Shown here: positions 1 to 64,000 of the stretch, one piece after another
Layout: the number at the start of each line of letters is the position of its first letter
Position numbering within the stretch: the stretch's first letter is position 1
From: Hyperoplus lanceolatus
Taxonomy: Eukaryota; Chordata; Actinopteri; Uranoscopiformes; Ammodytidae
NCBI GenBank assembly: GCA_026929865.2
Contig: CM049397.1
Location: 1-64,000, forward strand
Length of the DNA: 64,000 bases
Reading direction: 5' to 3'
The notes under the pieces: generated by a model
Told to the model about the DNA's origin: nothing
Database searches by the model: none
What the model saw: the letters and a program-made list of their open reading frames with translations, nothing else
Translations under genes and position numbers: made by a program

Positions 1-300
1 CTCAACACTAGCAGTCACTCTGGCATAGGCTGTCTGTAATGATGTAATACAGAGATATTCTGTTAGGGTAGGGGAAGGTGGGGTGATTTGTGCAACTTTT
101 TACTCAAAGTGATTTTAAAGTGAGGCCTTGACAGTTATGTCTCCAACTCAAATATGTACATATATTTCAGGATGTTGTGCATCCCTGGCAATAAAAACTT
201 TGGTTCTGGAATAAACTGTTTAAGAAATATAGCTTTCGGAAAAAAAAGTTGTCTTGTCGCACAAATCACCCCCCTACGTGGGGTGATTTGTGCCGTCATT

Positions 301-522
301 TTGAGTCACAATGACAAAGTCACCATCATCATCTTTCTGGCCATCTGAACTCTCATGAGTGGTGTCGTTAAGTGGAATTGAGATGTCACTCTCTTCTGAG
401 CTACTGTAGACAATCACTTTCTTTTGGTGACCAGCGTATACAGCCATGCCACTGGCACAACTCTCAGAAATGTACTTTGCACTAGTTGCTCCGTGCTTGT
501 GGAACCAACTGCCACCTGACAA
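301..522 (-). pseudogene. Transposase C-terminal remnant
   Basis: Minus-strand reading frame within the TIR element. It starts with a Gly/Ser/Trp/His stretch (SWFHKHGATSAKYISESC) that could be part of a Cys/His finger, then has an acidic Ser-rich run (SSSEESDISIP) and DDDGDFVIV. The same acidic stretch is conserved in the 61694-62206 copy, where the frame goes on differently after GDFVIV (VSFAGK). A C-terminal acidic tail followed by a short hydrophobic motif is seen in pogo-like transposases, so I read this as a decayed transposase end. No catalytic domain is visible. Family assignment is uncertain. Confidence 0.4.
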
Positions 523-527
523 ATGTG

Positions 528-797
528 ATTCCCCCTACATTTCTGCCTTTAAATCAAGGCTCAAAACCCATATGTACACCCTGGTGTTTCCTCCCCATTA
601 ACCTCTGCACTACTTACTTACCTCTGCACTACTATCTGTGTTTATGTGGATGTATGGGCTTTACGTCCTTTATTTTGGTTATTGTTATTTTACCTTCATT
701 GTTTACCTACTGAATGCACTATGTACAGCACTTTGGACAGTGCAAACTGTCATAAATGTGCTTTTATAAATACATTTTACTTACTTACTTACTTATA
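528..797 (+). mobile_element. L2-type LINE 3' tail nested in the TIR element
   Basis: In one frame the sequence reads SPYISAFKSRLKTHMYTL, the usual C-terminal end of an L2/CR1-group reverse transcriptase, followed by a 3' UTR with GCACTTTGGACAGTG and a (TTAC)n tail at about 775-796. Strongly 5'-truncated. It interrupts the transposon at 71-1198, so it is younger than that copy. Confidence 0.65.
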
Positions 798-1200
798 ACT
801 CACCCAGGCCCTTGCGCACAAATCACCCCATCCCCAGAATTTTGGATAATAGGCATGATGCAGCAATTTAGGGTTGACATTGTGCTAACTATATAGACTC
901 AAAGTGTAGCATACCAAAGCACTAAAACATGTGTCAAATGTTTTCAAACGTGTCTATAATTGTTCAGACACAATAATCAAAAAACCTTGATCATGGAAAT
1001 TTTACTTTGAAAGGCAAAACACAGTTTTTTGAGCTTAAATGTGCTTATATCTTATTCCTTGTGTCTCCCTTCTTTACAGGATGAGTCAAATGGATGGCTC
1101 TTCTTAAATATGTGGTCACATTTCCAATTTCTTCCACGGTTTTCTAGAAACAAGGGGTTTTGCAACTTCCAAAATGCACAAATCACCCCACCTTCCCCTA

Positions 1201-1890
1201 TAATATAATTCTTAATTCAGTGGCCATATTTTGTGTGATTGTCATCAAGGTAGCTAGCATGACCTGCTAAAAATAAACATTCGGTAGTAGGCTACTATGA
1301 TAACACCGTTAGCTTCAAACACCGGGGCTGGGGCTAAATGTTAGCAACACACAAGTGAACTACACTGTAGTAGCATAACTAAAGCTAATGAGACAGTAAA
1401 ATGTAATGTACAGCTAAGCTGATAAGTGACTTACATGATCGGCAATCAGCACTGGGTCCAGCAGGTATCAGCTAGACATAGCCGCTCTGCAAAGCCAGCA
1501 GCCTTCTAGCCAAAGTTACTAAACTCTTCTTTGGAGAAGTGGACGCTGGAAATGCTGGAATTGTTGTCAAAAACGTGGTCCACTGCAGCAAAACAACTCC
1601 ACAGCAGTTTTAAAAATAATGCATTGACGTTGAGCTCATTCAGTCCTGCCATCTACCGTACCGTTCTATGTCTCTGGGCATAAACGGACCCTTGTTGTGG
1701 GACTGCGCTCATGTGATTGGCTGAAAACAAGGAAGACATCCGATTGGCTATAGCTAGTTCCTGGTTGAAAAAAACGCATTTGTGAAACCAGCGACGTCAG
1801 GGGAGTCTCATAAATCCACACACAAATACAGACCAATTTACACATGAATGCAAGGAAGTTCACAAATTAAAAGCATTTTGTAAATTCAAA
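1201..1890. other. No gene recognised
   Basis: Mixed unique-looking sequence. Short ORFs are present on both strands but none resembles a known protein. A CCAAT-box-like ATTGGC pair near 1715-1750 is the only regulatory-looking motif and is not enough to call a promoter. Confidence 0.4.
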
Positions 1891-2160
1891 TGTAACAGTT
1901 TGTATATAAATGTAACAACATCCAAACACATTTTTGATGAAAATTCTAAATCTTTTTTAAATTAATATATTTATGGATTTATATTACATTTATTTAAAAC
2001 AAGACACATTTGTGTGTGGATCGGAAATGTGTTTGTGAAACTTTTTATTATAGATGGATTTATTTTACATTTATATATGACGGTTTTCATTTGTGTGTGC
2101 ACTGAAATGTATTTGTGAGAAGAGAGTCATTTATATATAAATCACAAAATACAAGTGTGA
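1890..2160. repeat. Diverged AT-rich short tandem-like repeats
   Basis: Several degenerate copies of a phrase like CATTTGTGTGTG...GAAATGT.TTTGTGA alternate with TTTATTTTACATTTATAT. Spacing is about 70-90 bases. It looks like an old, irregular minisatellite. Confidence 0.4.
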
Positions 2161-2319
2161 ACCCTTCTCTGTGCATTCATTAATATTGATACCCGTCTGA
2201 TTCCATATGTTAAAGCGTAGCTCAGTAGCTTAGTATAGGTTGGATACATATATGTAATTTAATTTGATTAAAGATAGGGTTTGTATTTTTTCAACATTGC
2301 ACCCTGTTTTGTCCTACTT

Positions 2320-2441
2320 CTCAAGAATCACTGATATTTAAAAGTTCCTCGTAGCCACTTTAAAGGATGAGAAAATGATCACATTCTGTTTTGTTCACAT
2401 TTTACATAACGTCCCAACTTTTTCAGAATTGGGGTTGTAAA
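2320..2441. repeat. Fragments of two short interspersed DNA elements
   Basis: TCCTCGTAGCCACTTTAAAG near 2346-2365 is related to the terminal repeat of the element at 35786-36726. It is followed by ACGTCCCAACTTTTTC and AATTGGGGTTGTA ending at 2441, the end motif of a very common fish DNA repeat. Neither copy has a visible partner end. Confidence 0.45.
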
Positions 2442-3219
2442 ATAACAAGTTAACAAGGGCCCCATCTGCAATCAACAGTATTTTAAATTGCTGTTTAGTG
2501 TTATTGGGTTTTGAGGTAAATGTGGCCCCTATTTGCTGGGTCTTAATGCTTTGGTAAGCACCAAGTTGTGGATAACAGTTGTTCCAATTGCGGCCATGTT
2601 TATCGACTTATTTTGCTAAGTTTTTATAAAAATTGGTGATGATAGTTTGAAAACCCAAAAGCTAAATCACACATGTCTGTAGTTTAGTTCAAGCAAAGCA
2701 GGAAAAGTCCATAATGGCAAACTTCTATGAACAAGAGTCCTTTTAGTAGAGCACTTGAGCTGGACTAGTGTTTACAGTTTCAAGCTTATTGGTCTTTCGG
2801 CAGGTAGACTAATAACTCACAGAAAAATATAATTAAGTAATCATTAAACTGGACAGCAGAAAATGACTAGACATGTAAATGGATGGATTAATCAAAGGAA
2901 ACCCATATATTAAAGGTCCACATATGAATTGTATAGAATATCAGTAAAATGCATCAACCTACTATAGCCTTTACTGCATTGACATCAAAATTAACAGTAT
3001 ACAGAAGTAACTTCCTTAAAAGTCACTATGTTGTGTCATGTTAATATTGTGCCAAATTAAGATAGATACTTTGGATATATACATTAAATAGAATAATACT
3101 GATGTTGAGAATGCTTATTATATTAAAAATTAAAGCGGTTAGGTGTGTTGTCTCTTTACCAAGTGAGATAACAAGAAAAGGAACAGTTGTACAGTTGCTG
3201 TGCATCAGTCAGTGAGTAC
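2442..3219. other. No gene recognised; probable apba1 intron
   Basis: AT-rich sequence downstream (on the minus strand) of the apba1 exon. The next expected exon, which in X11 proteins starts with ETMMDH, was not found here, so this would be the 5' part of an intron running off the left edge. Confidence 0.45.
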
Positions 3220-3306
3220 CTGGGAGTCAGCATTGAGCACTTTTACTCTCTGGGTGGAGATGAAAAGATCCACTTCTGTCATGGGCTGTCGCTCGCCCTC
3301 AGGCGC
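3220..3306 (-). CDS. apba1: apba1 (X11/Mint adaptor) internal exon, PTB domain part
   Basis: On the minus strand, 29 codons in one frame read APEGERQPM then [20 protein letters not shown]. This matches the segment in the phosphotyrosine-binding domain of X11/Mint proteins, which bind the cytoplasmic tail of amyloid precursor protein and act as synaptic adaptors. The PEGE-QPMTEV start fits APBA1 better than APBA2 from memory. The exon is bounded by an AG acceptor (minus-strand GTAG just before GCGCCT, at 3307-3310) and a CAG|GTACTC donor at 3219-3214, and both junctions fall between codons. The next exon should begin ETMMDH and would lie to the left of the window. No upstream exon was recognised to the right. 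The upstream intron begins with a long (TG)n tract. Which fish paralogue (apba1a or apba1b) cannot be told. Confidence 0.82.

Positions 3307-3308
<2 letters not shown>

Positions 3309-3361
<53 letters not shown>
3309..3361. repeat. (CA)n microsatellite abutting the apba1 splice acceptor
   Basis: Pure CA repeat of about 26 units. Read on the minus strand it is (TG)n running directly into the TGTAG acceptor of the apba1 exon, taking the place of a normal pyrimidine tract. Confidence 0.95.
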
Positions 3362-3364
<3 letters not shown>

Positions 3365-3434
3365 GCAGAATTAGACACACATTCATAAAACATAAAGACA
3401 GGCATAAAAAGGTGAAAACGTAAGATGTCTTTAA

Positions 3435-4353
3435 TAGGGATGTAACAATACCAGATATTTAATAGTCAATACCAATACTAGTTAAATTCCACGATTATCG
3501 ATACACAATTATAGCCTGGTCCAACCATACCATTGTACTTAATTTCATTTGTACAGAAGGTCTGGAATCGCTCAATTGACAAAGGTTCACTCACTTGAAG
3601 GCTGGTGTCTGTTGAAGTTTAAAACTACTGGATCTGCCATAACCAATCGCATAACGTTTGGTCCTGACATATGTCACGCGCCGGGATCGGCTTTCTTCTA
3701 ACTACAACTGAAACTGGCGCACAATCTCAACGTCATTGTTCTTAGCCACTCCCTCTGTTCGCTGATTGGACACCCCCAAAATTTGAGAAAACCCGCGAAT
3801 ATACCGCAGACGAAGACTGGTACTGAAGGGAAATGACAATTGAGCGGAAGTACGTAGGCGGGCGGTGCCAGACTAACACAATTCGCTACCACAGTAAGAA
3901 AACAAAAACAAAACAATGTACTTCAACACACGTCCCATGTACTTCAACACACGTCGTTATTGCAAACCTTTAATTTTATTTATATTTTGAAATCAACAAC
4001 AGTGGCACGTGGCCTTCATGCATAAAGAAAAAAGAAAAACTATTAGTATTAACATTTAAGAAAACTGCCCTATCCAATTTCCTTTCTGCATCTGAGTTAT
4101 TGTCGTATTTTCTGTGCCTCTGAAAAGCTTTTTGTTTTTGACATCCCGTGCCGGTGTTGGGAACACGTGAATTTGTTTTTCTTCCTTTTGCATTTAATGG
4201 CAGACTAGAACAATTGCAGGGGTAAATGATGCCCCTAATTCCAGAGGAATTGCATCCCCAGTACTCAGAGCACCTGCAGTACTGTAAAAATAATGAGTTT
4301 CACAATTTTGGTATTGACTACTTTCGGTACTATCGGTTCTCGTGACATCCTTA
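3435..4353. mobile_element. Non-autonomous hAT-type element, interrupted
   Basis: Left end TAGGGATGTAACAATACC and right end (reverse complement) TAAGGATGTCACGAGAACC are imperfect inverted repeats. Flanks GTCTTTAA (3427-3434) and GTCTTCAT (4354-4361) look like a decayed 8-bp duplication. No transposase is visible. A second hAT MITE lies inside at 3511-3875. Confidence 0.6.
3511..3875. mobile_element. hAT-type MITE with TAGCCTGG ends (copy 1)
   Basis: Ends TAGCCTGGTCCAACCA and (reverse complement) TAGTCTGGCACCGCCC, flanked by a perfect 8-bp duplication ACACAATT at 3503-3510 and 3876-3883. About 365 bases, no coding capacity. The same family in opposite orientation makes up 55389-59655. Confidence 0.85.
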
Positions 4354-5639
4354 GTCTTCATGGCCAGACATTCAAAGTTCAAGGTCAGTTAACATCTCAT
4401 TACAAGAGCACACAGTGAAACAAAACATATTTTTGTTACATAAAACCCATAATAAGTATTTGAATAAGAGGTCAAGAATATCAAATAGCTTGAGCTCAAG
4501 TGAATATCTCATCAGCTCTGGTCATAAAAGTAGAAAACAATTTTTGTCGCATGTTATGTGAAAACTATTTTTCAATCTTCTTATTTTAAAACTCTTAGCA
4601 AAAAGTGAATGCACATCTTTCCCAACATGTTGAAATGTTACTTTAAAGTAGGTCCGAGGAACTTACAGTTTGTGTTAATTAAAGTGGCCACTTTGGACAG
4701 AAGCGATAGTGATTTAACGACACCAGCTGCTGGTCATTGGTGAGCGTACATGGACAAAGGCATTGAAAAAAACTATAGAAAAATAGCGTTCTTTGCACCG
4801 ATGGTCTCGTTTGATGTTAATAAAACAGTGAAATAAAAGCTGTGAATAAAAGACCAGAGGGAGTGAAAAATAAATACAAACAATTCAAACAGTACAGCAG
4901 GCTCTGAATGGTCAGTGATATAAAAAATAAAAATGAAAAATTATTTGTTCTAACTCGTTAGTGTATGTCTGTGTGAGAAGATACATGTATTTCAATGAAC
5001 ATTTAAAAATAATCTGATCAACGGTTTACATGGTGGTGAATCCTAAAGATGAAGCTTCATTCATAAAGTTCACAAAATAAAAAAAAGGTATACTTTATTT
5101 CTTCTACCACGTCTTTTTATTATCTAAATAAATAGCAGGCATTTATTTAACCAAGCTCATTTATTTTGGAAGGCCACGGTGGTGGTCCGTATTTCGGTGT
5201 ATTCCAATTATCGAGGAATCACACTTCTCCTGGAAAGGAGGCTCTGGCTCTCGATTATGGAAGCCCAGATTCAGGAGAAACAATGCAGTTTTCATCCTGA
5301 ACATTGGAACAGCTTTTCACCCATTGCAGATGATAGAGGCATGGGAGCATGCTGAAAGTGGTGTGCATAGCTACCTTTAACCTCTCGCATCAGCTCTGAG
5401 TTTGCTTTTATTTTATTTAGAGGTGCACCAATTGACCGGACAACAGATTGATCTGCGCCGATTGGCCTATTTTGACATGGTGCTCGGCTGATCTTCTCTG
5501 CCAAGCTGTAAGGGACACGGCTATACATTAAAAAAAAAACTTTGTCTAAAGCGAAGTTAAGTTACTGCTAATGCAAACCGAGCCTTTCCTGATCTACACC
5601 TTCATGATGCTCATTTAAATGTATGTTTTTTGAGAAGCT
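4354..5639. other. No gene; diverged repeat fragments
   Basis: Around 4636-4830 there is a degraded, reverse-oriented relative of the element at 35786-36726: it shares TTTAAAGT..GAGGAAC and a GATGGTCTCGTTTG phrase. At about 5420-5460 GAGGTGCACCAATTGACCGG resembles a common hAT terminal repeat, without a partner. The rest is AT-rich with no recognisable gene. Confidence 0.4.
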
Positions 5640-7698
5640 GTTGATAAAGTAGTCCCATGTAAAGAAATTAGAATAAAACAGAGGACAGAACCCTGGGTAA
5701 ATGATGACATCCTTGAGGCAATTAGAGTAAGAAATAGCAAGTATGGTCAATTCAAGTTAAACAAGGATGAGCAAAGTTGGACTGATAATAAAAAGGTGAG
5801 AAATGAAGTTAACAGATTAGGGGTTTATACTAAAAAGGCATTTTTTAATGAGAAAATAGCTGAATATAGAAATGACTCAGGAAAGCTATGGAAATCCCTC
5901 AAGCAGCTTAGCTACAGTAAAAAGATGAAAACCAAAAACACTAATATCACTCTAAATCTTGGCAATAATATTACATCAAAGAAGGAGAAAGTAGCAGATG
6001 GCTTTAATTAACATTTGTTAACATTTTCATCTGTTGCCAGCAAGCTGGTGGATAAGCTACCTGGCCAATATGGTGAAAGCCATGTGCGAGACTATTACTC
6101 TCAGTTAGGGATTCAGACGGGTGGCTTCCTCTTTCAAAAGGTGTCTGAGGCACATGTTCTTGAGAAGCTCCAAAGGCTTGATTGCTCTAAAACCACAGGA
6201 TTAGACTCTATTCCATCACGCTTCCTAAGGGATGCTGCTGAGATCATCACCCCATGCATCACTCATATTGTAAACAGTTCTATAGAACAAGGGCATTTTC
6301 CCAATTATCTCAAGATTTCCAGAGTGATTCCTCTTTAAGAAAGGGAGTAAACTGGACCCTGGCAACTAAAGACCTGTCTCTATTCTGAGTAGTCTGTCAA
6401 AGATCAGCGAAAAGATAATTTTTGAACAAATTGACAAGTACGTATCTTCGTTAGACCTACAGAAGGCCTTGTTGTATAAATTGAAAGCCATGGGTTTTAG
6501 TGACTTAGGACTGAAATGGGTGGGCTCCTATCTGGAGAATAGAACGCAGGTGGTGGACATTGGGGGCACATTGTCTCAACCACAAAGCATGGTCTGTGGG
6601 GTTCCTCAAGGGAGTGTTTTGGGGCCACTTTTCTTTCTTTTATATATAAATGAGCTAAAGTCTGTTTGTTCTTGTGATCTTTTTTATATGCAGATGACTG
6701 CGCTTTTAGTTTCTCACAAAGATAAAAATATTGTTGAAAGAACACTTTCTGCAGAACTTGAAAATGTTAGCAAGTGGATGTCTGACAACAAGTTATCACT
6801 TCACATGGGGAAAACTGAGTCCATATTGTTTGGATCAAAAATTAAACTGAAAAAAGCCTTGGATTTTAAGGTTTTAGCTGGAGATTCTGAAATGACATCC
6901 AAGGAATCAGTCAGTTACCATGGCTGTGTTTTAGATTGCCACTTATCTGGTGTAGGTCAGACTCAAAAGGCATTTCAATGTTTCTGGATCAAAGAGCAAT
7001 GTTAATTTTAGCAGGAGCTTTAATTCAGCCTTATTATGATTATGCGTGTGGCTCATGGTACAATGGTGTCACAATGCATTTGAAACATAGGCTTCAGACC
7101 TAGAAAAATAAGTTGGTTAGGCTTATTTTTAACGTCCCCATGAAAACTCATCTTGAATCTTCCCACTTTGAGAGGTTGGGTTGGTTGAAAGTAGATGATA
7201 GTATATCTCAGATACAGCTGTGTATGGTATATAGGAACACACATTACATTCTAAACGGGGATGTTCCCAAATATCTCAGAAATTATTTTAATCGATTAAG
7301 TTCACAGGCATTCCACTAGGGGTAGCTCTACAGATTTTGTACCCCCCAGAGTTAGGACTAACATGGGAAAGGATTCTTTTTTTTATGCTGGAACTACACT
7401 TTGGAATAGGTTACCTGGTACACTGAAGTTAGTCAGAAACTTAGGCAGTTTTAAAAAGGCCCTGAAACAATGGCTTAGACGCCAATATTAGGCTTGTCTT
7501 AATGGAGATCATTGTTATGTTTGATGTGTGATTTGCTGCTACTTGCCCTCTTCTCCTGCCCAATAGGGACCACAATGGAAATAAGCCTTCGGGCTTTTTT
7601 GTGTTATAATTTTTGTGTCTAATTATGTATTTTAATGTATGATACAGTTCATATTTTATATAAAATGTTCAAATAAAATCAATCAAAATCAATCAATC
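5640..7698 (+). mobile_element. 5'-truncated LINE, L2/CR1 group
   Basis: Three plus-strand blocks are reverse transcriptase and its N-terminal linker: 5670-6011 (PWVNDDILEAIRVRNSKYG), 6015-6338 (SKTTGLDSIPSRFLRDAA..., ending ISRVIPL) and 6469-7005 (GVPQGSVLGPLFFLLYIN, then SKWMSDNKLSLHMGKTES). The endonuclease part is missing. The segment between about 6460 and 6470 jumps from the finger region to the palm, so part of the core, including the first catalytic aspartate, is deleted. The YADD codons at 6687-6698 are out of frame with the block around them, and stops separate the first two blocks. The 3' tail is AATAAAATC followed by AATC repeats. An old, dead copy of the same general kind as 50161-54157. 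Confidence 0.8.
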
Positions 7699-7920
7699 AC
7701 ATTTAAGTGGCTTAACATGAGTTGATTTTTTATTTCAAAAGCTAACAGGAAATTGGAAAAGTGGAAAAGCACATAAGTCACTGTAGCAGCCTCGAACAGC
7801 ATGCCCGTCCCCCGTGTGGGCTTTTTACCCCTCTTGCTTCTTCTCCACTGTATTAGTATAAGTCCCTGTCATAGACTGTAAAGATTTGCGCTCATACACT
7901 AGTCAATAAAGCGTTATAAT
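7699..7920. other. No gene recognised
   Basis: Short spacer between the LINE tail and the next element's terminal repeat. Confidence 0.4.
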
Positions 7921-8685
7921 TAGTGCTGTCAGTTTAACGCGTTATTAACGGCGTTAACGCAAACCCATTTTAACGGCGTCAATTTTTTTATCGCGCGATT
8001 AACGCTCGTCATGGTCTAGCAAACGTTGTGGTTTTTCCTCATGCTGTTGAATCAACTAGTAATGTTAGAACAACTGAAACACCACAAACTATACATATGG
8101 CTCACATTTAAGTTACTGTCAATTCAAAAGGAACATGTCCTACAGCGTAATTTCACATTAAAATAATTTAACTGGCAAAACGGCTAAACGTCAAGTCAAT
8201 TCTGACTTTTCTTTTGAAGCAGAAACCGGAACCTAGCACTTCCTAGCCCAGCTGCGCGACCTTCACTAGTTTTCCGTGTGTGACTCTGAGAGACTACGCG
8301 GAAAAGAACAGAAAAGAAAGCCTGTCATTTGCAAAAGTCCTACTTATAACCCTGCGCGCACACCAAAAACCTCCATGAATGTTGGTGGCAACTGCCATTC
8401 ATTCATTTTCACTTTAATTTTCGCTACGAAGCCTTGGCTGCAGCAGCACGATGGCAACCACCTGTACGCAGGCATAGTGTGTCCACTCCACACACAGTCT
8501 GAAATAAGCCGTGGATGAAAGACTCCCAAAACATTTAGGCCTACAACAACCAGTTTAATTTAGCCTTAATACTAATTTGTTTTATATACCCTATGTTGTT
8601 TTATGTTTTTTCTTTTTTCTTTTTTTGGGGGGGTTCTATATTGTTATTTGCACTGAATTGCAAATTGTGATATTTTAGAAGAAAT
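7921..8685. mobile_element. hAT-like element, one end visible
   Basis: Begins with TAGTGCTGTCAGTTTAACGC followed by GTTATTAACGGCGTTAACGC, the typical terminal repeat of a widespread fish hAT-like family. The other end was not found. It seems to be cut by or to run up to the retroviral LTR. Short ORFs inside do not look like transposase. Confidence 0.5.
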
Positions 8686-8985
8686 TGTTGAGTATTATGG
8701 ATAAATATGTGATAAAACTGTTATATTCGTACATTGAAGTGATGTGTGTTTTATTGTGAAAAAACAAAGGAAGTGTTGGTTTTATTTTAAAGTTAGTGAA
8801 GTAGCTTGGTATGTTCACGAAGCAGAAGAGAGGGGGCGATACAGAGAGATTTTCATGTGCTGGTTGAATGGGCTCCTCCTTACGGGAGGAGACACTTTCC
8901 CCCCGGGATAAAACCTCGGGCAGGAAAGGAAAGGGGCCAGTTGAGCGATCAACTCGGTAACTTTGATGAGACGGACTCACCAAGC

Positions 8986-9035
<50 letters not shown>

Positions 9036-10161
9036 CTCTCTCTCTGTCTCTGAACACGGATGACTTGGTAAAATTCTAAAACTTTAGGTGGGGATTATTA
9101 GTCTAGGGGTCTGATAGGATGGTGATCGGAGGTAACGGAGATTGGGGAGGACAATGTCTCCCATTTACTGACTAGATTCATTAACAATCTTCCTTAACTC
9201 CTTACCATCTTTACAGATTCAGAGGGATGTATTTAATATAGGGCTAGAGCGCAAGTTTAAAATCGGAGACCATGCAATAACTCTGGTCTTGTGCTTTGAC
9301 AAATTGTGACAAATACCAAGACAACATCTACTAGGGGATAATGAGAAAACACTCCATTTGATGAGTACGTAGGCAAATAATCTTGTTTCTGTCTTTTCTG
9401 TATTCTGATATATGATGTACTCTAATATCATGTGATTGAATAAAAACCAGTAAACCGTTCCGCTTGTCTCTGTTACCACTTAGTTAAATAGTCTCAACGG
9501 ACCTAGTTAGAGAGTTTTTTCACAGCAAGACGGGAAGCGCCCCTTTGGACACGACATAAGTTGGTACTCATGACACGGCCGACACACGCTGACAACATGA
9601 TTAGACATAACCTCATAACCAAATACCCTTTTTAATTAAAGGAATGTTTTTAATAACTTCCCGGGTTTAACGCGTGCAGTTGAACGCTGAAAATAGTATA
9701 TCTGTTCTATTTAAAGGAGGTGGTATTAATAAACAACGAGATACATAAAACAACAGTAAGTAACTTGTGAAAGACATCTTTTGCCTGGAAGTGGTGAATG
9801 ATTATCGGGATCAATTAGAAAGTGTTACATTTCACACCTAAACGGAATTCTTATAATAGAAGAATACATTTAAAAGAAGTGAAACGCTGAACACAGTGGG
9901 TTTAAGTAAAACACTTTTTATTTATTTAAGAAAATCCCTGGCAGTCTGGTAGTTAAAATCCCGCAAGCTCACCGCCTGGAGCCCGGGTGAGACACTCAGT
10001 AGAAGCCGTGAGAGTAGGGGGGTAGTTCTTTAAAGGAAAAAGGGTTGTAATTAAATCAATGTGTTACAAGTTAGTTAATACAGGTTTAATAGGACATAAC
10101 TAATAAACTTAGATACTAGCTTTTCATTGAAGTTCCGACTTTGGAAGTCGGGATCGCTTCA
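8686..10161 (+). repeat. 5' LTR of the foamy-like retrovirus
   Basis: The 3' boundary is clear: it ends ...GGATCGCTTCA and is followed at once by a TGGCGCCC primer site. The start TGTTGAGT at 8686 matches the first bases of the solo LTR at 55398-59068. A TATA-like GATAAAA is at 8907-8913, a (TC)n tract at 8989-9050 and AATAAA at 9439-9444. From about 9060 to the end it aligns with the minus-strand solo LTR; upstream the two differ strongly. Confidence 0.75.
8989..9050 (+). repeat. (TC)n microsatellite in the LTR
   Basis: Almost pure CT repeat lying about 80 bases downstream of the TATA-like box, thus in the probable transcribed R region. The solo LTR of the same group lacks it. Confidence 0.95.
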
Positions 10162-10179
10162 TGGCGCCCAGGCCGCGGG
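10162..10179 (+). promoter_or_regulatory. Primer binding site, lysine tRNA type
   Basis: TGGCGCCCAGGCCGCGGG directly follows the LTR end. The first eight bases equal the foamy-virus primer site for tRNA-Lys1,2 (TGGCGCCCAACGTGGGG is the family form); the 3' half is less similar. Confidence 0.75.
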
Positions 10180-10969
10180 GCTCGTGTAACATTGTTAGTT
10201 TCGTATAGCTGAATAAATAGCTGTTTTATCTCAGATATAGAAATAACTTTGGGAGACGGGCTTAAAATACAAGAACCACACCTCCCTTGGGGAGAGAGTT
10301 TTTATCAACCGGCGAAAACAAGCCTTAGAAGCAATTGCGGTCTGCCAGACTGGGAGAGGTGATGTTTAAGAAGGGGTTTTTTAATTTTAATAAAACAAAT
10401 TGAAACCCACGAACCAGCTTTTTGAACGGAGGTTCTCGTAGTTCTGCTTTGCTCATTCTTAGTAAATATACCTTATAACAGAAAGCCTAATATATTCTTT
10501 CTTTAAAAACTCGGCCGGACTTTGTTTGTCTGAGAAAAATGGAAAGTATGATAGTCTGTTAGGAATAGAGAACGGGGTGAGTGAAAAACCACACTGTGGG
10601 TTATAGATACTCATGAGTGGACAGGATAGTGATTTAGTGGATGTAGCAATTGTCTTCTGCGTACTTAGTTCAGGTGGTACTAGTACTTGTGTTCATTAAT
10701 TGTTAATGATCGAAGCCAGGCATTGGGATATATTTAAGGTGATAAGTATATAACAATCCCCTTTTCACTGATTGTATCCGTTTGGTGAGCTCAGGCAGGG
10801 GTGATTTTCTAGGTAAAACTGATCAGTTACCGTGAAAGAAATAGGAACCACGAAAGGAAAAACGGCTTGAAACTACCAAGTTTACATTAAGGGTTGTTAA
10901 GCCTTTAATTATATATATTTACTTTTAATTGTTTCAGTGGCCAGAAAGGGGTTACGTTTACAATTAGAA
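10180..10969 (+). other. Retroviral leader
   Basis: Non-coding stretch between the primer site and the first ORF. It ends with a pyrimidine-rich tract and TTTCAG at 10931-10936, which resembles a splice acceptor just before the first ORF. No other feature recognised. Confidence 0.5.
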
Positions 10970-12235
10970 ATGGAGGCGGATACTGAGTATGGTTCCGTCC
11001 AAGGAGGAGAAGCAGAGGAGTATACAGGGGAGAGAGGGCCTACTGCCCCCCGAGAGGAGGGGGTTGAGGGGCTGAAGGGAAAAGGAGAGAAAGGGTCCGC
11101 GGAGGATCTCGATTTCAGGCAATTGGAGGAAGGACGGAGGTTTGATCCGGCCGAACACCCTCGGGCATATGTGTTTAGTAGAACTATGGGAGGTAATTCG
11201 GGGGATGGTTTAGATGGGGCGGGTAACCTAGTACCCAGATCAATGGACATCCGAGAAACGATTAAGAATAAAAGGGGGAGATTAACCATCACTCAAGTAC
11301 CCCTAGTGGAGTTGGTGGAACAGGGTGACTGTATGTTAGTAAATCCTGCCAATGCGAGATTGTCTCATGACGGAGGAGTGGCTAAAGCATTAGTACTGAT
11401 AACTGGTGATATTATGCAAAAGGAAAGTATAATGTTAAGTAATGATTATCAGGGGGCCTTTCCCAGAGACATGGTGGTGATTACGGAAAAAAGTGTGAAT
11501 GAGAACGTAACGTGTGTATTACACGTAGTGTTACATCCAGTAGCTAGGACAGAGGGAGAAGACCTGGTGAAGGTGTTGAGAATGGCATATGAGAAAATAA
11601 TGCACGTAGCTCTTACACAGGTAAACCAAGGTAAACCGAATAACGTCATAATGACGCCGTTTGGGTGTGGAATTTATAGATATAGTTCTCCAGATTCACT
11701 GAAAGCCTTTATGTTGGCCTGGAATAGTTTAGGTGCTGCGCTAAACATAACTATGTGCGTAAATGAGATAAACAGATATAATGAGTGGGGAGAGGCATTA
11801 AAGAATTTCAGTTCTACTTTAATAAATGAATTATTCCAAGATGTGTCGTTCGCTCTACGAGGGGAAAGGGGAGAGGAAGTAGAAGGGGAGTTAGCTGAAA
11901 TCTGGGGCGTGTACGGTGGACCAGTTGAACCGAGTTATAGAGGTCAGGGGCCCACTGGGGGTGAAATTATAACACTAGGGAGCATTAGGTTTTCGGTAGA
12001 AGTAAAGGCACCAGATCAGGTAGACATGACTTATGGAATAGGCCCACTGCTGGTACTTCATGAGAAGGATTTAACAGAGTCTCCAGATTATGATGCAGAA
12101 GTGAGAAGGATGTTGGGTCAGGCACATAGCAGACGCGCGAGGGCTGAAGCCATGATAGGGATGTTTGCTATTAGCGGACAAAGACTACAGGGGTGGCGTG
12201 TAGGAAGAGTGGTAGAGGTAAATCCAGCGATGTAG
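10970..12235 (+). CDS. Macro-domain protein of the foamy-like retrovirus
   Basis: About 422 residues from the ATG at 10970 (an in-frame GTG lies at 10937). The first 100 residues are acidic and Gly-rich. Residues about 105-275 read as a macro domain: LVNPANARLSHDGGVAKAL matches the VNAANS-LLGGGGV-hydrophobic ADP-ribose loop, GAFPRDMVVITE corresponds to the G-x-x-x-T-P strand, and VIMTPFGCGIYRYSSPDSL to the P-x-x-x-x-G-I-Y/F-G loop. In the known family this fold binds or removes ADP-ribose; some RNA viruses (coronaviruses, alphaviruses, hepatitis E virus) use it against host PARP defences. A domain of about 120 residues with unknown role follows. It lies where gag would begin and slightly overlaps the next block. 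Function in this virus is inference. It could be an accessory gene or an N-terminal extension of Gag. Confidence 0.75.
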   Translation: MEADTEYGSVQGGEAEEYTGERGPTAPREEGVEGLKGKGEKGSAEDLDFRQLEEGRRFDPAEHPRAYVFSRTMGGNSGDGLDGAGNLVPRSMDIRETIKNKRGRLTITQVPLVELVEQGDCMLVNPANARLSHDGGVAKALVLITGDIMQKESIMLSNDYQGAFPRDMVVITEKSVNENVTCVLHVVLHPVARTEGEDLVKVLRMAYEKIMHVALTQVNQGKPNNVIMTPFGCGIYRYSSPDSLKAFMLAWNSLGAALNITMCVNEINRYNEWGEALKNFSSTLINELFQDVSFALRGERGEEVEGELAEIWGVYGGPVEPSYRGQGPTGGEIITLGSIRFSVEVKAPDQVDMTYGIGPLLVLHEKDLTESPDYDAEVRRMLGQAHSRRARAEAMIGMFAISGQRLQGWRVGRVVEVNPAM

Positions 12236-14246
12236 CAAAACAATGGTATGACACCTGCGCTCATGTTGCGATAACAGAAAGGGATTATTCCCGTAACGAG
12301 CAGCCTACTATAGAAGAAATTAGTAGACCACTGGAAACAGCGATTAGGACTGTAATTACATGGGCTGAACAAGCGTCTTCCCGGATACTAACAGTAAGAA
12401 TGCGCACTCAGGGAAGAACCTATAAAGGTATTCATGTAAGACGGCTGTTAGAGGCAGTAGCACAAGCAGTTCCCTTTCAAGATTGTGCGCCTATAATCAG
12501 GCTTTTGGTGGATACTCCCGATTTAAAACAGTATCTTAATGAAAAACTAATAGAAAACTATGAGAAAATCCAAATAGTTGGAGTAAGAGGAGAGGGCAAA
12601 GAAGAGAAGGAGATAGTAAAGCCAGATGGCTACTTGGAGGGGGGAGGAAGTAGACGACCGGGGACACCATATCCTAGTCCAGCGAGGGGGGTGGATAACC
12701 GGTTGGGGCCAATTGACATCAGAACTTCAACACCTAGTGGTACATCAAAGCATGGAATGTCCAGACCATTAGTGTCCTTTGCCCCTGATCTGGCGCCGAT
12801 AGCGAGGGGGAGGCATGGGGGAGCAGGGCCGTATGTCAGAAAACAATATAATCCCCACCGTTTGCCAGCGCTGCCTCCGGTGTGGATGACAACGGATGGG
12901 TTCACGTATAATCCACAAACAGACTTTGTTCAGCACGTTAGTGGGAAACAGTGGGAAAATGTAGACGGAGAGGAGTTAATATTAGACTGGTACCCGATCA
13001 CACACGAAGAATCTAGGTATACAGCAGGTGCGCTGTCTGCAAACACAGTGTTTATGCAAAAGAAAATCCCTCATACATGGAAAGAAGCATATTTAGTGTC
13101 TGGATATGATTATTACAGAGAGGGTAGCATCAGGAGAGATATGGCAACTCAGGCTTATGCACAAGCTATAAGACCTCCGTCAATAAACAGAGAAGTAGTC
13201 CGGTGTGCGCCGGTGTATGAAGAAGAACCAAGAAGGCCTATTAGCCCAATACATATAAATGAGTCGCGTTTTCCAACGTATGCTGATCAATACATGAATA
13301 GAGGAATGATGGGGAGCATACGAGAAGAGGATGAGGAGGAGGTTAATGATTCAAAATATCCAACCTTAGCGTTTCCAATAGCAGACAAATCAAGGGGTCA
13401 TGCTGATTGTATGCAGGATAAAACCTCAGTGAGGGCCTCTTCAATTATAGATGACAGAAGATACAGGACAGATGTGACAATGAGTCCAAAGGATTTTAAA
13501 TATCAGATTCCGGAAAGGAATACCGACGAGACAGACGTTCAGTTTATCTCTAGGTGTAAGGAAACAGGAGTCAGTCAGCAGATTTTATCAAATCCCGCAG
13601 TGGTAGGATTTTTTAATATCAGCAGAAATGTAGGTTGCCAAAAGGATTAACTCCTTGGGATGTTTTGGCGTTGACCAGGCTGACTCCTGGAATGAGTAGA
13701 ATCGACGAGAAAGTAACTAATTTAATAAAGGCTATTAAGAACAGGCGCACAACGTTAACATTAGCAACGGTGGAGATGGACCATATAACAGATGATGCCA
13801 TACATATGGAAAGAATATTAAAAGAAATACAGGGGGGGTATGAGTTAGCATTGAGATGGCGGGGTTACTCATATTCAAGGAAAATGGAGGAAGTGGCAGT
13901 TTATGACGCAAAACAAAAATTGTTCACTGAACAGAAAAAGACACAGGTATTGGAGAAACCTGGGGCGAAAGATGCGCCGTCAAAAAACGACAAAGCGGCG
14001 GTGGAGCCGGGGAACAAGTTCACAAAGCAGTCAAAACAGACTTTTGGTGCACAGTCAAAGAACACAAACTCCGGAGGTTATGCACCACAGGGGTCTCAAG
14101 TACAGAATACAACACAGTCAAATCCCCGGCCATGGGCAAAAACCGAGGTGTGGGGAAAAATGACAAATGTAGAAAAAGAGGAGTTGAGGAAGAAACAGGA
14201 AGAGTGGGATATGAAGTACAAGAAACCAAAAATAGACCAGCCTTAG
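12193..14246 (+). CDS. gag: Gag-like region of the foamy-like retrovirus
   Basis: Two overlapping open blocks cover this stretch. The first contains a basic, Pro/Gly-rich middle (RPGTPYPSPARG, ARGRHGGAGPYVRK) and a C-terminal part with no familiar motif; the second is rich in Lys and Gln and ends in a basic tail overlapping pol. No CCHC zinc knuckle is seen, which fits foamy Gag, where basic Gly/Arg boxes replace it. Assignment rests on position between the LTR/first ORF and pol and on composition, not on recognised capsid motifs. As a fossil it may carry one or two breaks. Confidence 0.5.
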
Positions 14247-17200
14247 AATTATTGGATAAATACACGTGGGAGGAGGATTACAATTTTTATGCCGATTTCA
14301 AAGACACAATTTACAGGGTAGACACGGGAGCAGAAATTACAATAAATGCTCAAGGAAGTAATACAGGGGAGGAGAGAGTAGTAGAATTAGCAGATGGAAC
14401 AATAAAGTCATTACCAGAAATTAATAATAAAGGTTTAGTAGGAGTGAAGGGCCTGGATAATTTAATTTCTGTAAAAGACTTGTTGTTATGTAAAAAGTTA
14501 TCATATCTAAAAGAAATGGATGTGAATGCTCAAATAGAAGATCAAATAAAACATAGTGATCTACCAGATAAGAATGAACTCAGGAAAGTTTTGCTTATGG
14601 GAAATTATGCTAAATTCAAAAATGATGTAGGAAAAGTTGAAGAATTTACCCATACAATAAGAGGAGGGATGCCACCAAAGCAGGCCCCTTATCCAATCAA
14701 ACGGGAATTGAGAGAAGAAGTAGGCACTATCATAAGAGAGTTAGAAGAATTGGGGATAATTAGAGAAATAGAAAATCCGCCAACAAATCTACCCATTATG
14801 GCTGTACCAAAGCCTGATGGCACATGCAGAATTGTGCATAATTTAATAGAATTGAATACAAGATTGTGTACTGATGCAAGGCAATTGATAAACCCTTCGC
14901 GTACTATGAGGGTGTTGCCCCAAAAATTGTATAAAACCTGCATAGATCTCAGTAATGGTTTTTGGTCAATCCCGATTTGTAATCAATCTCAATATAAAAC
15001 TGCATTTCAATATCAAAGAATAGCCTATGTTTGGTGTAGGTTGCCTCAGGGTTACAAGAACAGTCCTAATGTGTTCCAAACAGCAGTTATGAAAACATTG
15101 GAGGGGTTGGATGTCACCATTTACATAGATGACATTTTTATGACGCATGATGGAGCCGAGGAGCACCTGACATGTTTACAAGAGGTTTTGTTGCGATTAA
15201 AGAGGGCTGGATTCAAAGTAGGGCTTAAAAAATGTGAAACTGGGCGTTATGAATTACAATATCTAGGGTTCAAGATATCCCTGGCAGGAAAAGAACTGAC
15301 TGATGCTTATAAACGAAAGGTAGCAGAGTTCAAAACACCCAGTTCTGTGAAAGCTCTAGAACAATTCCTTGGAATATGTGAGTATATATCCAATCATGTG
15401 CCGCGTATGAGTGAACTAGCGTCACCCCTTCATAAATTAAAAGGTAAACTTAGACGAAAAGGAGCACCAAAGGATTTTTTGCTAAGTGAGCTAGAAACAG
15501 AGCAGTATGAAAACATGAAAGCTTACATCATGATAGAAGCTGTTCAGCTGGAAAGAAGGGAAGAAAAGCTCCCTCTAGAGGCTCATTTGACTATAGGAGA
15601 GAAAGGGGGGGGGGGGTGTATTGAGGTGCGAAATGCCAGATCTAAAAGACCCACTCTGTTTCTTTCTAACACTTGGTCAAGTTCAGAGCAAAAATATTCC
15701 ATCGAAGAAAAGTATTTGTGTTTGGCTTATAGGTTCTGGCCGGTGTTAAAAGATGTTGCGGGAAGTCAAGATTTGGTGTATTTTACTCCCGTAAATAGTA
15801 TAAAGGAGGCGACGAAGCAGACAACTGCAGGCGCCAAAGCTATGCTTTCTCGGTGGGGGAAATGGGAATTAATGATAATAGATCCTCAGGTAAGATTTGA
15901 ACTTGAGGGACATATCTTAAAAATAGTTAAACCAGACTCAAAACTACATACGAAACCAAAGGTCACTTTGTTTACGGATGGTAGTTTACATGGAGGAGAT
16001 GAACAAGCTGTATGGGCTTTTATATTGAAAAATGAAGATGGAAATGTGATTGCGCAACGCACAGGAAGGTGTAAAGGCAGTGCACAAACCGCAGAAGTAA
16101 CTGCAGTACATGAAGGTCTGATATGTTGTAGAGACAAAGGAATATTTGCAATCAGAATAGTGACAGACAGTGTATACAGCTACAAGGCCGGGACACAGGA
16201 ATTGGAATATTGGAAATTAAGGGAATATACCAATGTCAAAGGTGAACCACTGGTCCACGAGCAGTTATGGAGTATGATAGCAGAATTGACAGGGAGGATA
16301 ACAATTGAATGGTTTCATGTTAAAAGTCATACAAAAACAGAGGATTTTGACCATGCTGGAAACCGCGAGGTAGATAAATTAGCCCAAAATAGGTTTAGAG
16401 TGGCGAAATTGAGCGTCGTTTTCCCTCCTGAGTGGAGAACCAAAGATAAACATGTAAAGGTGCCAATAAACCAGGCGTATGAGGTGGTGCGGGAAATACA
16501 TGAAAACCTGGGGCACGTAGGTTTGAAACGGATAAAACTGTTTTTGAAAGAACATTTAATCCACATTCCTACACTCAATGCACATACAACATTAATCAGA
16601 TCGAGATGTCAACAGTGTGCTTTGGTGGGAGGATATAAAAGAAACATGCCTAAGCCATTACAAATTGTATGTAAAGAGCCAGGGATGCACTTCAGTGCAG
16701 ATGTTGCTGGGCCCTTTTCAAGTAGGACCAAGTTAGGAAATAAATATTTCTTGATTATTGCAGATAACGGGTCCTCCTATAAGCATGTATATCCATTGAG
16801 GGCTGCTACGGGCCGAATTATAGCGGTGAGACTAGGGGATCACCTATGTCATTTTCCTACCACTAGGTCGATAAGGATGGATAATGGGACACATTTCAAA
16901 AATAAGTGGGTGGGGGCGGTACTAACAGATAGTTCAGTACAAGAAATCTGGTCGGTTCCATACGCTTCATACACAAATGGAATAGCAGAAAGGGCGGTGA
17001 GGACGGCAAAAGACTGGATCATTAAAAATGCTCCAGTAACTTGGGATGAACCTGTCCAGTTAACTAGACTAAATATATATTTAAAACAACCCAAGCTAAT
17101 CCGGTTATTAAGCAGGTTATTACAAAAGCAGGACCTTTTATGCCGGGAGATTTAGTTTGGGTAGGGAGAAGGTCAGTGAATTTAGGAGAGGGAAAGTGGA

Positions 17201-17307
17201 AATCAAAAATAGAGGGCAAGGACGTTGTGGTTTCACAAAACGGTAACGTAGTTATACTAAAGAAGTTTGGACCAGCACATCCTACTCAATTACGGAAGAA
17301 AAAATAA
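14132..17307 (+). CDS. pol: Pol of the foamy-like retrovirus (protease, RT, RNase H, integrase)
   Basis: Starts at its own ATG inside the end of the gag-like region, as in foamy viruses, where Pol is made from a separate spliced RNA. Protease: RVDTGAEITI near residue 64. Reverse transcriptase about residues 170-430: LPIMAVPKPDG, DLSNGFWSIPI, LPQGYKNSP and YIDD at 15122-15133. RNase H about 610-770: TLFTDGS, QTAEVTAV, TDSVYS and HAGNREVDKLA. Integrase from about 785: an HENLGH...CQQC zinc domain, then catalytic SADVAG, RMDNGTHF and NGIAERAVRTAKDW. A basic SH3-like tail follows up to about 17307. Long and nearly whole; I see about one break. Closest relatives by eye are spumavirus Pol proteins. 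Confidence 0.88.
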
Positions 17308-17319
17308 TTTGATATCATT

Positions 17320-18105
17320 ATGGCTTCTGCGTATCCACTTAGCCTGCGGACACCTGTTGACATTTGCGATTTGTTCATACATAATTCACAGGCTACTTGG
17401 GTATTAAACTGTTGTGGATCCAAGGGGGCGACCATTTGGCTGGGGAGTAATACAAAGAATTTGTCTCTGGCATTAAAAGGAGTTATTCCAGAAAACTGGG
17501 AACGTGTATTGAGGCAGGTATGGAGGAAATATGTATTAGGTTCATGTGCTGCATGCTCTGCACGCGTGACAGACAGTGTGTGGCGGGGACCTGCTGCACA
17601 CAGACCTGTGATGTTTTGCATAGCGTCAAGTGGCTGCAGTTATGCTGAGAGCCCGAGAGAGGGCTTACCCTCATGTAGGCTGATATTCTGTAACAACTGT
17701 TTTAATTTGTATGCATTACGCATGATAATTGGACGTTATGATCATCCGGTAGATTTTAACGGAAAATGTCAATGTTCGTCCACTCCGGAGGGGGTGTTAC
17801 CTTGTGAAAATGCGACAAGAATTGGGCTGAGTTCAGGGTTAGAATTACTGAAAGGGGACGGTACTATCCATCCTTCTGATTCTGAAAGATTGGGTTATCA
17901 TAGGGGTGTTAACAGAAAATTGGGAATGTATACTTCTACTTTGGATCTAGGTCCTAATCTGTCACCTCTTCAAAAAATGATAAAAACCCAGTTTCCTATT
18001 CTAAGCCCTGATAGACCTAGTCTGTTCACTGGCAGTAAAACAGTGTCAACTGTGACACTGTATCCAGATATCAGACGGTTAACAATAAGTTGTTTCCTAA
18101 AATGA
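17320..18105 (+). CDS. Cys-rich accessory ORF A between pol and env
   Basis: 261 residues, not recognised. It has many cysteines in pairs: CCGSKG, CAAC, SGC, CNNC and CQC, spaced as in a zinc-binding protein, and a Trp-rich stretch early on (WVLNCCG, IWLGS, ENWERVLRQVWRKY). No signal peptide or membrane segment. It starts right after pol and overlaps the next ORF by a few bases, so both are probably expressed from one spliced transcript. Foamy viruses carry their transactivator Tas and Bet after env; a zinc-binding regulator in a different place is one possibility, but there is no sequence match I can show. Confidence 0.6.
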   Translation: MASAYPLSLRTPVDICDLFIHNSQATWVLNCCGSKGATIWLGSNTKNLSLALKGVIPENWERVLRQVWRKYVLGSCAACSARVTDSVWRGPAAHRPVMFCIASSGCSYAESPREGLPSCRLIFCNNCFNLYALRMIIGRYDHPVDFNGKCQCSSTPEGVLPCENATRIGLSSGLELLKGDGTIHPSDSERLGYHRGVNRKLGMYTSTLDLGPNLSPLQKMIKTQFPILSPDRPSLFTGSKTVSTVTLYPDIRRLTISCFLK

Positions 18106-18494
18106 AAAGGAGCAAATCTTATGAAATAGAATTTCAAATGATTCTTTTACAACTATTAGAGGGTGTGTTTAGTAAGCATGGTGGAGCTGCTGTAGGCAGG
18201 AGACCTCGGCATGAGGAAATCGATTGGGTAACTTTACTGTCTAGAAAGCAGGAGAAAGATATTACATATTGGGCTACGGAGGTTGCATTACCATGTTCGC
18301 TACCTCAGAGCGATGGGTCTGCCCCCACTCTGTTGTTACATATACAGATGGTGTTAACCAAAGAATCACAAGGCCGTGTGAAGACGGCAAGGGTAGTCGT
18401 GTCTCAAACAGCGCTAGAGCATAAAGAAAAACCACAAAGTAAGTATGCTAAACTATTAAAGCTGTTCAAGAGAAAGAACACTCTAACGGAATAA
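18090..18494 (+). CDS. Small accessory ORF B between pol and env
   Basis: 134 residues, not recognised. Begins with a basic stretch (MFPKMKRSKSYEIEF) and ends with a Lys-rich one (KYAKLLKLFKRKN), with a hydrophobic, beta-like middle (LLLHIQMVL). It overlaps ORF A by 16 bases. A basic-ended small protein could be nuclear or RNA-binding; that is only an inference. Confidence 0.5.
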   Translation: MFPKMKRSKSYEIEFQMILLQLLEGVFSKHGGAAVGRRPRHEEIDWVTLLSRKQEKDITYWATEVALPCSLPQSDGSAPTLLLHIQMVLTKESQGRVKTARVVVSQTALEHKEKPQSKYAKLLKLFKRKNTLTE

Positions 18495-18639
18495 CATAGG
18501 CTAAGTGTAATTCACTTAAGCTGATTTCTTCATTTACATCAAAAGGAATGAGTAGGAGATGGAGATAAAGGGGGAACGGGCTGACCTTAATAAGATAGAA
18601 CAAACAGTGGTGACTTATGAGGCCACAAGACAGAGATAA

Positions 18640-20515
18640 TTGAATCATGCTTTCTTACTCTGTTCTATGTACATAATATTCATGATAACTGCTTTACTTG
18701 GGATAATTATAGGATATGCCCAAATTACTACATATTCAGTTAGAACCTGGGATGTGAAGGAAATTAAAGTGGAGGAAAGACTAGGATCTGTTATTCAAGA
18801 TGAATACAGTATACAACTATTGCCATGTACCAGTGAGACATCTCCATGTGAATATCAAACTCAATGTAAAGAACGGAATGTAACTACATACCGTGAATTA
18901 TTAGTAAAGGAAATGTTAAATAGGAACGTTAACCTTAGTGGACTGAATATGGATGCTTACATTATGACGGGAGTTATGAATAAGTTGTGGAGTTCGAAAA
19001 CACAACCCTTTCAAATCTTAAATTCAAGAATTCCATCTCTTTTAAATGAAACTGATTGTAAATCATCTTGGTTTCATGTTAATCGCAATAGACTTGAGGT
19101 TGACTCGTATGACAAAGAGATAATGAGCGTGTCAACGTTTGTTAATGACTCACACATTCTAACAAAAATGTCATGGTTTTTGAAAGCTATGCGGACATTT
19201 AAATGTGTGACTATCACTGCTAATTGGACAAACATAAAAAATGGATATATCACTAGGCGATCAGAAAGACAATTAGAAATTGTGCATGGTTTACTGTAAA
19301 TAATAAGACATTAATTAGATACACAGATCCTTTGAAGTCAGAGCGGATGTCAGAGCCTTTGGGTTTATCTGAAAATTGGAACCATACGAAACCTATTATT
19401 AGTTACACCACTGTAGCTGTGCCAGCGACAAATAAAATTCATGTGTTGTATTTATGGCAGAATATATTTCCTGAAGAACAATCTGAGGACAGTAAGGAAA
19501 ATTATGAATTAAAAAATAATACAGCAACTGAGGAAAGAATGGAGGAAGAAGGGGTGACTGACACCGTGTATCAATTACCTTTGCGTCCTGTAAGAAGACG
19601 AAGGCATCCGCAATCGGAATTCAAGAAATACTTTGAGGTGCTTTTTGGACAACAAAGTATTAGATTAAAAAACAAAAGATATTTTCAGTGGGGCTTACAA
19701 GTCCTTTCAACTGATTATAGACTAGTTGGTTATCCGAAAGGAATTAATTGGCTGAGGAATGTTACATTTCCTGAGGAGGTTCTATATTATATGTTAGTAC
19801 CAAATTTTGAACATATCGAAAATAAGCGATGGCTGGAAGAAAATGGAACTCTGGTTATGAGTAATTTCTTACAATGTGTTAACAAGACATTGTATGAGGC
19901 TCTTCCGGTAGTGATTAAATCTGTATTAGAAACGGGTATGTATCCAAAAAACCAAAAAGAAATAACTAACAAGTTTGTTAGACCATATTGTCGGCTTAAA
20001 CTCCAGCTGGTCCAAAACGCTGCTGCACGTATCATCACCAAAACCCCTGCCATCTGTCACATCACCCCCATCCTGCACCAACTTCACTGGCTCCCTATCA
20101 AACACCGTATCGAATATAAGATCCTCCTCAATACATTCAATGCCATACATAACCTCGCCCCCCCATATCTGTCTGACCTCATCCAAATCAATACTCCCAC
20201 CCGGTCACTTAGATCCGCCTCCTCCATCAACCTACTCGTCCCCCCAGCTCGTCTGTCCACCATGGGGGCTCGAGCTTTCAGCCACTCCGCCCCACGCCTC
20301 TGGAACAGCCTTCCCCCGGACATCAGAAATATGGACTCACCTCTCACCTTCAAATCCCACCTCAAAACACACTTATTTAGGCAGGCATACTCACCCATGG
20401 ACTGAAAATCTGCTGCAAGCTCTGTGCTTTTTAAACTTGTTTTAATTGTGTTTTTGCCTTTGTTATGCATGTTAGGCGACCTTGAGTGCCTCGAAAGGCG
20501 CCATATAAAATAAAT

Positions 20516-20552
<37 letters not shown>

Positions 20553-21901
20553 GGGGCTGCCTGCGAATGACCAATATCATATGTTTAATTACACCAATTG
20601 TGGAATTAATCATTTAAAATATCTGTGGCGTGAAACAATGACCATTACTCCTGGAGTAGACAGATATGTGGGGATTGGCTTGTTACCATCAGAGATTTAG
20701 ATTTTAGAGCCATGTTTTTTAAGCTATACGTTTAAGGGATCATTCATATCTTTTGGAAACATTCCTGAAGCAGCAATGGTTTTCTTTACACGCAGCACAT
20801 TATTATGAATATATTGGAACAAAACAATCAACTCCCAGAGCGGTCTCGGTGGAAATCCGGGGATGCAAAAATTGTATAGCTCCACCGTCAATATTGACCA
20901 AGGTGGTATATGAAAAGGGTAAGAAACATATTGAATATACATTAGATCTTCGTGAAACGATGACACATTCTAATCCTGAGGGCAAATATCCATCTGTAAA
21001 ATATGGTTATTATGGTAAAGAATTTTGTTCTGAAAAAGATAATTATGAATTTTGTTATGAAAAGGACTCTTTTTCAGAGTCCACCATGCATCAAGCCAGG
21101 ATGGTGAATAGAACATTTTTTTGGTCACAAAGATATAGAATGCATGATGGGATATTGATTGGGAAGAGTTTTGAAAAATTGATAGACATGTATTTTTCAA
21201 ACTCCCCGTCCAGACATGTGACGACCAATAAAATAATGTTGAATTCACACACCTTCTGGGGACATGTAGAAAGAGAAGTAAAAAATGTTTCCCAACATCC
21301 CATTCCCAAATTTCAAAAGATTTTTGAACAACGCTTTGGAAAATGGCTGAATGTTACATGAGAAACGTTTGAGGACGAAAAAATAAAAAATGGTTTTCCA
21401 GGGGCTCGGCCTGAATTTCAACAAGTTTCACTTTCGGAGTTACGAATAGCTAGGACTAGCTGGGTGAATGAAATAGTGTGTCATGTTGGAACGAAATATG
21501 CTTTTAGTGCCCAATCTGCATTTTATGGACGAAATGTGTTTCCAGACAAGTGGCTAATAAAAGGATTAGACGTCAGAGTCCCATGGAGTAATCCATTCCC
21601 TTCTGTTGATTTTAAACATTATAATATGTTAAGGTTCTGGCCAAAGAACCTTTCATCTGAAGTAGATTTTCAAGCTATTACAGACTGCAAACAAGGGTTT
21701 GTCCCAGGCTATGAGGAGAGTGGCTTAGATGGCTTTGGGGTAAGGGACCAGGGAACTTTTTCATTAAACAACATTATGAGAAAAGCCTCTGAAGGAGTTG
21801 TAAAAGGGATACAACACCTTGGTGCCGGGGCTGTGGGAGTAGTGGTAGATTTACTTTACCAAAGTTTTGGGTTTGTGATTTTAAATATTTTAATCGTTTG
21901 A
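18640..21901 (+). pseudogene. env: Env of the foamy-like retrovirus, split by an L2 insertion
   Basis: The N-terminus carries a hydrophobic segment (YIIFMITALLGIIIGYAQI) like the long membrane-spanning leader of foamy Env. Many N-glycosylation sites (NVT, NVS, NET, NDS, NWT) and paired cysteines follow. RPVRRRR near 19585-19610 is a furin-type cleavage site separating surface and transmembrane parts, with a hydrophobic stretch after it. The last part ends in a membrane anchor (AVGVVVDLLYQSFGFVILNILIV). An L2 LINE with an ATT tail occupies 19985-20551. Apart from that insertion I judge there to be about two or three breaks. A decayed fossil gene. Confidence 0.75.
19985..20551 (+). mobile_element. 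L2-type LINE 3' fragment inserted in env
   Basis: Encodes the C-terminal end of an L2 reverse transcriptase: LVQNAAARIITKT, then LHWLPIKHRIEYKILL, APPYLSDLI, and LWNSLPPDIR...FKSHLKTHLF. A short 3' UTR (TTGAGTGCC..GCGCCATATAAAATAAA) and an (ATT)n tail at 20516-20550 end it. Same orientation as env. More GC-rich than the surrounding retrovirus. It is 5'-truncated with no clear target duplication, as usual for L2. Confidence 0.9.
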
Positions 21902-22105
21902 CAGCACTAGTTATAATGATAAATTTAACATTGTTTGCCTGCTCACATGCTAACGCTAGCTTGCGTACTAACCCACTTACGTTAGCATTCCTCAATCAAG
22001 GGGTGTGTGGCATGGAACTGTTATTGAAGAGTGAGCAGGCTCTCACCTTAGCGCTCACTCAAATTGTTGTTAGTCCACAGTAAAAGTTTTAAAAAAGCAT
22101 TGGTG
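21902..22105 (+). other. Post-env retroviral remainder
   Basis: Short stretch after env up to the minus-strand LINE. An ORF of 61 codons (21898-22083) begins near the env end and has a hydrophobic start; it is too short and unrecognised to call a gene. No polypurine tract or LTR found. Confidence 0.35.
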
Positions 22106-22755
22106 GAATTCAAGATTCAAGATTGTTTTATTGTCATATGCACAACAATTACAGAGTAGTCGCTGGCAATTAAATTCTTTAGTCTTGGGCTCCTCCAACA
22201 GTGCAATAAAGAAAGTGTCTAAGTATAAAAGAAACACAAGTGGGAAGCTGAGACATAAATAATGAAAAAAGCAGCAACAACAATAATAGTAGTAATAATA
22301 ATAATAAGAATTAAGTGTATAAGAGGAACTCAAGAATAGCAGAGACCTAAATACAAAACTAAATACATGTAAAATGTAAACAGACGTGTTTATCCAGATG
22401 TCGACTGGTTATAAAGTGGCATGTTATAAAGTGGCAAGTTATAAAGTGTCACTGTGGTGAGCTAAGAAGCTCAGGAGTTCAACAGTCTGTTGTTCTTCTG
22501 GTCCAGGTGGGAGAGGGCAGTGTGGAGGGCGAGGGCGATGGCGTCGTCTATGGACCTGTTTGCCCTGTAAGAGAACTGCATGGGGTCCAGTGAGACAGGG
22601 AGGGAGGAGATGATGAATGATCTGACTAACCGCTCAAAGCACTTCATGACGATGGAGGTGAGTGCTACTGGGCGGTAGTCGTTGAGGCAGGATTATGGTG
22701 GACTATTTGAGACATGTGGGGACCACAGACTGGAGCAGTGACATGTTGAAAATGA
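22106..22755 (-). mobile_element. LINE fragment, minus strand, truncating the retrovirus
   Basis: Read on the minus strand it ends with a (AATCTTG)n-like tail after CATATGACAATAAAAC. Upstream, 22460-22700 encodes [20 protein letters not shown] and [18 protein letters not shown], an RT finger/palm entry typical of non-LTR elements. It ends there and jumps to the 3' UTR, so most of the RT is deleted. It abuts the env end at 22106. Confidence 0.75.
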
Positions 22756-23225
22756 ATTAACCCATTCCCAAAACATTAAAAACAACAAATTGAATTTAGC
22801 CTAAGAAGCTGTGGCCTACAAATACTTAACCTAGTACATAAATAGCCTACCAAGTAGTCATTAGTTTTTAAGTTTTATAGTTTGGTAGCTAACCAACTCC
22901 AAACAGGCCACTGGTCCATCGCATTCTCATGATTTTTCAGAACAGTTCGCTGTATGAGCCTGGAGGACATTAGGTAGCATGTTAACATCAAGCTGCGGTC
23001 AGATATATTCGTATACAAACCAGATACACCCTGCATAAAAGCATAACGTTAATTCCTAACATTACAGCAACACACACACACCTCTTTCCTTTTTATTGTA
23101 ACAATTATAAAGTGTGAAAAACCCTTGCTCATTTCTGTTCCCAGCCACTCAACATTTCAGCTTTTAAACACAGCAACGTATGGAGCTGCTCTGCTCTGCT
23201 GCCCAGCCACACACATGGTAAGTAT
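22756..23225. other. No gene recognised
   Basis: AT-rich sequence without recognisable repeats or coding potential. Confidence 0.4.
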
Positions 23226-24345
23226 TGTTATTAAGTACGGGCCCTTGAGGCAATATCTCATTAAATATGCATAGCCTACATATAAACCCTTTAGTAGAAT
23301 TCCTGGATACGATTTGTATGCACTTCATTTGGCGAAGAATATCTCAACTGTTATAGACTAATATGACCCCATTGAACAACATGGGATGTGTGCCAAAATC
23401 TCTACCTGGGACGAAAGACCTGAAAATGACCACAACACGTTACACTAGTATCACACTACGTGGTGAATGGGACTTTTTTTTCTTCTATAAATATCCTCAT
23501 ACTTTTTTACCAGATTAATCTTCATAATATGAGAAATACTTTTTGTGTTACACTTAGTCTAAAACATTTAATAAAATATGCAAATTAGGCAATATCTCAT
23601 TCAATATGCGTACATACAGTACGTAATACAGTAGGTTGAGTGTGTTTTAGCCATTTGCATTTTATATCAAATCAGAATGTTTACACTCTTCTATGACCTT
23701 ATAATCATTGTCATTGTGAACATTGTGATCCCCTCAGAAAATCTGTTACTTCAAGGGTTTATATGTACGCGTATTTAATGAGATATTGGCTAATTTGCAT
23801 ATTTTATTACATGTTTTAGACAAATTGTAATACAAAAAGTATTTCACTTTTTTGGCACACATCCCATGTTGTTCAAATGGGTCATATTAGTATATACCTG
23901 TTGAGACATTATTCGCTAAATGAAGTGCATTCAAATCGTATCCAGGACCTCTACTAAAGGGTTTATATAGGCTATGCACATTGAATGAGATATTGCCTCA
24001 TTTGCATATTTTATTTAATTTTTAGACAAAGTGTAATACAAAAAGTTATCTTAATATGAAGATTAATCTGGTAAAAAAGTATGAGGATATCTATAAAGGG
24101 AATAAAAAGTCCCATTCACCACATAGTGTGAATTTTCAGGACTTTTGTCCCAGGTAGAGATTTTGGCACACATCCCATGTTGTTCAATGGGGTCATATTA
24201 GTCTATAACAGTTGAGATATTTTTCACTAAATGAAGTGCATACAAATCGTATCCAGGACCTCTACTAAAGGGTGTATATGTAGGCTACGCCTCATTTGCA
24301 TATTGTATTACATTTTTTTAGACAAGAATGAAGTGCATACAAAAC
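23226..24345. repeat. Three copies of one 280-360 bp block, first inverted to the other two
   Basis: Blocks at about 23240-23600, 23740-24030 and 24055-24330 share AGGACCTCTACTAAAGGGT, AATGAAGTGCAT.CAAATCGT, CACATCCCATGTTGTTCAA and TTTGCATATTTTATTA. The first is in reverse complement relative to the second and third, so the region can fold on itself. No coding capacity. Confidence 0.75.
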
Positions 24346-25454
24346 TTTCCCAGGACCTAGACTATTGACCATAGGTCCTATCATCATAAAACTCGCTGGA
24401 TATGTGCAGCAGACATGTGGTAGCATGCCCCTCAAAGCTTGTCGAGATTAACCCATAGGGGGCGCCACAAATGCGAGAATAATAATTAAAAAATGCAATG
24501 TTTGACAGGCCACGCCCCATTCCCACTCACTCTGATTGACATGACATTTCTTACACATATACAGCTCATGGTGCTCTACAATAGAGCATCTTGGACCTTA
24601 GGGGTCAATCATGATTTTTTTTTTTTCGTAATTTGCATGACCTGAAATACAGTCAAGTGCCATCTACTTCATGGATTTCCAACCTATCATCACCAAATTG
24701 TGTACACAGCATTAGGGGACCAACATACACATGTGTATAAAGTTTTAGCGAGATAGCTCAAAAAACATGGCCGCCCTTAACGAAAACATCTTCGCAAGAG
24801 TGGCCATTTTTCTGCCGATTTGACACGATTGCAACCTTCAATTTGCCACAACTTAGGAATCGTGTTTGGAACGCTCCCAGAGGCGGTTCGTAGAAGCGTT
24901 TGAGCCGGGCCGACCGGTCGGGCGCCACCAATGCGGCGCCACCTATGCGGGGCTGGTGGTCAGCGCCGGGGGGGCCTGTACTTTTAAAATCTCTGCGGGA
25001 TTTTCTAGTTATTAAGTACGGGCCCGGGCCCTCAAGTATTGAGGGCCCGTAACTTATTGTTATCCACAATACTTTTTCTTATTATTATTATTATTACTTC
25101 CATCTTTTTTCTAGCTCTGAGGGCCCGTAACTTATTGTTATCCACCATACTTCTTCTTCTTCTTCTTCTTATAACTTCCGTCTTTGTTCTAGCTCTAACT
25201 CCTCCCACACCGTTGCGCGTAGAAACGCAAACATTTCACAGAACGTCTGTCCCCACCCCACGGGGTGTGCTATTATTCAGTTTTTTGAGTTTCCACAAGG
25301 GGGCGCTGTTATTAAGCCCAGACTGAAAAAACTTTGAGAGGCCATGCCCCTCACATCGTAAGTCCGATTCACTTGAAATTTCTCACACAGGTGTATGTTA
25401 GGGTGCTCTACAAAAGGGGCCTGCCCTTAATTCCGACGCCTCATTGTTCCAACA
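24346..25454. repeat. Common fish repeat with GGGCCCGTAACTTATTG ends
   Basis: The left part ends in TTATTAAGTACGGGCCC (25012-25027) and the right part starts GAGGGCCCGTAACTTATTG (25040); a second start of the same unit follows at about 25118 after TTCTAGCTCTGA, showing a partial tandem duplication. A separate TTATTAAGTACGGGCCC sits at 23229. GGCCACGCCCC and GGTGCTCTACAA phrases occur in both halves. No reading frame of interest. Confidence 0.55.
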
Positions 25455-26037
25455 TTAGCCTGGAAATCCAGACCCTGATATCTTGAACGATAGAGGGTCT
25501 GGCCACAATCAATAGTAATTTCCAACTCAAGGGACGGCTCCTACTCGTGCATTTCGAATGCCACTGCACGCAGTTGGATAGCACTACAACCAATCAGAGC
25601 GATGCACAAGGTGACGTATTAAGCCCTGTTCGTTTAGCGAACAGCTGTTAAACTGTTAAATTAAACTTTTGCCGTGGTCGGTCGGCAAAACAGAACATTC
25701 CACTTACTTGCTAATGAAAGATTTGAGTGCCATCTTCCAAATCGTAAAGGGTCGAGGCCAAAGTAGTCTCAAACTCACACAACATATCCGCAGTCAACTT
25801 TGATGTTTACTATCACGGCTTCGACGTCGCATGCACGTCACTGTCGTCATCCGGTTACGTCCGCCCCAGAGTACCATACAAAGGGCTCTGGCGTGCCCAT
25901 ATTAGACAGAACCAATTGAAACGTGAGCCCGGATTTCTGGTCTTTTTGAAAAAGCTTCAATGGGGAGTGTCCAGACCAACAGGCGCAGCAAATTAAATTT
26001 GCCAGCGCCTAGTGGCAGATCTGGGAATGCCAGGCTA
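25455..26037. mobile_element. hAT-type MITE with TAGCCTGG ends (copy 3)
   Basis: Inverted ends TAGCCTGG...CCAGGCTA. Flanks TTCCAACA and ATCCGACA agree at six of eight positions and look like a decayed 8-bp duplication. The uninterrupted sequence survives in the inverted relative near 28860-28890, which confirms the boundaries. A second member of this subfamily runs off the right end of the window (63574-64000). Confidence 0.75.
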
Positions 26038-26162
26038 ATCCGACATCTCAATGGTCCAAAATATTTCCCATTAGATTCCGACGGTTCGATGTTCCGAAAA
26101 TGGAACCCATTGTTCCAAAGTGTCCGATTATTCATTAGACCAACGGTCCTATATTCAGACTA

Positions 26163-27735
26163 CAGATGAAACTCGAAAAATTAGAATATCGTGCAAAAAT
26201 TAATTTATTTCAGTAATTCAACTTTAAAGGTGAAAATAATATCTTATACAGACTCATTTCATGCAAAGTGAGATATGTGAAGCCTTTATTTGTTATAATT
26301 GTGATTATTATGGCTTACAGTTTATAAAAACCCCAAATTCAAAATCTCAGAAAATTTGAATATTACATCAAATCATTAAAAAAAAGGTTTTTAAATATAG
26401 AAATGTCGGCCCTCTAGAAAGTATAATCATGCATATGTACTAAGTACTTATGCATGATTTGGGCCCCTTTTGCATGAATTCTTGCCTCAATGCGGTGTGG
26501 CATGGATGCTATCAGTCTGTGGCACTACTGAGGTGTTATGGAAGCCCAGGTTGCTTTGATAGTGGCCTTCAGCTCCTCTGTATTGTTGGGTCTGGTGTGT
26601 ATCATCTTCCTCTTGACAATAGTCCATAGTTTCTCTATAAAGTTCAGGTCAGGAGAGTTGTCCGGCCATTCATGCAAAGTAATACCATGGTCAGTCAACC
26701 AGTTACCAGTGGTTTATGGTACTGTGGGCAGGTGCCAAGTCTAGCTGAAAATGGAAATGGTCATCACCATAAAGCTTGTCAACAGACAGAAGCATGAAGT
26801 GCTCTAAAATCTTCTGCTAGATGGCTGTGGTGACTTTGGACTTGATAACACAGTGGACTAACAGCAGCAGATGACATGATACCTCAAATCATCACTGATC
26901 CAAATTAAATGTTGCCTTTCATGGAAATCAAGGTCCCACAGTCTAGAGGAAGAGTGGAGGGGCACAAAATCCAAGGGGCTTGAAGACCACTGTCAAGTTT
27001 CAACAGTCAGTGATGATTTTGAGGCACCATGTCATCTGATGGTGTTGGTCCACTGTGTTATCAAGTCCAAAGTCACCACAGCTGTCTACCAGGAGATTTT
27101 AGAGCACTTCATGATTCTGTCTGTTGACAAGCTTTATGGTGATGACAATTTCCATTTCCAGCTAGACTTGGCACCTGTCCACAGTACCATAAGCCACTGG
27201 TAACTGGTTGACTGACCATGGTATTACTGTGTTGATTGGCCAGAAAACTCTCCTGACCTGAACCCAATAGAGAAACTATGGAGTATTGTCAAGAGGCAGA
27301 TGAGACACACCAGACCCAACACTACAGACGAGCTGAAGGCCTCTATCAAAGCAACCTGGGCTTCCATAACACCTCAGCAGTGCCACAGGCTGATAGCATC
27401 CATGCCACGCCGCATTTAGGCAATAATTTGTGCAAAAGGGGCCCAAACCAAGTACTTAGTACATATGCATGATTATACTTTCTAGAGGGCCGACATTTCT
27501 GTATTTAAAATCCTTTTATTATTGATTTTATGTAATATTCAAATTTTCTGAGATTTTGAATTTGGGGTTTTCACAAGCTGTAAGCCATAATAATCACAAT
27601 TATAACAAATAAAGGCTTGAAATATCTCACTTTGAATGTCATGAGTCTATATAATATATTAGTTTCACCATTTAAGTTGAATGACTGAAATAAATGAACT
27701 TTTGCACGATATTCAAATTTTTCGAGTTTCACCTG
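26163..27735. mobile_element. Palindromic Tc1/mariner-type transposon
   Basis: Ends are inverted copies of CAGATGAAACTCGAAAAATT / CAGGTGAAACTCGAAAAATT, with TA at 26161-26162 and 27736-27737. Homology between the two arms continues inward for about 600-700 bases each. Both arms carry, in opposite directions, the C-terminal end of a Tc1-type transposase; the right arm (27240-27418) reads SPDLNPIEKLWSIVKRQ then ASITPQQCHRLIASMPRR. The catalytic core is absent, so it cannot move alone. The undisturbed target is seen in the inverted relative near 28740-28770. Confidence 0.85.
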
Positions 27736-27737
27736 TA

Positions 27738-28665
27738 TATCAACAATCCCTGGAGTTTCTAACTCTCTCTCTCTCTCTCCTCTTTTACTCTCTCTTTCTC
27801 TCCTTTCTCACACTAAGCACCAAAATACGACCTATAGGCCTTGATCTGCAACTCACGTTCACAATGCATAAAGTAGAGAAACGTGAAAATAACGCTCATT
27901 TTGACAAGGTGTTTCAGCACCGTGGACAGAGAGCGGACGTACATGCGCGTACGCACGCACAAGAGCACGCACGCAAACACACACACACAATAGGCTATAT
28001 ACGGTATAAGGTATAGCCTACGTTTGAATAAATCAATACCAGTGAAATTAAAGCACACTGACCGGACTTCTTTACGAGGAAATAATAATCCCCTGTGCTT
28101 CATTTCACCTGCTTCTTTTACAGCAGACACCTGAGACATGCTGCTATCAATGGTGGATTTGAATGTACCACCACATTAGGCTATGCAATTTATCATGATT
28201 TAACAGCAGCAGCTATCGCCATTTACATAATTGGGGCATATGGGGAAAAAAGGAGCCGCAGGACCCAGTTTTTTTTTTTAAACAAAGTTTTCCGAGGAGC
28301 ACTTGAATGTTGCATTTGCCGTCGCACATCTTGCCCCGGACTTCCTCATAAAGTAGCACAACTGGACTCACGAAACTCTGAGACCAATCCAATAAAACGG
28401 ATAACGAAACAAATGTGTGATTATGAAACCAAAAACACAAGACGATGTAGGGCTAAGTTCCAACAGTGCACATCACCAAGCCAGACTGTTGCTGTGGGCT
28501 TGAACTGCCACAAGAGGTGAATTTATGAAGCACGGTATACAAGGATTAATACATTCCTCGTAAAGAAGTAAAGTGAGTCAAAAGGAGTTAAAAACAAATC
28601 CAATGTTTATGTTTAGTAGCAGTGTGTGGGCCTGTGTTGTTTTACTGTGTTTGCAGCCTAAATAA

Positions 28666-28668
<3 letters not shown>
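27738..28668. other. Spacer between two inverted repeat arms
   Basis: Begins with (CT)n-rich sequence at 27765-27800 and ends at the (AG)n tract at 28670. It contains no recognisable gene; small CA runs near 27980. Confidence 0.45.
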
Positions 28669-28717
<49 letters not shown>

Positions 28718-28960
28718 AGAAACTCCAGGGATTGTGTATATAGTCGGTCAAATGCGCCTCCTTTTTGAATAATCGGACAAACAGCACTTAAGAACAATGG
28801 TTTCGTTTTCGGAACATTGATCCGTCGGAATAGAGGTATCAAATAGGAAATATTTCGGACCATTGATATGTCGGAACAATGAGGGGTGGGAATTACGGCA
28901 TGGCACCCTACAAAAAAGCCTCTGGGACCATGTAAATCCGCCTGGGAATATTTCCCGCTA
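28669..28960. repeat. Inverted arm matching 25420-27765 minus its insertions
   Basis: Starts with (AG)n (28670-28715). Its reverse complement matches the sequence around 27740-27765 (CAATCCCTGGAGTTTCTAAC), 26038-26160 (TCCGATTATTC, CAATGGTCC) and 25430-25454 (CCTCATTGTTCC), without the MITE and Tc1 insertions. So this is the pre-insertion form of the left arm. Confidence 0.8.
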
Positions 28961-31344
28961 ATTAGCATAAACTGAAAAACAGGGTTTTAACCATAACTTG
29001 CTCAAATTTCATTGTATCGACACCAAATTTCTCACAAAGCCCCGGGGGACTATGGTACACATGTCCACAGTGGCGTTTCTAAGTGTAAAAAACAGGTGGG
29101 GCTCAAAACAAAAAGGGGAGTCTGGGGTTCCCCCCCAGGAAAAATTGGAGCTTCAAAGACACTGTTTCTCGCATTCTGGCGATTTTATAAACACAAAATT
29201 AGTTGTTCACATCATTGTGCACTTTCACATTTTAGCTAGAGAAGGATAGGATTGCTGCCTTCATCTTTACTAACATTTAAGTAAAAGTATGTATTTAAGT
29301 ATGTGCCGCTACAGTCTTTGGCCTCTGACAGCCTGATACAGAAATTTCAAGGTGGAGTTTTCCTTCATGTTGAGGTGATAGCTGACTATTGTCGTTTCTC
29401 TTGCATGACATAACCTACACTTGAATGAGGACTGGATCTTCAACGATCAAAAAATGTATATCAATTTCAAATGGATTATGCAAACTGCAAATATTAAATT
29501 TTTCTCACGTGGAGCAAAAACTCCCAGTGGCTCCAGCAGCAGCTGTGCGCAGCGTGAACCTCAAACTGCATCTTAACTAACTGGGTCAAGTGAAAACACA
29601 GCATCGGACTAATTTAGTAAAACCTAATTCACGCAGCCTTTCCCTCGAAGGGAACATTTGTGAATTATGGTCACCGAGTGGACTCAATGTGAAAAATGTA
29701 CGATTGGCTACTTGTCTAATGTCAGCACATCTGGCGAAGCCCTACAATAATAAGTTAATGACAAAAAACAAACTTCATAGTGATAAAATACGGCAAAAAC
29801 TGACAGGTCCCAGTTTACTCTGCAGAGTTATGGACTCACTATATGACAGCACAGACAATCTGCTCTGAAGTACTTCTTAATTTTCTGACGACAAAACAGC
29901 TCAATAATTCCTAATAAAAATAAGAGGCTTTATTTAAACGCTTTCCATGCGCAGGTGGTGGTTGTATTAACATTGTAGGCTGTAGACTGAAACTAATGAG
30001 GGAGGTTGTTTCACTGTACAGTTCCTATCGCGCAGTCAGTTTGGGGACATGTCTCTGTGTATCCAAGGTTACAAGCAATCGGATCGCGATTTTCAGAGAG
30101 AAGCTTTCGTTTCAGCACTGCTATATGATTAACTATGAGCATTAAATAAATGCTGCATCTCAAATGACTTGGATAGCAGCGAGGATGACCCACTTTGCCT
30201 CGGGTTTGAAACAGAGCATAGGAGAGACAGCGAGAGCATTTTTACTTATGATCGCTCACTTTCTGAATGAACAGCTTTGTGGAAATGATATTCTAAAATT
30301 CTTCATGTTATATTCTAACGAAATGTGTCAAAGCAAGTCATTTGGTGCTTTAAAAGCCGTCATTTTAAACAGACAGATTCCGTTGAGTAGCCAGCGGTAG
30401 GTTGCGCGCTGCGGGCTGCTGCAGTGTCACATAAAGACAGGCTAATAAAATCACAGATACAGTAACTCTTCAGTTTTCAAAGTAATAATATAATATTACA
30501 TACGTACTGTAAATAAAAAAGCTCTCACTCTTCACTACATACACTCCGATGGCATTGGCATCTGATACTCCGACTCAACACCATATTCAATATCAATTTC
30601 AATCGATAGCAAAACAGAATAGCATTATTTCACTCACCAATGCACATTTGAAGAGAAAAGCGCCCGTCAATTAATATGGACAGCGATGTTCATACGTCCA
30701 GCATAGACCCAATTCCATAGCATGATCCAGCCTGCTACACTGCTCTCATCTTATCCTCTCAGAAAGGTGTTTTAAATCCTTATATCCTGTCCTCGACCAA
30801 ATACTTTCTCCACCAAACAGCAAACAAGGAAAGCAGAAGAGTGCCTTCTTATGATCGATAGCCGTTAGCCTTCTTTAGCATAGGCTACCACTCCACATTA
30901 TATCCACAGTTCACTTTTGCCAGAAGTTTGGCTACTGCTGAAATCCGGTGGATCGAGGGCACCAAGGCGTTTGACCACCAATATCTCTTCCAGACTAAGC
31001 GTCTCAAGTCTGTGCTCCGATAGAAGATCTACTTAATTCATGTTGACTCGTTTTCGTTTGTGTACATCTGATGTTGTTAGCAAGCTTTTCTTCTTGCTAC
31101 TGGACCTTTCGTGCTAAACTATAGGACAGCGATGACACCACACACGACAACGAATGAACTGTGAACAATGAAATGACACTGTCGCGGAACGAACCATATA
31201 TGTCCATCCCGGTGCCGGAGGGGCTTTGACCGGCTTCGACCCTCCAGAAGTAAAATAAGCTCCGTCCACTTCAATAGAGAAATACTCTGAGCATGCGATA
31301 TTCAATTTTTCAAGTCCAATACACATTATCTGGAGGGGCAAAGG
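28961..31344. other. No gene recognised
   Basis: Mixed sequence. CAGTGGCGTTTCTAAGTG near 29069 and CGATCTTGCCCCTC near 31347 vaguely resemble ends of a hAT-like element, which would make 29069-31360 one large decayed transposon; similarity between them is weak. No transposase or host exon was found. Confidence 0.35.
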
Positions 31345-33215
31345 CGATCTTGCCCCTCTCGGTACAAATGGCTCACCCGGCTGCCGTAGTCTTACTGCAG
31401 AGACACAAATCAGACGAACGCAATCTGAAGAAGCAAGCTAGGGTCGAGTAGTAGCTGACGAGTTTGCCATAACCCATAAAAGTAACTTAATTGTCATGCG
31501 TGAGTTCTCATCAGCCCGGGATTCCTTCAAGCAAAATGATTATTCACCTACTCTGTCTAGAAACACAGTCTGCACTACACAGTCGCCAAGACCACATTCC
31601 TTAGGGCCAAAGGCTGAGTGGGAATGTTTCTACTGTCACAAGCCTGGTCATGGTATTTCTAAATGCAGAGCAAAACACAGGTATGAGGAAAGAAAACCAA
31701 AAGGGATGGGGTTGATTAAAACTGTCCAGCCTCAGGGTCTGGAAGGCTCTCAAAACGAGGAACCTGACCCATGCTTTGAACCTTTCATATTTGATGGCAT
31801 TGTCTGTTTAACAGGAAAGCTGGCAGATGAGCGGCCGGTGAGGATTCTGAGAGATACTGGTGGATCACGGTCATTGCTCTTGTCAGACGTCCTACCTTTG
31901 AGTAAAGAGTCCTCCTGCCGGGCCAGCAGCCTGGTACAGGGGGTTGAAATGGGCTCTGTTACATAATGTGCACGTAAGGTCAAAGTTGGTCAGTGGAGTT
32001 TTTGCGGTGGCTGCATGGCCCTCCTTCCCCATCAAAGGTATAGATTTCATTTTGGGGAATGACATTGCTGGGGGGAAAGTGAGTCCTGTGCCTGAAGTGA
32101 TAGATGTTCCTGAGTCCGAAGTGGATGAACTGTTTGAGATCTGTCCAAATGTTTTTTCCGCTAGTGTGCTGACCAGAGCTCAATCTCGCCGGATGCAAGA
32201 GGAACTGGACCTGAGTGATACAATGTTGGCATCTGTTCGGGCTGGTGATGAAGAGGACACAGTCGATCCTAAGGAGGCTCCAGTTGTGGAAAAGGCCACT
32301 CGAAAAGAGGATGCCCCTATGATGACTGCTTTGAAGCTCCCGCTGACACGTGAGGCCCTTATGGTAGCTCAAAAATCATACAACTCTCTTGCTAAATGCT
32401 TCTCATCCATGTCTACAGCAGGGGAGCTGGGAAACCCATACTTCCTAGCGGATGAGGTTTTTATGAGAAAGTGGAATCCCCATACTGCGAAATCCGTAAG
32501 TGCTGGAGATGATTTAGCTGGTGAGTGGAGCACCTTCACGCAAATTGTCATACCTTCTGCCTATCGGCAACATGTACTGTTCCTGGCACACGAACACCCA
32601 TGGTCTGGACATTTAGGTGACAGGGTCCTTAGACACTTCTTCTGGCCGGGTTTGGAAGGGGACGTGGCCCAGTTCTGTCGTACCTGCAAAACCTGTCAGA
32701 TTAGAGGGAAACCAAACCAACCTATCCCCCATGCTCCTCTCTACCCCATACCTGCCCTTGGCGAACCATTTGAGCATGTTATCGTAGACTGTGTTGGCCC
32801 ATTACCTAGGACAACATCTGGTAACCAATTCTTGCTTACAATAATGTGCACCGCGACACGCTTCCCAGAAGCTATCCTTCTTCGCAGGATAACGGCTCCC
32901 CTGGTTGTGAAGGCCTTGACGAAGTTTTCACTACATATGGCCTCCCAAGAGTAATCTAAACTGACCAAGGCAGTAACTTCATGTCTAAGCTATTCAAGCA
33001 GGTGATGCAAACTCTTGGGGTTAAACATGCTGTGTCCAGCGCATGCCATCCAGAATCTCAAGGCGCGCTTGAACATTGGCACCAGACTCTCAAATCCATG
33101 CTGCAAAAATACTGCTCGGACACTGGTAAGGCTTGAGATGAGGGGGTGTCACTCATGGTGTTTGCCATTCGTGAGGCCAAGCAGGAATCCCTCGGTTTCA
33201 GTCCAAATGACCTGG

Positions 33216-34149
33216 GGCCTCATTTATAAAGGTGTGCGTAGAAACCTTCCCAAAACATTGCGTTTGCACAAAGCCAAGAATGTGCTGCGCAAAAAAAAGT
33301 TGAGATTTATAAAACTGTGCGGCACACTGTTGCACGCAATCTTCCCTTTATAATTAGCCACCTGCGGTGAATTGTGCGCAGACGATCTCTGCCCCATGTC
33401 ATCCCACTTCACCTCCCAGTTTCATCCCACAATCTACCATACATGGCGAATGCTAAATAGCTCCAGAATATGATGACGCTCTTAATAAGCACAACATTTT
33501 GACTGACAAGGAAAAAAGGGAGGCAACCGGCCGCAAAGAAAGCGACTGGGAAGGAAGAAACCCCGTGACACACACACACACCCGGGCGCTTATCACATAT
33601 CATGATTGGCACAGTCGTTATAGTCTTTGTAAAGCAGTTTCGCCCAACTTTGTACTGTATGAAATATCACGTATTTGCGTGCCTGTAGTAGCCTACAATA
33701 TGTAGGCCTATATAAAATATGTTGTCACAAGTGAAATATTATACGATTCAATTTATAAAATATAACCAAAACATGTAGACCTACTTGATAAGTAATTAAA
33801 CCTACATCACAACTGCATGCCATAGACTACAGTAGCCTATATCCGCAACTATAGCTAAGCTTATACATTTGATTGACTAAATATATTGGGTGCCAAGCAT
33901 TTCACAGTCATTTGTCTGTGTTTTTCCGATCACTGCAGCTTTATTTTGTGGTGTTGCCGTTGCTGATTCCCAGAGTCTGGAAAACCTTGCGGGAGCTCTA
34001 CGCACGGTCGAAAGTTGGCGTGGGAATACGCACACTTCTCCGCAAATAATTTCTTTATAAATACCTCCGGTTTGCCACCGCACGTTTGACCGCACATTTC
34101 TGCCGTCTACGCAAGGTTTTTGTGCGCAGCAAGCTTTATAAATGAGGCC
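33216..34149. mobile_element. MITE with GGCCTCATTTATAAA ends
   Basis: Perfect inverted ends GGCCTCATTTATAAA, with CCTGG on both sides as the probable 5-bp target duplication (33211-33215, 34150-34154; a 4-bp reading is possible). Removing it restores a continuous gypsy sequence context, showing it landed after that element. About 934 bases, no coding capacity. Superfamily not assigned. Confidence 0.85.
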
Positions 34150-34374
34150 CCTGGTCTTTGGGCATTCTGTTCGGGGTCCTTTAAAGGTCCTGAAGGAGCA
34201 GTTCATGTCTAGTCGTAGTGTCAAATCTGGGGTTTTGGATTATGTTTCCAAGTTTCGTGGACGCCTGCACCAGGTTCGGTCCATAGCCAGGAAGGCTCTT
34301 TCCAGGGGTTGGTAATGTAGATGATGTGTGTTGCAACTTTGATAACTGGTGGGGGTTGTTTTTGTGTGTGGGGT

Positions 34375-35005
34375 TGTTACATTCCCATGTCTCTCCTAAT
34401 GTGTCTAGTGTATGCTGCCTCTAGATCCTCGGCTCCACCCTCCTCTGATCCACCACCTCTGCTAAACGAGGCACATCTTGAGACCTAATTAAGGGGCTGC
34501 ATGCTTAAAAAGAGGAGCTGCATGGCAGTTGCACTCTGCTCTTGGCCCTGCTCTCAGCTCCATGCTCTGCTCTCGGCTCCAGGTTCTGCGCCACGATCTG
34601 CTCTCTGCTGTGGCCTGCTGTCGTCTGCCACCTGGTTGTATCGCTGCTGTCAACTGCTTAGCAGTTCTGTTTTGTCAATCCTAATTCTGTGTTGAGCCAG
34701 GAAGCCATGTAGGGGAGGCCTGCCATTTTGTTTATTCTCCCTTTTTGTCCTGTTTTGATTGTGGCTAGGGAGGATGAGCAACTGTATTTTTATTTACCTT
34801 TAGAAAGATCCTTTTTGTTTCAAGCCAGGGAACCCTTTTGTTTGTTTTGTTGGCCTGTGGGTCTCCCTGAAGAAAGAGTGCTTGAGTTGGCAATAAACAC
34901 CTTTACTTTTGACCACCTGACTCCTACTTTCCTTTTGATCTGGTATATGTTACTCCCCTGACCCCTAGACCACGTAACTACGACGTAACCACGTCCCCCT
35001 CACAG
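34375..35005 (+). repeat. 3' LTR of the Ty3/gypsy fossil
   Basis: Begins near TGTTACATTCCC and ends near CCCCTCACA. A polyadenylation signal AATAAA is in GGCAATAAACACC at about 34890. The stretch GGGGCTGCATGCTTAAAAAG marks the probable TATA/start region (about 34495-34512). The start is inferred; an alternative is TGTAGATG at 34316. Confidence 0.6.
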
Positions 35006-35222
35006 GAGAAAAATGGGGAATAAACAAAATGGCAGGCCTCCCCTACATGGCTTCCTGGCTCAACACAGATTTAGGATTGACAAAACAGAACTGCTAAGCA
35101 TTTGACAGCAGCAATACAACCAGGTGGCAGACAACAGCAGGCCACAGCAGACAGTGATGAGCAGAGCAGAGTGCAACTGCCATGCAGCTCCTCTTTTTAA
35201 GCATGCAGCCCCTTAATTAGGG
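35006..35222 (-). repeat. Inverted fragment of the same LTR
   Basis: Reverse complement of about 34488-34735, including GGCAGGCCTCCCCTACATGG and CTTTTTAAGCATGCAGCCCC. It lies head-to-head right behind the 3' LTR, and is 5'- and 3'-truncated. Confidence 0.85.
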
Positions 35223-35785
35223 TCACTTTGTTTCAAGATCAAGGTAATGTTTCTGTGTGTTGTTTTCTAAATGTTGTGAGGGTGATAAGCGATGGTTGGA
35301 CCCAAAGTAAGTTGTTGTTTGACTTCGGCCCTGGATGAGAAATTAATTTCTCTGCGACTTCAGTCTTTCTGTACAGACCCATGCATATAAAAATCCTTCC
35401 TAGTGTAGTGTATATACTATTATAATATCATCCACTGTGTTTAACAACAGAAGAATCTCAACCCAGGCATGCAGAAGAACTTAATCGCATTGTGTAAATT
35501 AACCATATTTCTCAATTGGTATGTTCTCTGCAAACCCTTTTCTTATTCAAACATGACAGTATAAGGAGAAGTAAGTGATATGGTCCTTTTAGCTAGCTTC
35601 CTGTCAGTGACTGCAGTTAGCAGTCCCCTCCCTCGTCCCTACATCCCCACCACATGAACACACAGACGTCTTCATCAGATAGTGCTGAAATGTAGAGCAG
35701 CGAGTCATCGTTCACGGGCACAGAGACCCGCCTCTTTATAGCGCTCTGTCTCCTGATTGAACAAAACGAGCCGGATACTCAAAAT
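35223..35785. other. No gene recognised
   Basis: Unremarkable mixed sequence between the inverted LTR fragment and the next TIR element. Confidence 0.4.
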
Positions 35786-36726
35786 TTTAAAGTGGCTACG
35801 AGTAACATTTAAATATCTTTTTAACAGCCTCATGTTTCCTCTGATAATCATAAATTACCTTTAACAGCAAACGAGACCATCAGTGCAAAGAAAGACGTTT
35901 TTATATAGTTTTTATTACTGCTTTTTGGTCTGGTTGCACACCCAGTCCGATTTTCGGTTCGCTTGTGCAGGCTCTATGGTCACATATCCGTATTGGTCGC
36001 AGATTTCAGTGTGGAGCAGCAACGCGATTTGTGGAGCCTATCCCTCCAGGTGAGGGAAGGGGAGCGGGGGCCTTGTTTGAGACAGTTATTTGTCGTCATA
36101 ATGACTGATAACGGGGCTGAACCATCAAAAAAAAAGAGAATGCAATGAAGAAAAGCTAAAAGGGAGAGTGATATAGGCTACGGGCGGGACGAGGGCGTTG
36201 CCAAGCAACGTGTATACAATTTCACGAGAGCGAAACTAGACTGCAGTGTTTACTCCTAAATGAATGAGCGGTTGGTACTAACACAACATTTGCTTTGCTT
36301 CACCATCATCAGATAACCATTATCTGAAATAGTCATTATTTGCATCAACAACACAAACACATTACCTCATCGTGATCCATACCAACCGCCGTCTCTCGTT
36401 CATTCGCTTTCTGTGTGGACACGTAATCTTTCAGCTCCGTGAGAGAGAGTAGTTAGGTGACGCTGCTGCATCAACTCATTGCAATCAGGTGTGTGTAGCA
36501 CTGACTGGCATTAGTTGATGCAGTGTCAAAACCACTCTCACGGAGCTGAAAAGAGTCCTCACACTTTCAACACACGGACATGCACTATATTGCGCCCTTC
36601 TCAGTTCACACTCGCACGCCTGGCACGAGCTAGAAAACAGCTTTGCGACAGTGGGCGTCGTAAAAATACTACTGCTTTTGTCCAAAGGAGACGCCAACGT
36701 GCCATGTTACTCGTAGTGGCTTTAAC
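35786..36726. mobile_element. MITE with TTTAAAGTGGCTACGAG ends
   Basis: Left end TTTAAAGTGGCTACGAGTAA and right end (reverse complement) TTAAAGCCACTACGAGTAAC are inverted repeats. About 940 bases. It contains an internal hairpin at 36430-36552 whose arms are CAGCTCCGTGAGAG and CTCTCACGGAGCTG. Diverged relatives are near 2346 and 4636. Target duplication not resolved. Confidence 0.65.
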
Positions 36727-37960
36727 TGGCTATTACTGCAAAGCTGAATGACTGGGAGACCCATGTTATGAACTGTTTAAGTGGTTGCTCTATAAATATA
36801 GAGAGATTTAACATGTATATTAACACAAACATATCACTTACTTCTTCTTTAATGTTATAACACTATGGGCAAAGTTATCACGTTTTAACATCCTTCCTTT
36901 TCTGAATTCAACTACAAACCCAGTATGACCTCACAATATTACAGCGGTTTCCGGCATCCAGCAAAAAAACATTTTGACATAAACTACAGTGTTTACAATT
37001 ATGGGGGAAATAAAATGTTTGATATGGAAGGAAAACATTTTGATGGGGCTGTAGATCCAAGGGACGGAAATAAACTTAAATTAACCTTAAAATTAATTCC
37101 ACTTTCAACTATACAAAGCTGGTTGCAGAATTCAAGAAATGCCAACTATTCATGAAAATGACACTCAATAGTACATAAAGGATAGGACAGTTGTGTACAC
37201 AGACAGACATAGAGGAGGGAAAAATGACAATGCCCAGCAGTGTATGAGCAGTATGAGATGAATGAATAGGCACTGCACCTTCTTCCTGTTCTGGGCTAAT
37301 TTCTGGGCCGTCTTCCAGTCATGGACTGGTGCACAGGGACAGAGTGTATTAAAGAATAAACACATTCTGTGGTGCCATTGAGTACAAGTTTGCTCTTTTT
37401 TATGTACCTTAAGTGTGTTCATGTGCAGGATATTGCTTCCATGGTTGTAATGCATTAGTTTTTGGATGAACATCGTAACTGTTGAATGTCTTCTCACAGG
37501 CATGCAGTGCATACAGTCTATACAAATTCAAAATGCATAAAATAGCACAACACATTTTTGTGTGTAGTATTTATTTTTAATACTTTATTTATAGATTTTT
37601 GAAAATATGCATATAAACATCAAAAACGTACCCCGCACATCTCCCACCCCATGGACCCTAGCAAAAAACAAAAAAAAACAATAACGACAACCAGACATTA
37701 TGACAGCATCTGAAAATAAATAAAACGATTTTAGAGGTTTAGTCAAAGTTGGAACCACTCAACAATCAGGCAGTCATCCAATGCCATGTACACATCATAT
37801 ACACTTATTTTGTACATACTTAGTTCAAAGGACATGTAAATTCAATTAAAGCTTGCCAAAAGAGGCTCATCAGTATCAGCAACAGCACATAACAACAAAG
37901 CAGTCAAGAATCATATTGATAACACCGTTTCCTGTCTAAAGAAAAGTCACAAAGGTAACA
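36727..37960. other. No gene recognised
   Basis: AT-rich. A 46-base stretch at about 37268-37314 has splice-like borders on the minus strand but no protein match, so it was not called. Confidence 0.4.
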
Positions 37961-39152
37961 CCATTTCCTGACTTATGAAGAAACAAAACAAATGAAAACT
38001 GCGAGCAGTGATGAACGGGCCGTCCTGTCCGGCTGGCCTGGGCACTCCGGGCGACCGCACGTGCCGTGGCCTCCTCCTCTTCGGAGTGTGCGGCGCAACG
38101 ACGCCGGAAGCACGGAAGTGGCCGTGACGCGCTCGACGCGGACGCAAGGACGTCCTCGGGCCTGGGCTCTTACCGGGCGGGTGAAGTTTGGAGCGTGTGG
38201 GACGGTGCGGAGGGAAATTACGGCGACTTCCTGTTTCGCGGCAACGACGCCGAGAAACTACGAAGGCCACGGAGCCGACGGAACCACCTTCCCGTGTTAT
38301 CGTTGTCTCTGGACCTCCCTGAGCTGCTTTGAGGTTGATTTGATCGAGTGTGTAGGACGTGGAGGTAAATAACCAACGTGCGATATTTGCTTTGTCCAGC
38401 AGGTGGCGCTCTCACTTTATATGAATATTAGCATGCGGGCTTCCTCAGGCCTTTGGTGTTATTAACCGAAAACAAAATTGGAGAAGATGAGAGAGTATGG
38501 TGGAGTTAGGCCAACTTCCTGTTTTCTGAATATTTCAAATTAAAAGACTTCCTGTTGATTTTGGGGCGGGGCTTCAAGAGGCTTCTTTGTTTGTCCTGGA
38601 ATTGTACGTTGCTATATGAAATATTGTGCATCTAGGTGTAACACAGCCTGAGTTATGATCAAGTAAAGGGCTCATGGCGTCCGTTTTTGATGTTTTTTTG
38701 GCGAATGAGGCGTCGTTGCTGCAAGACGGTGGTTCCGATTAAAACAAGCTTTCGGGTATATCATCTTCCATGTCGGAGGACATACCCTATCATATTTTTT
38801 TTGCACAAAAAGTTATGTGTGCACTTTACTCTGCAATCCTACAGAGTAATGTAGAGTTACGACATATGACTGAATTTTGGCGAATATCGGTCGCCATCTC
38901 GTCATAGTTATTTGGAATCAAACAAAACATCTTTTGGTGTATCTTCCATGTCATATTAGTGTCCCTAGAGTTTTTGTTTTGCTAAATATGTTCCTGCTAG
39001 GAGTTGTGAATTTTTGAACATTGTGATGATTTGAGAGTCAGAAATTCACATATTTCAAATTATAAGACTTCCTATTGATTTTGGGTCGGGACTTCAAGAG
39101 GCCGTTTTGTGGGGCCTGCAAAGATACATTTGGGGTTTACATTTGGTGCAGC
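37961..39152. repeat. GC-rich repeat block with direct repeats
   Basis: 37990-38360 is markedly GC-rich, with CpGs, overlapping ORFs on both strands and no recognisable product. 38540-38585 and 39056-39102 are direct repeats (AAGACTTCCTGTTGATTTTG and GGGGCTTCAAGAGGC type). TTTTGGCGAAT occurs twice in between. Looks like an interspersed repeat of unknown class. Confidence 0.45.
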
Positions 39153-39154
39153 TA

Positions 39155-39673
39155 CACTCAACAAAAATATAAACGCAACACTTTTGTTTTTGCTCCCATT
39201 TTTCATGAGATGGACTTAAAGATCTAAAATTCATTCCAGATACACAATATTACCATTTCTCTCAAACATTGTTCACAAATCTGTCTAAATGTGTGATAGT
39301 GAGCACTTCTGCTTTGCTGAGATAATCCATCCCACCTCACAGGTGTGCCACATCAAGATGCTGATCTGACATCATGAATAGTGCACAGGTGTGCCTTAGA
39401 CTGTCCACAATAAAAGGCCACCCTGAAATGTGCAGTTTTGTCTCACAGCAAAATGCCACAGATGCCACAAGCATTGAGGGAGCGTGCAATTGGCATGCTG
39501 ACAGCATGAATGTCAACCAGATCTGTTGCTCGTGCATTGAATGTTCATTTATCCACCATAAGCCGTCTCCAAAGGCGTTTCAGAGAATATGGCAGTACAT
39601 CCAACCGGCCTCACAACCGCAGACCACGTGTAACCACACCAGCCCAGGAGACCAGACTGCCAAACATTTCTGA
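39155..39673 (+). mobile_element. Tc1-like transposon, 5' part only
   Basis: TA at 39153-39154 followed by CACTCAACAAAAATATAAAC, the terminal repeat of a common fish Tc1-type family. From ATG 39452 the reading frame gives MPQMPQALRERAIGMLTA, a stop, then MSTRSVARALNVHLSTISRL and RFREYGSTSNRPHNRRPRV, the paired helix-turn-helix DNA-binding start of a Tc1 transposase. The stop near 39506 inactivates it. The catalytic DDE part and right end are missing; an L1 piece follows at once. Confidence 0.85.
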
Positions 39674-39685
39674 CAAGATTTAGAC

Positions 39686-40300
39686 CTTTTATACCTGAGC
39701 TTTTCTAATGGAATAGAGGATAACACTTCTTTGATCCAACTCCTGTATGACGGGGGCTTATCAGACTACCAACTACGGAGAATACGTTTGCAGGCTAGAA
39801 GTGAGGTAAATGCTATGCAATTGGATTGGGCCGAAATAACGAATAAACCCTCATTGGGAACTCCAAAAATAGCAGTGATTGGATTGGGTTCAATTGGTTT
39901 GCCGCAAATATATGAAAAGGCTCTGAAGATGTGACCCCAAAATCTATTCAAAGATGGACAACCCCAAAACATATGCCCAGCTGTAGCTGAGTTCAGATGG
40001 CACCTGATGCAAGTAGAGTCAACATTGGGATAGAATTTAGACAGTCTCTCTCTTGTGTAATGTAAACAATGCAAAACTTTAAACTGGATGAGGCAGTGCC
40101 TAAGACAAAGAGAGGTGGTGTGAATACGGTGTAAAGAATGCTCCCAAACCTCTCCAGTGAACTCCACATTTAGATCTTGTTCCCAAGCCAGTTTGGTCTT
40201 CTCTAGGGAAGGTAGCTATTTGTTTGGATAGTGTAGTGTATTTCATAATGACACAGTCTAAGATTACTGATAATCAGGAGATTGCTTAATTACATGCAGA
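39686..40300 (-). mobile_element. L1-type LINE ORF2 C-terminal fragment
   Basis: Minus-strand frame 39766-40190 reads TKLAWEQDLNVEFTGEVWE, then CLIQFKVLH, RERLSKFYPNVDSTCIRC and TAGHMFWGCPSLNRFW, ending RILRSW. The C-x-x-C...H-x-x-x-x-C finger plus FW is the usual L1 ORF2 end. 5'-truncated, with the coding end pointing left and probably cut by the Tc1 remnant. Confidence 0.85.
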
Positions 40301-40331
40301 ATTAACGAAGGAAAACCATAAGAAGAACCCT

Positions 40332-40354
40332 CTGTGTGTGTGTGTGTGTGTGTG
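40332..40354. repeat. (GT)n microsatellite
   Basis: Pure GT run directly before the LTR-like sequence at 40351. Confidence 0.9.
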
Positions 40355-40979
40355 AAGTTGAGGCCGGAATGCTGGCTGTTTAGGTTATGGGTCTGCAGGG
40401 AAAAACAGCCGTTAAATCACGTTCAACTAGTATATGTTTTAGAAGGATTTATGAGCCAGAACGGTTCATGTAGCGGTCAAGAGCTCTGGACGTACCAGGT
40501 ATGCATCTTTTTACGAGCCTGAACTAGAGATGCATCTGAGTTTACTCAAACAAACTCAGGAAAACGTGTAGAACTAATGCTAATTTATGACAACTGTCAA
40601 CCCGTGTTGCTGCAAAAGCACATGGGCAGACATCTTGGCGACAGGCCTTGCAGGCCAGAAGATGATGCTGTAAGAAAGTAGGCAGTGTCCAGATAGTTCG
40701 AATTCACCAATCAGACTGATTAAGGGCAGATGGTAGCGAGGGAAACGGACCAATCAGGCCATCACATTTGGGGTTAAAAAGAAGAACACACACGGACAGA
40801 GGGCAGGTTGGAATAATGGAATTGGCGAACCGGGCATGGCCAGCCTGGTCTGGCACAGGCGCTGGGTTATTCTATCCTAATAAAATACTTCATCCACCTC
40901 AACTTACCCTGTCTCAGCAGATTCATTCTATTTCTCAAACTAACACCTTTTATGATGTACCCCTCAGAAATATACTACA
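40351..40979 (+). repeat. Probable retroelement LTR
   Basis: Begins TGAAGTTGAGG, has a TATA-like GGGGTTAAAAAG at about 40770, AATAAA in CCTAATAAAATAC at about 40877, and ends ...ATACTACA. A primer-site-like sequence starts four bases later. Only one copy is present in the window, so the LTR assignment rests on this layout. Confidence 0.5.
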
Positions 40980-40982
40980 AAT

Positions 40983-41000
40983 TGGCGTCCGCGAACAGAC
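40983..41000 (+). promoter_or_regulatory. Probable primer binding site
   Basis: TGGCGTCCGCGAACAGAC sits right after the LTR-like end. It resembles retroviral or gypsy lysine-type sites (TGGCGCCCGAACAGGGAC) with a few differences. A splice-donor-like AAGGTGAGC follows at about 41069. Confidence 0.5.
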
Positions 41001-43012
41001 GGCTTCTGGACAATTCATTGGGCCCACGCGACGGCCCAGGGCTCGACTTTCTCCCCAACAGCTGGCATAAAGGTGAGCATTTTGGCTCTACGGGGTTAGG
41101 ACTCGGGCCCTGGTCTCTCTGCGTGTGCTTTCTGATGATGTCGGGCTGCAAATTACTGTGTGCGGGGTGAGCATCTTGGTGGTTCAGTTTGATTAATAGG
41201 GGTCTGTCTAAATTATGGTTTAAATTATTTAATTTGGCGTGTTAGGAAGGGCCTAACGGTTGAACGAGGTTTTAGCTAAATTGTTCTCCATTTTCTTTGA
41301 TTTATGTTGTCGAGTAAGTTAACGACGGGCTTACGGAGAATTAAGAGCTGTAGAGAGGTCCCGGGCTATATGTGTTAAAGTTTATGTTTGTGTGCGCAGT
41401 CTTGAGTTTCAGTATGGTGCTTAATTGTGTGTCCATCTGTCTGTGTGCTTTAAGCATTGTTAGTCTGTTGCGAGCTGTAAGCTGTAGATGTCTGTCTGTG
41501 TGCTTTAAGCATTGTTAGTCTGTTGCGTGCTAAGCAGTAGGTGTCTGTTCTATGTTTAAGCATTGTCTGGTTGTAATATAGACCTATATCATTATGGTTA
41601 ATGGGATTTAGAAATGTAATGACCTTTTAGAGACATAGGGAGGGATGCCAGGCTCGTGTGTGATTTCACTTGCATGTGTGATAGCCTACTGAACAACTGC
41701 GTTGCTTCTTGCCTAATGTACGTTTTGGCTGGTTTGACTGTGGGGCCGCTCATGTGTTTGAATTATGCTCGATGTAACATTTGTCATTTGTTTCCTGATT
41801 ATATGGTTGTTAATTGTTCACGTTTCCTTGTGGTTACGTATTTTGATTTGTTCATATTCTTGTGTTGATGACTGTTATGTATTGTCGCGGATTACTCTTT
41901 CCGAAGATGGATGGGTATTCTCCACATTATGGCTGTGTTATCAGTTCTATTTTCGGGAGGAAATATCTAGGCTGATTTCTGATGTTGATTGGTGATGGCT
42001 GACTGTAGGTGTTTCGATCGGATGCCCACATGTCGGATTGTATGGTGAAATTGCTATAGAAGTAAGGATGGAAAGAAGAAAAAAAAAAAAAAATAGCCGG
42101 CTCATCCGCCGGCTCTACCTCAAGAAACGTATCCGATTTTGGTGCCTGTCACCCGGCCTTCTGCCGTGCTGTGCAGAGGTGAGTCTGTGTGAGTGAGAGG
42201 CGGGGCTGCACTTCGGGGGCTCCTAGCTGTGCGCCGGTTTACGTGAGACAATTTGAGCCCCGAGGTGGTGATGAAATCAAGGGAAATATGCCATTTATGT
42301 CCCGCAAAGGTTCTTTATGCCACAATTAGTGCTATTTACAATACATTTACAGTTACACTGTACCCTTTCGACAGGATAAATACATATTAAAATAAGGGGC
42401 GAGAACCTTTGGTTTCTCCACAGTTGTGTTACATGTTGGATGAGATAATAACTATTTTCTTTCTGAACTTAAAGGTCGCAATGCGATTAATACCATGATA
42501 AATTCTATTTTTTGGCTGTGAAACTTAGGTTTTCCCTCAGCAGGTAGGCTACTAGCTGATTGCATGTATACGACATAAATAATCACAGTAGATAGGCCAT
42601 AGCTTGCCTAAACCTTTATGACATAATACAAAAATAGAAACCAGAAGAAGCTATCTATAGCTATATCCAGGAGAAAATTTGAGAAAGCTGACGCTAAAAA
42701 GTGTATGATGATGAAGATAATTGACATTTAAAGTGATCCAGAAGTAGTATTCGCAGTACACTTGTTATAGCTAGTAGTAATAATTGGGAGATCGAGGCAT
42801 AAAACGTTGTGGTTCTGAAAGGTGACAAATGTATTTATGTTTTGAGATACAAATTAGGTATGAGGAGTTAAAGGTGTAATAAGACAATATTTGAAAACTT
42901 GTATGACAGCAAAAGGTACAGTAGGATAGTACAATTTTCTATAAGGACTGAAATACAAACCCATTGTAGAATTGATGATAAACTGTTTCTATAGGATAAA
43001 TAAAATATGGAT
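41001..43012. other. No gene recognised; possible retroelement leader
   Basis: Tandem duplication of about 60 bases at 41435-41530 (TGTGCTTTAAGCATTGTTAG appears twice, with a partial third copy). A perfect hairpin AGCCGGC-TCATCC-GCCGGCT lies at about 42095-42115 after a poly-A run. CAGAGGTGAGT near 42176 looks like a splice donor. No gag or pol could be found. Confidence 0.4.
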
Positions 43013-44523
43013 TAGGGCTGGGCGATATATCGAATATATTCGATGTATCGCGAGATGTGCTCCAGGGGATGTATAAAATGACCCTATCGCGACCATCGAA
43101 TACAAATTGGCACGTAATGTGTTTTTTTTAGCCGCCGCCGCCACCGGCAAACTCGCTGGTGATCGCTTCTCTCGCTCTTTCCTGTGGCTCTCTGCCTCAG
43201 ACTACATGCATTGGCAACTCACTCACTCACCCCTCCCAACCAGAGTCTCCTGGGCGCGCACCTGTGACGTAGTCTGTGCCTTGTGAGTGTTTACTTTAAT
43301 CGCCATGTGAAAACAACGACGAAAGGGGGAGAAAAAAAGACGAGGGCTCTGATGCTCTGATGCTCTTATGACAGCTGAACGAGCGGGTGGAGGGGGCGCG
43401 AAAGACGGCGATGGTGGCTGTCGTTCATAGCATGGACCTTTTTTGTAGACGGGCGCTTGAAAGCATAAGCGGCCGCTGTACAGAGAACGAGCGCCGGGGG
43501 AGTTTTTGGTCCAACGTCACAACAAACACGGTATCCCATTTATTACGGGCAGCCTCTTATAATAGGTCCATGTCAGCACCAAGGGAGGTGCACACCGTTT
43601 ATTAACTAAAAGTCTATGTAAAGTAGGCTACATTTGCGAGTATTTTTTATAAAATAAAACAGTGTTTTAGTGATAATGCAGGAGGGCTAGATCAATAGGT
43701 ATGAATAGCATCCAGGAATGGTGCATCGGTTAGAATGCAAGGAATGATGATGATGAGACTTTGCTTTCTTTAGACTATAGGCTATTATTCTCAGCCGTAT
43801 TTATTTAAATCCTCTGATTGTCTTCTAGTTTTATTTTCATTAACTCAATACAGGAGAATTAAACAATAAGGCAGGTAACAGAGGGACGATGAGCCACCTG
43901 CTGTTTGCGCTCGCATGAATCTCTCTCGGACTAACAGGCAGAAAACGAAACTTAACTTACACTAAAGAGCAACTGCTCTTAAAGCGACAGTAACCATTAT
44001 ACATGTCAGAGCCTTTTATACACATAGACTACTATTATGGATCAAAACCGGTTCTGCATTTAAAGTGTGGCTGCTATCTTCAGGGGGTTAGTGGTGATAA
44101 ACAATTAGTAAGTGGTTGTAATGAGTCATAATTAGTGTTCTCAGTTTACAGATTAACAGAAGATGGAAAAAACTGTTTCCAAATAAAATAATGCTGGATC
44201 CATTGGATGGGAGTGGAAGGATGTGGAATAATCAATACAATGTGCAAACTCTTTGCCATGTGGAAGTTTCAAATTGTTCCAATAGAAAGCACTAAAGAAT
44301 ATAAACATGTTTCATGTAGCCTAATGCATTGTTAGTGCAGACACATTTTGCAGGGACTATTTAAATCATATTATTGGTGTGATGTTATGCAAACAAATAA
44401 TTAAATTGAGCATTTAGGATGTGCTCTAGAGGAGATTTGAAATATATCGAGATATATATCGTGTATCGAGATATAGTAAAAAAATATCGAGATATTGATT
44501 TTTGCCCATATCGCCCAGCCCTA
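43013..44523. mobile_element. Non-autonomous hAT element (TAGGGCTGGGCGATAT ends)
   Basis: Perfect inverted ends TAGGGCTGGGCGATAT, with a perfect 8-bp duplication ATATGGAT at 43005-43012 and 44524-44531. Internal ATCG-rich subterminal repeats (TATCGAGATAT) at both ends. About 1.5 kb, no transposase. A young-looking copy. Confidence 0.93.
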
Positions 44524-47500
44524 ATATGGATAGAGATATTTCATGCATAAATATAAAGCAAACAACGTTGTCTGTGTTTAAAGTGGATGTCTTCAATAAA
44601 GCTATCCAGAGTGGTATCAGTGCTGTGGTTTGTCAAAAAACCTGACTGGAAGATAGTAATGCAGTTGTTCATTGCCAAGTAGTTATTTAGCTATTGATAA
44701 ACAAACTTTTTCAATGATTTGCTTAAAAATGGAAGATTAGATATGAGCCTATAATTTACATTGTTCTCTTTAGGAGAGATTTGTTGACTGCTCATGTCAG
44801 GGCCTTTGCAAATTCACTTGTGCTAGGGAAATATATGACAATTTTTAGAAAATCTGATGGTAGCTTTCGGTATGCAGGAGGAGAAATAACACTCAAAAGG
44901 CTTGTCTATAGGCTTTGAAAGCCTACTTCCATGTTAAAATCTTACTGTAGAGAATTGATTAAATACCTGATTATTTCATATAGTCTGAAAAGTTTAAAGG
45001 AAAAAGGAGCTGAACATTTTGATATTTGAGTGATTAAAACGCTGCAGACGTGACAGGGTTACAAAGAGCCGTAAACGTATAGAGAGAAAATAATGACTAT
45101 GACTGTTCAGGTATGAAATCATAATGTCCAAAGTAATACTTATTATACATAGAACCATGTGGTCAAGGATAAACACTTGCTTTACATCTGAGTAAGTGGC
45201 AAGGAATGCATTAAGTATACAGCAGCGTGTGGATTTTGATGTGGCAATTTCAATTGGGGTTTTGGAAGGGTTAAACTACTGATTGATCTAAAAGTGATTT
45301 GACAAAAGTTAATCTTTGAGAGAATGAGAAAAATCTGTTTTGCCAATAGAAGAACTGAGTGGAAATTGACTGTGACAACCTGAACATAAATCTGATGCCT
45401 GCAGTTAAAACTTCTTTCTGTTTTTTCAAGCAGGAAGCGCGTGTTTACAATAGGATCCAGAGAAGCGGAGGGATATCAGGCGAGCAGAGGGACAGTTGCC
45501 AGACTGTTTGGTTTTAGATAAAAGAAGGAACATTTAAATGGTTTAGTCAATTAATGATCTGGAAAACAACACATGTATTCAAATTAAGGTGAGTTTAAGA
45601 ATTGGTTGATACACTCAGTAAATCATTTACACTACCACTCCCTGAAGTTGATAGGAGGAAATTTAATGAAGTTAGTTAATTATTTAATCTGTACAACATT
45701 ATTGTCTTCTTATGAGACCTCAAAAGTAAGACTAGTTTTGACTCTGGTCAGTAATAATATGATAATTAAGGCTAGCTCACTATGCATTCTATAGATATTT
45801 TGGAATACAGGGCGATGGTTTATGGACTTTTGACACAGAAGGTAAAGTACATATTTCCTGGCCAACCATGGCAATAAATGACAATGGAAAATACACAAAA
45901 GGAGGAGCTTACTAACTATGGATGACTGCATCTTGAATGACGAGTAAACGGGGGTTTCCAGCATCCTGTCAACATTTGCTTACTGCTCTGGGAGAAGCAG
46001 AGGACTGAAATAAGAGTGACTGTTCTGGGGTGCAAATGACTCAAACAATGTTACGAAACCATGAACTAAAATACAATGGAAGACTAATGACAAAACTTGT
46101 GTTGCTATCTGTCACAGGAGAGGTGCTTCTTTCTGCACATCCGGAGAAGAATACAGATCTGCAAGGAAGTTACGGTTCCTTTCTGTGTGGAGAGTTTCCT
46201 AAAACCCAGAGTTCCCCAAAAATTAATTTCTGTGCATGCTGTGAGGAGTCCGCCTTAAACAGACCAAAGTTAAGCTTCCATAGACATTAGATGATTGATT
46301 AATAGAGACATAACTCTGAGCAGTTAGAGAGGAGTATTGTTTATGTTGTTAGCACATGATGAGGGAAAGGAAGGTTTATATTTCACTTAGGATTTTTCTC
46401 ATGCTTTCAAGGACATCTCGGTTTCTTTAAAGTTTCATGTATTTTAAATTGTAGTTTTTGAAGAGATTGACAAAGTAAAGCCACATGCTGTTTCCATGCT
46501 TTTTCTAATTTAATTTTAAGACTATCGGCTTCTGTCTGAAGAGCTGCATGCTTTTTAGAGTAATGACATCATCTTCCAGTGCAAAATATGTTTTGGTAGT
46601 GTTTAGGAGTCTACTAATTGTTAGGTTACAAGGTAATACAAAAATAAGGATTTGGAGGATTAATATTAGAGTAATTAATGTTTGATGGTTGCAGATAAAC
46701 TACTGGTTAGGGAACCCCTAGAGTTCTAAAGTATAACATGACCATGTTAACCCGGAACACAGGCTGAAACATGTGATAAATGACTGATTGGAAACTAAAT
46801 ATTCATAAAATAAAGATAGATGTAATAGCAATTTGCAAATATGAGTTTAAAGTTGTATCACTATGGTGCTAACAGGTATTCATGTAAAAAACAAATGATA
46901 ACGTATCGAAGATATCATCATTAACCCATTCAATTATGTAGTCTTTTGAACACTTTTTGAGTAACTAATACAGGGAAATATCAATTTGATAAGCGGATCA
47001 CATCATTATGTTGATAGAATACAGGATATATTTAGAGGATTTCTGAGAGCATCTCAGTTAGTTCGGCAACTTTTTGTTTGATCATAACCATTTCTACTCT
47101 AAACCTACCTAATTCAGATATTTGGTTTGCTGCCTTGTGGAATGGAAAACTGACAATTGACAAGTTTGGATATGCTTTTTATTTGTGTACCTTCTGGATC
47201 TATTTTATCTTTTATCTTATCTTTTTACACCGCTGTCCTATGAACTGGGTAATGAAACATTGGGTAAGGGTGCATTTGTATCTATTCAGTAAACAGTTGT
47301 AGTGCAGTGTCAGTTACATTTTGGAAGATTGTCTGGCACTAGCCTTTTGCATGGGTATTTTTGATGTGACGAGCCAGAGTGAGTAATGCAGAACTCACTA
47401 CCACTATTAATCAGGCAGCTGTCACAGTGCAACATCGTCCATTATGATGTGCATAGCCATATGTAGGTACCATTTATTTTAAGGTTAACAAGGTGTTTCA

Positions 47501-48117
47501 GTTTTAACTAAGGTAGAGGTAATGTGCACAAGGATGCTTTGGTTTCTTTACCAATGTGAAATACAAATTGATCTGGATATCTTTTAGTAGTTATGTCAGT
47601 TATGTCATTTGTTTCTGTCATTCTACAAGTGACAGGGGTCTTTGGTGAACACAGATGGGGACTTGGTGTTCCCCTTGAGGAATTGTGAGGAGTTGATTGT
47701 ACACTAGGCTGTTGAATGTGATGAGCTCGAGGACTCTACCGGTTCTGCTTTTTCAGGTAAGTGCAGGCCCGCTGGGGTACATGTTGTCTGTTTGTTTGTT
47801 TGTTTGTCAGATGTCATGTTGCATGTTTTGCATGTTTGTGGACCGGTCCTTTATAAATCTTATATGGCCTAGATAAATGTCTGTGTAACTTTATTTGTTG
47901 TTAACATGGTTTGAGAATTGCAGCTTTCCATCTTGGATCCGGGAACACGGCGTTGGATCCCTTTAACTAATGTTGTTTGCAATTTTTAACTATGTTTGTG
48001 GAAGATTTCTTTGATTTTCCGTAGGATACGTATAGTCAGGTGTGTGAAACCAGAGAGGTCTCTCTGTCCCACTGAGCAAAACAGAGGCTGCAGGGGGGAG
48101 GAGCAAATTGTCAGACT
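44524..48117. other. No gene recognised
   Basis: Long AT-rich stretch with small ORFs on both strands, none with a recognisable family. If the LTR at 40351 is real this could be a non-coding or badly decayed internal region, but no motif supports it. A (GTTT)n-like run is near 47788. Confidence 0.4.
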
Positions 48118-49183
48118 GGGGGGCACTTTACACTGTGAAAACGTGACAGTTTTCCAGTTTTTGGTTTAAAAAAAAACCCCGTTCAGACACAATTTATCTG
48201 ACATCTTCACCCGTACACATGTTTTCAGAGGAAACGGGCCGAAATCGCTGTAGAAGCAGTGTAGCAGCCATGCCAAGCCAATAGTCAGCTGTGACACAGC
48301 CTTGGAGATAGCTCTTCCAGTACAATTTGATGCATAAAACCTTACTGTAACCGAAAATGAATGCCACTAACGTTCATAAAGCGGTTGGTGTAAGCTTGGG
48401 GTTACAAGTATTGTAAATGACAAGCTTTCTGTCCTCTTATTTCACCGCATTGAACTCGTAAAAACAGAAGACTTGCTGATAGTGAAGGGGCTTCGTGAGC
48501 GGATACCTTCCTGTTAGTCGTACTTCAAAATAAAAGTCAACTCACGTGTGTCCAGTGAAATGCTATTAATGTTTAGCCAGTGAAATGCTTTTACTGTGAA
48601 GCCGTAGCCTTAATGCTCCTTTTGTTGAACAGTAACTTAACCGCTGCGCGCTGAACTATGGATAGTGTTTTTTAATGTAGAGAGAGCCGTGTCGCTGCCC
48701 TGGCATAGAAGCTACACACGTTTATTTGGCTAGAAAAACCGGCAGAGCACAAATCTTTCCCCAGACAGTGGCCGGTGGTCTCAATAACTTACTAATCGCT
48801 TAGACTAAATTGGCGAGTGTTAGGCTATATTTTAGCCCTGCACGTCACTCTCCGCTGATCACAGTGATGGTGCCGTGGAGACACCGTTCATGTTGTCTTC
48901 TAACTTTATAACTCGCTTGTGTTGTGGGTATTTTGACAGCAAATGTTATAGACTACGCATGTGTGAGGGTGGAGCCGTGACGTCAGCGTTATCAGGGGAA
49001 ATGGTTTCGGTGTTTACAGGAAACCAAAACCGTTAAGTTTTCCAAAAAATCCTCCCTGGGAGGTGATCTCAAAAACCTGCGGTTTCATGCCTGCGTTTGC
49101 TGTTTTCCTGTAAATGATATAGTGCAACCGCGGGAATTTTTCCGCGTTTGCACCGTTTCGTGTTGTCGTGTAAAGTGCCCCTG
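48118..49183. mobile_element. Non-autonomous TIR element (GGGGCACTTTACAC ends)
   Basis: Left GGGGCACTTTACACTGTGAA and right (reverse complement) GGGGCACTTTACACGACAAC are inverted. The target duplication is not resolved. No transposase ORF; CpG and GC content are higher than in the neighbourhood. Confidence 0.65.
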
Positions 49184-50160
49184 GGACTCTGTGGACGCAA
49201 GCTGCTAGTACACGCTAAGAAATATCACCTGGTGGCCACTTCCAGTACGGCAGGCTGCAACGTCATATAATCAACTTTGCTTGATCAACATCATCGACTG
49301 TCAGCAGAAGCACCAGCTTAGCTGCGCCACCAACTGCATCCCCTAGAGGAAGGACTTCAGCTTGTGGACGGCTTGACAATGCCGTGTATGTATTGCTCTC
49401 ATTGGATAATACGATTTGTTTTGGTCTTAACAGTATGTTTGTTGTCTGAAGTTTGTATTACCGTGAGTGACAATAGATTGCAACAACAGCTGTGTTATTT
49501 TCTACACCTATGAATAGAGTGCAGCAGCGTTGCCTGGAGCAGATGTGTTCAAACTTTATATGAGATTCAGTTTTAACAAGGGGGGAGGGATTAGACAAAT
49601 AAATTAATACATACCTTTATCAAATTTTAGAAATGTAATTGAAATCTGGTCTGGAATTTTTGAAATTAAAGTAAATAGTGTTAAATTGCTTGAATGGGAG
49701 GTAAATTAAAGAGCAGTCAGTGCACTGCTTCTGGTCTCAGAATCAAATTTTGAACATGTTTGACTTTAACACATAAGAAATTGTTACACACGTGATGTTC
49801 ATTATTGGCAAAGGTACTGGTTGTTGTTTTCCTCTCTTCTCAGTGTGATGGGGAGGATTATATGCCTGTCCAGGGAACCAAAAATGGACAAGTCGCATAT
49901 TGACGTTATCTCACTGAGAGAGAACACAGAGAGAACACTTGCTCTTCTCACTGTTGGACATTAACCCTCTATATCTGGACTGAAATAGTGATTACTGATT
50001 AAATGTTTTTAAATATCAAGTCTAAGACTCTATATTTTATCAGAAGCCAAGTGAAAAGCAGCGGATGATCTTCACACTTTGAGATTTTTGGTGGATACTA
50101 TCTCGGCCTGCTTTGTCTGCTGAAGCCTGGGGATTTCCCAGCAGAGAACCTCAGCACACC
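49184..50160 (+). other. Probable 5' UTR region of the LINE that follows
   Basis: No coding potential. Lies directly upstream of ORF1; the LINE start was not pinned down. Confidence 0.35.
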
Positions 50161-50932
50161 ATGCCACCCAAGAAGGACCAAAGCAGCAACCAAAGTAATG
50201 GAGAGGAGTTGGTATCGCTCTCACAGGTACGAGATCTAATGAGTCAACAAAGGGATCTGTTCATGCAACTTCTGCAGCAGCAAGAAAGTAACTTTAAGAC
50301 TGTTGTGGAATTATTTGTGAACAATGTGAACACTCGGATTGACAAATTGACCAGGGAGACACAGGAGCTGAGAAGCAGCCTGCAATTCTCCCAGAAGGAT
50401 ATTGATGATCTTAAAAAGAAAAATGATTATCTTGAGTCAGAGAGAACAATTGCTTGTGCTGAAACCAAAGCAATGCATTGGCAGAGATGACTGAGAAAGC
50501 GGACTACTTGGAGGGTCAAACAAGAAGGAACAACCTTGTCATGGCCGGCATTCCTGAGGCCCAGAATGAAAGCTGGAGGGAGACTGAGGACAACGTCAGG
50601 TGTGTGATAAATGAAAAACTTCACCTTGACAGTAGTCAGATGGTGATTGAACGTGCACAGAGGATTGGCAATCCATCCGGATATTCTGGAAAAAGACCGA
50701 GGCCTATCATGATCAAATTCCTCAGATACAAAGATAAAATGGCTGTTCTAGGAAAGGCTAAGGATCTGAAAGGCACCAACATCTATGTGAACGAGGACTA
50801 CACTGAGGCTGTCAGGCAAAAGCGTAAGGAACTCATTCCGGCCATGAAAGCTGCCATAGAACGAGGCGACATAGCCTACATCCGACATGACAAGCTTATT
50901 GTCCACCCCCCTTTACAAAAGCATAAGGATTA
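50161..50932 (+). pseudogene. LINE ORF1 (RNA-binding, L1 ORF1p-like), one frameshift
   Basis: Starts at ATG 50161 in a good context (CACCATGC). The first half (to about 50485) is a coiled-coil protein: MPPKKDQSSNQ, then Gln/Leu-rich heptads up to DDLKKKNDYLESE. The second half (from about 50490) reads LEGQTRRNNLVMAGIPE, a strong match to the RRM start of the Transposase_22/L1 ORF1p family, followed by VIERAQRIGNPSG and RPRPIMIKFLRYKDK. The halves are in different frames, so one frameshift lies between 50463 and 50490. Such proteins bind LINE RNA as trimers. Confidence 0.75.
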
Positions 50933-51008
50933 GAAATATCCTCATAACTACAGGCAAGCACAGGCACACACACACACACACTGGACTGAATGTTGACTTT
51001 CTCACACT

Positions 51009-53869
51009 ATGCTGATGTCGACACTTCCCAAGAAAGGGCTGAAAATAGCTCATGTTAATGTATGTAGCCTAAGAAATAAAGTTCAGGATATAGATGACTT
51101 GGTAACGTCTAACAAAATTCATATACTAGCCATTTCTGAAACTCATTTAGACAATACATGTGATGATGCTACAGTGGCGATAGAGGGATATAGCATTTAC
51201 AGAAAGGACAGGGACGTCTATGGGGGAGGAGTTGCAATGTACATTCAGAGTCATATCCCTGTTAAGTTCAGAGGGGATTTAATGTCATGTGATGTTGAAA
51301 TGTTATGGTTACAGGTTCACCTACCCCACCTTAAACCTTTACTGCTGGGCTGCTGTTATAGACCACCAAGCTCTAACAGTCAGTATCTTGATAATTTGTG
51401 TGAAATGTTTGAGCGAGCATGCGATGGAAATAGAGAAATATATGTCCTGGGAGACCTAAATATAAATTTTCTTGCACCAAGTTGTCCTCTGAAAAATAAG
51501 ATGCTTACTATAAACAGTGCCTGTAACCTGGTTCAGCTTGTTAACCAACCTACCAGGGTGTATACTACCAAAACAGGAACTGTATCATCCACATGCATTG
51601 ATCACATTTACACCAATGCTGCTGAACTCTGCTCTAAAGCTGTATCTGTTCCAATTGGCTTTAGTGATCACAACTTAGTGGGCATATCCAGGACGACTAA
51701 AGTTCCAAAAGCTGGACCAAAAATTGTACATAAAAGATCGTACAAAGGTTTCTGTCATGATTCCTACGTAGAGGAAGTTAGAAATATCTGTTGGTCTAAT
51801 GTAAGTAAACAAAGAGACCCAGATACTGCACTTAAAGCATTTACTGAACTGTTGGTTCCAATCATGGATAAGCATGCGCCTGTCAGGAAGCTGACTGTGA
51901 GAGCCAATAGGGCTCCTTGGGTTGATGATGAATTAAAAGAATGCATGGTTGAAAGAGGTGAGGCAAAGGCAGTGGCAAACGGGTCTAGCTGCACATCTGA
52001 TTGGCAAATATACTGTAAACTGAGGAACTATGTCACTAAACTGAACAAAAAGAAAAAGAAGTTGTATTTTGAATCAAGGATTAATGATATAAAACATGAC
52101 AAAAAAAGCTATGGAGCACTTTAAATAATATCATGGGCAGAAAGGGTAACTCCACTCCATCTTTCATAGAAGTGGAAGGGTCCTTTATAACTAAACCTAA
52201 AGATATTGCAAATTACTTTAACGATCATTTTATGGACAAAGTTTGCAAACTCAGGCAGGAAATGCCAACACCGCACTCTGAACCATTGTATTCGTATTCA
52301 TGTATAAAAGACAAAATAATGAAAGATAAGAACTGTTCTTTTGAATTCTGTAAAGTGGCTATAGAGGAAGTAGAATAACTATTATTATCTATCAATATTG
52401 AGAAACCACCTGGTATTGACAACCTGGATGGAAAGCTGTTGAGGATGGTAGCAGATCAGATTGCCACTCCCATATGCCACATCTTCAATATCAGTCTAGA
52501 CAGCAATATGTGCCCACAAACCTGGAAAAAGGCTAAGGTAATACCTTTACCTAAAAATGCTTGTGCTGCCTTTACTGGCTCTAACAGCAGACCAATCAGC
52601 CTGTTACCTGTTATAAGCAAACTGTTGGAGAAAATTGCATTTGGCCAGATACAAAATTATTTCTCTGTGAACAACTTGACAAGCAACTATCAGCACACTT
52701 ATAGGGAAGGACACTCAACCTGCACAGCGCTCACTCAAATGACGGATGATTGGCTAAAAGACATTGATCAACAGAATATTGTAGGAGCAGTCCTGTTAGA
52801 CTTCAGTGCTGCCTTTGATGTCATTGATCATAACTTACTATTAAGTAAACTTAAGTGTTATGGCTTTACTCAATCTGCCTCAGCATGGATAGAAAGCTAC
52901 CTAACTAACAGAACACAGAGGGTTTCCTTTAACGGAAGCCTCTCAAATACAAGACAGATACAGTGTGGGATTCCGCAGGGTTCTTCACTTGGACCACTGC
53001 TCTTCTCGATTTTCACAAATGATCTCCCACTTGCTTGTAAGGAAGCCTGTGTGTCTATGTACGCAGATGATTCGACAATCTACACGTCTGCTCGAACAGT
53101 CAAAGAAATTACCTCAGCTCTCAACAAAGAGTTGCAGACAGTATTTAACTGGATCACTGATAATAAACTTGTCCTGAACATATCTAAGACTAAGAGCATT
53201 GTATTTGGATCAAAACACTCACTAATCTCTCAACCTCAGCTGAATCTGGTACTAAACAATGCTGATATTGAGCAAGTACAAGAAACAAAGCTTCTTGGTG
53301 TAACTTTAGATAGTAAACTGACATGGTCAAGACATATAGATTTAATGGTGCAAAAAATGGGGAGAAACATATCTGTTGTCAAGAGATGCTCTTCTTTTTT
53401 AACACCACATCTGACCAAACAGGTCCTGCAAACCTTAGTGTTATCACACTTAGATTACTGCCCGGTGGTCTGGTCAGGTACCACACAAACTAATCTAGGG
53501 AAGCTACAACGGGCTCAGAACAGAGCAGCTCGCCTTGCCCTTCAGTGCACAATGAGAGCTAAAATAAACGTCATGCATGACCAACTCCTCTGGCTAAAAG
53601 TAGATGAGAGGGTAAAAGCTTCCCTTCTCTCATTTGTGAAAAATATCAATGTACTGAAAACCCCTGATTGTTTGTATAGGCAACTCACACTCAGTTCTAA
53701 TGCACACACATACCCCACTAGACATGCCACCAGTGGAAACTACACTATTCCACAAGCCAAAACAAATTCAAAACAACGTACAGTGTTGTATAGAGCTATG
53801 TTTGAATGGAACTCCCTCCCAGGGCATATCTCTAAAAATCTGAATAAAACTGGGTTAAAAAATATGTGA
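51009..53869 (+). pseudogene. LINE ORF2 (APE endonuclease and reverse transcriptase), two lesions
   Basis: Endonuclease first: LKIAHVNVCSLRNK, AISETHLDN, GGGVAMYI, LGDLNINFL and GFSDHNLV, carrying the usual catalytic E, D, N, D and H. Then the RT: NSRPISLLPVISKLLEKI, LLDFSAAFDVIDHN, GIPQGSSLGPLLFSIF and YADD at 53060-53071. The C-terminal part ends in LRKLQRAQNRAAR-like QRAQNRAARLAL and FEWNSLPGHI. Blocks 51009-52124, 52133-52378 and 52439-53869 show one frameshift near 52125 and one stop at 52376-52378. Otherwise the protein is complete, so it is a fairly recent copy. The general form is the L2/CR1 group. Confidence 0.85.
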
Positions 53870-54157
53870 AACAACACCTAATTGCTGTCCGCATTAGAGA
53901 TTAGAGACCTGCTATTTTTATATTTTTAAATTTTTAAATGCTTCTTGTTTTTTGTTTTTTTGTGTATTAATGGTTTCGTTCCTATATGTTTTGTGATTGC
54001 TTTTCTTTGTATACATTTGTTTTTAAATTTATTTATTTATTTTTTTTATTATGTTTTTCTTTTTTGTATATGTTTTGTGTGGACCCCAGGAAGAGTAGCT
54101 GATGTTTCTGCATCAGCTAATGGGGATCCTAATAAAATCAAATCAAATCAAATCAAG
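53870..54157 (+). repeat. LINE 3' UTR with hairpin and AATCA tail
   Basis: AGCTGATG-TTTCTG-CATCAGCT at about 54096-54119 is a perfect 8-bp stem, followed by AATGGGGATCCTAATAAAATC and a (AAATC)n-type tail. Stem-loops at this place are recognised by the enzyme of related LINEs. Both this element and the one ending at 7698 have an AATC-type tail. Confidence 0.8.
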
Positions 54158-54615
54158 TGAATGGACTGAGAGACTCAAACATGGACTAAGGTTATGATGG
54201 TTGGGCCCTGGGCAGAGCTTGGACTGAGAGAGATCACACTGGTTCAGGGTATAAAGGACACTAAGAACCCCCGCACCAGATGGCAACGTTGCTTAAGAAG
54301 GAGTTTGGTTATCATACAGAATGTAATACACATCTATGTTCTTATATACTGTATATATATATATGTAGACACCGTATGTTACAATGTGGAATTTATATTG
54401 TTTGATGTCAACCTGTGATATTGATGTTATGACTGTAATGTAATCTTCAGTGCTTTATGCAAATATACTCATTAATAATCTTATAATAATAGGTTAATCT
54501 GGTTTACTCTTTAATACACGTATTTTTTGATAATATGTTAAAATAGGTTTAGACTCTAATGGCTGATTGGCACGTGGTCATTTAATCTTAGGTTAATGGA
54601 TAATGATAATTTCCA

Positions 54616-54651
<36 letters not shown>
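54158..54651. other. Short spacer ending in a (TA)n tract
   Basis: No gene. (TA)n at 54618-54651 and a shorter one at 54349-54366. Confidence 0.6.
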
Positions 54652-54653
<2 letters not shown>

Positions 54654-55050
54654 GAGAGTGGGGTGAGATGCGCCACTTTTTACTTAAACTGATTTGAATG
54701 TGAGGCCTTGACAGTTGTGTCTCCAACTAAAATATGTACATATATTTCAGGATGTTGTGCATCCCTGGCAATAAAAACTTTGGATCTGGAATAAACTGTT
54801 TAAGAAATATAGCTTTTGGAAAAAAAAGTTGTCTTGTGGCACAACTTGACCCCGGTGTGGTGTAAGTTGTGCCACCAGAGAGAATACCATGGGGTAAATT
54901 GTGCCATTGATACATATCTCATAAACTGTAATGCAGTGAAGCAGCAGGCCAGCAGCTATGTGCTTTATTCTCACAAAAGACCCGTGGTGGTTACAATTAC
55001 AGTATGCTGCCATTAGCCCAACAAAATTATTGGTGAGTTAACTAAGGTAT
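54652..55050. mobile_element. Partial copy of the TA-flanked TIR family
   Basis: Begins GGGAGAGTGGGGTGAGATGC and follows the left part of the element at 71-1198 closely (TTGACAGTT.TGTCTCCAACT, TGGATCTGGAATAAACTG). The right half is missing. Inserted directly beside the (TA)n tract. Confidence 0.8.
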
Positions 55051-55388
55051 TCGTGAGATGATATAGTTGTGTGTGTGTATGTAAGAAATGAATAATGTGA
55101 AATATATTAGTGATGCAGCCTCCCGCTAGCATAGCACCATTAGCATGAGGCCTGTGCTGGCTAGCACCAAAGATATTTCAGTTTCAGCAATGCAATGCAT
55201 TATGTTATAATAATAATACATAATGTGGAACCGTAATGCTATGCTATAATGATTTAGATAAAGGAAACAAAAATGCATCTGAACTGTTTACTGATTATTT
55301 TAATTTTTTCCATGTACATCAACTTGGTGATTAGACAAGATTCTTGGATTCCAGCCCAACTGCTTCATTTGGAGAGGAGCACCCAGGC
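55051..55388. other. No gene recognised
   Basis: AT-rich spacer; the last eight bases (55381-55388, ACCCAGGC) are the left target duplication of the next nest. Confidence 0.5.
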
Positions 55389-55397
55389 CTAGCCTGG

Positions 55398-58300
55398 TGA
55401 AGCGATCCCGACTTCCAAAGTCGGAACTTCAATGAAAAGTTAGTTTTTAAGTTCATTAGTTATGACCTATTAAACTAGTATTAACCAACAGTGTTGGGAG
55501 TAACGCGTTACAGGAAGTAATGCATTACTGTAATGCATTACGTTTTGCTGTAACGCGGTAATGTAAGGCATTACAGCAAAAAAAATGGTAATATGTACCG
55601 CGGTACATAGCTCAGAAAGGTGCGTTACAATGCATTTTAAACCCGAAATTGACTGGTTTGTTGTTTTTATACAAATTGGCCAACACCGCGAGTTTCGCAG
55701 GGGAGAAAAAAAAACACGCTAATGTTACTGCTAGAGGAGAAGAAAACTCGATTTGCTGCTACAATTGATTCCAAAGATGCGCTAGCCTACTGGCTTCCGT
55801 CTCACTGCCCAAGTTATTGAAAACTTTTGTGGTGTTTGGAGACTCTGACGTGAAAGCACACACTCTGTGCTCAACGAGCAGCGGGTGCTGCCACGAGCCC
55901 CTCCCCGTCTAAGAGCACTCGGAGGCGGTCAGTCTCGGAGCAGCCCCTCGGAGCAAGTCCCTGCCTGCTGTCAGAGCAGAGAGGTGACACACCTCCGCGT
56001 CCAGGCTGCAAATGAATCGCGCTGTTGTTAGGTGCGAAATCGGAGATAGTGCCACGAAGCTATTTATGCTGAAGCGGTATTGCTGGATTTAGGAGTTATT
56101 TAGAGATATGGCAAGCAAAAAGTTGACGAGTAGGGAGTTGGTGTTCACTCTTTCTACGGCCCAGGTCACGGTGCGTCCATGCGCAGCAGTGGTGCAGCCA
56201 TGCGACGCAGCATTATATATATATTAATATTATAATATTGTAATGATAATAATGATGATAATAGTAATAATGCAGAATAGAAGAAAAAAGGAAACAAAAA
56301 TGGTGGTGGGTAAAAAAAAATCATAAAAAACGCCTACTGTTTACATGAGTTTTGTGGTGTAGTTCTAGTTCTAGTTTGCAACTGTTGGCTTACAACAAAG
56401 TGGACATCATTACAAATGGATGGAGGGGTGAATCTGATTAAATAATTTCAACTCTCTTTCAAAATATCAGGTATTTCATGGAAATTACATAATAGCCTAC
56501 AACATGGCCGCCACCATATGACGTCATACTATGCTAATTAGATGGGAAAATTTACTCCCCAGAAAAGCTTTAGGTCATTCTCAATATTTGTCTCATTTAC
56601 ACTTTGTCTCTATCTCAAACCACATTCAATCCAGAGCCTTCTGAAATTTAAGTGTCAAAATCTAATATTTTTTAAAATAAAACCCGGCGCCTAAAGGGTT
56701 TGCTTTGATGCAAATTATGAAATCTTAACATAACGGCGGCAATGATGGTGCGTAAAGGACAGCGCAGTTGGCAAGCTCTCCTCAGTACTAAAAGTGCTGC
56801 AGCAAAAAAGTCACAATAAGAGTTGATCGCTTTGTCGATTCATGCCTCTGACACACACATCGACTCCAAACATAATGAGTGGATGCTTTGAATTAGCAAA
56901 GGAGATATATTAAGGCTACTATTGTTATTATAAAATGTCACGCAAGAGAGACGATAAACAAACATAATGGGCTGTTATCATTTAGATTAGATGGCAAGAT
57001 GATAAGGCAGATTCTTTGGAACAACTAAAAAAGGCAAAAGTTGATGATGATGTGAACAACTTGTTTGTGCTTTTAAGTCGCCAGAACGCAAGAAACAAAT
57101 CTTTGAGGCTCAATTTACTTTTTCAATCTACAGTAGTAGGCTCTAGCTCTATTGATATTAATATAGGCTAAAGAAATACCTAAAGATACAGTATTTCTAT
57201 TATAAAATGTATTGCACCATGAGCCATAACTGTGACCATTATATTATATAGCATAGGCCTACTTGTGTGAGCTGCATTGAACACAAGAAGATCTATTGAG
57301 AACACCAAATCCATATTTCATGTTATTTTGGTGAAAGTAATGCAAAAGTAATGTAAAAGTAGTGTAATGCCTTACAATTCAAAGACAGTAATATTGTAAT
57401 GTAACTAACTACTTTGAAATGCCAGTAATAAGTAATAAATACCGCATTACGCTTTTGAAGTAACTTGCCCAACACTGTTAACCAACTTGTAACACGATGC
57501 TTTAATTACAACCCTTATCCTCATTAAAGAGCTACCCCTACTCTCACGGCTTCTGCTGAGAGTCTCACCCGGGCTCCTGGCGGTGAGCTCGCGGGATCTT
57601 AACTACTAGACTGCCTGGGATTCTCTTAAATAAATAAAAAGTGTTATACTTAAACCCACGGTGTTCAGCGTTTCACTTCTTCTAAACGTATTCTTCTGTT
57701 TTATGAATCCTGTTTAGGTGTGAAATGTAACACTATATTTGATTCAGATAATCATTCACCACTTTTAGGCAGAAGATATCCTTCACAAGTTATTTGTTTC
57801 AGTGTTATGCAGCCTATGCTTTTTAACCCCGCTTCCTAAAAACAGAACATATATACTATTTCAAGATTTAAAACGCATGCGTTAAATCCGGGAAGGAATT
57901 AGAGCATATTCTCTCCTTATAGAGAGGTTAGTTTTATGAGGTTGTGCGTGTGTTAAATCAGTAATGTGCCGTAGTATGGAATCAAAGTACTTACCTCCCC
58001 AGGGGGGAAACAATCTCTTTGTAAAAAAAACCTATACCTAAAGTCCTTCTGTTCCAGCTATAAACTAATTCACAACTGAGGCTTTACAACATTTAAGGGA
58101 TTTTATTTACAAAATACAAGAGAGTATAGAAATATTACATAAAATGGACAAGAAAGGAAAAGAAAAGAGGTTAATATGCCCGTAAACTCATCAAATGGAG
58201 TATTTTCTCCTAGTAGATGTTTTCTTGGTATTTGTTACAATTTGTCAAAGCACAAGACCAGAGTTATTGCATGCTCTCCGATTTTAAACTTGCGCTCTAG

Positions 58301-59068
58301 CCCTATATTAAATACATCCCTCTGAATCTGTAAAGATGGTAAGGACTTAAGGAAGATTGTTAATGAGTCTAGTCAGTAAATGGGAGACATTGTCCTCCCC
58401 AATCTCCGTTACCTCCGATCACCATCCTATCAGACCCCTAGACTAATAATCCCCACCTAAAGTTTTAGAATTTTACCAAGTCATCTGTGTTTCAAGAGTT
58501 TCAAAGAAGTGTTTTAAAAGACTCTGCCTCTAAGTTCTTCGAAGTCCAAAATCTTTCAGAGTATTTTGGACTCACAAAGTTTTTCTAAGTGTTTCTTCTG
58601 CCTCCATGGTTGAAGACAGATAGAGTCTGCTGGAACAGAGTAGTGCCTGCAAAAAGTGGCCCAAAAAAGCCTTGTCCTGCTTCAAACAGGCTCTTATATA
58701 GTGAACTGAAAACCAATGAGACTTGGGAGAGGGAGGAGTGACAAAGGCACAGCTGCATGGGGGACCCCGGTAGCCCCCTTCCTCTGGCCATCACGGGGGA
58801 GACAGGTAGCCCCTCTTCCACTACTCCTTACTACTGTATGATCATATAAGGTCCTTCCCCCTACTTACTTCCTATGACCCTAAGGCACCTGCTCGGGGGA
58901 GCCAGATAGCCCCCCTTCTCTCTTCAACTTTAACCTAATGAACCTTCACCTTCTATTCTGTTTCATTAAAAATATCCTACTTTTACCTATGACAAAAAGA
59001 TATACAAATGTCACAAGATATGCACAAGTAATAAGTTGCATCAAGGTCACCTCACTCAACACTGGCTC
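55398..59068 (-). repeat. Solo LTR of the foamy-like retrovirus group (fossil)
   Basis: On the minus strand it runs TGTTGAGT...GGATCGCTTCA. The 4-bp duplication CTGG is at 55394-55397 and 59069-59072, the size foamy viruses make. A TATA box CTATATAAGAG is at 58691-58703 and AATAAA at 58102-58107 (minus strand). The R-U5 part (up to about 58470) matches the LTR of the element at 8686-22105, while the U3 parts differ. A hAT element lies inside at 55489-57477. Without it the LTR is about 1.7 kb. No internal retroviral genes remain, so LTR-LTR recombination is likely. Confidence 0.88.
55489..57477. mobile_element. Non-autonomous hAT element inside the solo LTR
   Basis: Ends CAGTGTTGGGAGTAACGCG and (reverse complement) CAGTGTTGGGCAAGTTACTT, with a perfect 8-bp duplication TTAACCAA at 55481-55488 and 57478-57485. 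About 2 kb, AT-rich, with several TAATGCATTAC-type palindromes near its left end. No transposase ORF was seen. Confidence 0.93.
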
Positions 59069-59655
59069 CGCCCGCCCGCCTACTTCCGGCCAAATTTAAT
59101 TTTCCCTTCAGTAGTCAGTCCGGGTGTACAGCGCATTTACCAGATTCTCCGGAGAATCTACAATCGTCCAATCAGCGAACAGAGCGAGTGACTGAGAACG
59201 CTCCAGTTTCAGTTGAATGCTGCGTTCCTTTATACTCGGAAGAAGGAGATTTCCGACTTGGTTGTTCCGAGTTCCGACCTGTCTGTGTTCCAGTGCATCT
59301 GCTCGCGAAAGTATGGACGCCTAAAACCTTTCTCGTCCAAATAACTAAACGTTAGGCTCTAACAAGTTACTGATGCCAGGCACAGGTAGATTCATTGACT
59401 ACAATATGTAATGAAGTCGGAAATTTCCGAGTTCCCTGTCCAACTGGAAGGCACCATCAAAAGCCGGCTCATGACACACGTGATGACCAAACGTGATGCG
59501 ATTGGTTGGCTAATCCAGAGTGGCACTGGGCAGATCCAATAGTTTTAAACTTAACAGACACCTGCCTCCAAGTGAGTGAACGTTTGCCAATTACAGCACT
59601 TCCAGACCCTCTGTACAAATGAAATGAAGTACGATGGTCTGGTTGGACCAGGCTA

Positions 59656-60261
59656 ACCCAGGCCTGGAGTGGCCAGCAAACCCAAGAACTGGATCTAAAG
59701 AGAGCGAGAGATTATAAATGAGGGTCACCCCTCAACTGATCTTTCGAGTACAAATAAAGGTTAAATTAAATACATATGTGTTCATTCAAATAACAGTGAT
59801 AGGGCCAGGTTAAACTAGTGTTTAGTCACAAGAGAGTGATCATTATTTTGTTTTATCTTTAGTCCATAATTAAAAATGGAACTGTTATGTTCTTTGTGTA
59901 TTTTATTTTTGTTTATGTTGCAACAATGATATATACACTTCAAGAAAGAGAGAGTAGAAAATACATATTTACCTGTTAAACCTAACTGTTGAGTCAGTGT
60001 GTTTCACCATTGCTGTTAGTAATCCATTTCCTCCTGTTTGTTACTTTCAGAGAAAATCATTAAACTGGATATAATTTGTTGAAGAAACTATTTTGGAGTT
60101 CTTTGACGGTACTCATGTCAAATGTGAGAGCTGTGTTTCCAAATAAAACTAAAGATTCTAAATAAAATAACATTTTCTTTCTTTTTTAAATTGTGACTGA
60201 ATTATGTTGATAACAGATTGTTGTCATGAATTGATTTCCAGTTGGAAATATGTTAGTATGT
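59656..60261. other. No gene recognised
   Basis: AT-rich sequence between the nest and the tandem repeat. Confidence 0.4.
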
Positions 60262-60972
60262 TTAATATTGTTATTATAGAGAATGTACACGGGTCACAAA
60301 GAGCAATGTTGATTGATGGATTGTACTTAGGTAATCCTTATTCAGCACTATTTTGCATTTATTAAGTGTAACAAGTGATGAATGGTTCCCACTTTACAAT
60401 AAGGGTCACAAATAACATTAAGAAATGGTTAATTATGCTTAAGTGATGCTTAATCAGCACTAGTATGCCTTTATTAGGTGTTAATTCATGAGAAATGGTT
60501 CTCACTTAACAATAAGGGTCTCAAAGTCCATTGGTAAATGGTTAATTACACTTAAGTAATGCCTATTATGGTTAATTATGCTTCAGTAATGCCTATTCAG
60601 CACTGGTGTGCATTTATTAAGTTACTTAATGGATAAATGGTTCCCACTTTACAATAAGGGTCACAAAGAGCATTAATAAATGGTTAATTATGCTTAAGTA
60701 ATGTTAAAAAATTACATTTGTTAACAGTTAATTAATGCTTATTATTATATTAATCAACTGCTGGTTCAAGCTTAATTAATGGGTGAACTAAGGTTAATAT
60801 AGGATATTTATAAACAGTACATAATGTAGTAATTAATACCTTAGTTAACATGAATACCATCAGTAAATGCTTACTAGACACATTAGTTAACAGTTAACTA
60901 ATGGTTAGTTAAACCTTATTAAGCATTAACTAACCATTAATTAATGTACCCTTATTGTAAAGTGTTACCAAC
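60262..60972. repeat. Tandem repeat (about 110-140 bp unit) within a TIR element
   Basis: ATGGTTCCCACTTTACAATA recurs at about 60382, 60495 (one change) and 60634, with a leading partial unit near 60290. Each unit continues with GGGTCACAAA, ATGGTTAATTATGCTTAAG and CAGCACT.GT.TGC.TTTATTA. The middle unit carries an extra 30-base duplication. The right end has CCCTTATTGTAAAGTGTTACC, an inverted form of the unit start, suggesting the array grew from the end of a DNA transposon. Confidence 0.7.
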
Positions 60973-61134
60973 AAGGGTACTAACAAGTCTGTGTCATCAC
61001 CTACTTTTGTTCTGGCAGAGGCAATGGCTTTGGACAATGAGCACATCTGCATCATGCTTTGCATGGTTTGTGATACACCATTTTTTGTCTTACAAGTTTC
61101 TTGAAAATGAATTGTAATATGCAAATGAGCTATA

Positions 61135-61691
61135 CACTAATCAAATACAGGCTACCCAAAATATATCCGCATAGGCTTAATTTAAACCTTTACTCCTACC
61201 ACATTAAAACTTTACACAATGAAAGTCTACATGAAAAGTAAAACATTTGTATTAGAATTTAACCTATAATGTTCAAGGCTTTCCAGAAGGGGTTGGTCGA
61301 ATGTCAGAACAGGGGTCACATCATACTGCAGAGCTTGAGTTGCCACAAACCTCAATGTTGAGTACATGAAGGATTCAGGAGTAGTGATGTCTTCCACAAA
61401 ACATCCAGCTGTGATGTTTTGTTATCTGCTTTCTAATGTGTTTTATGTATTTTAATCTTGCCCCTGTAAAGCACTTTGAATGGCCTTGTGTCTGAATTGT
61501 GCTATATAGATTGCCTTGCCAGCAACAGAGCCAGTGGCTGATACACAATAGGTTCACGTATAGGAGGAATCATAAAGTACTTAATGTGTATGCGACCAAC
61601 CGCAGCAATATCTGCAGCAGTCATTTGAATCTTTAAAGGAAAAAATTAAGCCTATGCGGATATATTTTGGGTAGCCTATATGTGATTAGTG
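61135..61691. mobile_element. TA-flanked MITE with an L2 tail inside
   Basis: Inverted ends of about 45 bases beginning CACTAATCA and including CAGGCTACCCAAAATATATC and CGCATAGGCTTAA, with TA at 61133-61134 and 61692-61693. An L2-type 3' end (GTAAAGCACTTTGAATGGCC, ATTGCCTTGCC) is nested at about 61430-61525. No transposase. Confidence 0.8.
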
Positions 61692-61693
61692 TA

Positions 61694-62206
61694 GGAGAGA
61701 GTGGCCTAAGTTGTGCAACTTTTCACTCAAAGTGACTTTAAAGTAAGGCCTTGACAGTAAAGTCTCCAACTCAAATATGTACATATATTTCAGGGTGTTG
61801 TGCATCCCTGGCAATAAAAACTTTGGATCTGGAATAAACTGTAAAAGAAATATAGTTTTCTGAAAAAAAGTTGTCTTGATGCCCAACTTGCCCCCGGTGT
61901 GGTGTAAGTTGTGCGGTTGGAGAGAATACCATGGGGTGAATTGTGCCATTGCTATATATCTCATAAACTGTAATGCAAGACAAATCCATTAGACAATTAC
62001 TTATTTAAGGTTTATTTAAAGTAAATAGTTGACAAAGATTGAAGGACAATTTTCTTAAACAAGGCCTAGCAGATCTAATGGTTTTACCTGCAAAGCTCAC
62101 AATGACAAAGTCACCATCATCATCTTTCTGGCCATCTGAACTCTCATCAGTGGTGTCGTTAAGTGGAATTGAGATGTCACTCTCTTCTGAGCTACTGTAG
62201 ACAATC
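61694..62206. mobile_element. Third copy of the TA-flanked TIR family, interrupted
   Basis: Starts GGAGAGAGTGGCCTAAG right after TA (61692-61693), the same TA that ends the MITE at 61135-61691. It follows the 71-1198 copy (TTGACAGTAAAGTCTCCAAC, TGGATCTGGAATAAACTG) and includes the same transposase tail on the minus strand (62110-62200: SSSEESDISIP, DDDGDFVIVSFAGK). It stops at 62206 where another element begins. Confidence 0.8.
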
Positions 62207-62592
62207 TAGGGCTGTCAAACGATTAAAATTTTTAATCAGATTAATCACAGGATTCTGTGGATTAATCACGATTAATCACGATTAATTTTACCATTTGAAA
62301 TATGCTTGAAAAATTCAAATTTTCTCTATATATTGTTGTATGAACGGAAAGATAAAGGACAGGAGGTGGATATGTACATTTAAAATTAGTATTGTTATTA
62401 ATTAAAAATCCAAATGATGGTTTGAATACTGAAAATAAATTTAAATCAAATTAAAATATATACCTACCACACCATAATTCAATTGGTCTGTCTCTTTACT
62501 ATGTCTTTGGGCAAATATAAGCTATATAATGGCATTTATTTTGTGAATCTATAGGTTGTGCATTCTTGAATACAACTTGATTACAGTCCGCG
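62207..62592. mobile_element. hAT-like element, one end visible
   Basis: TAGGGCTGTCAAACGATTAA followed by repeated ATTAATCACGATTAAT, the terminal/subterminal pattern of a common fish hAT family. The other end was not found; the 62592 end is set at the microsatellite. Confidence 0.6.
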
Positions 62593-62640
62593 GTGTGTGT
62601 GTGTGTGTGTGTGTATACGTACGTACGTACGTACGTACGT
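62593..62640. repeat. (GT)n and (TACG)n compound microsatellite
   Basis: GT run at 62593-62614, then ACGT repeats at 62616-62640. The short ORFs here are repeat artefacts. Confidence 0.9.
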
Positions 62641-63573
62641 TTGTACGCGCGAACACGTCCTAGGGGACTGTTCATTTGTACCAGGAAGCCGACGTTATGT
62701 TGTCTACTCACACACACCTCTGAAAACTGCAGACGTTTGTGTCCTCGCGCGCTCTGTTGAGATAGGTAAGAATATTGCAACTTTTCATTGTACATATCTT
62801 GTTCTTAGGAGAATGTGAAATGTATATTTCTTGTTTTCGTAGGGAAAAGTATGATAATTTTAATAAGACAAGTAAGGCAAGGTAACAAGTGACCTTTAAT
62901 ATTAAGGTATAATCACTAAAAGTTATCCTGAAATATATACATAATTGTGAATTCATAAGGCCTCTCTGAAAAGGCATGCCTGGGCTTGTCCTGGGACAGG
63001 TCAGGGGTGAGAGAGACAAGGGAGGCAGTGGGTCCTTGAGCTGGACACACACACCCTCATCTTTACCCCCACCCTCTCCCCTCCTAATAATACACACACC
63101 CACTCTCTCTGTCTTCAGACTATTTAAGGCCAGGGTTTTGAGCAAGAAGGGCTGGTTTTTGGGGAAGTCTTGACTGTTCCACTTTTTTGTTCTTTCAGCA
63201 TGGACGTAAGACTTAGAAGAAAAACTCGAAAGAAACACTCTGAATCTTTTTCAGTGCAAAATACTTAGAAAAATTGAGGTCAGTTATTTTTTCTTTTTAA
63301 GAAGGGGAAGAAGCTCTGAACAAATTCTTCTTTTTTCTGAGAAGTTTGGTAAGGGAACATTTGGGTTACTAATAGGAATTAATTGATGAACCAGGTTTGT
63401 GGAATGGCATCGAGTTGAGGTTTTAGACTGTTGAACCAACTTTTCCTGACTATTTGTGTTGCAAAATCACCAGTGTTATAAGGATTTGAAGAAATTCAAA
63501 TTTAAATGACTTTGGTGAAAGCTCGGCCATTTACTCAAGCTATTGAAGCTAGCTCATTAAATATGTCAAGAGA
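62641..63573. other. No gene; possible LTR-like promoter stretch
   Basis: At 63118-63250 the order CTATTTAAGG, TTGAGCAAGAAGGGCTGG and TTAGAAGAAAAACTCG resembles the TATA-to-R segment of the solo LTR (minus strand 58700-58560: CTATATAAGAG, TTGAAGCAGGACAAGGC, ACTTAGAAAAACTTTG). It may be a diverged third LTR piece in plus orientation. The AATAAA and LTR end were not found. Confidence 0.3.
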
Positions 63574-64000
63574 TCCTGAGCTACGTTTCAATTGGTTCTA
63601 TCTGATATGGGCGGGCCAGAGCCCTATGTATGCAGACAGACAAACAGACAGACAAGTAGAGCCCTATGGTGCTCTGGGGCGGACATAACCGGATGATGAC
63701 AGTGCGCCGTCGAAGCCGTGAAGGTTAACAGAGATGGCTGCGGATATGTTGTTTGAGTTTGAGACGGCTTTGGCCTCGACCCTTTACAATTTGGAAGACG
63801 GCACTCAAATCTTTCATTAGCAAGTAAGATGAATGTTCTGTTTTGCCGACCGACCACGGCAAAAGTTAAATTTAACAGTTAACCCCGCTGTTCGCTAAAC
63901 GAACGGGGCTTAATATGTCACCTTGTACATTTCTCTGATTGGTTGTAGTGCTATCAAATTGTGTGCAGTGGCATTTGAAGAGACAAATCTAATTCATGAC
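63574..64000 (-). mobile_element. hAT-type MITE (copy 4) running off the window
   Basis: Reverse complement of the middle of copy 3 (25520-25930): shares GCTAATGAAAGATTTGAGTG, TTTGCCGTGGTCGGTCGG and AACCAATCAGAG on the minus strand. The left end is truncated and the right end lies outside. A (CAGA)n-like run with a short duplication of GAGCCCTATG is inside at 63637-63665. Confidence 0.8.

Follow-up and report, generated by a model that had tools for sequence, protein, structure and literature searches.

The window analyzed here is a 64,000-nucleotide stretch of the Hyperoplus lanceolatus genome (CM049397.1, positions 1–64,000). It makes up the opening 64 kb of contig C3 in an 807-Mb genome. 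A preliminary description of the window placed a macro domain in an ORF upstream of gag in a foamy-like endogenous retrovirus. This raises the question of whether the domain is genuine, which viral protein it belongs to, and what it might do there. Features of the provirus are listed in Table 1.

Table 1. Features of the provirus in the window (positions are those of the window).
Feature	Position	Strand	Basis
Decayed primer-binding-site-like sequence, presumed tRNA-Lys type	10162..10179	+	Motif common to C1, L013, L014, and L015
Macro-bearing ORF, N-terminal part of gag	10970..12235	+	Pfam; alignment to C1 frame
Macro domain as folded (predicted), 176 aa	11267..11794	+	AlphaFold2, Foldseek; Pfam core 11339-11704
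Second piece of broken gag frame	12193..13650	+	43% to residues 471-967 of C1 Gag (P0012)
Third piece of broken gag frame, C-terminal part	13635..14246	+	45% to residues 971-1197 of C1 Gag (P0012)
pol: reverse transcriptase, RNase H, integrase	14132..17155	+	PDB matches
pol–env accessory gene, split over two frames (17320-18105 and 18090-18494)	17320..18494	+	Match to C354 frame
env remains (18640-19299, 19332 to about 20000, 20753-21361, 21464-21901)	18640..21901	+	Match to C354

The macro-bearing ORF begins with an ATG at 10970, ends with its stop codon at 12235, and is 421 amino acids in length; the reading frame is open from 10901 on. Pfam Macro (PF01661) matches residues 124–245 over profile positions 1–116 of 118; the score, 44.1 bits (E 2.3e-11), is above the gathering score of 22. 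Macro is the sole Pfam family for this ORF at E up to 10. NCBIfam returns ADP-ribose-binding and O-acetyl-ADP-ribose deacetylase models, every one under its cut-off, and the top PDB sequence match is the coronavirus nsp3 macro domain (E 1.1e-4). The window ORF holds a true macro domain. The profile search bears out the preliminary description on this point, and the three loops named there (GAFPRDMVVI and TPFGCGIYRY among them) are all present in the translation.

Among the 6977 candidates from a protein database search with the full ORF, none reached E 0.01, and none of the 54 candidates for the macro piece alone reached E 1e-3. A four-row alignment used as the query retrieved 3496 proteins, the best 120 of which were used onward. 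All 120 entered a tree, and 72 of them formed alignment A2. One fish macro protein with reverse transcriptase and RNase H Pfam matches (P0028) was excluded as a likely gene-model fusion, judging from its sequence.

The AlphaFold2 model made from the macro domain as a single sequence had a pLDDT of 35.7 and was discarded. With a 73-row alignment, the pLDDT is 86.4 and the pTM 0.84. The best 50 rows of a Foldseek comparison against the PDB consist of 48 macro or X domains and two designed serine hydrolases. The leading row is the coronavirus nsp3 Mac1 (X domain), with a TM of 0.75 and 22% identity over the structural alignment. The window domain is thus predicted to have a macro fold, although the model is not independent evidence because its input alignment consists of macro proteins.

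Coronavirus nsp3 Mac1 is the best match both by PDB sequence and by Foldseek, but it sits in an RNA-virus replicase polyprotein, unlike the window domain, which lies in Gag as described below. The best-known viral macro domains, those of coronaviruses, alphaviruses, and hepatitis E virus, are found in replicase proteins. A stretch of the same fold is present in the annotated Gag of a cane toad (Rhinella marina) endogenous retrovirus (BFVD A0A2U9K508, 873 aa; TMq 0.73, E 4.4e-8, rank 45).

A genome-wide search with the macro ORF gave nine matches. These are the window itself, a copy on C354, two matches in one C1 frame, two genes on C23, and three short pieces (C10, C11, and C3:35.5M). The C1 copy has a single frame open over 1198 codons. 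Its 1197-aa translation (P0012) aligns with the macro ORF over residues 28–469 (40%) and carries Pfam Macro at residues 145–267 (54 bits, E 2e-14). Since this single frame aligns in turn with the three window ORFs, the latter are one gag split into three frames. By these frames, the macro domain is an N-terminal part of Gag and not a separate gene. The C354 copy ends at the contig end with the macro domain only partly present, and its layout agrees with a domain inside Gag as far as the partial copy reaches. A Pfam search of P0012 at E up to 0.1 finds no zinc knuckle; to our knowledge, foamy viruses have a Gag without one.

The preliminary description had instead proposed a separate first ORF. 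An accessory gene in front of gag would suit the window sequence, where the ORF stops at 12235 and the next ORF lies in another frame. The unbroken C1 frame across all three window ORFs argues against this, and so does the 881-codon frame of C354, which stays open from midway through the macro domain up to the end of Gag. Such a gene is accorded hardly any likelihood.

Pol of the window is nearest to foamy-type chains among the best 60 of 239 PDB matches. The top matches score 273.5 bits (7ksf), 271.2 bits (Peptidase A9 entry 7kse), and 231.3 bits (Pr125Pol), which we take to be foamy virus PR-RT-RNase H entries. The next kinds, with organism names that are in part likewise presumed, are Ty3-type chains (107.9 and 106.5 bits) and an MLV/XMRV-type chain (92.5 bits). 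The foamy-like character claimed for the element therefore stands, as an assignment by PDB match scores. Pol is foamy-type, so it is not of the gamma/epsilon type that marks the epsilon-like macro-bearing fish retroviruses. Six peptide patterns used to compare the window Pol with IMG/VR gave no matches.

The primer-site-like sequence, which we take to be of tRNA-Lys type, lies 808 nucleotides before the window ATG and 754 nucleotides before the ATG in C1. The versions in C1 and L013–L015 are nearer to the motif than that of the window, and the L015 version is TGGCGCCCAACGTGGGGC. The stretch before the primer site has no second copy within the 64-kb window. The provirus is truncated or diverged on its 3’ side, with no detectable 3’ LTR. 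Both accessory gene pieces match one 390-aa frame of C354 (74% and 63%), and the gene is acc3-like by position only. The four env ORFs all match the long env frame of C354; env is interrupted by a foreign insert of approximately 560 bases at about 20000–20563. By eye, the translation of this insert resembles the final part of a reverse transcriptase from a non-LTR retrotransposon, and open frames at 5634–7005, upstream of the provirus, also resemble such a reverse transcriptase. PDB sequence searches with the second gag piece and two env pieces gave nothing below E 0.7, and Rfam and tRNA scans of the 64-kb window found none.

Large FLERVs of ray-finned fish carry acc3 between pol and env, and the gag of AciFLERV is annotated by position (PMC5512871, accessible text). 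AciFLERV and AliFLERV, as described in the same text, resemble the window element in their foamy-like Pol, tRNA-Lys-type primer site, extra gene between pol and env, and large size. The window layout fits these large FLERVs. The likeness is one of description, and a macro domain is not mentioned in the accessible text of that paper.

The preliminary description knew of no retrovirus with a macro domain. This is contradicted by the cane toad Gag, by a second element in this genome (on C15), and by fish epsilon-like elements, which occasionally have CNPase or macro ORFs (PMC4977317, citing Basta 2009; accessible text). The last are like the window element in having a macro domain in a fish retrovirus, and unlike it in not being foamy-like. 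A macro domain near the N-terminus of a foamy-type fish retrovirus Gag was found neither among the matches listed in searches of the open-licence literature nor in the accessible text of PMC4977317, PMC5512871, PMC12642411, PMC8672886, PMC10699275, PMC6001957, and PMC10499221. Measured against this literature, a macro domain in a retrovirus is already known, and what appears new is its place in the N-terminal Gag of a foamy-type fish retrovirus.

Searching the whole genome for the Macro family, with 41 candidates scored, yielded 25 matches, the window and C1 among them. The match at C15:1184079-1184378 is inside a 1518-codon frame that also carries a reverse transcriptase match. The order in this Pol (L032:6022-7701; C15, 1183521-1185200) is retroviral protease, Macro (1.2e-6), and the start of a reverse transcriptase nearest to MLV-type chains. 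Upstream in the same frame, with one stop between, is a gag-position ORF with a zinc knuckle. This gamma/epsilon-type element fits the epsilon-like description; its macro domain sits in Pol between protease and reverse transcriptase, unlike that of the window. The domain matches human OARD1 (E 2.5e-49), while BLASTP finds no similarity between it and the window macro domain, and it is therefore a separate gain of another macro class. After it, HxT and HVT motifs mark a stretch that on visual inspection resembles 2H/CNPase enzymes.

A search with Pol across the genome gave at least 52 matches (969 candidates, 45 scored), many of which are distant retroelements at 27–34%. The upstream side was examined at 20 of the Pol-match places. 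Beyond the window, the macro domain is present in two foamy-like copies, in full in C1 and in C354 by the part before the contig end. Seven loci (L023–L029) contain eight ORFs with the first 127 residues of C1 Gag (96.9–97.6% identical) and no macro match. Their Pol pieces reach 60–65% identity at best. The remainder up to mid-pol appears to be deleted in these repeated copies, as in a non-autonomous derivative, and by their sequence the loci look like deletion derivatives. The three short pieces belong to the same element family (88–92% DNA identity to L009) and contain the first part of the macro domain, with a stop. Direct repeats, probably LTR ends, are identical in L013 (1-218 and 7266-7483, 218 nucleotides) and 99.0% identical in L015 (1-305 and 6564-6868, 305 nucleotides), pointing to insertions of these derivatives in the recent past.

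A more distant foamy-like group has seven loci with Pol at 33–46%. Pfam Macro was not found in four ORFs from three of the seven (L016, L018, and L020). Most other foamy-like copies in this genome are without a detectable macro domain. The suggestion that the family keeps the domain thus holds in part: C1 and the partial C354 copy support it, while the seven deletion-derivative loci and the distant group, with no significant match, do not.

One weak candidate is present in the distant group. The 915-aa Gag-position ORF P0134 (L018:1270-4014; C2, about 39.66 Mb) has a macro-like stretch at residues 460–589. Of 1013 ORFs, this one was weakly matched by profile A2 (E 0.0024) and was not matched by profile A1. 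Both profiles missed the OARD1-like domain of L032, so a miss by them means little. The hhalign probability of P0134 is 8.4, low in itself, against at most 2.4 over 40 shuffles; the same test gives 10.2 for the true C354 half-domain and 2.5 for the true OARD1-like domain. Cut out alone, the stretch reaches 28.2, and no other copy covers it. Either a degenerate macro domain or chance could account for it.

Pol identity is 66% between the window and C1 and 81% between the window and C354. Window and C1 are 51% identical in the macro domain, 48–51% in other Gag blocks, and 24% in the N-tail. The pN/pS values for this pair are 0.44 for the macro domain, 0.72 for the N-tail, and 0.26 for Pol. Between the window and C354, dN is 0.29 and dS 1.42 over 196 codons, 54 of which are inside the macro domain; synonymous sites are at or near saturation in most other pairs. 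On these measures, the Gag copies show purifying constraint.

Residues N125, N128, L131, H133, G136, H185, V187, and G234 (window protein numbering) are identical in the window and C1. These include the Asn-x-x-Asn of loop 1 and the following His (N125, N128, and H133), presumably the residues of MacroD/Mac1-type ADP-ribosyl hydrolases. The GDIT Asp, which we take to be the adenine contact and which 68 of the 72 comparison proteins have, is replaced by E in the window and by G in C1. The Gly-Gly-Gly loop position reads D-G-G in the window and G-S-G in C1. Both have L-H instead of G-P after HxV, and T-P-F-G in place of P-x-I-S in loop 2. The ADP-ribose contacts proposed earlier are thus borne out in part: the domain has the Asn-x-x-Asn, the His, and some of the Gly loop, but lacks the GDIT Asp. 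Because GDIT, GP, and loop 2 are changed, the viral domain has a signature of its own, and its ligand or chemistry may differ.

The reading we favor, at roughly an even chance, is that the Gag-fused macro domain of this ray-finned-fish foamy-like retrovirus blunts PARP defense, most likely by binding, and perhaps removing, ADP-ribose. As we infer its packaging, ligand, enzyme activity, and target, each particle would contain numerous copies of a Gag-borne domain, and these would be carried into the cell by the core. The domain would bind, and perhaps remove, ADP-ribose put by host PARPs on the capsid or on antiviral factors, and PARP-based defense would thereby be blunted during entry or assembly. 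Since it would be a Gag part with many copies per particle, action on or near the capsid is the natural reading. Counted in favor are the Pfam matches in the window and C1, the fold, the continuous C1 and C354 frames, the constraint, and the kept Asn125, Asn128, His133, Gly136, and Gly234. Counted against are the lost GDIT Asp, the L-H after HxV, the T-P-F-G loop 2, the macro-less ORFs in the seven derivative loci and the distant foamy-like group, and the search of a single host genome. The countering of host ADP-ribosylation by the domain is plausible.

Some viral macro domains bind RNA, and the main alternative is a fold repurposed for assembly. The domain would then bind viral RNA, a nucleotide, or Gag subunits in a matrix- or packaging-like role, with no part in ADP-ribosylation. 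Its position in Gag fits this, as do the GDIT Asp loss and altered loop 2 common to the window and C1, but the catalytic-loop Asn, His, and Gly are kept across proteins that are about half diverged. We consider this alternative possible but doubtful. A slimmer chance is given to a functionless fossil domain, its pocket inactive and its constraint that of Gag at large. The missing GDIT Asp, the changed loop 2, and the broken window gag would be expected of a fossil; against it, the domain is conserved to the level of the other Gag blocks and above the N-tail.

If, as in the favored reading, the domain binds or removes ADP-ribose, fish retroviruses would long have been under pressure from PARP-based defense, directed at the particle itself. 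One macro domain lies in a structural polyprotein, the Gag of a foamy-type retrovirus, in copies whose Pol is only 66% identical, and a second, unrelated one in another retrovirus of the same genome makes the idea of PARP pressure testable by comparison. A wider proposal, offered tentatively and on balance unlikely, is that the macro domain at the Gag N-terminus is old in foamy-like retroviruses of ray-finned fish, is packaged in their virions, and acts against host ADP-ribosylation at core entry or assembly. Residues 460–589 of P0134 would be a degenerate remnant of it, and the separate OARD1-like domain would indicate that fish retroviruses have been selected repeatedly for domains of this kind.

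In a tree of 124 macro domains, with a midpoint root and a bootstrap that had not settled, the two viral domains group together (100/100), and a very long branch separates their clade from the fish group. This long branch is hard to place, and the source of the domain cannot be placed. The viral domains differ from PARP9/PARP14 macro domain 1 in forming a clade separate from fish macro genes and in their changed GDIT, GP, and SSG motifs. It is very unlikely that this lineage alone recently acquired a PARP14-like macro domain from its host. Among 122 non-viral proteins, the window domain scores highest with a C23 host macro gene (40.6 bits), but the C1 domain does so with a different protein (46.7 bits). 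The separate viral clade, subject to the unsettled bootstrap and long branch, and the sharing of the domain by lineages with 66% identical Pol also argue against such a capture.

The two C23 genes are neighbors at 6.85 and 6.92 Mb (L011 and L012). They have strong Macro matches, with KH_PARP14 below its cut-off, and by these matches look like host PARP14-like macro genes. Two macro genes of this genome group with Sparus aurata proteins in the tree (support 93/73).
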